From a virus: a stretch of 35,500 nt of DNA. Under the pieces are notes generated by a model. The model saw nothing but the letters and a program-made list of their open reading frames with translations. It was not told where the DNA came from and did not search any database. Below are positions 1-35,500 of this stretch, piece by piece (within the stretch, counting starts at the first letter, position 1; each line of letters starts with the position of its first letter). The position numbers and the translations under genes were made by a program. Location: IMG/VR virus record IMGVR_UViG_3300048930_000159, positions 1 to 35,500 of that record. One strand, 5' to 3'.

Positions 1-43
1 TCTTGTAGTCGAGGAACCCGGCGTAATCGCGGACGGCGATCAT
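1..43 (-). CDS. N-terminal part of a small leftward protein (runs off the left edge)
   Basis: A minus-strand ATG at 43-41 opens a frame of 14 codons that leaves the window at base 1. The start overlaps the stop of the next upstream gene in the ATGA arrangement used throughout this operon (TGA at 42-40). The visible residues begin MIAVRDYAGFLDYK. If the window is a closed circle, the frame continues without a shift into the truncated minus-strand frame at 35500-35334 and gives a 69-residue protein. The function is not recognised. Confidence 0.6.
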   Translation of the reverse strand, partial: MIAVRDYAGFLDYK

Positions 44-240
44 CGTATCCCCGCCCGTTCCTTGCGCGCCCGCTCTTCCATCCGCCGCCTGAAGTCCTGC
101 TTGCGGATGTCCTTCCACTGGTGCTCGGTGAACTCGCGCCAGTCCTGATCGCTGCGCTTCACGAAGTCGAACAGGCGCAGGATCAGGTACATGGCGATCA
201 GCCACAGGAAAAACAGCATCGCCCCGATTTGCCAGGTCAT
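40..240 (-). CDS. Small single-span membrane protein (66 aa)
   Basis: Sixty-six residues starting at the ATG at 240-238. A longer frame exists upstream but is read through the neighbouring gene, so I use the start that overlaps that gene's stop by 4 bp. Residues 4-24 are a hydrophobic span (GAMLFFLWLIAMYLILRLF). The rest is a strongly charged, Arg/Lys-rich tail, probably cytoplasmic by the positive-inside rule. I do not recognise a family. Its place among early leftward genes suggests an accessory, host-interaction or regulatory role, but that is inference. Confidence 0.65.
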   Translation of the reverse strand: MTWQIGAMLFFLWLIAMYLILRLFDFVKRSDQDWREFTEHQWKDIRKQDFRRRMEERARKERAGIR

Positions 241-575
241 GACCAATCCTCCTGCTGCTGCCGTCGGGGGTGGATTCCGAGCCGCCAGAACCGCGCGTTG
301 CGGCGCCGGATCTGGTCGATGTTCGCTAGTTCGCTCTTGCTGAACCCGTCGCCGTCCGCGTTGCACTCGGGGCAGGGCACCTCGTAGTCGTCCTGCGGAT
401 CCTGGCTGCGAACTTCCACGCGGCCCTCGCCGTCGCAGGTGTCGCAGGGGTGATCGCAATCCGGGCAGATCGGCTCGCTCGGCGGGTGGTCGAACTCGCC
501 GCGGTACACCTCGTCATCGATCACGAACGGCTGGTTGCAGACCGTGCAGACGAAATCGATTCCGTTGATGCTCAT
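237..575 (-). CDS. Zinc-ribbon protein with four CxxC pairs (112 aa)
   Basis: The start is the ATG at 575-573, preceded inside the upstream gene by an AGGAG Shine-Dalgarno about 9 nt away; upstream in-frame starts would overlap that gene entirely. Four CxxC pairs are visible at about C10/C13, C37/C40, C44/C47 and C68/C71. The third (CDTCDGEG) and fourth (CPECNADGDG) resemble the CxxCxGxG zinc-binding repeats of DnaJ. Two zinc sites are therefore likely. There is no J domain, so this is not DnaJ; a protein- or nucleic-acid-binding zinc protein is the safest call. Its stop overlaps the next start by 4 bp. Confidence 0.65.
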   Translation of the reverse strand: MSINGIDFVCTVCNQPFVIDDEVYRGEFDHPPSEPICPDCDHPCDTCDGEGRVEVRSQDPQDDYEVPCPECNADGDGFSKSELANIDQIRRRNARFWRLGIHPRRQQQEDWS

Positions 576-576
576 G

Positions 577-876
577 TCAGTGGCTCCTGAGTTCGGCAGC
601 CCGGCCGGCGAGGTACGCCTGACGCAGCGCAGCGATGGCAACCGGGTCGGTGATGAGGCACATCCGCGCGATGGCCTGAGCTTCCACATCGGCCGCGTCC
701 ATCAGCGACTCGACCTTCGCGAGGTGGTGCGCCATTTCCTCGTGGCGCTTGGCCGCGTCGAGGTGCCGCTGGCGCAGTTCCTTCTCGGCCGATCCGCAGC
801 AGACCGCAGCCTGGCGCGAAACGGACGCCTGAATGCGGTGGTACTGGCTGGTGTTCTGCTTGCCTGCGAGTGACAT
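577..876 (-). CDS. Hypothetical helical protein (99 aa)
   Basis: Ninety-nine residues starting at the ATG at 876-874 with a GGGAG Shine-Dalgarno just upstream. The sequence is rich in Ala, Glu, Arg and His and is probably alpha-helical (for example the segment from KELRQRHLDA to MAHHLAKVES). A CC pair lies near residue 26. No family is recognised. It ends one base before the start of the zinc-ribbon gene, so the two are clearly co-transcribed in the leftward early operon. Confidence 0.6.
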   Translation of the reverse strand: MSLAGKQNTSQYHRIQASVSRQAAVCCGSAEKELRQRHLDAAKRHEEMAHHLAKVESLMDAADVEAQAIARMCLITDPVAIAALRQAYLAGRAAELRSH

Positions 877-889
877 CTTTTCGCTCCCG

Positions 890-982
890 TCAAATAAACA
901 GTGAATAAGCGAGCAACCCCATCAGCAAGCAGGCAGCCGTAACGGCGATGTTAAAAAGCGCGTCTGAGGTGTGGCTGTTCAT
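890..982 (-). CDS. Tiny membrane protein (30 aa), first gene of the leftward operon
   Basis: ATG at 982-980, TGA at 892-890. The translation starts MNSHTSDALFNIAVTAAC and continues with a hydrophobic segment ending LLAYSLFI, so almost all of residues 9-30 could form one transmembrane helix. It lies immediately downstream of the leftward promoter at 1016-1044, with a leader of about 27 nt. I see no strong Shine-Dalgarno, only a GGTAGCAAAAG leader that resembles the GGGAGCGAAAAG leader of the following gene. Support is position, hydrophobicity and the lack of another gene here; function unknown. Confidence 0.45.
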   Translation of the reverse strand: MNSHTSDALFNIAVTAACLLMGLLAYSLFI

Positions 983-1015
983 CTTTTGCTACCGGCCCGT
1001 GATGGGCATGGGTAG

Positions 1016-1044
1016 ACAATACGCCTTGCCGGTCAGGGTGTCAA
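1016..1044 (-). promoter_or_regulatory. Leftward sigma70-like promoter (PL-like)
   Basis: On the minus strand, TTGACA (1044-1039) is followed after exactly 17 bp by TATTGT (1021-1016). It drives the minus-strand genes from 982 downward. The spacer contains one arm of the 12-bp inverted repeat CCGGTCAGGGTG (1029-1040), so a repressor bound there would block the promoter. Confidence 0.75.
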
Positions 1045-1143
1045 ATACTTTTCGCTACGCAGCCGATGGACGTTGACACCATAGCAGGCACGGCGTAGAT
1101 TTGCGGGCATGGACAAATTGCGCGAATGGTTCACCCTGACCGG
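1029..1143. promoter_or_regulatory. Candidate operator pair: 12-bp inverted repeat across the divergent promoters
   Basis: CCGGTCAGGGTG at 1029-1040 is matched by its exact reverse complement CACCCTGACCGG at 1132-1143. The left copy sits in the spacer and -35 of the leftward promoter. The right copy is inside the first codons of the repressor gene. The centres are about 103 bp apart, about ten helical turns, a spacing that would permit looping between bound repressor molecules. This is an inference from repeat position; no protein binding is shown. Confidence 0.5.
1073..1101 (+). promoter_or_regulatory. Rightward sigma70-like promoter for the repressor gene
   Basis: TTGACA (1073-1078), 17-bp spacer, TAGATT (1096-1101). 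Transcription would start about 1108, essentially at the A of the repressor ATG (1109), so the mRNA would be leaderless. There is no Shine-Dalgarno in the TTTGCGGGC just before the ATG, which fits that reading. Confidence 0.7.
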
Positions 1144-1306
1144 AGTCTCACAGGGCGAGCTTGCCGAAGAAATTGACGTGACGCGGGCCACGATCCACAA
1201 CTGGCTCACGGGCCGCAGCTTCCCGTCCGGTATCTACCTGCGCCGATTGCACGAACGCACGCGCATCCCGCTGGAGGACCTGGTCCCGCGGGAGGATGCT
1301 GCTTGA
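1109..1306 (+). CDS. Small HTH repressor (Cro/CI-type, 65 aa)
   Basis: Sixty-five residues. The segment about 10-33 (GVSQGELAEEIDVTRATIHN, then WLTG) is a clear helix-turn-helix of the lambda-repressor/XRE type: GELAEEIDV is helix 2 and turn, TRATIHNWL is the recognition helix. The length is Cro-like, with no C-terminal oligomerisation or autoproteolysis domain. The gene is read divergently from the leftward early operon and its first codons contain one arm of the 12-bp inverted repeat, so I infer that it represses the leftward promoter and perhaps itself. No integrase is seen, so a lysogeny role is not certain; it could time early expression. Confidence 0.8.
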   Translation: MDKLREWFTLTGVSQGELAEEIDVTRATIHNWLTGRSFPSGIYLRRLHERTRIPLEDLVPREDAA

Positions 1307-1312
1307 GTGGGA

Positions 1313-1352
1313 GGCTCCAGCCGGCTCGGTGCGCTACCCGGCCGGCTGGGCC
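1313..1352 (+). terminator. GC-rich hairpin after the repressor gene
   Basis: CCAGCCGGC (1317-1325) pairs perfectly with GCCGGCTGG (1341-1349) around a 15-nt loop. GGC (1313-1315) and GCC (1350-1352) extend the stem past one bulged T. The following tract is only GTTTGCTG, so termination would be weak or partial. It may attenuate read-through from the repressor into the replication gene. Confidence 0.4.
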
Positions 1353-1374
1353 GTTTGCTGCGGCGGGCAGTGAC

Positions 1375-1427
1375 GGTAACGGTTTACCCTGCGCGCATTG
1401 TGGTATATTACAGTAATTCCCTGTAAT
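1375..1427 (+). promoter_or_regulatory. Extended -10 promoter with overlapping dyad, upstream of the replication gene
   Basis: TGGTATATT at 1401-1409 is an extended -10 element (TGn then TATATT); the -35 is poor. Directly over it lies a dyad, ATTACAG (1407-1413) and CTGTAAT (1421-1427), with a 7-bp spacer. GCGCATT (1393-1399) and AATGCGC (1425-1431) offer an alternative stem. GGTAA/TTACC (1375-1388) is a second small dyad. The core GTAATGC (1423-1429) is the same as the repeats inside the downstream gene, so the initiator may bind and regulate its own promoter (inference). Confidence 0.45.
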
Positions 1428-1451
1428 GCGCCATAACGAGCGGTAATCGAA

Positions 1452-2024
1452 ATGTACAACAAGCTGTATACGAAGATCCTCGACTCGTCGATATGGCTTG
1501 AACCGAACCCAACACGCATCGTCTGGATTACCTTCCTCGCCGCAATGGACGAGGACGGATTCGCCCAATTCTCGAGCGTCCGCAACCTGGCAAACCGGGC
1601 AATGGTGACAGTTGAGGAAGCGACTGCGGCCGTCAAAACGCTGGAAAGCCCAGACGGTGAATCGGCGAACAAAGAGCATGATGGCCGCAGAATCGAGCGC
1701 GTTGACGGCGGTTGGATGATCCTGAACGCGGGCCTGTACCGGGACATCGTGACCCGCACCGAGAAGCTGCGACTCAACCGGGAGCGGGTCGCCAGACACA
1801 GGGCAAAGAAAGCCGGTAATGCGGTTGGTAATGCACCTGTAATGCAATCAGATGCAGTATCAGAGGCAGTATCAGAAACACTACCGCTCCGTTCTTCTTC
1901 CGTTGGTGCATATAGCACCTCTGAGTCTTTACCAGCGCGTAAGACGTTTTCAACGAAAAATGAAGAAAACCGGCGCGCTGTAGCGGCATTGGCGGCCTCT
2001 GCCGTTAAGGGCGTCCGACAATGA
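1452..2024 (+). CDS. Replication initiator / replisome-organiser-like protein (190 aa)
   Basis: Residues 1-115 have the look of the winged-helix N-terminal domain of phage replisome-organiser proteins: SSIWLEPNPTRIVWITFLAA, then MDEDGFAQFSSVRNLANRAM with VTVEEATAAVKTLE and RRIERVDGGWMILN. Residues about 125-175 are a low-complexity Ser/Ala/Glu-rich linker, and the C-terminus is a short basic helix. In lambda O-type initiators this central linker is where the DNA contains the origin, and the same segment here carries iteron-like repeats (1815-1876). No helicase or loader is visible, so the protein would recruit host replication enzymes. The family call is from sequence feel, not from a search. 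The ATG at 1452 has no clear Shine-Dalgarno. Confidence 0.65.
   Translation: MYNKLYTKILDSSIWLEPNPTRIVWITFLAAMDEDGFAQFSSVRNLANRAMVTVEEATAAVKTLESPDGESANKEHDGRRIERVDGGWMILNAGLYRDIVTRTEKLRLNRERVARHRAKKAGNAVGNAPVMQSDAVSEAVSETLPLRSSSVGAYSTSESLPARKTFSTKNEENRRAVAALAASAVKGVRQ
1815..1980. other. Candidate replication origin: iterons plus AT-richer stretch inside the initiator gene
   Basis: Three copies of (G/T)GTAATGC lie at 1815-1822, 1827-1834 and 1838-1845, spaced 12 and 11 bp, about one helical turn each. They are followed by two copies of GCAGTATCAGA at 1854-1864 and 1866-1876 (12-bp period), a perfect inverted repeat GGTGC-ATATA-GCACC at 1905-1919, and a visibly AT-richer stretch to about 1975 in an otherwise GC-rich genome. 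Iterons in the middle of an initiator gene followed by an AT-rich unwinding region is the layout of oriLambda. Function is inferred. Confidence 0.5.
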
Positions 2025-2353
2025 ATACTAAGACCTGTCGGAAGTGTGGCTTGGAACTAGGGTTTAAGCGGCTTCCGAACGGGAAATGGTGCCCGACTAA
2101 TCCAGACGGCTCCGACCATTGGGATTTGTGTCGGGAAACGCAGTTCAAGAACATGACGGCAGGCGAGCGCAAGGCGTATCACGCCGCCCAAGCCGCGATG
2201 CGGGCACCACGTAGGACGAACGGCCGCAACCTGACGCACGTTTACTCGAACGGCGATGAGGTTCCGCCATGGGACGAGTCGCTAGGCGAATTCAGGGATT
2301 TCACGGACTCCGAGAAACTGGCCGGGATCGTTTGTGAGCCGGTCGCGCTATGA
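2021..2353 (+). CDS. Small Cys-rich protein, probable zinc binding (110 aa)
   Basis: The ATG overlaps the stop of the replication gene (ATGA at 2021-2024). An N-terminal CxxC (C6, C9) is followed by C24, H33 and C37, spaced as a treble-clef or zinc-ribbon site. The rest is polar with no recognised domain. Neighbours are small accessory genes between replication and terminase, so a DNA- or RNA-binding accessory role is plausible. No family is recognised. Confidence 0.6.
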   Translation: MNTKTCRKCGLELGFKRLPNGKWCPTNPDGSDHWDLCRETQFKNMTAGERKAYHAAQAAMRAPRRTNGRNLTHVYSNGDEVPPWDESLGEFRDFTDSEKLAGIVCEPVAL

Positions 2354-2589
2354 CCCGCCCCAATCCGTACTCGCTCGGCAGAATTTGGGACGATGACACC
2401 CGCGCCGCTTACGCCTCGATGCCGCTGAACCGTCAGGGCGTCGTGGTGGGCCTGCCGCACACCCCAGACGCCCTTGTGCCTGCCGCAGAGCAGCAATGGC
2501 GCGAGTGGATGCGCAAGACGCCGAAGCACCTGTGGCCGACGTGGGCGGACAACTGGGCGGACGTGAAGCGGCTACGGGGACTGTCGTGA
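2350..2589 (+). CDS. Hypothetical protein (79 aa)
   Basis: Starts at the ATG overlapping the previous stop (ATGA). The C-terminal half is Trp-rich (WREWMRKTPKHLWPTWADNW). No domain is recognised. It overlaps the next start by 4 bp (GTGA), so the cluster is translated as coupled genes. Confidence 0.55.
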   Translation: MTRPNPYSLGRIWDDDTRAAYASMPLNRQGVVVGLPHTPDALVPAAEQQWREWMRKTPKHLWPTWADNWADVKRLRGLS

Positions 2590-2789
2590 AGTGGGCCAAG
2601 CCTACCCGCTACGCCCAACTGACCACCGACGGCCGCTACTCGGTCGCAAAGGTCGCTGTGCGTGGCGAGTGGCGATACGAAGCCTGGCGCACCGCCCAGC
2701 ACCCCGCCGGCCGGTTGCCGATCGCCAAGCACCTCACGAGCCCGGAAACCGCACGGATCGCCTGCGAGGAACACCATGCAGCAGCTTGA
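2586..2789 (+). CDS. Hypothetical protein (67 aa)
   Basis: I choose the GTG at 2586, which overlaps the TGA of the previous gene (GTGA). The frame is open further upstream but only as a shadow of the neighbour. The protein starts VKWAKPTRYAQLTTDGRYSV and has a short beta-rich pattern with ...SVAKVAVRGEWRYEAWR. It resembles the small single-domain proteins phages carry to modify host metabolism, but no family is recognised. Confidence 0.55.
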   Translation: MKWAKPTRYAQLTTDGRYSVAKVAVRGEWRYEAWRTAQHPAGRLPIAKHLTSPETARIACEEHHAAA

Positions 2790-3087
2790 CGCCTTCGCCC
2801 CCTACACCGACACGCCCCGCGCCCGCCGGTCGGATCCTGAGACCTCGCACCTCGCGGCCGAGCGCATCAAGCCGAAGCTCAGGGCGCAGCAGCAGGCCGT
2901 ACTGGACGCGCTCGCACGCTGGCCGGGCTCGACGGCCGTGGAACTGGCAAAGGTGAGCGGCCTCGACCGCTACCTAGTGAGCCGGCGCCTGCCCGAGCTA
3001 ACCCCGATTTGGGTCCGTCGTGGACGGCCGCGGGCCTGCTCGGTGGCGGGAACGATCCAGGGGACATGGTACGTGGTGGACCGATAA
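2776..3087 (+). CDS. Winged-helix DNA-binding protein (103 aa)
   Basis: Starts at the ATG at 2776, inside the end of the previous gene. The N-terminal part includes SDPETSHLAAERIKPKLR. Residues about 38-78 form a winged-helix-type HTH: QQQAVLDALARWPGSTAVEL, then AKVSGLDRYLVSRRLPEL. This is the small MarR/DprA-like wing module often found in phage early regions beside nuclease and HTH genes. It may regulate the early or late switch. The target is unknown. Confidence 0.6.
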   Translation: MQQLDAFAPYTDTPRARRSDPETSHLAAERIKPKLRAQQQAVLDALARWPGSTAVELAKVSGLDRYLVSRRLPELTPIWVRRGRPRACSVAGTIQGTWYVVDR

Positions 3088-3100
3088 GGGAGGTCAGGTT

Positions 3101-3652
3101 ATGACGACCAGCAGACGTGGATTTCTGGGGATTCTCGGCATTGCGGTGGCTGCTCCGGTTGTGCTGCGTGGCGAGGCCGTGCCGCTCGATGATTATCGAG
3201 AAAATTATTGGGAGGACGAACTCGAGCTTGAGGATGCAGCGGACGCCACGTGGGAACCTGCGCCTGGCATCCCTAACCATCGCGTACAGGTCTACGGCTG
3301 CGCGGAGGTCGGCGCGTTCGAATACGGCATGGCATGGTTCGCGGGACCGGCGAGAATCTATGCAGTCGGGACGGGGTATCGGCTCGATATCGTTGCGCAC
3401 ACGAATGTCCATGACCTGACTGACATTCTCGCGCCACCGATAGACACTCATTTCTCAACGAAGGGATGGACTGTTCGCATGGATAGCGACGTGGCTCTGA
3501 CAGCCGATCACGGCATGGACGTGTCTGGTCTGGTCGCGGCGAAGGCGGACGGGACGCTGATCTGCTGGGTTCCGGTCGGGGCGTTCCTGATGGCGCAAAG
3601 CACCCTGACGTTATCCAGCGGCAACGACTTCCTGATGCTCAGTTACGCATGA
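3101..3652 (+). CDS. Hypothetical exported protein with a twin-arginine signal (183 aa)
   Basis: The ATG at 3101 follows a strong GGGAGG Shine-Dalgarno (3088-3093) and gives a textbook Tat signal: MTTSRRGFLGILGIAVAAPV, with the SRRxFL motif at residues 4-9 and a hydrophobic core up to about residue 22. The mature part is acidic at first (EDELELEDAADA) and then beta-rich, ending with a segment TLSSGNDFLMLSYA. No domain is recognised. A folded export route for a phage accessory protein is unusual; the product might be periplasmic and act on the host envelope. Other readings: a non-cleaved anchor, or a virion protein with a fortuitous motif. Confidence 0.65.
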   Translation: MTTSRRGFLGILGIAVAAPVVLRGEAVPLDDYRENYWEDELELEDAADATWEPAPGIPNHRVQVYGCAEVGAFEYGMAWFAGPARIYAVGTGYRLDIVAHTNVHDLTDILAPPIDTHFSTKGWTVRMDSDVALTADHGMDVSGLVAAKADGTLICWVPVGAFLMAQSTLTLSSGNDFLMLSYA

Positions 3653-3939
3653 CCATTTTCCGCCGAGCCGCCAAGCGGGACGCGAACGAGCGCGCCATCG
3701 TGGAAGCCCTCGAGGCCGCCGGGGCCAAAGTCTGGCGCATGTCCCTGCCCCTCGACCTGCTGGTAGGCCTGCACGGCCGCTTCGTGCTGCTCGAGGTCAA
3801 GCGGGAAGGGGAGCGCAAACCCCGCAAGGACCGCGCCACGCAGACCGAGACCATCGCCGAGTGCCAGCGCAAGGGCTTGCCCGTGTACGTCGTCAGGACG
3901 CCCCAGGAAGCGCTGCAGGCCATTGGAGCGGTGCGATGA
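3649..3939 (+). CDS. PD-(D/E)XK nuclease, VRR-NUC-like (96 aa)
   Basis: Ninety-six residues, ATGA overlap with the previous gene. The core reads LPLDLLVGLHGRFVLLEVK: D36, E49 and K51 fit the D...ExK catalytic motif of the PD-(D/E)XK fold, and E14 (ANERAIVEAL) fits the N-terminal helix acid. Small proteins of this kind are VRR-NUC or Holliday-junction-resolvase-like nucleases, commonly placed near terminase genes in phages. It would cut branched or flapped DNA during recombination or packaging. The exact substrate cannot be read from sequence. Confidence 0.75.
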   Translation: MTIFRRAAKRDANERAIVEALEAAGAKVWRMSLPLDLLVGLHGRFVLLEVKREGERKPRKDRATQTETIAECQRKGLPVYVVRTPQEALQAIGAVR

Positions 3940-4133
3940 CCGCCAAGCGCCTCACCCCCGAGCAGGAAGCGATCGTCCTCGAGCGCCGCCTCAGATGGCG
4001 CGAGGGACTGCTCAAAGCCCTCGCCGCCGAATTCGGCTGCTCACAGAGCACCATCCGCAGGGTAGAGCGCGAGTACCGCAGGCTGGTCAACAAGCGTCCA
4101 CCCGATTCCCCTGAGACCGAGAGTGGGGCATAA
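3936..4133 (+). CDS. Small HTH protein (65 aa)
   Basis: ATGA overlap with the nuclease gene. Residues about 22-50 (EGLLKALAAEFGCSQSTIRR, then VEREYRRL) form a helix-turn-helix of the Hin/resolvase or sigma-70 region-4 kind, without any other domain. Placed directly before the small terminase, it could be a late regulator or a DNA-binding packaging accessory; I cannot separate these. Confidence 0.6.
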   Translation: MTAKRLTPEQEAIVLERRLRWREGLLKALAAEFGCSQSTIRRVEREYRRLVNKRPPDSPETESGA

Positions 4134-4527
4134 GCGGCGTGTGGGACGCCCGAGCCTCTTCACGGCCGAACTGGCCGCCGCCATCTGTGAGCGCATCTCA
4201 CTGGGCGAGTCGCTGCGCAGTATTTGCCGCGACGAAGGGATGCCGGAAAAGCTAACGGTGCTCCGGTGGCTGTCGCAGGACGATCAGTTTTGTGCCCAAT
4301 ACGCGCGCGCGAGGGATCTCCAGGCCGATACGCACGCCGAGGACATCGTGGATATTTCGGATACCGAGCCCGATCCAGCAAAGGCTCGCGTCCGAATTGA
4401 CGCCCGCAAGTGGTTCGCCTCGAAGGTTGCGGCAAAAAAGTACGGTGATGCGACGTTGCTGAAGCACGCCGACGCGGACGGCAACCGGATTCAGGCCATC
4501 GTCAACGTCACGATTTCGGGGACGTGA
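4123..4527 (+). CDS. Terminase small subunit (134 aa)
   Basis: GTG start at 4123, overlapping the end of the previous gene by 11 bp. The N-terminal half has the HTH layout of Sf6/SF6-type small terminases: GRPSLFTAELAAAICERISL, then GESLRSICRDEGMPEKLTVL and RWLSQDDQFCAQYARARDLQ. The C-terminal part (KVAAKKYGD) is also typical. It recognises the packaging site on concatemeric DNA and hands it to the large subunit, which follows at once. Length is normal for the family. Confidence 0.85.
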   Translation: MGHKRRVGRPSLFTAELAAAICERISLGESLRSICRDEGMPEKLTVLRWLSQDDQFCAQYARARDLQADTHAEDIVDISDTEPDPAKARVRIDARKWFASKVAAKKYGDATLLKHADADGNRIQAIVNVTISGT

Positions 4528-4531
4528 TCCA

Positions 4532-4633
4532 GTGATCGAAGCGCCCATCGATTTCTCGCTCCACGCCAAACAAGGGAGAGCCTTCCAGTCGCACGCCACA
4601 GAGATTCTGTATGGCGGCGCGGCTGGAGGTTAG
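4532..4633 (+). pseudogene. Detached 5' end of the large terminase gene, stops inside Walker A
   Basis: From the GTG at 4532 the frame encodes 33 residues (VIEAPIDFSLHAKQGRAFQS, then HATEILYGGAAGG) and stops at TAG 4631-4633. This is the N-terminus of a large terminase: the adenine-binding segment with K/Q followed by ILYGGAAGG, the first half of the P-loop. The second half (GGG AAA AGT, GKS) begins at 4636 in another frame. Removing the five bases TAGGT (4631-4635) would restore a perfect GGAAGGGKS and fuse this to the gene below. Confidence 0.75.
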
Positions 4634-4650
4634 GTGGGAAAAGTCACCTC

Positions 4651-6003
4651 ATGCGGGTCGCTGCGGTTACCTGGTGCGCCCAGATCGCCGGGTTGCAGTG
4701 CTATCTGTTCCGGCGCATCAGCGAGGATCTGGTCAAGAACCACATCGAAGGTCCGAAGGGTTTGCGCGCCATGCTCGCCGGCTGGAGCAATGCCGGCCTC
4801 GTGGAGATTATCGAAGGCGAGATTCGGTTCTGGAACGGCAGCAAGATCTATCTCTGCCACTGCCAGGAAGAGAAGCACCGCTTCAAGTACCTCGGTGCGG
4901 AGATCCATGTTCTGCTCATCGATGAACTCACGACCTTCACTGAGGTCATCTATCGATTCCTGCGCTCGCGAGTCCGCGCTGTGGGCCTGAACCTTCCCGA
5001 AGGGCTGGCCGGCGCGTTCCCGCGCATTCTCGCCTCGAGCAATCCCGGCAACGTGGGGCACCATTGGGTGAAGTCGGCATTCATCGACGGCCACGTTCCG
5101 CTCGAGGTGTGGCAGACCGCGGACGAAGAGGGCGGGATGCTGCGACAGTTCATCCCGGCACGCCTCGATGACAACCCAAGCATGGCGAGCGACGATCCGA
5201 ATTATCGCGCGCGACTGCGCGGACTGGGTGCGCCGGCCCTGGTCAAGGCGATGGAAGAGGGGGACTGGAACGTCGTCGCTGGGGCTTTCTTCCCTGAGTT
5301 CTCCACCGCGCTGCACGTCGTCAAACCCTTCGAGATCCCAAAGCATTGGGTGAGGCTGCGCGCGATGGACTGGGGCTCGACGAAGCCGTTCTCCGTGGGC
5401 TGGTACGCCGTGTCCGATGGCGAGCTCAAGGACATTCCGCGCGGTGCGCTGGTGCAATATCGGGAGTGGTACGGCATGGCACCGGGCCAGCCGAACGTCG
5501 GCCTGAAGATGACCGCGGAAGCGGTGGCCGATGGGATTCTGGAGCGCCAGGCACCCGACGAGAAGATCGACTATTCGGTGATCGACCCGGCTGCGTTCTC
5601 CGAGGACGGCGGCCCGTCCATTGGCGAACGCATGGCAAAGCGGGGCGTGTATTTCCAACGCGCCGATAACTCTCGCGTCGGTAAGCGCGGCGCGATGGGT
5701 GGCTGGGACATGGTGCGCTCGCGGTTAGTGGGCGAAGACGAGCGCCCGATGATTTACTTTTTCGACACCTGCGTACACATCATCCGCACGCTGCCAACGA
5801 TGCAGCACGACGACATCCGGCCCGAAGATTTGGATAGTGAGGCGGAAGATCACGCGGTCGACCAACTTCGTTATGCCGCGATGGCGCGCCCGTGGGTGCG
5901 TGACGTTCCCAAGCCGAACGTGATCCGCTTCAAGCAATCCACCCAACTGACCATCAACGAGATCATCGCGCAGCGGCGTCGCGCGCGGCTGGGGGCTGAA
6001 TGA
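4651..6003 (+). CDS. Terminase large subunit, ATPase-nuclease (450 aa visible; frame broken upstream)
   Basis: The open frame starts at the ATG 4651, just after the P-loop; the natural gene begins at 4532 (see the separate fragment). Visible landmarks, numbered from 4651: arginine-rich segment FRRISEDL near 20, Walker B HVLLIDE with E92, coupling motif SSNPGN at 129-134, and an RNase H-type nuclease domain with candidate acids D240 (MDWGS), D312 (IDPA) and D404 (EDHAVDQLRY). It is the motor that pumps DNA through the portal and cuts the concatemer. As written, the product lacks Walker A and could not package; either a sequence error or a real lesion explains this. It overlaps the portal start by 4 bp. 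Confidence 0.85.
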   Translation: MRVAAVTWCAQIAGLQCYLFRRISEDLVKNHIEGPKGLRAMLAGWSNAGLVEIIEGEIRFWNGSKIYLCHCQEEKHRFKYLGAEIHVLLIDELTTFTEVIYRFLRSRVRAVGLNLPEGLAGAFPRILASSNPGNVGHHWVKSAFIDGHVPLEVWQTADEEGGMLRQFIPARLDDNPSMASDDPNYRARLRGLGAPALVKAMEEGDWNVVAGAFFPEFSTALHVVKPFEIPKHWVRLRAMDWGSTKPFSVGWYAVSDGELKDIPRGALVQYREWYGMAPGQPNVGLKMTAEAVADGILERQAPDEKIDYSVIDPAAFSEDGGPSIGERMAKRGVYFQRADNSRVGKRGAMGGWDMVRSRLVGEDERPMIYFFDTCVHIIRTLPTMQHDDIRPEDLDSEAEDHAVDQLRYAAMARPWVRDVPKPNVIRFKQSTQLTINEIIAQRRRARLGAE

Positions 6004-8402
6004 CCGACGAAGTTCCATCAGTCACCACGCCGGCTGACATCGAGGTCAATCCGCGCGGTGTGGTGAGGCGCTGGCTCGCCGAGATCGCGGTTGCCGACAA
6101 GACCGAACACGACTGGCGCAAAGAGTCCGAGACGCTCTGGGAACTGTACGAGGGCGGGCGCAAGAAGGCGCACGCGTTCAACGTGTTCTGGTCGAATACC
6201 GACACGCTCGCGCCGGCCCTGTACAACTCCACGCCGCAGCCCGACGTGCGCAGGCGCTTCAGGGACGCGGATCCGCTCGGCAAGGCCGTGTCGCAGGTGA
6301 TGGAGCGCTCGCTCGCCTACGAGGTGGACAGCTACGACCTCGACGCATCGATGGCGTCTGCGGTGCTCGACGTGCTGGTGACGGGTCGTGGTGTGGCGAG
6401 AGTGGCCTACGAGCCGCGCATCGTGGGCGGCGAGACGCAGCCGACGCAGCAGCCCGAACAGCCGCAAGTACAGCCGACTCCGCAGGAGCGCGTCACCGAC
6501 CGCGCGGTGCGCGTCGAGGTGGTGCAGTGGGACTATTTCCGCCGCGGGCCGGGTAAGCGCTGGGACGAGGTGCCGTGGATCGCGTTCCGGCACGACTTCA
6601 CGCAGGACATGGCGGCCGAGAAGTTCGGCGACGAACTCGCGCAAGCGCTCACCTACACCGAGGGCAAGGACACCGAGGCGGTCGAGGACAAGCAGTCACG
6701 CGAGATCTTCAAGACCACGCTGGTGTGGGAGATCTGGGACCGCGACACGCGCCAGGCGCACTTCATCGCGCCGTGCTACAAGGACAAGCCGCTGCTCACC
6801 GCACCGGATCCGCTGCACCTGTCCGGGTTCTTCCCGCTCCCGCGGCCGATGTACGCGGTCCCCACCACGCGCAGCCTCGTGCCGATTCCGCTCTACAAGC
6901 TCTACGAGGAGCAGGCGAAGGAACTCGACAAGATCTCGACGCGCATCAACAAGATCGTGGACGCGATGAAGGTGAGGGGAGCCTACAGTGCGAACCTGCC
7001 AGAGATCGGCAATCTGCTCTCGGCCGGCGAGAACGAGATGATCCCGGTCGCGAACATCAGCGAGATTGCCTCGGTGGGTGGTCTGGACAAGGCCATCTGG
7101 ACGATGCCGATCGAGCGGCTGAAGCAAGTCCTCGAGGGTCTGTACGTCGCGCGCAACGAGATCAAGCAGACGATCTACGAACTGACGGGCCTGTCGGACA
7201 TCATCCGCGGCTCGACGGACGCCACAGAGACGGCGAGCGCGCAGAAGCTCAAGAGCCAATGGGGCACGATGCGGCTGCAGAAGATGCAGCGCGAGGTGCA
7301 GCGCTTCGTGCGGGATCTGTTCCGCATCAAGGCCGAAATCATCGCCGAGCAGTACCCGCAGGAAACGCTCGTCGCGATCACGAACCTCAAGTTCCCCACG
7401 CAGCAGGATCAGGCGCAGGCGCAGCAGATCGCCATGCAGGCGCAGCAGATGGGCCAGGAGCCGCCGCCCGAAGTGATGCAGGCGCTCGAGGGGCCGACGT
7501 GGGAGCAGATCGGGCAGGTATTGAAGTCCGACCAGTTGCGCGAGTACCGCGTGGACGTGGAGACGGATTCGACGGTCGCCGACACGATCGACCGCGACAT
7601 GTCGGGCATGAAGGAAGTCATCGACAGCGTCGGCGCGATCCTGCAGGGCGTGCCGCTCGGCCTGCCGGTCGAGGTGGCGAAAGAGATCGCGCTCGCGGTC
7701 GTACGCCGCGCAAGGCTCGGCCACGCGGTCGAGGACGCGCTCGAGCAGTTCCAGGGTGCGCCGCCCAATGACGCCGCGCAGCTCGAGGGCGCGCAGCAGC
7801 AGATCATGGAACTCATCAAGGGCGAGGGCGCCAAGATGGTCAAGGGCGAGCAGGCCGCGCAAGAGCAGCAGATGATGCTCACCCAGTACGATCAGCAGAT
7901 TCAGGGCGCATTGCAGCAGGTCGGGCAGGTGGCGCAGGGCGCCGAGCAGGGGCTGATGCAGATCGGCCAGCAGCAGCAGATGATCCTGCAGCAGCTCCAG
8001 CAGGCCATTCAGGCGCTGCAGATGGTCCCGGCGATGCAGACCACCGAGGGCGTGGTGCAGACGCTGCAGGGCGTGCAGGAGGGCTTCCAGGCGGTCATCG
8101 AGGCCGTGCAAGCCCCGAAACAGGTGCAGTTTGATCTCGGCAAGGACGGCGTACCTCGAGGCGCGCGGCTCACGACCGAGCCGAACGCGGCATTGGCTCA
8201 GGCCGGTGCTGCGGTACAGGCGCCCACGGTGCAGGCCGTGCAGGGACTGGCCGCGCAGCAGATGGACGGGTTCCGGCAACTCGCCGAGGTGTTCACGAGC
8301 GGTATGCAGGCCGTCATTCAGGCGGTTGAGCGGCCCAAGAAGGTTAAGTTCGAGAAGGGCGCCGATGGGCGTATCTCAGGCGCCACCTCCACCGTGCAAT
8401 GA
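6000..8402 (+). CDS. Portal protein with Gln-rich C-terminal extension (800 aa)
   Basis: The long gene directly after the terminase has the portal layout. The N-terminal region (WYR-like start, FWSNTDTLAPALYNSTPQPD) is followed by a clip/wing core and a stem helix segment (LYEEQAKELDKISTRINKIV). The C-terminal third is Gln-rich and helical (repeated QQQ, for example QIGQQQQMILQQLQQ), like the barrel of P22-type portals. It forms the dodecameric DNA gate at one capsid vertex and binds terminase, scaffold and adaptor. At the end two copies of a ~30-residue segment occur: QAVIEAVQAPKQVQF near 695-725 and QAVIQAVERPKKVKF near 770-800. Confidence 0.85.
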   Translation: MTDEVPSVTTPADIEVNPRGVVRRWLAEIAVADKTEHDWRKESETLWELYEGGRKKAHAFNVFWSNTDTLAPALYNSTPQPDVRRRFRDADPLGKAVSQVMERSLAYEVDSYDLDASMASAVLDVLVTGRGVARVAYEPRIVGGETQPTQQPEQPQVQPTPQERVTDRAVRVEVVQWDYFRRGPGKRWDEVPWIAFRHDFTQDMAAEKFGDELAQALTYTEGKDTEAVEDKQSREIFKTTLVWEIWDRDTRQAHFIAPCYKDKPLLTAPDPLHLSGFFPLPRPMYAVPTTRSLVPIPLYKLYEEQAKELDKISTRINKIVDAMKVRGAYSANLPEIGNLLSAGENEMIPVANISEIASVGGLDKAIWTMPIERLKQVLEGLYVARNEIKQTIYELTGLSDIIRGSTDATETASAQKLKSQWGTMRLQKMQREVQRFVRDLFRIKAEIIAEQYPQETLVAITNLKFPTQQDQAQAQQIAMQAQQMGQEPPPEVMQALEGPTWEQIGQVLKSDQLREYRVDVETDSTVADTIDRDMSGMKEVIDSVGAILQGVPLGLPVEVAKEIALAVVRRARLGHAVEDALEQFQGAPPNDAAQLEGAQQQIMELIKGEGAKMVKGEQAAQEQQMMLTQYDQQIQGALQQVGQVAQGAEQGLMQIGQQQQMILQQLQQAIQALQMVPAMQTTEGVVQTLQGVQEGFQAVIEAVQAPKQVQFDLGKDGVPRGARLTTEPNAALAQAGAAVQAPTVQAVQGLAAQQMDGFRQLAEVFTSGMQAVIQAVERPKKVKFEKGADGRISGATSTVQ

Positions 8403-8608
8403 TCGAGATCACCGCCAACGGGTTCATCGAGGTGACGCGCAACGGCGTGGTGCTGTCGCGCCACCGTGCGGAGCGTGAGGCGCTGCAGTCCTGTGCGAAA
8501 CAGGGGCCGGGAACCTACGTGCTCTACTACCCGAGCGTGCGCGTGGACATCGTGGGCGAGGATGTGACGCTCGAGACGGGCGAGATCAGCGGCGAGGCGC
8601 GCGCATGA
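8399..8608 (+). CDS. Hypothetical small virion-region protein (69 aa)
   Basis: ATGA overlap with the portal gene and with the next gene. A predicted beta-rich protein (MIEITANGFIEVTRNGVVLS) with no recognised domain. Its place between portal and the adhesin block suggests a structural or assembly role, but nothing in the sequence proves it. Confidence 0.6.
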   Translation: MIEITANGFIEVTRNGVVLSRHRAEREALQSCAKQGPGTYVLYYPSVRVDIVGEDVTLETGEISGEARA

Positions 8609-10227
8609 GTGCGACCTTCGATACCACGACGAAGGCCGCCTACGATGCCGCCACCACGGCTCAGAGCCGCGCTGAGGCGATCGTAGCGAGCCTGACGGGC
8701 ACGATCAGCGTCAAGGTGTTCAACGGCAGCAACACCGAGATGGGCTCGGGGACGATGGCCGCACCGTGGGCGACGGCGGTGGCCGGCGCAGTGGTGCTCG
8801 GCGAGGTGTCGAGCTTCACGGTCGGCACGACGGGTACACCCGACGCCAACTGGTACATCCGCTTCCAGAACGCCGACGTCTCGAGGTGGGCGCGCGGCTC
8901 GTTCGGGCTCTCGGGCGCCGATTACAACTGGTCGCTCGCGACCTGGGAGTCGGGCCAGACCGGCACCATCGGCACGGCGACGATCGTCGCGGCCGGCAAC
9001 GAAGCGCCCGTGTTTTCGGTCGCGCCAACGGTGGCGAGCCTCGGCCCAACGGGCGGCACTGTTCAGTTCACTGCGACCGATCCCGAGGGCGGCGAGGTGT
9101 TCTATAGCCTCACCACGACGCGCAACGGCATCACGATCAATGCCGCGAGCGGGCTGGTAACGGTCACGGCTGCGGCGGCCGGCACCTCTGGCAATATCGT
9201 CGTGCAGGCCGGCGACGGAATCCTGACGACGAGCGCAACCTGCGTGGTGACGGTGGCCGAGTCGGTGCTGCTCGACTGGCATCCCGGCCATTACATCACC
9301 ACGGATGGGACGATGACGACGACGGACGTGTCGAACGTCTGCAACTACGCGAACGCCCGCAGCTATCTGAAGGGTGTCGTGATCCGTCCGTTCTGGAAAG
9401 ACCTCGAAACGTCACGCGGCGTCTATGACTTCTCGATCATCGACTCCGCACTGGCGCAGCTCGCCACCGGCAAGTATCTGTGGGTGCAGATCCAGACGGC
9501 GATTTTCAACAATGCCGGGGCGGACGCGGCAGACCTCGTGCCGGCGTACCTGACGACCCCGGAGTTCGACGGCGGCGCGTATGACGACGGCACCGATGTC
9601 AAGACGAAAATCTGGAATGCTGCGGTCATGGACCGAAAGATCGCGCTGATTCAAGCGATGGCCGCGTCGTATAACACCACGGCGAAGTTCGAGGGTGTGC
9701 TGACCGGCGAGACGGCCATGAGCATCGCCACGAACGAAGGCACGTCGAACTATTCCCCGTCTGCGCTGGCGACGCAGTTGCAGCGGCTGTGTCCATCCGC
9801 AAGGGCGGCGTTCACTCAGAAACAGCTCGGCATCTACGTCAACTATATTTCAGGCAGCGGCAGCGCGCAGTATTTCCAGCCGATCCTAGAAGCGGCGCGT
9901 TCCGCGGACTACGTGCTCGGCGGACCAGACTCGCTGTACCTGAACCCGTCCACGGGACGGCAGTACATCAACGGCACGCTCGGCACGACGGACTATCGCG
10001 GCAAGGTCGGCATTCAGGTCGGGGACCAGACGAGCGGCCTGTCGAACACGTCTTACAACATCGCGAACCTGTTCTCGACGTGCTTCACGGCGGCGCCAGG
10101 CGGATGGGGCGCGAACTACGGGTTCTGGCTGTACGCGCCGAGCCTGCCGAACTTCGCCGCGATCATGTCGTATCTGGCATCGAACCCGAGCGAGTACGTC
10201 GCCACCTATCCGAGTGAGTTCCCCTGA
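8605..10227 (+). CDS. Virion protein: cadherin-like domain plus TIM-barrel glycosidase-like domain (540 aa)
   Basis: Residues 1-128 are a beta-rich N-terminal domain, probably for virion attachment. Residues about 130-215 (APVFSVAPTVASL, FTATDPEGGEVFYSLT, NAASGLVTV) are a cadherin/Ig-like domain. Residues about 220-540 look like a clan A (beta/alpha)8 glycoside hydrolase: VVIRPFWKDLE, YDFSIIDSALAQLATGKYLW, FEGVLTGETAMS (E363/E369 are candidate catalytic acids) and a late YGFWLYAPSLP. I infer a capsule or LPS depolymerase or receptor-binding protein. The enzymatic call is uncertain because I matched the fold by eye; it could be a catalytically dead sugar-binding barrel. Located in the adhesin block. 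Confidence 0.5.
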   Translation: MSATFDTTTKAAYDAATTAQSRAEAIVASLTGTISVKVFNGSNTEMGSGTMAAPWATAVAGAVVLGEVSSFTVGTTGTPDANWYIRFQNADVSRWARGSFGLSGADYNWSLATWESGQTGTIGTATIVAAGNEAPVFSVAPTVASLGPTGGTVQFTATDPEGGEVFYSLTTTRNGITINAASGLVTVTAAAAGTSGNIVVQAGDGILTTSATCVVTVAESVLLDWHPGHYITTDGTMTTTDVSNVCNYANARSYLKGVVIRPFWKDLETSRGVYDFSIIDSALAQLATGKYLWVQIQTAIFNNAGADAADLVPAYLTTPEFDGGAYDDGTDVKTKIWNAAVMDRKIALIQAMAASYNTTAKFEGVLTGETAMSIATNEGTSNYSPSALATQLQRLCPSARAAFTQKQLGIYVNYISGSGSAQYFQPILEAARSADYVLGGPDSLYLNPSTGRQYINGTLGTTDYRGKVGIQVGDQTSGLSNTSYNIANLFSTCFTAAPGGWGANYGFWLYAPSLPNFAAIMSYLASNPSEYVATYPSEFP

Positions 10228-11159
10228 TGCCGGCCTATACCCTGCCGCCCAGCGTCGGATCGTGGGCGTCGAATACCGATAGCAGCGCGCTGTCGGTAAG
10301 CGCACCCGCCAGCTCAAGCGGCAAGCTGCTGGTGCTGGTGACGGCGAACCGCGCCGGGGCCCAGTCGATCGCTGCGCTGACGGGCTGGAAGCAAGCCGCC
10401 GCGGTCACCGATAACGGAAGCCTCGAGGTCTGGTTGCGGTACGGCGATGGCTCGGCGACCGACTCGCCATCGGTCGACTGGTCCGGAACGAACGACAGCG
10501 CAGCGGTGATCCTCGCTTACGCTGGTGACGTGTACGTTGACGTGGAGACTATCGTCGCGCACGCGAATACATATGGCGTGTCGTCAATTAATACGTTGCC
10601 GCTGCCGAACTTTAGCGGCGCGTCGGTCGATAACTGCCTCGTGCTCGCGGTCGGTCGCAAGAACAAGACCGCCACCTCGAACGATGCGACGACGGTCAGC
10701 CACTCGATCCTGAACGTCCGCGCGCAGTTCATCGGCACAAACGTAGACCAGGCGATCGGCGTCGGCGATTTGCAGCAGACGACCGCGACGAATTACGACG
10801 GCACCGACTTCACGATCGACGGCACGACGGAGTCGCTGTCGGCAAACGGGATCGTTGTGTACCTGAGATCGGCATCAGCGACCAGGTACGTCAAGGTGCT
10901 GGCCGAAGCGGTCGCCGCAAGCGAAACTGGCATCGAAGGCGTGGTGCTCAACGCGACACGCGACACCGTGATCGGTGAGTTCTCTGGTCAGGCATTTGAG
11001 GCCAGCCTCGAGAGTGGCGAGGCCGTGCTCCTGATTCCCACGGCAGACATCACACCCGACGGCGACACGCTCACCACATCCGACACGCCCATCGTCTTTG
11101 CCTACAACGCCACGGACTCGATCATCGGTCCGGGCTCCGCTACGGTCATCGAGGTCTAA
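10227..11159 (+). CDS. Beta-rich virion structural protein (310 aa)
   Basis: Starts at the ATG overlapping the previous stop by one base (TGATG). The N-terminal ~210 residues form a beta-sandwich-like domain with Ser/Thr-rich strands (SSGKLLVLVTANRAGAQSIA, NCLVLAVGRKNKTATSN). It has the same overall pattern as residues 1-216 of the 875-residue protein at 16531: GDLLIFEY, WVVLVVVNS and ending in YAIKP / VVYLRSA. The last ~95 residues resemble a small Ig-like cap domain. It is likely a fibre or head-surface component. No enzymatic motif is seen. Confidence 0.6.
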   Translation: MPAYTLPPSVGSWASNTDSSALSVSAPASSSGKLLVLVTANRAGAQSIAALTGWKQAAAVTDNGSLEVWLRYGDGSATDSPSVDWSGTNDSAAVILAYAGDVYVDVETIVAHANTYGVSSINTLPLPNFSGASVDNCLVLAVGRKNKTATSNDATTVSHSILNVRAQFIGTNVDQAIGVGDLQQTTATNYDGTDFTIDGTTESLSANGIVVYLRSASATRYVKVLAEAVAASETGIEGVVLNATRDTVIGEFSGQAFEASLESGEAVLLIPTADITPDGDTLTTSDTPIVFAYNATDSIIGPGSATVIEV

Positions 11160-11657
11160 ATGGCAATCGTCGCAACCGACCTGAAGTTCTACTTGTCCGG
11201 GGGCGGATCGAACACCGACCCCGATGCGGCATTGGGCGGGGCCATTTCCACCGCGCAAGCCTCCTCGAACCTGCTCGATGACATCGGCACGGCCGAAGCG
11301 GCGGCGGGTGAGAGCGAATACCGCGCGCTGTTCGTCAAAAATACCAATGCGACGGACACTGCCTACGCGACGAAGATATGGATCGCCTCGAACACGATCG
11401 CCACCTCGACGGCGTTGCAGATCGCGCTGGCGGATGAAGGTGTAGCGAACACCATCGAAACGGTTGCGAACGAAGGGACGGCCCCGACCGGCCCGACCTT
11501 CGATGACGCCGAGGACGAAGCGAATGCCCTGACGATCGGCAACCTCGCGCCCGGTGAAGCGCACGGGATCTGGGTCAAGCGCACCGTGACGGCCACCACG
11601 GTTGCCTTCGCGAACGATACGGCCACCCTTCGAGTCAAGGCGAACACCGCAGCATGA
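11160..11657 (+). CDS. Beta-rich virion protein, Ig-like (165 aa)
   Basis: ATG follows the previous TAA directly. The sequence (LKFYLSGGGSNTDPDAALGG, then ALFVKNTNATDTAYATKIWI) has alternating strands and a C-terminal APGEAHGIWVKRTVTA strand pair, consistent with a beta-sandwich that decorates a virion. Proteins of this pattern recur in environmental podophage structural blocks. The exact position in the virion is unknown. Confidence 0.6.
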   Translation: MAIVATDLKFYLSGGGSNTDPDAALGGAISTAQASSNLLDDIGTAEAAAGESEYRALFVKNTNATDTAYATKIWIASNTIATSTALQIALADEGVANTIETVANEGTAPTGPTFDDAEDEANALTIGNLAPGEAHGIWVKRTVTATTVAFANDTATLRVKANTAA

Positions 11658-12358
11658 GCCTAGCCTGGGGTCCAAGACTGACTGCAGGATCTCTCTCGTG
11701 GAGCGCGAGAGAGGCCAGCACGACCGAGGGCGTCATCAACGGCTCGGCCGAGGTGCTGTCGTCGGTCGAGCGCGACCTCGGGCTGTTCTGGGCCGTCAAT
11801 GGTGGCGTCGAGTCCGACCTGTCGCTGCTGTGGCAGGTCGAAGCGGATCCGGTGACGGCCGTCGAGTCGGATCTCACGGTCACTTGGAACATCATCGTCG
11901 CGGCCGGCACGTCGGTCGAGCGCGACCTCGTGCTGCTCTGGCAGCGCGGCGGCTCGGTCACGACCTCGCTGAACCTGCTCTGGCAGGTGGGGCCGTCGCT
12001 CGACGTGGCGGGCGCGGCTCCGATGCGCCGGCCGCTCAAGCACCCCGGCTGGCAGAAACGGCAGGCGCTGGACCAGCTCGCTCGCGAGCGCGCGATGGAG
12101 CGCAGCATCCGCGCGGCACTGAACCCGCAGGCCGAGACACCGCCAGCCCTCGAGGTCGAAACCCCTCCTCAGCGCAACGCTGGGCAGATGGCCGCGGCAA
12201 TGGCGGAACGCGCTCGAGCGGCCCGCCAGCGCGCGACCGAGGCCGCGATCGAAGCACAGCGTGCGCGGGTGGAGATTGAACGACTTCAGCCCACGCTATT
12301 GACGGCGCGCCGGCAGGCGAGTTATCGCGTCATCGAGCAATTGCTGAGGCAGGCATGA
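11654..12358 (+). CDS. Virion protein with Trp-containing strand repeats and a helical C-terminal module (234 aa)
   Basis: Residues 37-112 contain five copies of a 12-residue strand repeat with consensus (S/G)VE(R/S)DLxLLW: SVERDLGLFWAV, GVESDLSLLWQV, AVESDLTVTWNI, SVERDLVLLWQR and SVTTSLNLLWQV, spaced 14 or 18 residues. From KHPGW at 129-133 on, the protein is helical and charged (coiled coil). This C-terminal module is also the C-terminus of the 875-residue repeat protein, implying the two dock on the same partner. ATGA overlaps on both sides. Confidence 0.6.
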   Translation: MSLAWGPRLTAGSLSWSAREASTTEGVINGSAEVLSSVERDLGLFWAVNGGVESDLSLLWQVEADPVTAVESDLTVTWNIIVAAGTSVERDLVLLWQRGGSVTTSLNLLWQVGPSLDVAGAAPMRRPLKHPGWQKRQALDQLARERAMERSIRAALNPQAETPPALEVETPPQRNAGQMAAAMAERARAARQRATEAAIEAQRARVEIERLQPTLLTARRQASYRVIEQLLRQA

Positions 12359-12507
12359 CAGACGAACAGAAGGACGACCGGGAGCCCGTGAAGCCCGTAC
12401 TCGAGCTGCGCGCGAGCGGGAAAGGGTATGTGACCAAGAAGGACGGCACCGTCGTCCATTTTGAATTTGAGGGAAAAGTAAATGGCAACGACTCTGACGC
12501 TCAGTAA
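12355..12507 (+). CDS. Small overlapping protein (50 aa)
   Basis: ATG at 12355 overlaps the previous stop (ATGA); the frame runs to TAA at 12505-12507 and overlaps the next gene by 26 bp. The product is charged: MTDEQKDDREPVKPVLELRA, then SGKGYVTKKDGTVVHFEFEG. A short beta-hairpin with Lys/Glu is visible. It is a coherent protein in the right place, so I judge it real, but function is unknown. Confidence 0.5.
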   Translation: MTDEQKDDREPVKPVLELRASGKGYVTKKDGTVVHFEFEGKVNGNDSDAQ

Positions 12508-12862
12508 CGCCGCGAAGGACGCGATGCTCGACGCGCTCGACACCTACGTCGGTGCGGCGGCGACGCTCGAATTCCAGACCGCGGCGGATGCCGAAGTGGC
12601 GACGCTGACGCTGACCAATCCGGCGTTTGCGGCCGCTTCGGGTGGCTCGATGGCGCTCGACTGCGATCCCGACCTGACCGATTCCAGCGCGACCGGCAGC
12701 GCCAGCCCGGTGACGAAGTTCAAGATCAAGGTCGCCGGCACGACCGATGCGATCACCGGCACGGTCGGGACGTCGGGCGAGGCGATCAACTTCGTGGGCG
12801 GCACGACGTTCGGCACGGGCGACGCGGTGACGCTGACCGAATTCACGATCACGATGCCGTAA
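12482..12862 (+). CDS. Beta-rich virion protein (126 aa)
   Basis: The start MATTLTLSNAAKDAMLDALD and the segment EVATLTLTNPAFAAASGGSM are characteristic of a small beta-sandwich protein common in environmental phage structural blocks. It ends AVTLTEFTITMP. The Shine-Dalgarno is GAGGGAAAAGTAA before the ATG, inside the 50-codon overlapping gene. It probably sits on the virion near the fibres, by context only. Confidence 0.6.
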   Translation: MATTLTLSNAAKDAMLDALDTYVGAAATLEFQTAADAEVATLTLTNPAFAAASGGSMALDCDPDLTDSSATGSASPVTKFKIKVAGTTDAITGTVGTSGEAINFVGGTTFGTGDAVTLTEFTITMP

Positions 12863-14166
12863 TGGCTCAGACCCTCTACCCGACTGCGATTGTCGCTAAG
12901 GGCGGGCTGGGGGGCCTGGTCACGGACATCGACGACGATCCCGCGTCGCCGGACGCGAACTGGTGTACGTCCGGGTCGACCAGCACGTACTCCGGTAGCG
13001 GCGCGGGCACGCTTGCGGCTTCGACCGGGAGTGGCACGGGCACGAGTAGCGGGCAGTGGTCCACCATCCCCGCGCAATCGCTGACCGTGGGCGTGGCGTA
13101 CTCGCTCGCGCTGGCGGACTATGATCCGCCCGACACTGGGGCGTATGCCGTCAACGCTGGCGGCGATTCGTTACCGGACGGCCTGAGTCTCGACGCGGAT
13201 ACTGGTGTTATCTCAGGCACGCCGACGACGGCGCAGACGAAGAACGTGGCGTTTGATGCAGCGCCGACTGCGGAAGCGGACTGGATCACGCGATCTACGG
13301 CGGGCGGCGTGATTCAGGCGTTCGACTTCCGCAACGCTTCGGACGTGTCGTACCCCGCTACTGGTGGTCGCGGCGTAGCGACGGTTCCCGCAAATGTCTC
13401 TCGCTACACTGGTGACGGAGTGACTGGCGGCGCCTGCCTGCGAATCGACATTCCAGCATCGAGCGGCACGGACCCCGGCTCGTGGAAGTGCTTTTTGAGC
13501 AGCACGTGGAATGCGCTCGACATTACTACCCCTCAATATGGCGTCGGGCTGAACACGACTGCGTTTTACGTTCAATACAGGCTCAAGTTCGATGAGAACT
13601 GGCTGGTGTTGGCGTCAGGAAGTGGAGGAGAGGGCAAGAAGGTCGGCATCGTCAGCACGGCGTTCACATCGAACGAACCGTTTGAGCACGTGATTCAGGA
13701 CATTGAAGCTCTGAATGTCGTTCGCGCCTATCACCAGGACGGGTCGAATTTCGTTCAGTTCACGTCTACGGTCGGCGGCCAGATCAGCTATCAGAATCAA
13801 GTCGGAGTCGATCCTCCGACTGGCGATTATTGCCACTATGGGACCGGGCCGACGTACCCGAACTGCTACCGATTCACGCCTAACGTGTGGATGTGCTTCC
13901 TGCAACGTATCGAAGTTGCGACCTACGGCGGTTCGTCTGGGAACAAGTACGACCTGTGGGCGTGGAAACCGGGCGAGACTGGGTACACGCATTTGATGGA
14001 CCACACGGATTACACGGTCGGCGGGAAGGGGTCATACACGCAAGGGTTCAACGGCCTTTGGCTGACGCCATACACGTCCGGGCGCACGTCTTCGACCGTG
14101 GATAGCTACGCGCTCTACGATCAGGTGATCGTTAGCACTTCTGCTATTGCGGTGCCAGCGGCATGA
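12862..14166 (+). CDS. Multi-domain adhesin: Gly repeat, Ig-like domain and lectin/lyase-like domain (434 aa)
   Basis: Residues 1-35 (GGLGGLVTDIDDDPASPDAN) look like a phage virion-attachment segment. Residues 44-61 (SGSGAGTLAASTGSGTGT) are one unit of the same Gly-rich repeat that fills the 875-residue protein. Residues about 66-125 (IPAQSLTVGVAYSLALADYD ... LPDGLSLDADTGVISGTPT) are a putative-Ig (He_PIG-type) domain. The remainder (about 145-434) is a beta-jelly-roll resembling concanavalin-like lectins or polysaccharide lyases (FYVQYRLKFDENWL, VWMCFLQRIEVATYG). A receptor-binding or polysaccharide-degrading fibre is likely. Its start overlaps the previous stop (TAATG). Confidence 0.6.
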   Translation: MAQTLYPTAIVAKGGLGGLVTDIDDDPASPDANWCTSGSTSTYSGSGAGTLAASTGSGTGTSSGQWSTIPAQSLTVGVAYSLALADYDPPDTGAYAVNAGGDSLPDGLSLDADTGVISGTPTTAQTKNVAFDAAPTAEADWITRSTAGGVIQAFDFRNASDVSYPATGGRGVATVPANVSRYTGDGVTGGACLRIDIPASSGTDPGSWKCFLSSTWNALDITTPQYGVGLNTTAFYVQYRLKFDENWLVLASGSGGEGKKVGIVSTAFTSNEPFEHVIQDIEALNVVRAYHQDGSNFVQFTSTVGGQISYQNQVGVDPPTGDYCHYGTGPTYPNCYRFTPNVWMCFLQRIEVATYGGSSGNKYDLWAWKPGETGYTHLMDHTDYTVGGKGSYTQGFNGLWLTPYTSGRTSSTVDSYALYDQVIVSTSAIAVPAA

Positions 14167-15341
14167 CGGTCACAACTTCGAACACAGTGACTTTCACTGT
14201 GACAGAGTTTCCGACCCCGGCGGCTGGGTATTTTTCCGATATCTCGCTTAATCTCCCCTCGGCGGTTGACCCATGCCCGGGTGGCGACTGTGTTTATTCT
14301 GGCGTGCAGCGGCAATCTGCGGCGTTCACGGTGTGGACATCAGGGATTTTTGCCCCAGAGTGCGGCTCACTTGGCAGCGTGATTCACTGGGGCGGCGGGC
14401 ATAACGCCTACGCTGGAAACGAGGTATATAGATTCGACCTGGCGACGCGGCTATGGAGTCGGCTGGGGAATCCATCGCTCTACAGCGATTCGCCTGGGAA
14501 CATTAGTAGCAGCGGGGCGTTCCCAGATGGAAAGCCTGCGCCGCCGCACAGTTATCAAACGCTTGGAATATTGCCATCAAGCGCCGGTGGCGGAACTCAG
14601 GGATCGTTGATACAAGCGACTCTCCCGGCTGTTGATTCTAGCGCGAACGGGAGATTTGCTGCGTGGTGGAAGTTCAACCTTGCGACAGCCACATGGTCGC
14701 AGTTTATTGACAGTTCCTCGATTCCTGACGGAACGCTCACATCAAAGCTGATGGTGCAAGAGCCGAACGGGAATATGTGGTGGCTCGGCGGCGGCTGGGT
14801 TCCCGAAATACGGCGGGTCACTCTGGGCGGCAGCATTACGTCCTACGGGGTATGGTCAAACATTGATGACTCTGCCGGGAACTGCGGTGGAGTTGTTCCC
14901 AGTACGCGAACGATGGTGACGTGGGGATCGTCAAACGGGACCACGGGGCTGCGTATTTTCAACCTCGCTTCAATTGAAGCTGGGCAAACTGCGGAAGGCA
15001 CAGCTTGGAAGCACGTCACCCCATCGGGAAGCGGCCCTGCATCAGGGACCGGGATGCAATGGTGCCCGACGCTTAACAGGTTCGCGGCGAAGCTGTCCAC
15101 GTCGTCGGCGGCAATTTACTGGTTGACACCTAGCAACCCGAGCGACCCGTGGGGGAGCACCTGGGCATGGTCAACCGAAACGCTCACTGCCGTTGGCGGG
15201 GCTACTCCGCAGACCGTTTACGATGGCAGCGGATACAACGGGTCATATAACCGATTCGTGTGGTGTCCATCTGTCAACTGCTTCATTTGGGCGGCCGGGA
15301 ATACTAAACCCGTGCAAGCATTTCGCCCCGCCGGGACTTGA
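14163..15341 (+). CDS. Kelch-like beta-propeller protein (392 aa)
   Basis: ATGA overlap with the adhesin gene. Repeating blade-like segments are visible: VIHWGGGHNAYAGNEVYRFD then LATRLWSRL, WWLGGGWVPEIRRVTL, TMVTWGSSNGTTGLRIFN, WCPTLNRFAA and VWCPSVNCFIWAAG, each a hydrophobic strand with Gly pairs followed by a Trp, as in galactose-oxidase/kelch propellers. It is probably a fibre or surface carbohydrate-binding protein. The gene uses more A/T at third positions than its neighbours, suggesting recent acquisition. No catalytic motif can be assigned. Confidence 0.6.
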   Translation: MTVTTSNTVTFTVTEFPTPAAGYFSDISLNLPSAVDPCPGGDCVYSGVQRQSAAFTVWTSGIFAPECGSLGSVIHWGGGHNAYAGNEVYRFDLATRLWSRLGNPSLYSDSPGNISSSGAFPDGKPAPPHSYQTLGILPSSAGGGTQGSLIQATLPAVDSSANGRFAAWWKFNLATATWSQFIDSSSIPDGTLTSKLMVQEPNGNMWWLGGGWVPEIRRVTLGGSITSYGVWSNIDDSAGNCGGVVPSTRTMVTWGSSNGTTGLRIFNLASIEAGQTAEGTAWKHVTPSGSGPASGTGMQWCPTLNRFAAKLSTSSAAIYWLTPSNPSDPWGSTWAWSTETLTAVGGATPQTVYDGSGYNGSYNRFVWCPSVNCFIWAAGNTKPVQAFRPAGT

Positions 15342-15353
15342 GAGGGCCGCATA

Positions 15354-16058
15354 GTGGCGACGTGGTTTAGAGATTTCAGTGAGTATTCGACCGGAGAACT
15401 CGGTACGGTCGGGAGTTCCGACTGGACCGTCGCCGAAGGCAATGCGACGTGGCTTGAAACGGTAACGGCGGACGGCGGGGCGACTGGCGGGCAAACGCTC
15501 GTCATCAGCAACAACGGGCAAGGCTCCGCAGTAACGACTTGTTACTTCGATGCGTCGGAAACGACTGGCGATTGCGAAGTCTACGCAAGACTGAAACTCG
15601 GATCTGTAGTAAGCGGCGATCAGATGTTGATCGGCCCAGCCCTTATGGGATCGGCCGGTGGGTCGTATCAGCTATATCTGCCATCCACGTCAACCGTACG
15701 GCTTGTCTTGGCGTATTCGAACGGCGGTTTATCGGACTACATTGACGCGGCTCAGTCGTTTACTCCGTCCGCTGGCGCATATTTTAAGGTGCGTATTGGT
15801 CGCTCAGGGACCACTATCCGCGCAAAAATCTGGCAGGACGGCGACTCTGAGCCGGGAACGTGGAATGCAGGAAGCGGCACCGACACGACACATTCAACCG
15901 TATCCCCGTCAATTGTTGTTTATGGCTACAGCATCATGCCTACGACCGTTGACGTGTTCGGCGCGGCCACTGGTGGAGATACGGCCCCAAGTAGCGAAGG
16001 CGGCGGCGGCTCCATCCTCCCGCAAGCAATGGCTAATTATCGAATGAGGGCAGCATGA
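15354..16058 (+). CDS. Concanavalin-like beta-sandwich virion protein (234 aa)
   Basis: The start is the GTG at 15354, after an AGAGGG Shine-Dalgarno (15341-15346). The pattern WFRDFSEYSTGELGTVGSSD with later CEVYARLKLGS, QLYLPSTSTVRLVLAYSN and YFKVRIGRSGTTIRAKIWQD is that of LamG/concanavalin-like lectin sandwiches. A Gly/Ser linker near the C-terminus (SSEGGGGS) precedes a short basic end. It is probably a carbohydrate-binding fibre component. The AT-richer composition is shared with the kelch-like gene before it. Confidence 0.55.
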   Translation: MATWFRDFSEYSTGELGTVGSSDWTVAEGNATWLETVTADGGATGGQTLVISNNGQGSAVTTCYFDASETTGDCEVYARLKLGSVVSGDQMLIGPALMGSAGGSYQLYLPSTSTVRLVLAYSNGGLSDYIDAAQSFTPSAGAYFKVRIGRSGTTIRAKIWQDGDSEPGTWNAGSGTDTTHSTVSPSIVVYGYSIMPTTVDVFGAATGGDTAPSSEGGGGSILPQAMANYRMRAA

Positions 16059-16501
16059 GATTCCTGAAGCAGAACACGGCTACGCGGGTGACGGTTGGGC
16101 CGTTTCTCGACGTGACGGATGCAAAGACGCCCGAAGTGGCGCTCACTGCCACGAACGAACACGTCACCTTTGTCGTGGACGATGCTGGTGTCCCGACGCT
16201 GGTGATCGATACCACGGCCACGGCTTCGGGTGGAAACAACGACCTCGTGCATATCACGGGCGACGACGCCGGGTATTACGACCTGGAACTGACCGCCGCG
16301 CAGACGAACTACGTCGGGCGCGCGGTGCTTGGGGTGAATTACGTCACCGACCATCTGCCGGTGTTCCACGAGTTTATGATCGTCCCGGCGAACGTCTACG
16401 ATTCATTCTTCGGCACCGATCTGCTGTACGTGGACGTGCAGGAAATCAACAGCGCGGAAGTGGTCGGCAACGGCGACGAAACCCCGTGGGATGGAGCCTA
16501 A
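16055..16501 (+). CDS. Virion structural protein (148 aa)
   Basis: ATGA overlap with the previous gene. MRFLKQNTATRVTVGPFLDV, then DDAGYYDLELTAAQTNYVGR and HEFMIVPANVYDSFFGTDLL, recall a beta-rich structural protein found in phage baseplate or fibre blocks. No enzyme motif. Placed before the long repeat adhesin, so possibly its attachment partner (inference). Confidence 0.6.
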   Translation: MRFLKQNTATRVTVGPFLDVTDAKTPEVALTATNEHVTFVVDDAGVPTLVIDTTATASGGNNDLVHITGDDAGYYDLELTAAQTNYVGRAVLGVNYVTDHLPVFHEFMIVPANVYDSFFGTDLLYVDVQEINSAEVVGNGDETPWDGA

Positions 16502-16530
16502 ACACGCCTGACCCGGCGCGAGGTTAGCGC

Positions 16531-19158
16531 GTGGCGATTCAATATGTAACCAACGCGCTCGGTCCGACTAACAGCTCCACGAGCGTTAGCGTCACGCTGC
16601 CCGCGACAGCAGCGGGCGACCTGCTCATCTTCGAGTACGTCCACCGTGGCACGGGCACGGGGACGATTGGCGGCACGTCGGTTACGACCGGCGGGCTGAC
16701 GTGGAACAACAAGCACGACCAGCTATTCGGCGCGTCGGCGTTTTCCGGTCACACGTACTGGACGATCGCGACCGGGGACCATAGCGGGCAGACCGTCACG
16801 GCGTCGAGCCTGACGAACTCATCCGCCGGTATCGTCACGGTCTACTCTGGCGCGCACCAGACTGCGCCGCTCGATGATGCGACGGTCGTCGGTGAACAAA
16901 ACGCCAGCGCCGACGAAGGTCAGGCGGCGATCACCACGGCGACGAACGGCGCGTGGGTTGTCCTCGTCGTCGTCAACTCGCCCGACCTTGCGGTCAGTTC
17001 GCAGGCCGCGGCGAACCTGACGCTGACCGAACGCGCCGAGCGCCTTTCGACGGGCGGCACGGACGCGTCGATCGCGCACGCCTCGGGCGTGCTTGCCACG
17101 GCGGGCAGTTCGGGTGCGTTCACTTGGGCGCAGACGAATGCAGCCTCGGGCTCGTGGGCGTATGCGATCAAGCCCGCGCCGATGGTCGGCTCCGGGTCGG
17201 GCACGATCGCTGCAACTGGCGCGGGCACCGGCACGAGCGTGTCGGTCTATCAGGGCAACGCCTGGATGCCGGGGGCGTGGGCCTCGGGCGCGTGGGCTGC
17301 GGGTGCGTGGGAGGTTACGGCCACAACGCATTCCGGCAGCGGCACGGGCACGATTGCTGCCTCAACGGGCGCAGGCACAGGCACTAAGGCTCGCGCCGGT
17401 ACAGGCGCAGGAACACTCGCCGCTTCGACTGGAAGTGGGGCCGGCCTCAAGGCTCGCAGCGGTGTTGGCGCGGGCACGCTCGCTGCGGCTACTGGCGCAG
17501 GCACCGGCACGTTCTACAGCCAGTTCTACGGCTCGGGTGCGGGCGATCTCGCTGCGCTGACCGGGACCGGAACGGGCCTCAAGGCTCGTTCGGGCCTCGG
17601 TGCAGGCACGCTGACGGCGCTGACGGGCTCGGGATCGGGCGTGGCCGCCGGCCAGTTCTACGGGGCTGGCGCTGGCACGATCTCGCTGCTGACCGGCGCA
17701 GGAACGGGCCTCAAGGAACGCGCCGGGACGGGTGCAGGCGTCATCGCGGCCCTGACTGGCGCTGGCACGGGCACGTCGGCTGGCGTATTCACCGGCAGCG
17801 GTGCCGGGACAATCACCGCGCTGACCGGAAGCGGCACCGGCTCAAGCGTCGAGATGGTCTGCGCGTGGGACCACGGGGCATGGGCACCCGGGGCGTGGGC
17901 GAGCGGTGCGTGGCAATGCGCGCCAGCCACCACGGACGGCACCGGCACAGGCACGATTCCGGCCATGACCGGAAGTGGCACGGGCCTGCGCTCGCACGCC
18001 AGCACGGGTGCCGGGACGATTGCCGCCCTGACGGGTAGCGGGACGGGCGTCGAGGACACTTGGATCCTCGTCAGCTTCGACACGCCGACGACCAACCCGA
18101 CCCCCGGCACGGATCTGCAAGCGTTCCGGGTGCTGGTCCGAAAGACCGACACGGCCAACCCGACGATCGACATCGCGCTGTACGAAGCCGGCGCGTTCGT
18201 CGCAACGCTGGTCAGCGGGACTTCGGTCACCAGCGACACCGGCCAGACTGTCACCGCGAACTGGGACGCGGCCCTGCTGTCCGACTCGACCGGCGCGGAC
18301 GTAGAGTGCTACGTCTACGGCCACTCGAATGGCGTGAGCCAGGTCGAGATCGGCGCAATCGCGTGGGACGTCGCGCAGGGCTTTACGGGTTCGGGTGCAG
18401 GCACAGTTGCGGCGCTCACGGGCACGGGCACCGGCCTGCGTTCGCACCGCAGTACGGGCACCGGCACGATCACAGCTGCCACCGGGGCCGGGACGGGCAC
18501 CAGCGAAGGGCCGCAGACGTGGGTGGGCTCGGGCACCGGCACGTTCCCGGCGCTCGCCGGCACCGGCACGGGCCTGCGCGGCAAGAAAGGATCGGGCACC
18601 GGCACGATCGCCGTCACGGGTACGGGCACGGGCGATTACACGACGACGTGGATCGGCACCGGCGCGGGCGTGCTGGGCATCGTCGTTGGCAGCGGCACTG
18701 GCGCTCGCCCGCACGCCGGTAGCGGCACGGGCACCCTCTCAGCGCTGACCGGCGCAGGCAATGGTCCGCAAACCGGCAAGGTCGGCGGCGACGATCGCCC
18801 GCGCCATCCCGGCTGGAGCAAAAAGCGCGCGACGCTGAAGCTCAAGCGCGAGCGGGAACTCACCGAGCAGATCCGCGACATCTACCGCGAGCTGACCGCG
18901 GACCCGGAAACGGCCGCGCAGGCCGAGACGATCCTGGCACCCGTGATCCCGCCCACGCCCGCGACGGGTGAGACCGAGGCCGCTCGAGTCGAAGCCATCG
19001 AGGCGCGCGCCGAGGCGCTGCGTCGCCGGGCCGATGCGATGGACGCGCGGGCGATCGAGGCTGAAATTGCGCTGCGCGTGCTGTACCGACAACTGCGCGA
19101 GCAGATGATTGCCGACGACTGGGCAGCCATTGAGGCGCTGCTCCCCGAGGTGTTGTGA
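16531..19158 (+). CDS. Large Gly-rich repeat adhesin (875 aa)
   Basis: GTG start at 16531 with a GAGG motif just upstream. Domains: residues 1-216 beta-sandwich (like residues 1-210 of the protein at 10227); residues about 220-755 carry 17 repeats of consensus GxG(A/T)GTIAALTGxGTG joined by basic linkers such as LKARSG and LRSHAST. Two Trp blocks (AWMPGAWASGAWAAGAW near 247-263 and CAWDHGAWAPGAWASGAW near 445-462) interrupt them. A second sandwich (EDTWILVSFDTPTTNPTPGT...) occupies about 508-616. A helical C-terminal module begins at RHPGW (758-762). I read this as a long fibre or tip adhesin; Gly-rich repeats could form a polyglycine-II sandwich or a beta-roll. Repeat number should be prone to change by slippage. 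Confidence 0.7.
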   Translation: MAIQYVTNALGPTNSSTSVSVTLPATAAGDLLIFEYVHRGTGTGTIGGTSVTTGGLTWNNKHDQLFGASAFSGHTYWTIATGDHSGQTVTASSLTNSSAGIVTVYSGAHQTAPLDDATVVGEQNASADEGQAAITTATNGAWVVLVVVNSPDLAVSSQAAANLTLTERAERLSTGGTDASIAHASGVLATAGSSGAFTWAQTNAASGSWAYAIKPAPMVGSGSGTIAATGAGTGTSVSVYQGNAWMPGAWASGAWAAGAWEVTATTHSGSGTGTIAASTGAGTGTKARAGTGAGTLAASTGSGAGLKARSGVGAGTLAAATGAGTGTFYSQFYGSGAGDLAALTGTGTGLKARSGLGAGTLTALTGSGSGVAAGQFYGAGAGTISLLTGAGTGLKERAGTGAGVIAALTGAGTGTSAGVFTGSGAGTITALTGSGTGSSVEMVCAWDHGAWAPGAWASGAWQCAPATTDGTGTGTIPAMTGSGTGLRSHASTGAGTIAALTGSGTGVEDTWILVSFDTPTTNPTPGTDLQAFRVLVRKTDTANPTIDIALYEAGAFVATLVSGTSVTSDTGQTVTANWDAALLSDSTGADVECYVYGHSNGVSQVEIGAIAWDVAQGFTGSGAGTVAALTGTGTGLRSHRSTGTGTITAATGAGTGTSEGPQTWVGSGTGTFPALAGTGTGLRGKKGSGTGTIAVTGTGTGDYTTTWIGTGAGVLGIVVGSGTGARPHAGSGTGTLSALTGAGNGPQTGKVGGDDRPRHPGWSKKRATLKLKRERELTEQIRDIYRELTADPETAAQAETILAPVIPPTPATGETEAARVEAIEARAEALRRRADAMDARAIEAEIALRVLYRQLREQMIADDWAAIEALLPEVL
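17189..18770 (+). repeat. Tandem Gly-rich coding repeats (17 units, interrupted)
   Basis: DNA encoding the 17 GxGxGTIAALTGxGTG units of the 875-residue protein. The units are degenerate in DNA but share GGC-ACG/GGC-GCA runs, so unequal recombination or slippage could add or remove units in frame. A single further copy lies at about 12991-13044 inside the 434-residue adhesin. The block is interrupted by the sandwich domain at about 18052-18380. Confidence 0.75.
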
Positions 19159-19532
19159 TGCCGATTTATGCCTACGAGTGCCGGGAATGCGGTGCCACCC
19201 GCGACGAGTTCCGCCAGGTGAGCGAGCGCCACGACGCGCCCGTCTGCCACGGCCCGATGACGATCGTGATCTGTCCCGCCGCCGTGCAGGCCGATCTGCC
19301 CGGCTACCAGAGCCCCACCACGGGGCGCTGGATCGAGGGGCGGGCTGCGCGCCGGGATGACCTGAAGCGCTCAGGAGCGCGGCCATGGGAGGGGTTCGAT
19401 CAGGAAAAGAAGGAAGCGCAGAAACGACTCGCCGAGCGCGAGGCGAAATCTGACGCGAAGCTCGAGAAAGTGATCCGTGAATCGTTCCATCAACTAAGTC
19501 CCGCCAAACGACGGGCACTGGAGACGCCATGA
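19158..19532 (+). CDS. FmdB-type zinc-ribbon protein (124 aa)
   Basis: The ATG at 19158 gives MPIYAYECRECGATRDEFRQ, the standard FmdB/CxxC-regulatory zinc-ribbon opening (MPxYxYxCxxCG), with the second Cys pair half seen at CHG and ICPA. A GTG one codon earlier is possible. The C-terminal half is charged and helical (EKKEAQKRLAEREAKSDAKL). It precedes the scaffold gene with ATGA overlap, a position where phages carry a small assembly protein; I infer an accessory role in capsid assembly. Confidence 0.65.
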   Translation: MPIYAYECRECGATRDEFRQVSERHDAPVCHGPMTIVICPAAVQADLPGYQSPTTGRWIEGRAARRDDLKRSGARPWEGFDQEKKEAQKRLAEREAKSDAKLEKVIRESFHQLSPAKRRALETP

Positions 19533-20575
19533 CCGAGGAAACCCTCGCCCCTGTTGACGCTACCCCGACCGACATCACGCCGGCCACCGTTACGCCTGAG
19601 CCTGTGGTTCAGGCCGAACCGTCGATGGAAGACACGATCCGCGACACGTACCAGAAGCTCACGAATCCAGCACCCGAGCGCGTCCGCGGCCCCGATGGAA
19701 AGTTCCTGCGCACCGAACCAGTCGCAGCGCCCGACGACACGGCCGGGGGAGTGGAGGCGCAAGAGATTGCCGCTCCCCCGGCAGAACCGAAGCCGTGGGA
19801 ACAGCCGCCGAACACCTGGAAGAAGGAAACCGCGGCCCAGTTCGCCGCACTCCCCGAGCCGGTCAAGCAGGAAATCCACCGCCGCGAGGAGGACTTCCAC
19901 AAGGGCATCGCGCAGTACAAGGACGCGGCCGCGTTCGGGCATTCGATGTTCGAGGACGTGTCGCCGCACTTCGACGTCATCCGCCAGTTGGGCGGCACAC
20001 CGAAGGAGGTTGTGCGCGATGTGCTCGGCGCCTGGCGCACGCTCGCCACCGGCAGCCCTGAACAAAAACGGTCCACTCTGTTGCAACTCGCGCAGGGCTA
20101 CGGTATCAGTCTCGACGAACTGGCCGACCCGCGTCACCGCGGCGAGCAGCCGGCTCCTGAGCTTGCCCCCGTTCTACAACGCCTCGGGCAGCTCGAGCAG
20201 ACGATCACCGAAAGCCAACGCGCCCGCGAGGAAGCGGAGCATGCCGAACGTGTCTCGGCCGCTCAGAAGTTCCTGAGCGACCCCAAGCACGAATACATGG
20301 ATGCCGTCTTCGAGGACGTGGTGGCTCTGGTCCGGGCAGGACGCGACCCCGAGAAAGCCTACGAACAGGCCATCTGGGCGCACCCGGACACGCGCGCGAA
20401 GCTGATGGCGAAACAAGACGCCGAGCGACGCCAGCGTGAGGCGGCCGAGGCCGCCGCCGCCAGAAAGGCTGCCGCCGTCAACGTGCAGCGCCGCGGGTCA
20501 CCCCCGGTCGCCGCCAAGCCCGGCACGATGGAGGACACCATCCGCGAGACGTACCGCAGCCTGCACAACGGCTGA
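19529..20575 (+). CDS. Scaffold protein (348 aa)
   Basis: Directly before the capsid gene, acidic-to-basic, helical and rich in Glu, Gln and Ala, as scaffolds are. Visible elements: Pro-rich N-terminus, WEQPPNTWKKETAAQFAALP, REEDFHKGIAQYKDAAAFGH, a long coiled-coil segment around 225-320 (RAREEAEHAERVSAAQKF, DAERRQREAAEAAAARKAAA) and a basic C-terminus that should bind coat protein. A MEDTIRDTYQKL segment near residue 32 is repeated as MEDTIRETYRSL at the very end. It would direct procapsid assembly and be removed before or during packaging. Confidence 0.8.
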   Translation: MTEETLAPVDATPTDITPATVTPEPVVQAEPSMEDTIRDTYQKLTNPAPERVRGPDGKFLRTEPVAAPDDTAGGVEAQEIAAPPAEPKPWEQPPNTWKKETAAQFAALPEPVKQEIHRREEDFHKGIAQYKDAAAFGHSMFEDVSPHFDVIRQLGGTPKEVVRDVLGAWRTLATGSPEQKRSTLLQLAQGYGISLDELADPRHRGEQPAPELAPVLQRLGQLEQTITESQRAREEAEHAERVSAAQKFLSDPKHEYMDAVFEDVVALVRAGRDPEKAYEQAIWAHPDTRAKLMAKQDAERRQREAAEAAAARKAAAVNVQRRGSPPVAAKPGTMEDTIRETYRSLHNG

Positions 20576-20623
20576 CCGTCACCGGGTGGTGCCACGTAAC
20601 AACGCATCCAAGGAGATTGCCAG

Positions 20624-21613
20624 ATGGCATCACCCGGTCAGTCCAGTCTGTTCACGACGTTCACCGAACTCGTGACCACGACCTACCGCAACCACAAGAA
20701 GGAAGTTGCGGACAACGTCTCGAACCACAACGCGCTGTTCCGGCGCCTGACGCAGAAGGGCAAGATTCGTCGCGAAGACGGCGGCCTGTCGATTTTCGAG
20801 GGCCTCGAGTACGCCGAGAATTCGACGTACACCCGCTACAGCGGCTATGACCCGCTCAACGTCGAGGCGGTCGATGTGCTGTCGGCTGCGGAATTCCCGT
20901 GGCGCCAGGTGAGCGTGAACGTCGCGGCCTCGGGCCTCGAGATCCGCTCGAACAACGGCGAGAACCGCATCGTCAACCTCGTCAAGACGAAGATCAAAAA
21001 CGCCCAGAAGAGCATGGCGAACGGTCTGGCTGAGGATCTGTACTCGGCGGGCTCCCTGTCGAACCAGATCGGCGGCCTGCAGTCGATCATCGCCGATGCC
21101 GGCACGGGCACGGTCGGCGGCATCGACTCGTCCACGTTCACGTTCTGGCAGAACGTCGTACAGTCCGCAGCGTCACCGCTGCAGGGCGGCTCTTCGATCA
21201 CGCCGGGATCGACCACGATCGAGTCGCTGATGCTGCCCCTGTACCTGCGCCTCACGCGCGGTGCAGACCATCCCGACCTGATCGTGATGGACGAGACGTA
21301 CTTCACGTTCTTCGAGCAGTCGCAGACCAGTCTCAAGCGCTACGCGCCGGACGACGACGGTCAGGCGGGCATGCTGGCGATGAAGTACAAGAACGCCGAC
21401 GTGTTCCACGACAGTTCGGCGAGCGGCATTTCCTCCGCGCACGGCTACTTCATCAACACCGACTACCTGTCGATGGTGGTGCATCAGGACGCCGACATGG
21501 AGATCATGCCCGAGCTGCGCTCGATCAACCAGGACGCGGTGGTGGTTCCGGTAATCTGGCAGGGAAATCTCTGCTGCTCGAACCGGAAGCTCCAGGGCGT
21601 GATGAAGGCATAA
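20624..21613 (+). CDS. Major capsid protein (329 aa)
   Basis: A strong AAGGAG Shine-Dalgarno (20610-20615) precedes the ATG at 20624, as expected for the most abundant protein. The sequence has an HK97-fold layout: N-terminal helical arm (TELVTTTYRNHKKEVADNVS), E-loop-like segment (GGLSIFEGLEYAENSTYTRY), spine-helix region (NRIVNLVKTKIKNAQKSMAN), and A-domain strands (DLIVMDETYFTFFEQSQTSL). No protease precedes it and no long delta domain is fused, consistent with the separate scaffold. Fold assignment is by pattern and synteny. Confidence 0.85.
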   Translation: MASPGQSSLFTTFTELVTTTYRNHKKEVADNVSNHNALFRRLTQKGKIRREDGGLSIFEGLEYAENSTYTRYSGYDPLNVEAVDVLSAAEFPWRQVSVNVAASGLEIRSNNGENRIVNLVKTKIKNAQKSMANGLAEDLYSAGSLSNQIGGLQSIIADAGTGTVGGIDSSTFTFWQNVVQSAASPLQGGSSITPGSTTIESLMLPLYLRLTRGADHPDLIVMDETYFTFFEQSQTSLKRYAPDDDGQAGMLAMKYKNADVFHDSSASGISSAHGYFINTDYLSMVVHQDADMEIMPELRSINQDAVVVPVIWQGNLCCSNRKLQGVMKA

Positions 21614-21625
21614 GGGAGCACACAC

Positions 21626-22117
21626 ATGGCATTTCGTATCATCGATCAGGTGCTCGGCTCGCAGCCCATCGCGACGAACAGCACCACTCAGAACCATCCG
21701 CTCGGTACGATCGTCCGCGCGGTGGATCCGACCTACGGCGGCGGCGAGTTCATCTACCTGAAGGGCCTTAACTCGACCGCGATCGGCGAGTGGGTCACGT
21801 ACAACACGGACGACTTCAGCACCACGCTGCTGGCGGCGAACGCCATTGGCCCGGTCGCTGTGGCGATGTCCGCGTGCGTGACGGGCGAGTACGGCTGGTA
21901 TCAGATCAACGGCAAGGCTGTCGGCCTCGCGGCGAGCGGCTATGCCGACAACGGTCTGGTGTACGCCACGGCGACGGCCGGCACGGTGGACGACACGGTG
22001 GTTGCCGGTGATCGCGTGAAGAACGCGAAGGGCGCCTCGGCGGTTGACACGCCGTCCACCGGCTACGCGGAGTTCGAAATCGCCCGTCCGTTCATGGACG
22101 ACGCGACCGCAGCGTAA
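21626..22117 (+). CDS. Head decoration/stabilising protein candidate (163 aa)
   Basis: Follows the capsid gene by 12 bp with a GGGAGCACACAC leader. A beta-rich protein (MAFRIIDQVLGSQPIATNST, GTIVRAVDPTYGGGEFIYLK, WYQINGKAVGLAASGYADNG). Small beta proteins downstream of the coat gene are usually capsid decoration proteins. The transcription unit ends just behind it at the terminator. Confidence 0.65.
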   Translation: MAFRIIDQVLGSQPIATNSTTQNHPLGTIVRAVDPTYGGGEFIYLKGLNSTAIGEWVTYNTDDFSTTLLAANAIGPVAVAMSACVTGEYGWYQINGKAVGLAASGYADNGLVYATATAGTVDDTVVAGDRVKNAKGASAVDTPSTGYAEFEIARPFMDDATAA

Positions 22118-22131
22118 GGGACTCCCCCTTG

Positions 22132-22181
22132 CCCCGCCACGATGGATCCACACGGAACCCTCGTGGCGGGGTTTTCTTTTT
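22132..22181 (+). terminator. Strong intrinsic terminator after the capsid genes
   Basis: CCCCGCCACGA (22132-22142) and TCGTGGCGGGG (22161-22171) form a perfect 11-bp stem with an 18-nt loop, followed by TTTTCTTTTT (22172-22181). It is the clearest terminator in the window. It would cap capsid/decoration mRNA and reduce expression of the tail/ejection genes downstream. Confidence 0.9.
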
Positions 22182-22201
22182 CAATCACTGAGGTAACCCT
22201 C

Positions 22202-22786
22202 ATGCCCATCGCATTGATGCCCCAGCGCCCGCCCTTCGTCACCTTCGAGCAGCGCGCCATTGAAGACCGCAACGCCACCATCAAGGCCGGCGGCCTCGTG
22301 ATGCGCGATGTCGATTACGTGATCGTGCGCCAGGTTGGCTGCAAGGACACCGTCGAGAAGGAAGCCGAGGCGTGGCTCGCGGACATCGACAAGGCCGCGA
22401 TGAGCAACACCTACCCGGGCGAGTGGGCGCGGCACTTCCGCGAGAAGTACCTCGCATTCAAGGCCGGTCAGGCCGAACCCGAGTTGGGCCTGTCGGTGCG
22501 CCAGTGGCCGTCGCTGTCGAAGGCGCAGGCCGAGAACTGCATCGCTGCCGGGGTGCGCACGGTCGAGGACATCGCGGCCATGAACGAGCCCACCATGCAG
22601 CGCGTCGGCATGGGTGCGCGCGAACTGAAGCAGAAGGCGAAGGCGTACCTCGAGAGCCGCGACGCGAACAAGGCCGCCGAGCAGATCACGGCCCTGCAGG
22701 CGCAGTTGAACGACCGCGACACGCGCATCGAGACGCTCGAGACTCGGCTGGCCGCTCTTGAAGCGGGTAGCAAGAAGCGCGCATGA
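22202..22786 (+). CDS. Hypothetical protein with helix-hairpin-helix-like motif and coiled coil (194 aa)
   Basis: I take the ATG at 22202 with a GAGG Shine-Dalgarno (22190-22193); an earlier in-frame start would lie inside the terminator hairpin. Residues about 110-140 (AGVRTVEDIAAMNEPTMQRV then GMGARELKQKAKAYLES) resemble a helix-hairpin-helix DNA-binding unit. The last ~35 residues (QITALQAQLNDRDTRIETLE) are a coiled coil. It lies between capsid and adaptor genes, so a head-completion or connector role is possible. The function is not recognised. Confidence 0.6.
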   Translation: MPIALMPQRPPFVTFEQRAIEDRNATIKAGGLVMRDVDYVIVRQVGCKDTVEKEAEAWLADIDKAAMSNTYPGEWARHFREKYLAFKAGQAEPELGLSVRQWPSLSKAQAENCIAAGVRTVEDIAAMNEPTMQRVGMGARELKQKAKAYLESRDANKAAEQITALQAQLNDRDTRIETLETRLAALEAGSKKRA

Positions 22787-23487
22787 ACCTGCTCGCCATC
22801 GTCCGAGCGGCGTGCGCCGAGCTGTCGCTCCCGCAGCCATCCGCGGTGGTGGGGGCAACGGACCAGACCTCGGTGCTGATGCTGGCGCTGGCGAACAGCG
22901 AGGGCCGGGATCTGGCGCGCAGGTATGCGTGGCAGGCGCTCACCTACGAGGCGACGTTCACCACGGTTGCCACGGAATCGCAGGGCGCGCTCGAGGACAT
23001 CGTGAGCGGCCAGTTGGTGCGCTATATCGTCAACGACACGATCTGGAACCGCACCACCGGGGAGCCGGTGCTCGGTCCGCGGCCGGGCCGGATCTGGCAG
23101 GGATACAAGGCGGTCACGTTCGCGAGTCCGTTCTACGAGTACCGTCTGCGCGGCAACGAGTTGCTGTTCATCCCGACGCCCACGGCGGGGCATACGTGCG
23201 CGTTCGAATACGTGTCGCGGTACTGGTGTACCGATTCGAGCGGGGCGACGTACCGCGATGCGTTTGCGGCCGATACCGACCTCGGGCTGGTGGATGACGA
23301 GTTGCTGCTCTCAGGGCTGCTATGGCGCTGGCGCAAAGCGAAAGGGTTCGACTACGCCGAGGAGCACATGCATCACGAGCGGCAGGTGGCCGATGCGATG
23401 GCGCGCGACGGCACCAAGCCGATTCTCACGCTGCACGAGACGCGCAGTGATCTGCCGACCGCCATTCCGCGGGTGATCGGTTCGTGA
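22783..23487 (+). CDS. Head-tail adaptor protein (P22 gp4-like, 234 aa)
   Basis: ATGA overlap with the previous gene. N-terminal helices (LLAIVRAACAELSLPQPSAV), a segment LARRYAWQALTYEATFTTVA, and C-terminal helical part LLSGLLWRWRKAKGFDYAEE are typical of the phage adaptor/head-completion family that extends the portal in podoviruses. It would bind under the portal and seal the packaged head. The stabiliser/nozzle gene follows at once. Confidence 0.7.
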   Translation: MNLLAIVRAACAELSLPQPSAVVGATDQTSVLMLALANSEGRDLARRYAWQALTYEATFTTVATESQGALEDIVSGQLVRYIVNDTIWNRTTGEPVLGPRPGRIWQGYKAVTFASPFYEYRLRGNELLFIPTPTAGHTCAFEYVSRYWCTDSSGATYRDAFAADTDLGLVDDELLLSGLLWRWRKAKGFDYAEEHMHHERQVADAMARDGTKPILTLHETRSDLPTAIPRVIGS

Positions 23488-25055
23488 GGCAGGCGCTGCT
23501 ACAAAAGCCCAGAGGCGCACCGCGCTCGAAGTCGGTATCGCTGCCGCCGCCGATCGGCGGGCTCAATGCGCGCGACTCGGTGGCGAACATGGAGCCCGAA
23601 GACGCGCTCGTGCTCGACAACTGGTTCCCGCGAACCACGGATGTTGCGGTCAGGAAGGGTTACACGGCGCACTGCACGTTCACGGGCAACTGCGAGACGG
23701 TGGTGGTCTACACCGGCCCGACGGCCACGGAAATCTTCGTCGCGGTCAACACGACCGCCGACCTCATCATCGACGCCACGACGGCGGGCGCGATCTCGAC
23801 GGCCGTGGTCGGCAGCAGCGGCCCGACCGTGCAGGCGATCACGAACAGCCGATGGGACTACGTGAACTACGGCACCGCGGGCGGCATGTTCCTGTTGATG
23901 GTGAACGGTGCCGATACCGCGCTCGAGTACGACGGCACGACGTGGAGCACGGCGACGCTGACGCACGCCGACCTCGCCGGCACGGACGATTTGTTCACGA
24001 ACGCGGTCTACGCCGAGCGGATCTGGTACGGGGAGAAGGACACGTTCAACGTGTACTACCTGCCTGTCCGCACGAAGTCGGGCGCGATGACGAAGCTCAA
24101 CGTGGGCTCGTTCTTCAAGTTGGGCGGTTCGCTGAACTCGATCGTGACCGTGACCGATGCCGCGGACACGCTCACGGACTACATCGCCTTCGTCTCGACC
24201 GAGGGCGAGGTGATTGCCTACGCGGGAACCGATCCAGCTACCCCGGCCGACTGGGTGCGTGCGGCGCATTTCCGCATCGGCCGCCCGGTCTGCAAGGGCC
24301 AGCGCGCCTGGTGCAAGTTCGGCGCCGATGCGCTGATCACCTGCGCGGACGGCATCGTTTCATTGCGCCGCGCGATTGCGAGCGACCGAGCCGAAAACGC
24401 CTCGAGCATCTCGGACAAGATCCGTGACCTCATCAACGCCGACGTGGCCGTGCATGGGGCGCGCTTCGGCTGGCAGATCGAAGTCCACCCCACGGGCTCG
24501 AAACTGATCCTGAACGTGCCGACGCTCGAGGGCGCGAACTCGCGCCAGTACGTGATGAACACGCAGACGCGCTCGTGGTGCCGCTTCACGGGCTGGAACG
24601 CGTTTGCGTTCGGGGTTGCGAAGGACACGCTCTACATGGGCGGCGCCGGAACGCTCGTGATTGCCGACACGGGCGGCGAGGACGGCGGGGATTCGATTTC
24701 GACCGACTGCCGGCAGGCGTACAACTATTTCGGGGCGCGTGGACAGACGAAGCTCGTGAACCTGATGCGCCCGATCCTGTCGATCACAGGGGCCGCGGAA
24801 GTGGCGGTTGGGGTGGATACCGACTACGGCGCGACCGCGACGCTCTCGTATCAGCAGATCAGCGGCGTGTCCGGTGACCCGTGGGGCGGCGTGTGGTCCG
24901 CTGCATGGGCGCAGGCGTCGGCGGTGTACCGCAGTTGGTTCGGCGTGGCGGGTGAAGGCTTTGCACTGGCGCCTCGCCTGCGCACGATCACAGATGGCGT
25001 CGATGTGACGTGGAGCGCGACCGACGTGGTTTACGAATGGGGCGGGAGGCTATAG
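23484..25055 (+). CDS. DNA stabilisation / tail nozzle protein (P22 gp10-like, 523 aa)
   Basis: GTG start overlapping the adaptor stop (GTGA). It opens with SVSLPPPIGGLNARDSVANM and MEPEDALVLDNWFPRTTDVA, a pattern seen at the start of podophage stabiliser/nozzle proteins, then a long all-beta body with propeller-like strands (YAERIWYGEKDTFNVYYLPV, FSVSTEGEVIAYAG-type turns, TRSWCRFTGWNAFAFGV). It would close the tail under the adaptor. Length and place fit P22 gp10-like proteins. Confidence 0.75.
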   Translation: MRQALLQKPRGAPRSKSVSLPPPIGGLNARDSVANMEPEDALVLDNWFPRTTDVAVRKGYTAHCTFTGNCETVVVYTGPTATEIFVAVNTTADLIIDATTAGAISTAVVGSSGPTVQAITNSRWDYVNYGTAGGMFLLMVNGADTALEYDGTTWSTATLTHADLAGTDDLFTNAVYAERIWYGEKDTFNVYYLPVRTKSGAMTKLNVGSFFKLGGSLNSIVTVTDAADTLTDYIAFVSTEGEVIAYAGTDPATPADWVRAAHFRIGRPVCKGQRAWCKFGADALITCADGIVSLRRAIASDRAENASSISDKIRDLINADVAVHGARFGWQIEVHPTGSKLILNVPTLEGANSRQYVMNTQTRSWCRFTGWNAFAFGVAKDTLYMGGAGTLVIADTGGEDGGDSISTDCRQAYNYFGARGQTKLVNLMRPILSITGAAEVAVGVDTDYGATATLSYQQISGVSGDPWGGVWSAAWAQASAVYRSWFGVAGEGFALAPRLRTITDGVDVTWSATDVVYEWGGRL

Positions 25056-25059
25056 GTGG

Positions 25060-25479
25060 GTGCGCCGCGTCATCCTCAACGAACGCGACCGCTGCGCCGA
25101 ATGGGCACGGCAGCGTATCCCGCACGTCCCCTCGTGGGGGGAATGGTGCGAGGCGATTGGATTGGAGGAAGACGGCGAACTGCTCGCGGTAGTCGTATTC
25201 AACCTTTACTCGGGTGCGGACATCGCCATGCACATTGCGGCGGTGCCAGGGCGACGTTGGATGACCCGCGAATTCCTGCGCGTGGCATTCCGCTACCCGT
25301 TCGTGCAGCTGGGCTGCCGGCGCGTGTCGGGCTACGTGCCGGCGTCGAATGCAGACGCGCAACGCTTCGACGAGCATTTGGGGTTTCGGCGCGAGGGGCT
25401 GATGCGCCACGCGCTGCCGGACGACGACATCATCGTTTATGGAATGCTGCGCGAGGAAGCGCGGCGATTCTGGGAGTGA
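25060..25479 (+). CDS. GNAT-type acetyltransferase (139 aa)
   Basis: GTG start at 25060 (a GTG at 25056 is in a different frame). The sequence fits a GNAT fold: LLAVVVFNLYSGADIAMHIA (strand 4 with a beta-bulge-like turn), RRWMTREFLRVAFRYPFVQL (helix 3), GCRRVSGYVPASNADAQRFD then EHLGFRREGLMRHAL, the standard end of GNAT proteins of the RimJ/RimL kind. It would use acetyl-CoA to acetylate a small molecule, peptide or protein N-terminus. It is embedded in the tail/ejection module; substrate unknown. Confidence 0.75.
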   Translation: MRRVILNERDRCAEWARQRIPHVPSWGEWCEAIGLEEDGELLAVVVFNLYSGADIAMHIAAVPGRRWMTREFLRVAFRYPFVQLGCRRVSGYVPASNADAQRFDEHLGFRREGLMRHALPDDDIIVYGMLREEARRFWE

Positions 25480-25483
25480 GTGC

Positions 25484-26458
25484 ATGAAGGTCTACACCCG
25501 CGTCGTGATCGACATGGCGACGAGCGAAGTGCTCGAGGCCGACTGGTACGAGTACGACGGCCCCGTGGCCGAGTGCAAGAAGGGCGGCAAGGCCCCCAAA
25601 GCACCCGACCCGAACGTCGTGTCGCAGGCGCAGACTCAATCGAATCAGGAGACGGCCGCTTACAATGCGGCACTCAACCGCACGAACACCTATACCCCCG
25701 CAGGCTCGAGCGAGTTCACCGTGACGGGCACGGATCCCTCGGGTGCGCCGATCTACCGGCAGGACGTGAAGCTCGCCCCCGATGCACAGGCGCTCTACGA
25801 TCAGCAGATGGCGCAGTCGCGCCAGTTGGGGAACACAGCGCAGAACATGATGGGGCGTGTCGATGCGTCGATGGCGACCCCGCTCGACACGTCCACGGCG
25901 CCGAAACTGTTCGGTGCCGATGATCTGCTGGGCGCGCGCCAGCAGACGCAGGACGCGATCTACAACCGGCAGGCCGCCTACCTCGATCCGCAGTGGCAAC
26001 AGCGCGAGGAGCAGTTCCGCACGCGCATGGCGAACTCAGGCATCACCGAAGGCAACGAGGCGTGGCAGAACGCGAAGTTCGACGAGGACCGCGCGCGCTC
26101 GTTCGACTACGGCCAGGCGCGTAACGATGCGATTACCGGGGCACTGCCCGAGATGGCGTTCCTGTCCGACACGGCGCGTGGCAATCGCGCGCAGTCGATG
26201 CAGGAACTGTACGCAGAACGCGCGCTGCCGCTCAACGAGTTCAACGCGCTGCGCTCGTCGTCTCAGGTGGACATGCCGCAGTTCGAGGGGGCGGCGAACG
26301 TCAACTCCGCGAACACCGACGTGAGCGGGAACATGTGGAACGCCTACCAGGCGCAACTCGACCGCTACAACGCCCAGCAGGCGCAGCAGAACGCGATCAT
26401 GTCGGGCCTGTTCGGGCTCGGCTCGGCGGGCATCGGCGCGTGGGGCATGAGGAAATAA
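25484..26458 (+). CDS. Internal virion / tail-associated protein (324 aa)
   Basis: Start ATG at 25484, four bases after the previous stop. The N-terminus (MKVYTRVVIDMATSEVLEAD) is followed by a Gln/Asn/Ala-rich helical body (SQAQTQSNQETAAYNAALNR, QWQQREEQFRTRMANSGITE), and the end GLFGLGSAGIGAWGMRK is a Gly-rich hydrophobic segment that could insert in membranes. This arrangement is typical of podophage ejection or internal core proteins preceding the larger ones. A first component of the DNA-ejection apparatus is likely. Confidence 0.6.
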   Translation: MKVYTRVVIDMATSEVLEADWYEYDGPVAECKKGGKAPKAPDPNVVSQAQTQSNQETAAYNAALNRTNTYTPAGSSEFTVTGTDPSGAPIYRQDVKLAPDAQALYDQQMAQSRQLGNTAQNMMGRVDASMATPLDTSTAPKLFGADDLLGARQQTQDAIYNRQAAYLDPQWQQREEQFRTRMANSGITEGNEAWQNAKFDEDRARSFDYGQARNDAITGALPEMAFLSDTARGNRAQSMQELYAERALPLNEFNALRSSSQVDMPQFEGAANVNSANTDVSGNMWNAYQAQLDRYNAQQAQQNAIMSGLFGLGSAGIGAWGMRK

Positions 26459-26459
26459 C

Positions 26460-27791
26460 ATGGCACGCAACGTCCGAGTCGTCACTGGACCCCGACCGAC
26501 AGGCGAGATCGAGCGCGCGCAGGAGTTCGCCGACGCGCTGATGGCACGCTCGCTGCGCCCGCGGGGACCGGAGCAGCGCGGCCCGGTACAGGTCACGATG
26601 AGCCCGTGGGAAGGTGTGGCGCAACTCGGCGAGGCAGCCATCGGGGCGAGTTCGCAGAAGTACGCACGCAAGCTCGCCGAGGCCGAGCAGGAGCGGGTGC
26701 GCGCTGCGAACGAAAAGTTGGTCGGCCAGTTGGGCGGCTACAAGGACGCGCCACGCAGGATCGAGGACCGCGCACCGATGGCGAACTTCGGCCAGCCCAC
26801 CGGGGCGCCGATCGATCTGCCCGAGGACATGCGCGTGCCGACCGACAAGGCCGAGAAGCTGGCAGCCGCGATTGCGGGCATGGATCCCGGGACGGCGAAT
26901 GCGGCGCTGTCGGGGGTTTCGCTGCAGCGACTGCTCGCCGACCCCGAGGCCGAGGAAGCGTACACGCTCACGCCGGGGTCTGCGCGCTACCAAGGCGGTC
27001 GCGTGATCGCCGAGCGGCCCACCGAGGCCAAGCAGCCCGGTCTGCCAGAGGGGATGCGGATGAACCCGCAGACGGGCCAGCCCGAGTGGATTCCTGGCTA
27101 CCTCGAGGCCAAAGAGCGACTCGCCGCTGCGGGGCGCTCGAGCACGAACATCACCTACGACCCGGATGGCAGCAACCGCTACGGCGCGCCGCCTCCGGGC
27201 TACTACCGACCCGACCCGGCGCAGCCGAACGTCGCACAGATGCCCGGCGGGCCGGCGGCGCTCGAGTCGCAGCAGACGCGCGAGAAAGATCAGGCTCGAC
27301 GCGAGTCGCAGACGATCAAGGCGCAGGGCGTGATCGGCGAAATCGACAAGGCGCTCGGGATCGTGAGCCCGCGCACGGCCGGACTCATGGGCGCGGCGAC
27401 GCGCAACATGGCGCCGTTCGAGGGTGCGGGCACCGACGCACGCACGCTCGCCGCGACGGTCGAGACGATTCAGGCGAACCTCGGTTTCGATGAACTGGCG
27501 AAGATGCGCCAGGAATCGCCGACGGGCGGCGCGCTCGGACAGGTCGCGGTGCAGGAACTCGTGGCGTTGCGCGCCACGATCGCGAACCTCGACCCGAACC
27601 TGCCAGCCGACGTGCTCAAGAAGAACCTCGAGAAGGTCAAGACGCACTACGGGCGCTGGCTGATGACCACGCAGGGCCAGATGCCGCCGCCGTTGGAAGC
27701 GGCCGGCGGGCAGGCTCCGGGCGTGGGCCAGTTCGGTCTGCCGCCCGCCGACGAAGCATTGATCGGGCAGTTCCTCAACCAGGGCCAGTAA
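26460..27791 (+). CDS. DNA ejection (internal virion) protein (443 aa)
   Basis: ATG at 26460. The C-terminal region carries the best-known pattern: AATVETIQANLGFDELAKMR, QESPTGGALGQVAVQELVAL, then NLDPNLPADVLKKNLEKVKT. This LGFD..MR..SPTGGALGQV block is common in podophage ejection proteins. The N-terminal half is Ala/Glu/Arg-rich and helical. Ejected before DNA, such proteins make or line a channel across the host envelope. Confidence 0.7.
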   Translation: MARNVRVVTGPRPTGEIERAQEFADALMARSLRPRGPEQRGPVQVTMSPWEGVAQLGEAAIGASSQKYARKLAEAEQERVRAANEKLVGQLGGYKDAPRRIEDRAPMANFGQPTGAPIDLPEDMRVPTDKAEKLAAAIAGMDPGTANAALSGVSLQRLLADPEAEEAYTLTPGSARYQGGRVIAERPTEAKQPGLPEGMRMNPQTGQPEWIPGYLEAKERLAAAGRSSTNITYDPDGSNRYGAPPPGYYRPDPAQPNVAQMPGGPAALESQQTREKDQARRESQTIKAQGVIGEIDKALGIVSPRTAGLMGAATRNMAPFEGAGTDARTLAATVETIQANLGFDELAKMRQESPTGGALGQVAVQELVALRATIANLDPNLPADVLKKNLEKVKTHYGRWLMTTQGQMPPPLEAAGGQAPGVGQFGLPPADEALIGQFLNQGQ

Positions 27792-27792
27792 C

Positions 27793-29463
27793 GTGTACAC
27801 CCTCGAGCAAGTCAGGCAGGCGCGCGAGAACGCGAAGCGCGCGGGCAACATGGAAGCCTACGAGCGGCTGTCGCAGATTTCGTATCGCATGGCCGGCGAA
27901 CAGGCGCCCGTCGAGCAGAACGACCCCACGGCCGACATGGGCACCGGCCAGCGTTTGCTCGCCGGCATCGGGCAGGGGATGACGAACGTCGGGCGCCATG
28001 CGGCGAACCTCGTGGGCCTGCAGAGCGACGAGCAGCTCGCCGACGCGAAGCAACTCGACGCGCCGCTGCTCGCCACCGGGGCAGGCCGGGCGGGCTCGCT
28101 GATCGGCGAGACGGCTGCCACCGCGCCGCTGATGATGGGCGGTGCCGGGGTGGTTGGGCGGGTCGGCATGGGCGCGAAGGTGCTCTCGAACCCGATCGCG
28201 CGCGGAGTCGTAGAAGGTGCCGCGCAGGGCGCGTTGATGGCCGACCCGGGCGAGAAGCTCGCCGGGGCGACGATGGGCGGCGCGTTCGGCGGGCTCGTGC
28301 CGGCGGCCGGGGCTGGGCTCGGCAAGGTCGCGCACGGCATCAAGCGCACGCCCGAGGCCGAGCGGCTGCTCGCGCAGGGCGTCGATCTGACCCCGGGGCA
28401 GATGAACCCGGGCGGGATTCTGAACCAGATGGAGGAGTCGTGGCAGTCCGTGCCGCTCGTGGGTCCGGTGATCCGCGGGGCGCGCGAGAACGCCCAGAAC
28501 TCGTTCCAGCGTGCGGCGAGTCAAACCGCGGCCGCGCCGGGTGCGAGGATCGCTCAGGGGCCGGCCGACGAGATGCTCGAGGCGGCCTACAAGTCCTTCG
28601 AGCCGCTCTACGATCAGGCGAAGGGCTTCCCGCTCTACCCCGGTGTGATGCGTCAGGCCGGCGGCGACATCCCGCTCGCGTCATTCGGCAAGCGCCCGGG
28701 GCTGCTCGTGCGCGCGGCACTGGACCGCAACGTGCGCGCCGACGATGCCACGCGGCGATCGGTCGGGCGGTGGCTCGACAATCAGATCACGCAACTTCCC
28801 GGTAAGGGTCGCGCGCAGATTTCGAGCGACGATCTGCTCAACCTGCGCTCGAACATCCGCGCCGAGGCGCGAAGGGCGGCCAGCCAGGGCGACGATGCTG
28901 CCGCGGATCTGCTCAAGAACGGCGAGCGGGCGCTCACCGACACGCTCGAGTCACAGCTTCCCCCGGACGCCTTACAGGCGCTCAGGACCGCGGACAGCCG
29001 CTACGGCATCTACAAGACGCTGGAGGACGCCGTGGCGCGCTCGAAGGACATGCCGGGAGGGTTCACGCCCTCGAAGCTCTCCGAGGCCGTGGCGGGCGCC
29101 AATCGCGGGCTGGGCAAGGGTTCGTATGCGCGCGGTGGCGGTGGGCCGTTGCGCGACCTGAGCGAGGCCGGGACGGCGACGATGAACGTGAGAAGTCCCG
29201 CTACGGGGCAACGGCTCGCGGCCATTGGCCTGCCGCTCGCCGCCTCCGCGGCGGTCCCTGGGGTCGCCGTCCCGGTCGGCGCCGGGCTGCTGGGGATGGT
29301 AGGAACTCAGACCGGCCGGCGTGCGGCGGCGGGGCAACTCCCAGCCCAGAAGCTCGCGCAGGCGCTCGAGGAGGCCGCCAAGCGCGGCGTGGCCGAGCCG
29401 TACCGCAATGTCGCCGCACAGTACCTGCGTCGAGCAAGCGTGGCAGGGTTGTTGGGGAACTAG
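27793..29463 (+). CDS. Large DNA ejection protein with membrane-active segments (556 aa)
   Basis: GTG start at 27793, one base after the previous stop. An N-terminal helix (LEQVRQARENAKRAGNMEAY) is followed by Gly/Ala-rich hydrophobic stretches at about 96-170 (GRAGSLIGETAATAPLMMGG, GVVGRVGMGAKVLS) and again at about 474-505 (RLAAIGLPLAASAAVPGVAV), which look membrane-active. The middle is helical and charged. The pattern and the place after a typical ejection gene indicate the largest internal virion protein. Its stop shares two bases with the stop of the antisense gene that follows. Confidence 0.65.
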   Translation: MYTLEQVRQARENAKRAGNMEAYERLSQISYRMAGEQAPVEQNDPTADMGTGQRLLAGIGQGMTNVGRHAANLVGLQSDEQLADAKQLDAPLLATGAGRAGSLIGETAATAPLMMGGAGVVGRVGMGAKVLSNPIARGVVEGAAQGALMADPGEKLAGATMGGAFGGLVPAAGAGLGKVAHGIKRTPEAERLLAQGVDLTPGQMNPGGILNQMEESWQSVPLVGPVIRGARENAQNSFQRAASQTAAAPGARIAQGPADEMLEAAYKSFEPLYDQAKGFPLYPGVMRQAGGDIPLASFGKRPGLLVRAALDRNVRADDATRRSVGRWLDNQITQLPGKGRAQISSDDLLNLRSNIRAEARRAASQGDDAAADLLKNGERALTDTLESQLPPDALQALRTADSRYGIYKTLEDAVARSKDMPGGFTPSKLSEAVAGANRGLGKGSYARGGGGPLRDLSEAGTATMNVRSPATGQRLAAIGLPLAASAAVPGVAVPVGAGLLGMVGTQTGRRAAAGQLPAQKLAQALEEAAKRGVAEPYRNVAAQYLRRASVAGLLGN

Positions 29464-29699
29464 GCTGTGTACCAGACCGACCAGGCGAGGATCGCGAGCG
29501 GCCCGACGATCAGCACGAGCGGGGCCGTGAGGTCGCGCCGTTCGGCGTCGCTGCGCGGGATCAGCGCGTGCGGGGCCGTGAGCCATCGCTTCAGCCGGCC
29601 GGCGGGCAGGGCTCGCGTGATGAGCCTCGCAAAGATGACTGCGGCGACGAACAGCAGCACGGCCGCGAAGGGCCGCAGAACGATGGCGAGGCCGTCCAC
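29460..29699 (-). CDS. Antisense two-span membrane protein (79 aa)
   Basis: The only minus-strand gene inside the late region. GTG start at 29699-29697; TAG at 29462-29460 overlaps the TAG of the ejection gene (29461-29463). Two hydrophobic spans are visible, residues about 4-24 (LAIVLRPFAAVLLFVAAVIF) and 60-78 (APLVLIVGPLAILAWSVWYT), with a basic loop between. The frame fills an otherwise empty 264-bp gap, which supports it as a gene. A holin/antiholin-like or superinfection-exclusion role is possible; nothing in the sequence decides. Confidence 0.6.
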   Translation of the reverse strand: MDGLAIVLRPFAAVLLFVAAVIFARLITRALPAGRLKRWLTAPHALIPRSDAERRDLTAPLVLIVGPLAILAWSVWYTA

Positions 29700-29727
29700 G
29701 GGCGGACTCTAGCACAGGAAACCAACG

Positions 29728-30378
29728 ATGGCTTACGACTCAAACGGCGTTTTTTCCCTCACCTACACCTGGGCGACCGAGGCGGCCAGCCCGCCGATCG
29801 CGATCTCGAAGCTCGACACCGAGATGGCGGGGATCGCCACTGGGTTGTCGCTGTGCGTACTGCGAAACGGCAACGGCGTTCCCACGGCCGATACGCCGTG
29901 GAACGACAAGAAGATCACCGGCCTCGCGGATGCAGCGGCCGCGACCGACGCGCTCAACCGGCAGACCGCCGACGCGCGCTACGGGGTGAAGTCGAGCGGC
30001 AACTTCACGATGGAGCTTGCCACGGAGGCTTCCGGCGGCAGCGTGCTCGCGAGCGGCACGGCGTACTGGACGAAGCACGGCAATATCGTCTGCGTGCGCC
30101 TGCCGATTCTGGTTGCCACGACGACCGATACCGGGATATGGCTGCGCGGAATGCCCGCAGACATCATCCCGTCGCTGACGGGCACTTACGTGCAAACATT
30201 CATCGTGCAGGGCGTCGTCGGCGGCGCGGCCAGTCCGGTGATGATTTATGTAAGCGAGACAACGTACTGGAGCCTGACCGGAGTCGTTGCATCGTTTGAC
30301 GGCGGGAATACGGCGCGCGGCGTCGGCGGGTTGAGTGGCGAGGGAATGCCGACGATCACGTATCAGGTTTCGGACTGA
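29728..30378 (+). CDS. Fibre-like virion protein (216 aa)
   Basis: ATG at 29728 with an AGGAAA Shine-Dalgarno (29716-29721). MAYDSNGVFSLTYTWATEAA is a common N-terminal for podophage tail fibre/spike attachment domains, and NRQTADARYGVKSSGNFTME is the trimer-linking motif that follows in many of them. The C-terminal ~100 residues are a small beta domain (SVLASGTAYWTKHGNIVCVR) as in short fibre tips. It likely attaches to the tail and is separate from the big adhesin block. No catalytic motif. Confidence 0.7.
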   Translation: MAYDSNGVFSLTYTWATEAASPPIAISKLDTEMAGIATGLSLCVLRNGNGVPTADTPWNDKKITGLADAAAATDALNRQTADARYGVKSSGNFTMELATEASGGSVLASGTAYWTKHGNIVCVRLPILVATTTDTGIWLRGMPADIIPSLTGTYVQTFIVQGVVGGAASPVMIYVSETTYWSLTGVVASFDGGNTARGVGGLSGEGMPTITYQVSD

Positions 30379-30779
30379 TGCTCCTGCTCGTGCTACTTGC
30401 TCAGACGCTCACGCTCGAGGCGGGTATCGCGACCAATGAGGTGCCCGCCGTGGGCGTGACGGTGGGCGGCATTGCGGGTCCGGTGGGGTCGCACTACGAG
30501 TTCGGGTTCGACTTCGTGGGCGACTCGCACGACTACGAGAGCAGCCCGAACGCAATCGGCCCGCGCGCGATGCTGGTGAAGACGTGGGGCAAGGCCGAGG
30601 CAGGGCTCGGGTTCCAGTGGTGGAACGTCGAGAGCGAGACATGCCAGTTCACCTTCGCGCTGCTCGCGCGCTGGCGATTCACCGAACGATGGGCCGCGCA
30701 GTGGCGACACGCCTCGAGCGCGAACTCGTGCCGGCCGAATCAGGGGTGGGACATCTTGACGGTTGGTTACTCGTTCTAA
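30378..30779 (+). CDS. PagL-like lipid A deacylase, outer-membrane beta-barrel (133 aa)
   Basis: The one-base overlap with the previous gene (TGATG) and a leucine-rich signal-like start (MLLLVLLAQTLTLEAG) suggest export. The C-terminus HASSANSCRPNQGWDILTVG aligns by eye with the PagL end H-x-S-N-A...PN.G..E: His111 and Ser113 match the catalytic His and Ser, and Asp125 stands exactly where the catalytic Glu is (14 residues after His). The protein ends in YSF, an aromatic C-terminal signature of outer-membrane barrels. Known PagL removes an acyl chain from lipid A at the outer membrane. The protein is shorter than typical PagL, and E-to-D is non-canonical, so activity is uncertain. Confidence 0.6.
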   Translation: MLLLVLLAQTLTLEAGIATNEVPAVGVTVGGIAGPVGSHYEFGFDFVGDSHDYESSPNAIGPRAMLVKTWGKAEAGLGFQWWNVESETCQFTFALLARWRFTERWAAQWRHASSANSCRPNQGWDILTVGYSF

Positions 30780-30791
30780 GGAACAACAACA

Positions 30792-31226
30792 ATGGGCTTC
30801 CTGAAAGAGATCCTCGCCTCGCTGATGGTGGACGCTTCGCCCGAGGATCGCTCGCGCACGTACCGGCTATTTTTCCGCGTCGTGGTGGCGGTGCATATCG
30901 CGTGGGCGTGCGGGCTGCTCGCCCCGCTCGGCATGAACGGGTTCGTGTTCGCGGGCGAGGTGGACGACAAGATCCAGGCTGCGGTCGAACCGATACGCGC
31001 CGAGCTTGGCGACGTGTCGGAGAAGGTCGCGCGCACCGAGGAAATCAGTAAACGGATCCTGATCGGGCAGATCGCCGCGCAGTTGCGTGACCTGAACCGG
31101 CTGCGCTGCACGACGAGCGACCATGAGGTGAGGCGGCGCATGGAGCGCGACATCGAGGAAGGGGAGCAGGAATACAAGGCGCTCACGGGTGAGCGGTATC
31201 CGCTCGCGGCATGCGGGGAACTGTGA
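30792..31226 (+). CDS. Single-span membrane protein with coiled coil (144 aa)
   Basis: AAGGA Shine-Dalgarno (30778-30782). Residues about 27-48 are a hydrophobic span (LFFRVVVAVHIAWACGLLAP); residues 57-130 are charged and helical (VEPIRAELGDVSEKVARTEE). It precedes the endolysin, so it probably belongs to the lysis cassette, perhaps as a holin partner or antiholin. No family is recognised. Confidence 0.6.
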   Translation: MGFLKEILASLMVDASPEDRSRTYRLFFRVVVAVHIAWACGLLAPLGMNGFVFAGEVDDKIQAAVEPIRAELGDVSEKVARTEEISKRILIGQIAAQLRDLNRLRCTTSDHEVRRRMERDIEEGEQEYKALTGERYPLAACGEL

Positions 31227-31227
31227 C

Positions 31228-31686
31228 ATGGCCTACACGCTATCCGCCCGCTCGCTGCGCAACCTGAAAGGCGTGCATCCCGACCTCGTGCGCGTCGTCA
31301 GGCACGCGCTCGAGCTAACCCCGATCGACTTCGTGGTGATCGAGGGGCTGCGCACCATGAAGCGCCAGCAGGAACTCGTCGCGACGGGCGCATCGCAGAC
31401 CATGAACAGCCGGCACATCACCGGCCATGCCGTTGACCTGGCCGCGTGGGTCGGTGAGATCCGCTGGGATATGGGGCTGTACTACCAGATCGCCGGGGCC
31501 GTGCAGAAAGCATCCCGGCTCACCGCGATCCCGGTGCGCTGGGGCGGCGCATGGGTCCGGCTGGATACGGCGACGAAGACCCCGGCGCAGCTCGTGGCGG
31601 ATTACGTCGCCTCGCGCAAGCTGGCGGGCAAAAAGGCATTCATTGACGCTCCGCATTGGGAGCTACCAGCGGGGTTGTATCCATGA
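31228..31686 (+). CDS. Endolysin, peptidase M15 (152 aa)
   Basis: ATG at 31228. SRHITGHAVDLAAW at 61-74 gives the M15 zinc motif H63-x6-D70, and the terminal APHWELP carries H143 with E145. VVIEGLRTMKRQQELVATGA is the usual M15 N-terminal helix/strand. Such enzymes are L-alanyl-D-glutamate or D-Ala-D-Ala carboxypeptidase-like endopeptidases that cut peptidoglycan cross-links. There is no signal or cell-wall-binding domain, so the holin is required. Followed by holin and spanin genes in the lysis cassette. Confidence 0.85.
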   Translation: MAYTLSARSLRNLKGVHPDLVRVVRHALELTPIDFVVIEGLRTMKRQQELVATGASQTMNSRHITGHAVDLAAWVGEIRWDMGLYYQIAGAVQKASRLTAIPVRWGGAWVRLDTATKTPAQLVADYVASRKLAGKKAFIDAPHWELPAGLYP

Positions 31687-31922
31687 ATCCAGTCCACACC
31701 CTGATCGCCCGCGCACTGCTGTCGGTGCTGTTCATCGCCGGATACGGATGGATCGTCGTCTCGGCGTTGCGGGCGGGTGACTTCTCGCCGTCCGTGAAAG
31801 AGGTGCTGATCTTTCTTTTCGGCGCACTGACAACCAGCGTCGTGACCATCGTGAACTACTGGTTCTCCAGCACTCAGGGGTCGGCGGACAAGACCGTGGC
31901 GATCACGAGGATGACCGAATGA
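31683..31922 (+). CDS. Holin candidate (79 aa, two spans)
   Basis: ATG at 31683 overlaps the endolysin stop by 4 bp. Two hydrophobic spans, about 12-33 (LLSVLFIAGYGWIVVSALRA) and 44-64 (KEVLIFLFGALTTSVVTIVN), and a charged tail with YWFSSTQGSADKT, a pattern common to phage holins of this class. It would form lesions in the inner membrane that release the endolysin. The place between endolysin and spanin supports the call. Confidence 0.75.
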   Translation: MNPVHTLIARALLSVLFIAGYGWIVVSALRAGDFSPSVKEVLIFLFGALTTSVVTIVNYWFSSTQGSADKTVAITRMTE

Positions 31923-32101
31923 AGGTCGAACCCTACTTGCTCTCGGACCATCTGGCCGAGGCCCTGTACCGGCTCAACCTCGCCCGTGAGGCCATGCGGG
32001 ACAACCCCGTGCGGCACCGCGAGGCGGCGCTGCACGCGCTGGTCGAGGCCGAGAAGTCGATCGCGCACGTCATCGGGCTTATTGCGGAGCGGGTCGAGTG
32101 A
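31919..32101 (+). CDS. Small helical protein in the lysis cassette (60 aa)
   Basis: ATGA overlap with the holin gene. Helical, with LSDHLAEALYRLNLAREAMR and EAALHALVEAEKSIAHVIGL. No membrane span. It could regulate lysis or be unrelated; no family is recognised. Confidence 0.55.
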   Translation: MKVEPYLLSDHLAEALYRLNLAREAMRDNPVRHREAALHALVEAEKSIAHVIGLIAERVE

Positions 32102-32481
32102 TCCCGCTCGTGTGGCTCAAGCTGGTGCCGTGGCGGGCCATTGCGGCCGGCATGGCGGTCGTGGCGCTGGTGTTCGGGCTGTGGAGAGTCAGCGAGTGGC
32201 GCAAGTCGCACATCGCCCTGCCAGAGGTACGGGCTACGCTGGCCGCTGAGATTGCCTGCGAGCCCCTGACGGCCTGCCAGGGACGCGCAGAGGCGCTGGC
32301 CGAGCTAGCACGCGAGGAAGCGGCCATCGCTGCACAGGCGGCGTTGGGTAAAGCTCAGGAAGCGGAAGCGAAGGCGCGGGCGGATGCGAGCGCGTGGCGG
32401 GCGAAGTACCGGGCGGCTATTCAGACGGATCCGGGGTGCCGGGAGTGGAGCGAGCAGCCGATTCGGTGTCCCGTGGAGTGA
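32098..32481 (+). CDS. Inner-membrane spanin (i-spanin, Rz-like, 127 aa)
   Basis: GTG start at 32098 overlapping the previous stop (GTGA). N-terminal signal-anchor (residues about 13-30, AIAAGMAVVALVFGLW), a periplasmic coiled coil (EALAELAREEAAIAAQAALG, KAQEAEAKARADASAWRAKY) and the typical Rz end CREWSEQPIRCPVE. Cys pairs at 54, 60, 114 and 124 fit periplasmic disulfides. It pairs with the lipoprotein encoded at 32619 and fuses inner and outer membranes in the last lysis step. Confidence 0.8.
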   Translation: MIPLVWLKLVPWRAIAAGMAVVALVFGLWRVSEWRKSHIALPEVRATLAAEIACEPLTACQGRAEALAELAREEAAIAAQAALGKAQEAEAKARADASAWRAKYRAAIQTDPGCREWSEQPIRCPVE

Positions 32482-32620
32482 GGTCGTACCCCATGCTCCA
32501 CGCGAGCCTCGCGAGGCTATACAGCGGGGCAACATTGAAAGCCGGGGGTGCGCCACGCGCTAACTCGGCTACGCGACGTGCGATCTGCAATTCATAAGCA
32601 ACGTAATCTTCAAACGCCAT
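32417..32620 (-). CDS. Candidate antisense protein between the spanin genes (67 aa)
   Basis: ATG at 32620-32618, back-to-back with the plus-strand o-spanin ATG at 32619-32621 in the sequence CATG, and preceded on the minus strand by GAGGTGACGC, a good Shine-Dalgarno. The translation (MAFEDYVAYELQIARRVAEL) is coherent and helical in its first half. The last 65 bp overlap the spanin gene antisense. It would be the terminal gene of the leftward operon. Reality is uncertain because of the overlap. Confidence 0.45.
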   Translation of the reverse strand: MAFEDYVAYELQIARRVAELARGAPPAFNVAPLYSLARLAWSMGYDLTPRDTESAARSTPGTPDPSE

Positions 32621-32864
32621 GCGTCACCTCATTCTGTTGCCGATCATACTGCTCTCCGGCTGCGTGACCGAGCGCATCATCGAGCGCCCGGTGCCCATCC
32701 AGCCCCCGTCCCTATGCCTCACCGACTGCCCGGTGCCGGATACCGTCCCGACGACCAATGGTGCGCTGCTCGAGTCCTGGCAAGCCCACCGTGAAGCCGT
32801 GGCTTGCTTCAGGGCGAGGCAGCAGTGCATCCGCGAGATGGTCACTGCGCCGCCGGCCAGATAG
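32619..32864 (+). CDS. Outer-membrane spanin lipoprotein (o-spanin, Rz1-like, 81 aa)
   Basis: Begins MRHLILLPIILLSGC: a lipoprotein signal with lipobox LLSGC (C15 is the lipidated residue). The mature part is Pro-rich (RPVPIQPPSLCLTDCPVPD), as in Rz1 proteins. In contrast to lambda, the gene is not nested in the i-spanin gene but lies 137 bp behind it. No good Shine-Dalgarno is visible, so translation may rely on read-through from upstream. It completes the spanin pair. Confidence 0.8.
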   Translation: MRHLILLPIILLSGCVTERIIERPVPIQPPSLCLTDCPVPDTVPTTNGALLESWQAHREAVACFRARQQCIREMVTAPPAR

Positions 32865-32967
32865 CCGCGACCGGGCCTGAGTTCGCCATCAGGTATACCA
32901 CCGCCGCGCCAGCCGCCAGCGCCACGGCGACGCCGATCCATTCCGTGACTTTAGTCGGTCGCTTCAT
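32842..32967 (-). CDS. Tiny membrane protein (41 aa)
   Basis: Minus-strand ATG at 32967-32965, TGA at 32844-32842; a GGGGGA Shine-Dalgarno is at the right distance. The start overlaps the stop of the upstream leftward gene (ATGA). MKRPTKVTEWIGVAVALAAG continues AAVVYLMANSGPVAA: one transmembrane span at about 10-28. Its end overlaps the o-spanin gene end by 23 bp, so the two operons converge here. Function unknown. Confidence 0.5.
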   Translation of the reverse strand: MKRPTKVTEWIGVAVALAAGAAVVYLMANSGPVAAIWPAAQ

Positions 32968-33464
32968 GCGTCCCCCGCTAGGTGGGCGTCGATGCGGTTA
33001 TTGAGCCGCGTGTTGTTGCACATGCTGCAAGGACAATCACCCTCGGTTGTGCCGTCATCGCGACTCCAACCGCGCAGCGCCTCCCTTGCTTCTCCTAGTA
33101 GTTCCCGCGCAACGGTTAGCATCTCGTCGTAATGTATGCAGGCGGCGTGCGCCTTGTCATGGGCGCGGAATGCGGCGTCACGGTCTGATTCTGCCTCCAC
33201 CAGCGCCGCCTCTGCGTTCTCCGCACGAGTGACGATCGGGGCGCGCTCCTCACGTAGCCCAGCGACCATGTTGCTGATCTGCGTAATCATGCCAGCGGCG
33301 TCTGGTAGCGGTTTCCAGTTGTCCGGAGCGCCGCACTTGTCGGCCATTGCGACTACCAATACACGCGCCTCACGTTCTGCGTCGGCCAGCCGCGAGCGGA
33401 GGGTAGCAACGGCAGTTTCTGCGTTATGGGCGCGTTCTTCGTAGGTGTCACCAAATTCACTCAT
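32964..33464 (-). CDS. Coiled-coil protein of the leftward operon (166 aa)
   Basis: A helical, charged protein (RAHNAETAVATLRSRLADAE, RAENAEAALVEAESDRDAAF) with a Cys pair near the end (CPCSMC) and the terminal motif NRIDAHLAGDA. The terminal (I)DAHLA motif recurs in its neighbours, encoded by an exact 22-bp DNA repeat. Such proteins are similar in style to Ea22-like phage accessory proteins. Function unknown. Confidence 0.6.
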   Translation of the reverse strand: MSEFGDTYEERAHNAETAVATLRSRLADAEREARVLVVAMADKCGAPDNWKPLPDAAGMITQISNMVAGLREERAPIVTRAENAEAALVEAESDRDAAFRAHDKAHAACIHYDEMLTVARELLGEAREALRGWSRDDGTTEGDCPCSMCNNTRLNNRIDAHLAGDA

Positions 33465-33771
33465 GGCTTTGCTCCATTGCTGCGTCGATGGCGGCGATCC
33501 TTAGCGCCACGCAATCAAGGTTGGCGCTAACGGCTACTGGGATTGCGACGTAGGCCTCATGCTCGTGCCGAAGCCACCGGGCATTCTTTATACCCCATCG
33601 CATCCGCTCCGCGTCCTTGCGCAGTTCGTCCACGTAGGCGAGCAGGTCGCGGCGGTCTGCAACAGGCCATGCGACCAGTCTGTGCGCTATGTCCTTCGAC
33701 ATATTCGCCTGAGCCTCAAACACATCGTCGTAGTCACGGTCCCGCGCTCGTATCGAGTCAAGGTCGATCAT
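33457..33771 (-). CDS. Modular early protein (104 aa)
   Basis: Starts MIDLDSIRARDRDYDDVFEA, continues with DRRDLLAYVDELRKDAERMR, then WLRHEHEAYVA and ends AIDAAMEQSHE. Each of these segments has a counterpart in a neighbouring gene: MIDLEAIRAR and DRRALLAYVDAL at 34961-35206, RKDAERYRWLRTQH at 33768-34199. So the gene looks assembled from shared modules. No biochemical function is recognised. Confidence 0.6.
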   Translation of the reverse strand: MIDLDSIRARDRDYDDVFEAQANMSKDIAHRLVAWPVADRRDLLAYVDELRKDAERMRWGIKNARWLRHEHEAYVAIPVAVSANLDCVALRIAAIDAAMEQSHE

Positions 33772-34199
33772 GGCTTCCCCTCCCGCGCAAGATGGGCGTC
33801 GATGGCGGCATCAAGCCCGGTAGAGGTCAGTGCACCGACCCCAGCGACGTGTACCGGCCCACGCAGGATGTTAGCGTGCTGCGTTCGCAGCCACCGATAC
33901 CGCTCCGCGTCCTTGCGCAGCGCCGCGTTCTCGGCGGTCAAAGCGTCGTGCTTATCCCGCCACTCATGCGCCCACCGCTGTTGTGCTTTGCCGTAAGCCT
34001 CGGCCTCGGCCAGCCGCTTCGCGTAACCGCTCGATTCATTTGCCGCCTGTTCGTTCAGCTCGGCCTCTCGCTTCCACGAAGCTGCGACCAGTTCTGCCTC
34101 ATGTAGACGCTCGCGCAGTGTCTCCAGATCACACATGGCGCAGCCCTGATAGGCGTCCTCGCCGTGCTTGTCGCAGCCGTAGCTTTCAGTCGTGGTCAT
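33768..34199 (-). CDS. Modular early protein with Cys/His N-terminus (143 aa)
   Basis: The N-terminus MTTTESYGCDKHGEDAYQGC then AMCD gives C-x2-H and CxxC, a possible zinc site. A coiled coil (LETLRERLHEAELVAASWKR) and HDALTAENAALRKDAERYRW follow, then IDAHLAREGKP at the end. The ALTAENAALRKDAE segment is encoded by a 38-bp exact DNA repeat shared with 34668-34964. The RKDAERYRWLR block is common in phage accessory proteins of GC-rich hosts. ATGA overlaps on both sides. Confidence 0.6.
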   Translation of the reverse strand: MTTTESYGCDKHGEDAYQGCAMCDLETLRERLHEAELVAASWKREAELNEQAANESSGYAKRLAEAEAYGKAQQRWAHEWRDKHDALTAENAALRKDAERYRWLRTQHANILRGPVHVAGVGALTSTGLDAAIDAHLAREGKP

Positions 34200-34678
34200 G
34201 GCTTCCTCGCTAGGTGGGCGTCGATGCGGGCAATCTTGTTAATCCACATTGACATCTTCACGCCAAGTTCAGTCAGATTGCATCCAACATCAGCAGCAAT
34301 TTGTGCTTCGTTCATCGCTCTGGCGTAGTCCTCCCGCACATCCCGCAGCAGCGCGTCGGCAGCGGCCAGTCTCTCCCGTGCTTTGCGCAGCGCGTCGAAT
34401 ACGCTCGGCGACCCTTGATCGAAGCGCCGGGCCTCTAGCCGCGCGCGTCGCTCCTGCTCGTCGGTCAGCCGCGAGCGGAGGGATTCGATTTCGTCGGCTC
34501 CAGCCCTGACCCGCAGCGCATACACGCGCAAGGCGTCAACGGTGCGAGACAAGCAATTGAGCCAATAGATGCGCGGACGGTCAGGCAGGTGATCGTCGTC
34601 AAACTCTGATGGCAAACCAGTCGCCCGCGCCATGTCGGCGGCGAGTCGGATCAAGTCTTTCGCGATGTCATTCGGCAT
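34196..34678 (-). CDS. Modular helical early protein (160 aa)
   Basis: I choose the ATG at 34678-34676 (MPNDIAKDLIRLAADMARAT); a longer frame runs into the upstream gene. Helical and charged with a coiled coil (ADEIESLRSRLTDEQERRAR) and the same end as its neighbours, IARIDAHLARKP, encoded by the 22-bp repeat. The start overlaps the end of the upstream gene by 11 bp. No family is recognised. Confidence 0.55.
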   Translation of the reverse strand: MPNDIAKDLIRLAADMARATGLPSEFDDDHLPDRPRIYWLNCLSRTVDALRVYALRVRAGADEIESLRSRLTDEQERRARLEARRFDQGSPSVFDALRKARERLAAADALLRDVREDYARAMNEAQIAADVGCNLTELGVKMSMWINKIARIDAHLARKP

Positions 34679-34964
34679 GGCTCTCTCCCATTGCGGCGTC
34701 GCGCTTGGCCCGCTCATCGCGGTACATCTGGCGCGTTTCCTCGGCCAGATCGTTCCAGTGCGGAGCATTAGTGAATCCCTGCGCCGCCGCCGTTCGGTCG
34801 TAAAGCGAACGGGCCTCCGCGTCCTTGCGCAGCGCCGCGTTCTCGGCGGTCAGGGCGTCGTAGTCTCTACCCGCAGGGCAGCACTGGCGCGGCCCTGCCA
34901 TTACGAGACAGAACCCGCAGTACGCGCAGGCATTCCCACCGCCAGCCAATTTTCTAAAGCTCAT
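34668..34964 (-). CDS. Modular early protein with Cys cluster (98 aa)
   Basis: ATG at 34964-34962 (MSFRKLAGGGNACAYCGFCL). The N-terminal CxxCxxC and later QCC give five cysteines in about 35 residues, perhaps a metal site. YDALTAENAALRKDAEARSL carries the repeat shared with the 143-residue gene. The end DAAMGESHAE recalls AIDAAMEQSHE of the 104-residue protein. Confidence 0.55.
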   Translation of the reverse strand: MSFRKLAGGGNACAYCGFCLVMAGPRQCCPAGRDYDALTAENAALRKDAEARSLYDRTAAAQGFTNAPHWNDLAEETRQMYRDERAKRDAAMGESHAE

Positions 34965-35206
34965 GGCCGCTTCTCCTTCGGCAGCAGGGCGCGGAGGTCG
35001 GCAAGCGCCCACGCTACGCCGTCAACCGTCCCGTCGTCGTACTCGCTAAAGAACCGGCCCGTCGCCGCCACGAGCGCATCGACGTAGGCGAGCAGGGCGC
35101 GGCGGTCGTCCGCTGCAATCTTGAAATGCACGTTCGCCATATCAGCGGTTGCGCTTTCGTACACGCCAGCCGCAACCCGCGCTCGGATCGCTTCAAGGTC
35201 GATCAT
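34961..35206 (-). CDS. Modular early protein (81 aa)
   Basis: MIDLEAIRARVAAGVYESAT and DDRRALLAYVDALVAATGRF are the same modules as in the 104-residue gene at 33457-33771, whereas the C-terminal half (DGTVDGVAWALADLRALLPK) is unique. The corresponding DNA differs at 1 of 26 bases in the AYVD segment (35082-35107 against 33632-33657). ATGA overlap with both neighbours. Function unknown. Confidence 0.6.
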   Translation of the reverse strand: MIDLEAIRARVAAGVYESATADMANVHFKIAADDRRALLAYVDALVAATGRFFSEYDDGTVDGVAWALADLRALLPKEKRP

Positions 35207-35337
35207 TGCTTCGGCCTCACGTTACGCTTGAACAAAATCGCCAGCCTCTCCATCCATTTCAGCGCCTCAAGGTGCCGGCGCTCGCGCTCGAGTTCGGCGG
35301 CGTCCCTCGGCCTCAACCAGTACGGAGCCTGGCTCAT
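35203..35337 (-). CDS. Small charged protein (44 aa)
   Basis: ATG at 35337-35335, TGA at 35205-35203; both ends overlap neighbours in the ATGA pattern. The translation begins MSQAPYWLRPRDAAELERER and ends in a short helix LKWMERLAILFKRN. It is a coherent short gene in a chain of coupled genes. Function unknown. Confidence 0.55.
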   Translation of the reverse strand: MSQAPYWLRPRDAAELERERRHLEALKWMERLAILFKRNVRPKQ

Positions 35338-35500
35338 GGGGTGAGCCTCTCGATCAGCGTATTGACCGTCTCGAGCAGCGTCTCGTCATCCCCGAACTCA
35401 GCCCTGAAAGACTTGGGCGCACGGGCCAGCGACGGGCCGTAGTAGCGGTTCGCCTCGGCCACGGTAAGGTCATCGGGTGGCTGTCCGCGATGATGCCAAG
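35334..35500 (-). CDS. C-terminal part of a small leftward protein (runs off the right edge)
   Basis: The minus-strand frame enters at 35500 and ends at TGA 35336-35334. It encodes 55 codons including stop after 2 leading bases; the end reads DDETLLETVNTLIERLTP. If the window is circular, it continues the frame that starts at 43. Function unknown. Confidence 0.6.
   Translation of the reverse strand, partial: WHHRGQPPDDLTVAEANRYYGPSLARAPKSFRAEFGDDETLLETVNTLIERLTP

Follow-up and report, generated by a model that had tools for sequence, protein, structure and literature searches.

We propose that the linker-encoding part of an initiator gene at 1452-2024 of the virus record IMGVR_UViG_3300048930_000159 is very probably a replication origin, in which short direct repeats (iterons) would be bound by the winged-helix product of the same gene, a neighbouring tract would serve for unwinding and loading, and additional copies of the repeat would allow autoregulation. 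The IMG/VR record was analysed over its entire length of 35.5 kb, hereafter the window. Comparison with related phages shows conservation, at the DNA level, of the putative iterons, the tract and the upstream copies, as well as of their order, and structure prediction shows a winged helix in the modelled initiator. The original prediction of an oriLambda-style origin inside the initiator gene is supported by this comparison, the candidate iterons and the low-stability tract both lying within the gene.

Results

The gene content of the window fits a tailed phage, with an HTH gene at 1109-1306 (HTH_3, E 8e-8) just upstream of the initiator gene, the 190-aa initiator gene itself (ORF 1452..2024, + strand) and a small terminase gene of the Sf6 type at 4123-4527 (E 1.5e-38). 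An 875-aa ORF rich in GSGTGTI/ALTG-type peptide repeats occupies positions 16531-19158. The description of the 190-aa gene as replisome-organiser-like is supported by the modelled winged helix and by the matches of some relatives to replication initiation or primosomal families of PHROGs. In the AlphaFold2 model (37-row alignment from which the relatives L012 and L034 were excluded; mean pLDDT 79), residues ~10-123 are predicted to form a winged helix with a long basic helix that ends at 123, residues 124-168, encoded by the candidate-origin DNA, form a low-confidence linker that is probably disordered, and residues 169-189 form a C-terminal helix. The window protein itself has no Pfam or PHROGs match, and at full length it has no tblastn relative among 50,697 cultured phage records. 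When 37 family members were compared with PHROGs, at most 9 matched any single replication initiation or primosomal protein family, and phrog_678 'replication initiation O-like' was matched by 4 of the 37, the window protein not being among them. The Foldseek search of the PDB returned 862 matches at E up to 10 and none at E 0.001, the best 50 of the 862 being mostly transcription regulators. The Pfam cut-off for Phage_rep_org_N (PF09681) is reached neither by the window protein nor by that of L003, a relative in which a DnaB helicase gene comes directly after the initiator gene (E 2e-84). The window protein lacks a Pfam match to DUF1376 (PF07120) as well as profile similarity to it, neither DUF1376 nor PF09681 turned up when the record of the window itself was searched, and a helicase loader was recognised in none of the neighbouring proteins scanned with Pfam and PHROGs. 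With its 190 aa the window protein is shorter than most family members; it looks truncated behind the linker when set beside most relatives, as if a C-terminal part had been lost.

In the linker of the window, the three reported repeats with a spacing of about one helical turn are present as GTAATGC at 1816..1822, 1828..1834 and 1839..1845 of the + strand, the steps between them being 12 and then 11 bp. Since iterons 1 and 2 are read as G-N-A and iteron 3 is read in another frame, as P-V-M-Q, GTAATGC is not a protein repeat. The heptamer is in mild excess over the 35.5 kb (5 matches vs 2.1 expected, with at least 5 in 4 of 100 shuffles), and 4 of its 5 matches are clustered inside 423 bp. When the gene was reshuffled synonymously 20,000 times with the codon use of the window, three GTAATGC were obtained in none of the reshuffles, and neither in any of them were five CAG at period 6. 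The latter constitute the CAGNNN tract at 1849..1875 of the + strand (CAG at 1849, 1855, 1861, 1867 and 1873), equivalent to CTG every 6 nt on the opposite strand, in which CAG is constant and NNN is ATG, TAT, AGG and TAT. Both copies of the 11-mer repeat that had been noticed, GCAGTATCAGA, were retrieved at 1854 and 1866, mostly within this tract, a membership that the initial list did not mention, and on the + strand of the window GCAGTATCAG occurs nowhere besides these repeats. An AT-richer stretch exists as described and is best placed at 1845..1886 of the + strand, a candidate unwinding/loading element with 55% AT vs 44% in the whole gene; only 2.3% of the nearby 42-mers, taken from the gene and 500 bp on either side, are equally unstable. 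The fate of the ATATA-centred dyad is mixed: it stands in the window as the perfect GGTGCATATAGCACC at 1905..1919, but the exact dyad has a copy in 0 of the 38 other family genes, and some 5+5 dyad is found at the corresponding place in 10 of 34 genes, a count that comes without a null. The cumulative GC-skew minimum was expected near 1.8-2.0 kb and is situated at 431; the skew curve seems to follow gene direction, it is uninformative, and the origin gets no support from it.

Relatives were collected from viral contigs by scans with the window protein, with a three-row alignment and with a DNA pattern, and species genomes were scanned once. The 43 family genes analysed, window included, were reduced to 39 distinct genes (the window and 38 relatives, with a median pairwise identity of 60%) by the removal of 4 genes with a >95% identical N-terminus. 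The loci obtained with the three-row alignment, window-gene copies excluded, have a best-segment identity to the window of 47-66%, and the count leaves out L002/L005/L061, in which another record carries the window gene at 100% identity. The pattern scan yielded 26 loci, of which 11 belong to the window family, 8 of these being copies or loci found before, and 2 contain other initiators (L065, L069). Ten further loci were judged to be chance matches from their proteins (L045, L046, L047, L048, L053, L054, L055, L056, L062 and L066), and L049, L058 and L067 were dropped for want of a long ORF. The relatives L057, L059 and L068 come from the pattern scan alone and do not constitute independent evidence, since a locus must have both a GTAAY core and a run of CAG to match the pattern. 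The genes of L028 and L059 are different initiator genes of one contig, that of L028 lying outside the L059 stretch, and the record concerned (IMGVR_UViG_3300036802_000310) seems to carry two initiators. The scan of species genomes added one relative, L044, in an Acidobacteria MAG; its linker contains three GTAAC cores, but a run of three CAG is absent.

Across codons 105-190 of the 39 genes, GTAAC and GTAAT cores on either strand amount to 124 vs 37 expected when codons are redrawn synonymously from the own usage of each gene (1000 rounds, maximum 52). On the + strand, 50 cores are in frame 0 and 51 in frame 1, the third frame giving a stop, and 51 of the 63 neighbouring core pairs (at most 25 bp apart) are spaced by 10 or 11 bp, approximately one helical turn. 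Such a spacing makes the frame change from copy to copy and is not what a protein repeat kept in frame would produce, and the equal use of both frames together with this spacing points to selection on the DNA. The main refutation named with the original prediction was a lack of conservation of the repeats in relatives, the expectation being that they are kept while codons vary; the prediction withstands this test strongly, both by this excess and by the preference for A at fourfold sites presented below. The core classes, defined on the same sequences as those tested, are GTAAT in the window, in L007 and mostly in L042, GTGAC/GTCAC in L015, L029, L032 and mostly in L036, mixed in L004 and L039, and GTAAC in most other genes. 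Co-evolution of the site with the DNA-binding specificity would produce such class shifts between phages. The clustered array is absent from codons 105-200 in 5 of the 39 genes. It is displaced in two of these, L012 (4001-5395) and L034 (4001-5251), in which a T5orf172/MUG113-like domain (GIY-YIG-type) is inserted behind the winged helix and the array with its tract is situated beyond this domain, three cores being directly followed by the CAG tract at codons 209-223. The array is missing from the gene linker of L030, L035 and L037, so the linker site is not universal.

The last iteron is immediately followed by the tract, frequently by way of the junction GTAAY-N3-ATCAG, which is found in many relatives and at iteron 3 of the window. 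The CAG triplet recurs every 6 nt with at least 3 units in 21 of the 39 genes and at least 5 in 15 of them, both counts including the pattern-selected L057, L059 and L068. A test independent of CAG, for which 34 of the 39 genes were usable, revealed that A occupies 214 of the 275 fourfold sites (78%) in the 14 codons behind the last iteron vs 752 of 4381 (17%) elsewhere; the control, the 14 codons before the first iteron, gives 47 of 234, like the remainder of the genes. Over 33 genes, the median share of nearby 42-mers as weak as the tract is 2.7%. Given xxA|G, C is enriched in the window family (115/183 vs 144/480).

Upstream of the initiator gene, the GTAATGC core announced at 1423-1429 is present on the + strand, and additional GTAAT cores, which were absent from the initial list, are located at 1413 and 1443, the latter (1443..1447, + strand) immediately before the start codon. 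The palindrome ATTACAGTAAT at 1407..1417, likewise absent from the initial list, may be an operator of the iteron class. Further upstream than the other copies, positions 1375-1388 hold GGTAACGGTTTACC, a near-palindrome with a GTAAC core. Within the 120 bp upstream of the 39 genes, 98 cores of the three classes were counted vs 27 expected (300 dinucleotide shuffles, maximum 42), with at least 2 in 26 of the 39 genes, and the upstream class equals the linker class in 22 of the 23 genes with at least 2 cores at both places. The arrangement GTAACGC-N5..9-GTTAC-N-GTAACG precedes 8 family genes. The search of positions 1300-1452 for a sigma-70-like promoter gave no match, and the promoter upstream of the initiator gene is therefore only inferred. 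The presence of an identical core upstream and in the array is as in an autoregulated iteron replicon; iteron plasmids have operator copies for autoregulation. Autoregulation of the initiator, which the upstream core had been thought to allow, is thus supported by the family-wide excess of cores and by their agreement in class, as a function deduced from sequence.

Firmicutes genes of the Phage_rep_org_N type are remotely homologous to the window family, with an hhalign probability of 90 (E 1.5e-6). The set examined comprises 40 distinct genes out of 87 loci, namely 80 of at least 553 scan matches and 7 named phages, and the Pfam Phage_rep_org_N match was checked for L078. At least 2 clustered cores are found in 32 of these 40 genes. 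In the codons behind the array of the 32 genes, an A|G step at codon boundaries occurs at 233 of 512 positions vs 817 of 8551, most frequently with a lag of 6; Ile is encoded by ATA in 47 of 50 codons vs 261 of 743 elsewhere, and fourfold sites end in A in 61 of 73 cases. Core enrichment is absent from the upstream regions of the Firmicutes genes (18 vs 21 expected). Given xxA|G, it is A that is enriched in Firmicutes (129/233 vs 318/817), and the tracts of the window family and of Firmicutes share nothing but the AG step, which reads CT on the opposite strand. A strict host-primase idea, in which the Firmicutes TAG would stand for CTA on the template, was rejected, T not being enriched given xxA|G (66/233 vs 202/817, p 0.27). 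GC content as the sole cause of CAG vs TAG was likewise discarded on account of CAG in the low-GC loci L069 (37.5% GC) and L065 (43.4%), an argument that is weak because their hosts are not identified and both loci were found by a pattern containing CAG. Staphylococcus phi11 contains GAA repeats, and a tract was not seen in Bacillus 055SW001.

Some DUF1376 genes show a similar layout, though hhalign detects no profile similarity between them and the window family (probability 0.2). Nine named phages with such a gene were examined, and here, as in all cross-family comparisons apart from the stated counts, layouts were judged by eye. Two Pseudomonas phages possess CAG runs of 4 and 5 units behind repeats with another core, AACG/AACC, at an uneven spacing of 4-12 bp. 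The DUF1376-type gene ydaU of the E. coli Rac prophage (L070:2450-3520), a prophage with a known origin, oriJ, according to the accessible part of the source (PMC3945230), has a short ACAGAT tract with two CAG only. TCACCT repeats occur in Acetobacter and Leptolyngbya phages and CCTAAC repeats in a Microcystis phage, and a clear tract was not seen by eye in the Rhizobium, Acinetobacter and Bradyrhizobium genes. In a third family, C-rich tracts of pentamers or hexamers are present in six of the seven named actinophages; the seventh, Arthrobacter phage Kukla (L172, 1276-1356), has CCATTAA repeats, unlike the other actinophages, and every repeat lies past the stop codon. In Propionibacterium phage Anatole (L088, 1262-1383), the first GGTAAGC spans the stop codon, and the other three as well as the CCCGTA tract are past it. 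The repeats past the stop codon in these two phages are in DNA without an annotated gene and are free of protein constraint. The linkers of L173, L087, L171, L089 and L174 contain C-rich tracts, e.g. (CCCAA)n, (CCCGA)n and (CCTAAC)n, whose opposite strand consists of G-rich telomere-like repeats that might form G-quadruplexes.

Discussion

We propose that the winged-helix N-terminus of the initiator would bind the three GTAATGC iterons from one side of the double helix, and that the bound array would open the neighbouring period-6 tract of low stability at 1845-1886. The helicase would then be loaded, and the first primers made, at the opened tract, and the protein would repress its own gene through the upstream copies of the core. 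The tract may be a melting element for the initiator, or it may be a single-strand landing site for the initiator or a loader, by analogy with plasmid Rep proteins, described as binding one strand of their unwinding element (PMC4081077, accessible text), and with DnaD, described as binding TnnT repeats in one strand (PMC10201434, accessible text). It may also be a row of priming sites, the start triplet of primase being given, in the text available of the source, as CTG in the case of E. coli DnaG and as CTA in S. aureus and in Bacillus (PMC5429622). This last reading is put forward as a bold case only, since CAG fits CTG, yet the prediction for the Firmicutes TAG failed.

The same repeats could be operators only, by which the protein itself or a Cro/CI regulator controls transcription, with an origin elsewhere. 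The class-matched copies of the core in front of the gene and the HTH gene at 1109-1306 would suit such a function, but a regulatory array would not need an unstable period-6 tract right behind it, and the Firmicutes linker array (32 of 40 genes) exists without upstream enrichment (18 vs 21); we consider this explanation improbable. It is somewhat easier to conceive, while still unlikely, that the iterons alone matter and that the tract is a product of simple-repeat slippage without a role, as the near-perfect repeats in some members (L012, L065) and the fewer than 3 CAG units in 18 of the 39 genes would suggest. The units nevertheless vary inside one tract with CAG kept, as in the window, the tract is directly behind the last iteron even beyond the domain inserted in L012 and L034, and it recurs in other families.

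That an acidic or disordered linker should merely have repetitive codons resembling DNA repeats is very improbable: the low confidence with which the linker is modelled is that of a disordered stretch, but the iterons are independent of frame and mostly 10-11 bp apart, the repeats of L088 and L172 are past the stop codon, and the bias at synonymous sites refutes this protein-level explanation in the main. The hypothesis of a partition site, centromere-like, in place of an origin appears hardly credible. Phage parS loci made of direct repeats beside a replication gene are possible according to the accessible part of one study (PMC7157519), but the relatives of the window gene match families named for replication initiation, and the initiator of L003 is directly followed by a DnaB helicase gene.

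The reading as an origin bound by its own initiator provides a mapped candidate origin for phages with an initiator that Pfam and PHROGs leave unmatched. It would also explain the odd repetitive peptides of phage replication proteins (SEAVSEAV, TETETE, DIDIDI, DTDTDT) as the shadow of a DNA site, and it suggests a sequence rule for placing origins in uncultured phages. A similar two-part layout recurs in distantly related phages, with a tract unit that may follow host lineage, and this cross-family pattern deserves a systematic test; should the unit truly depend on the host, it would help to assign hosts and to understand the contact between phage and host replisome. More speculatively, and with considerable doubt on our part, it can be hypothesised that the phages of several bacterial lineages have one origin grammar, consisting of initiator-specific iterons and then, on a fixed side, a strand-asymmetric short-period tract with a unit set by the host and not by the initiator family. 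The tract would in this case be the place where a factor of the host docks, be it primase, helicase loader or SSB, and CAG every 6 nt, which is CTG, the E. coli DnaG triplet, on the opposite strand, might amount to a ready-made series of sites for the first primers. As to the unit, the window family, whose hosts are not identified, and the named Pseudomonas phages have CAGNNN, Firmicutes have A/T-AGNNN, Actinobacteria have CCCGA, CCCGT, CCCGTA or CCCAA, Leptolyngbya and Acetobacter have TCACCT, and Microcystis has CCTAAC. The lineage rule is not clean by phylum, since Acetobacter (an alpha-proteobacterium) and Leptolyngbya have the same unit, and it has further exceptions in the Rhizobium, Bradyrhizobium and Acinetobacter genes, E. 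coli Rac ydaU, Bacillus 055SW001, Staphylococcus phi11 and Arthrobacter phage Kukla, as described above.

Origins inside initiator genes are established, according to the accessible text of the sources, for lambda and Stx phages (PMC7466680) and for oriL of SPP1 (PMC6316719), and a putative lambda-like origin is mentioned for a Francisella prophage (PMC7924643). The part available of a mycobacteriophage study states that no repeats were found and that an origin in or just before repA was thought likely (PMC7157519). Among the literature matches listed, as far as their accessible text goes and with subscription journals mostly outside the scope, nothing is evidently on the window family, its iterons or a lineage-dependent tract, which is weak evidence of novelty.

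The Firmicutes initiator genes of the PF09681 type (e.g. those of phi11, A500 and Javan240) resemble that of the window by their GTAAC/GTTAC cores followed by a period-6 tract, and differ from it in that the cores are mostly inverted pairs, the tract is A/T-AGNNN in place of CAG and upstream enrichment is absent. Iteron plasmids have in common with the window the iterons, an adjacent repeated unwinding element and a winged-helix initiator, whose binding to the DUE is described as strand-specific; their origin is not inside the gene, and their Rep has two winged-helix domains whereas one is modelled in the window protein (PMC4081077, accessible text). In SPP1, as in the window, direct repeats lie inside the initiator gene, here gene 38, where they are reported to be bound by the initiator gp38, and oriL includes an AT-rich unwinding element (PMC6316719, accessible text). 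SPP1 has a distant second origin, oriR, whereas no third cluster besides those of the linker and the upstream region was seen among the GTAAY cores of the window. The lambdoid O/ori system is described as having an origin that lies midway within the initiator gene, with a row of iterons bound by the initiator and then an AT-rich tract required for unwinding (PMC7466680, accessible text), and the window has the corresponding putative iteron array within the initiator coding sequence and the adjoining tract of low stability. An initiator homologous to O and inverted-repeat iterons of ~18 bp are lacking, the window protein matching no O family and its 7-bp direct cores, 11-12 bp apart, replacing the four annotated 18-bp inverted-repeat sites of lambda; unlike in the window, a run of CAG every 6 nt was not seen by eye in the lambda tract. 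By these comparisons, the putative origin of the window is not a member of the O family, and the best reading of its sequence is that it would work like ori-lambda or SPP1 oriL, with a different initiator family and a different type of iteron.

What the first reader, a model, noticed from the sequence alone, without database searches (positions are those of the whole stretch)
32964..35337. Modular paralogue family in the leftward operon, built from shuffled pieces
Pieces such as MIDL(D/E)xIRAR, DRRxLLAYVDxL, ALTAENAALRKDAE, RKDAERxRWLRxxH and (I)DAHLA recur in different combinations in six adjacent genes, backed by 22-38 bp exact DNA repeats. This looks like ongoing gene creation by recombination between short repeats, of the type seen in fast-evolving anti-defence or host-takeover loci. 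The function of the family is unknown.
Basis: partly seen in the sequence, partly recalled or inferred. Interest (0 to 1): 0.65.

Follow-up and report, generated by a model that had tools for sequence, protein, structure and literature searches.

The report
Phage genes shuffled at coiled-coil linkers
A block of six small overlapping phage genes is assembled from interchangeable head, coiled-coil and tail pieces, and the same pieces occur in other combinations in phages that otherwise share no detectable DNA with it, with the swaps made inside short repeated linkers; this gives a clear picture of viruses making new proteins by recombination.

Summary
Six overlapping leftward genes (32964-35206) share pieces backed by exact direct repeats of 38, 22, 21, 18 and 17 bp; five of the seven exact repeats of 17 bp or more in the whole window lie here. 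The 45-codon gene at 35203-35337 does not belong.

Six related phage lineages carry the same modules in other combinations. One gene (G005_4) equals window g4 to base 220 and then window g1, with the crossover inside a 24-bp shared linker. Module edges fall on recurring linkers (39 of 71; null mean 15, max 26). Shared pieces keep frame in 341 of 345 cases and are under purifying selection (dN/dS about 0.19). Two relatives show no nucleotide match to this phage outside the block, yet share 651-864 bp at about 94% within it.

The proteins are head, long helix, tail (one AlphaFold model) and sit downstream of an ERF annealase, as lambda Ea22 sits downstream of the Red genes. Ea22 is the closest analogue in organisation, but no match to its Pfam family was seen. 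Best explanation: annealase-aided recombination at coding linkers builds chimeric early accessory proteins. The anti-defence idea is untested; function remains inferred.

The parts
32964..33464 (-). g1 (166 aa): middle module LRSRLADAEREARVLVVAMADKCGAPDNWKPLPDAAGMITQISNMVAGLREER..TRAENAEAAL, tail RIDAHLAGDA
   Evidence: middle shared at 92-94% with chimeric genes in G005 and G007
33457..33771 (-). g2 (104 aa): head MIDLDSIRAR..DRRDLLAYVDELR, linker RKDAERMRW, tail IDAAMEQSHE; 8-nt overlap with g1
   Evidence: head 100% identical over 152 bp to G007_4, which has another tail
33768..34199 (-). g3 (143 aa): head MTTTESYGCDKHGEDAYQGCAMCDLE (Cys/His cluster), long helix, linker ALTAENAALRKDAERYRWLR, tail IDAHLAREGKP; 4-nt overlaps on both sides
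   Evidence: phrog_4029, E 1.4e-5; helix 21-112
34196..34678 (-). g4 (160 aa, ATG start): head MPNDIAKDLIRLAADMARATG..ADEIESLRSRL, tail RIDAHLARKP
   Evidence: first 220 bp 100% identical to G005_4, then diverges at the linker repeat
34668..34964 (-). g5 (98 aa, ATG start): Cys-rich head, linker ALTAENAALRKDAE, tail SLYDRTAAAQGFTNAPHWNDLAEETRQMYRDERAKRDAAMGESHAE
   Evidence: linker and tail shared at 90-93% with G005_3 and G007_2 under other heads
34961..35206 (-). g6 (81 aa): head MIDLEAIRAR..DRRALLAYVDAL with a different tail
35203..35337 (-). g7 (44 aa), in the stated range but not a member of the modular family
   Evidence: no significant match to the other six
35334..35498 (-). 3' part of a Ref-like RecA-dependent nuclease gene; complete as L121:614-934
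   Evidence: PF16786 E 4e-19
33903..33940 (-). 38-bp exact repeat, copy in g3 (linker LTAENAALRKDAE); crossover point relative to G001_12
34815..34852 (-). 38-bp exact repeat, copy in g5; crossover point relative to G005_3 and G007_2
33604..33624 (-). 21-bp exact repeat, copy in g2 (LRKDAER); partner at 33900-33920 in g3
32976..32997 (-). 22-bp exact repeat, g1 3' end (RIDAHLA)
34208..34229 (-). 22-bp exact repeat, g4 3' end (RIDAHLA)
33380..33403 (-). 24-bp linker repeat (one mismatch) in g1, LRSRLAD; crossover into G005_4
34459..34482 (-). 24-bp linker repeat in g4, LRSRLTD; crossover into G005_4
33629..33657 (-). 29-bp repeat (93%) in g2, DRRDLLAYVD; partner 35079-35107 in g6; module edge relative to G007_4 at 33620
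33741..33777 (-). 37-bp repeat (89%) over the g2 start and g3/g2 junction; partner 35176-35212 at the g6 start

Best explanation
The block is a recombinational mosaic of small early accessory genes. Each gene encodes a short head, a long alpha-helix and a tail. The helix-coding linkers (LTAENAALRKDAERYRW, ESLRSRLAEAD, ERALIVARAENAEAAL, DRRALLAYVDELR) and the tail/start junctions are repeated as near-identical DNA in many genes of a pool shared by unrelated phages. When two such phages meet in one cell, the linkers give 15-40 bp of homology. The phage's own annealase (ERF type in five of the six genomes whose upstream region is held) most likely joins the molecules there. Because the linker lies in the same frame and in the same helix, the product is an open, continuous helical chimera that joins the head of one gene to the tail of another. 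Genes overlap by 4, 8 or 11 nt, so each cassette also brings its translational coupling. Selection keeps the module bodies. Shown: modularity, junctions at linkers, frame keeping, purifying selection, sharing between otherwise unrelated backbones. Inferred: ERF as the agent; oligomerisation by the helix; a role like lambda Ea22, in which tails bind host factors and tune the early infection or lysogeny outcome.
For: Repeats far above chance. Same modules in different combinations in six related lineages. Clean crossover: G005_4 equals g4 to base 220 and follows g1 from base 197, both matching in the 24-bp linker. Equivalent edges at the linkers of g2, g3 and g5. Edges of long shared segments carry recurring linkers in 39 of 71 cases against a null mean of 15 and maximum of 26 in 5000 draws; the result holds on leaving out any one genome, at other word lengths and at a longer minimum segment. 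341 of 345 shared segments keep frame. pN/pS 0.22, dN/dS about 0.19. G005 and G007 have no blastn match to the window plus its extension L121 outside the block, but 864 and 651 bases at about 94% inside it. ERF in L121 (same phage, 100% over 778 bp), G001, G006, G004 and G005. Arrangements identical in separate metagenome assemblies. One long helix at pLDDT 96-98 over residues 31-100 of g3, containing the linker.
Against: G007 and G008 show no ERF in the 12 kb examined, only an Enc34-type ssDNA-binding protein, so ERF is not proved necessary. 32 of 71 edges carry no exact 15-mer repeat, so some joins were made otherwise or have decayed. Edges in one gene family are not fully independent events. 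No function was found by any family search, and the head and tail parts of the g3 model are of low confidence.
Confidence: 0.75

Rival explanations
1. Anti-defence locus: the chimeras are inhibitors or decoys of host defence systems, and shuffling follows the host's changing defences.
For: Small early-operon genes, rapid turnover and a shared pool between phages fit an arms-race locus; the mechanism of shuffling would be the same.
Against: No match to a known anti-defence or defence partner beyond generic coiled coils. Module bodies are under purifying, not diversifying, selection. No host is known for these contigs.
Confidence: 0.25
2. A dedicated diversity generator (site-specific recombinase, shufflon or retroelement) rearranges the cassettes.
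For: Repeated short units at module joints look like recombination sites.
Against: The repeats are direct coding linkers of several unrelated sequences and variable length, not one fixed site. None of the window and L121 proteins scanned with Pfam is a recombinase of this kind or a reverse transcriptase (not every ORF was scanned). Arrangements are identical within a phage type across assemblies.
Confidence: 0.07
3. Old gene duplication with conserved coiled-coil motifs kept by protein-level selection, without recombination.
For: The tail motif LRKDAERYRWLR..IDAAM is conserved in many Pseudomonas phages and prophages, normally once per locus.
Against: Synonymous sites in the repeats are identical, flanks change abruptly at the linkers, and whole modules are 95-100% identical between otherwise unrelated genomes.
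Confidence: 0.03
4. Chimeric metagenome assemblies joined at short repeats.
For: All close relatives are IMG/VR contigs, several with neighbouring study numbers; no cultured phage in the collection carries the two chimeric genes tested.
Against: Identical arrangements in separate assemblies: G007 and G008 1685/1685 bp, G001 and L153 899/899, G002 and G003 1300/1300; window and G009 identical over 778 bp. Frame kept in 341 of 345 segments. Repeats of 17-38 bp are shorter than the k-mers usual in metagenome assembly (own knowledge).
Confidence: 0.05

Closest known systems
Ea22 (Ead/Ea22, IPR025153) of lambda and Stx phages, exo-xis region
   Same: Early-operon accessory protein made of a short N-terminal part, a coiled coil and interchangeable C-terminal domains, one of them DUF551; described as mosaic (PMC10834534, PMC7093339). 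The gene lies downstream of the phage recombination genes. A DUF551 gene also sits in the G001 block.
   Different: No match to the Ead_Ea22 profile was seen. Ea22 occurs as one to three variants per genome with a common N-terminus; here three to nine tandem chimeras per phage have many heads and tails.
Phage protein domain mosaicism (Smug et al. 2023, PMC10684548)
   Same: Ongoing shuffling of protein fragments between unrelated phages.
   Different: That work centres on known functional classes and expects more in accessory proteins of unknown function; here the case is an uncharacterised tandem array with junctions resolved to a few bases in coding linkers.
Rad52-like recombinase mosaicism (De Paepe et al. 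2014, PMC3945230)
   Same: Phage annealases exchange diverged or short homologies; small gene fragments move more often than full modules.
   Different: There the traces were genome-wide; here homology is concentrated in repeated linkers inside one paralogous gene block.
PHROG phrog_4029 (unknown function)
   Same: Matches 9 of 38 block proteins, in g3 through the RYRWLR..IDAAM tail.
   Different: Elsewhere the motif occurs at most once in each of the distant phage and prophage loci examined, without the repeat array.

Membership tests
Ead/Ea22 (PF13935, IPR025153) | Match to the family profile | tested here: not met
   38 block proteins scanned; Ead_Ea22 is not among the 25 families listed (of 58 at E up to 0.1), nor in the individual scans of the window genes
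Ead/Ea22 (PF13935, IPR025153) | Head, central coiled coil, variable C-terminal domain | tested here: met
   helix 21-112 and C-terminal helix in g3; tails vary. One member modelled only; coiled-coil pairing itself inferred
Ead/Ea22 (PF13935, IPR025153) | Early operon, downstream of recombination genes | tested here: met
   ERF, then NinB-like or nuclease genes, then the block; early expression itself not tested
Ead/Ea22 (PF13935, IPR025153) | Pro-lysogenic activity | not testable with these tools
   Needs a culturable phage
phrog_4029 | Profile match | tested here: met
   g3 E 1.4e-5; 9 of 38 block proteins; in g3 only the C-terminal half, so the family covers a module, not the genes
Domain-shuffled (mosaic) phage proteins | Fragments of high identity in otherwise unrelated proteins | tested here: met
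Known defence-associated proteins (PADLOC) and their inhibitors | Profile match with a specific fold | tested here: inconclusive
   isolated hits to JetC/MukB-like and other models, one member each; PADLOC lists defence systems, not their inhibitors
Diversity-generating retroelement or shufflon | Reverse transcriptase or site-specific invertase with a fixed site | tested here: not met
   none among the window and L121 proteins scanned; repeats are several different direct linkers

The most novel reading that the evidence does not exclude
The block is a specialised combinatorial protein-making locus: several different coding linkers, kept near-identical in DNA sequence and helix register across unrelated phages, act as standard joints so that heads, middles and tails from a shared pool can be recombined by phage annealases into working chimeras, a bacterial-virus counterpart of exon shuffling without introns.
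Probability: 0.3. Interest if true: 0.8.

Novelty: new variant of a known kind. Interest (0 to 1): 0.6.

Why it matters
Mosaic phage genomes are well known, but how new proteins arise at the joints is seldom visible. Here parents and product can be lined up to within a few bases, with the joint in a helical linker that keeps frame and helix. This gives a testable model of protein birth by linker recombination, predicts the architecture of many unannotated early phage proteins, and turns a question usually argued from genome-wide statistics (homology-driven or random joins) into a countable one.

Tried and rejected
Pfam, NCBIfam and PADLOC gave no functional assignment. The PDB sequence search with the tail profile gave nothing. 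AlphaFold on the tail alone gave two helices with a loose middle (mean pLDDT 76); fold searches were not run because a long helix with low-confidence ends would give meaningless matches. Rfam found no RNA in window 28000-35500, and promoter and terminator scans were at chance. Phage records hold no relative of two chimeric genes and only weak partial relatives of g3; blastn of window 28000-35500 against them gave 27 records, of which the 20 listed all match at the endolysin. An exact 21-bp scan for the RIDAHLA repeat in viral contigs found nothing, so that repeat is not shared exactly by other contigs there. Two paper searches were empty.

Full report
WHAT WAS CLAIMED AND WHAT IS THERE. The window is a 35.5-kb viral contig (G000) with a terminase (Sf6-type small subunit; large subunit), a portal (relatives include Myxococcus phages Mx8 and Mx9) and rightward late genes. 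A leftward block of six overlapping genes, g1-g6 (32964-35206), meets the rightward lysis genes head to head. Shuffling codons inside the genes gives longest repeats of mostly 10-13 bp and never more than 17. Five of the seven exact repeats of at least 17 bp in the entire window are in this block. The gene at 35203-35337 shares no module and should be left out.

EXTENSION OF THE CONTIG. A second contig (G009, 5.2 kb) is identical to the window over window 34721-35498 and continues to the right. It shows the rest of the leftward operon: SNF2-like helicase, N6/N4 DNA methylase, an ERF annealase, small genes, a Ref-like RecA-dependent nuclease, then g7 and the block.

RELATIVES. Scans of viral contigs found close relatives of single modules on nine contigs, later joined by L153, L156 and L159. 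G007/G008, G002/G003 and G001/L153 are pairs with identical blocks from different assemblies. The six distinct blocks are G001, G003, G004, G005, G006 and G007. Gene number differs (from 3 modular genes in G007 to about 9 in G006) and so does module order. The head MIDLD..DRRxLLAYVDEL is followed by different parts in g2, g6, G007_4, G005_3, G001_10, G001_14 and G004_2. The tail PSVQSHIRKH..ESRIDxHLARQP stands under different heads in G001_13 and G006_11 (98% over 216 bp). The tail of G005_4 recurs in G006_12 under the head used by g3.

JUNCTIONS. G005_4 is the clearest case. It is identical to g4 for 220 bp, and from base 197 it follows g1 at 94% for 204 bp; the 24-bp overlap is the repeat CCCTCCGCTCGCGGCTG(A/G)CCGACG, and the one discriminating base places the switch in the last six bases. 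Further on it leaves g1 at another repeat, GCGGAGAACGCAGAGGCGGCGCTGG. g3 and G001_12 agree (96%) to base 283, inside the 38-bp repeat. g2 and G007_4 are identical to base 152, the end of the LLAYVDELR repeat. g5 joins G005_3 and G007_2 at the start of the 38-bp repeat.

STATISTICS. Among 71 internal edges of long shared segments (at least 60 bp and 85% identity), 39 carry a 15-mer that recurs in genes not sharing the long segment; random positions in the same genes give 15 on average and 26 at most in 5000 draws. The excess persists when any one genome is left out, with 12- or 18-mers, and with a 90-bp minimum length, where it is 35 of 44 against 10.6. The edges are not all independent, since one crossover can be inherited by several genes; the leave-one-out result limits but does not remove this. 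Of 345 shared segments 341 are in the same frame. Pooled pN/pS is 0.22 and dN/dS about 0.19 (pairs overlap, so this is descriptive). The genes are therefore constrained as protein-coding sequence.

HORIZONTAL POOL. Against the window plus extension (39,952 bp), G007 (47,998 bp, all of it searched) and G005 (9.6 kb) have no blastn match outside the block, but share 651 and 864 window bases at about 94% within it. G001 shares a backbone at 83% while its block segments average 91%, up to 97%. Modules thus move between otherwise unrelated phages more recently than the backbones diverged.

ARCHITECTURE AND MECHANISM. AlphaFold gives g3 one helix, residues 21-112, at pLDDT 96-98 over residues 31-100, with a weakly modelled Cys/His head and a short C-terminal helix. 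The linker ALTAENAALRKDAE (residues 86-99) lies inside the helix, so a swap at this point keeps a continuous helix; that the helix is a coiled coil and oligomerises is inferred. Adjacent genes overlap by 4 nt in 38 of 58 neighbouring pairs, by 8 in five and by 11 in six (gene calls by a simple scoring script, conserved flanking genes included). ERF annealases are encoded by the window phage (L121), G001, G006, G004 and G005; G003's upstream region is not held; G007 has an Enc34-type ssDNA-binding protein and no ERF in the 12 kb examined. Work in E. coli shows that Rad52-like phage recombinases exchange short and diverged sequences (PMC3945230). I therefore infer annealase-aided joining at linkers followed by selection for working chimeras.

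WHAT IT WORKS LIKE, AND WHAT IT IS. Lambda Ea22 is an early protein with a short N-terminus, a coiled coil and interchangeable C-terminal domains, one variant carrying DUF551, and is pro-lysogenic; its authors propose a repertoire of C-terminal domains acting on the same host process (PMC10834534, PMC7093339). Position, architecture and mosaicism match; a DUF551 gene lies in the G001 block; G006 and G001 carry S24-type repressor or Cro-type genes, suggesting temperate phages. But Ead_Ea22 was not among the families listed for the 38 proteins (25 of 58 families shown), so I do not file the family under Ea22. phrog_4029 matches only a module. That tail is common in Pseudomonas phages and prophages, usually once per locus and without the repeat array.

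LIMITS. All close relatives are metagenomic, host unknown. Function is not shown. Anti-defence remains possible and untested. No reverse transcriptase or invertase was found among the proteins scanned, but not every ORF was scanned.

Noticed in passing
L035:5243-6351: In another phage contig (IMGVR 3300009151_003500) five gene junctions carry the same 18-23 bp, GAAGGAGTGCGGGAAATGA (end of ..KECGK, ribosome site and next ATG), a repeated gene-junction cassette beside a RYRWLR-tail gene.
   Followed up: partly
L026:4193, 5875, 6001: A 110-kb contig repeats an exact 18-25 bp coiled-coil linker (AEIAALRK) in and around small genes, a smaller version of the same pattern in another phage.
   Followed up: partly
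L159:5875-6321: A phage with dUTPase-like and deaminase-like genes carries one lone chimera sharing its head with L156:6937-7386, its middle with G006_7/G006_9 and a tail piece with G007_3.
   Followed up: partly
L121:2767-5021: The window phage's early operon carries a SNF2-like helicase next to an N6/N4 DNA methylase; the top phage-record relative of the helicase is EBPR podovirus 2.
   Followed up: no
window 11760 and 11910: A 21-bp exact direct repeat (CGTCGGTCGAGCGCGACCTCG), 150 bp apart, in the structural gene region.
   Followed up: no
L124:5802-6041: An 80-aa low-complexity protein made mostly of G, Y, D and N (GYGYGDGDGYGYG..) in the early region of G005.
   Followed up: no
L127:1630-2358: A pentapeptide-repeat-like protein (ANLAGAYLAGADLAG..) in the early region of G001.
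   Followed up: no
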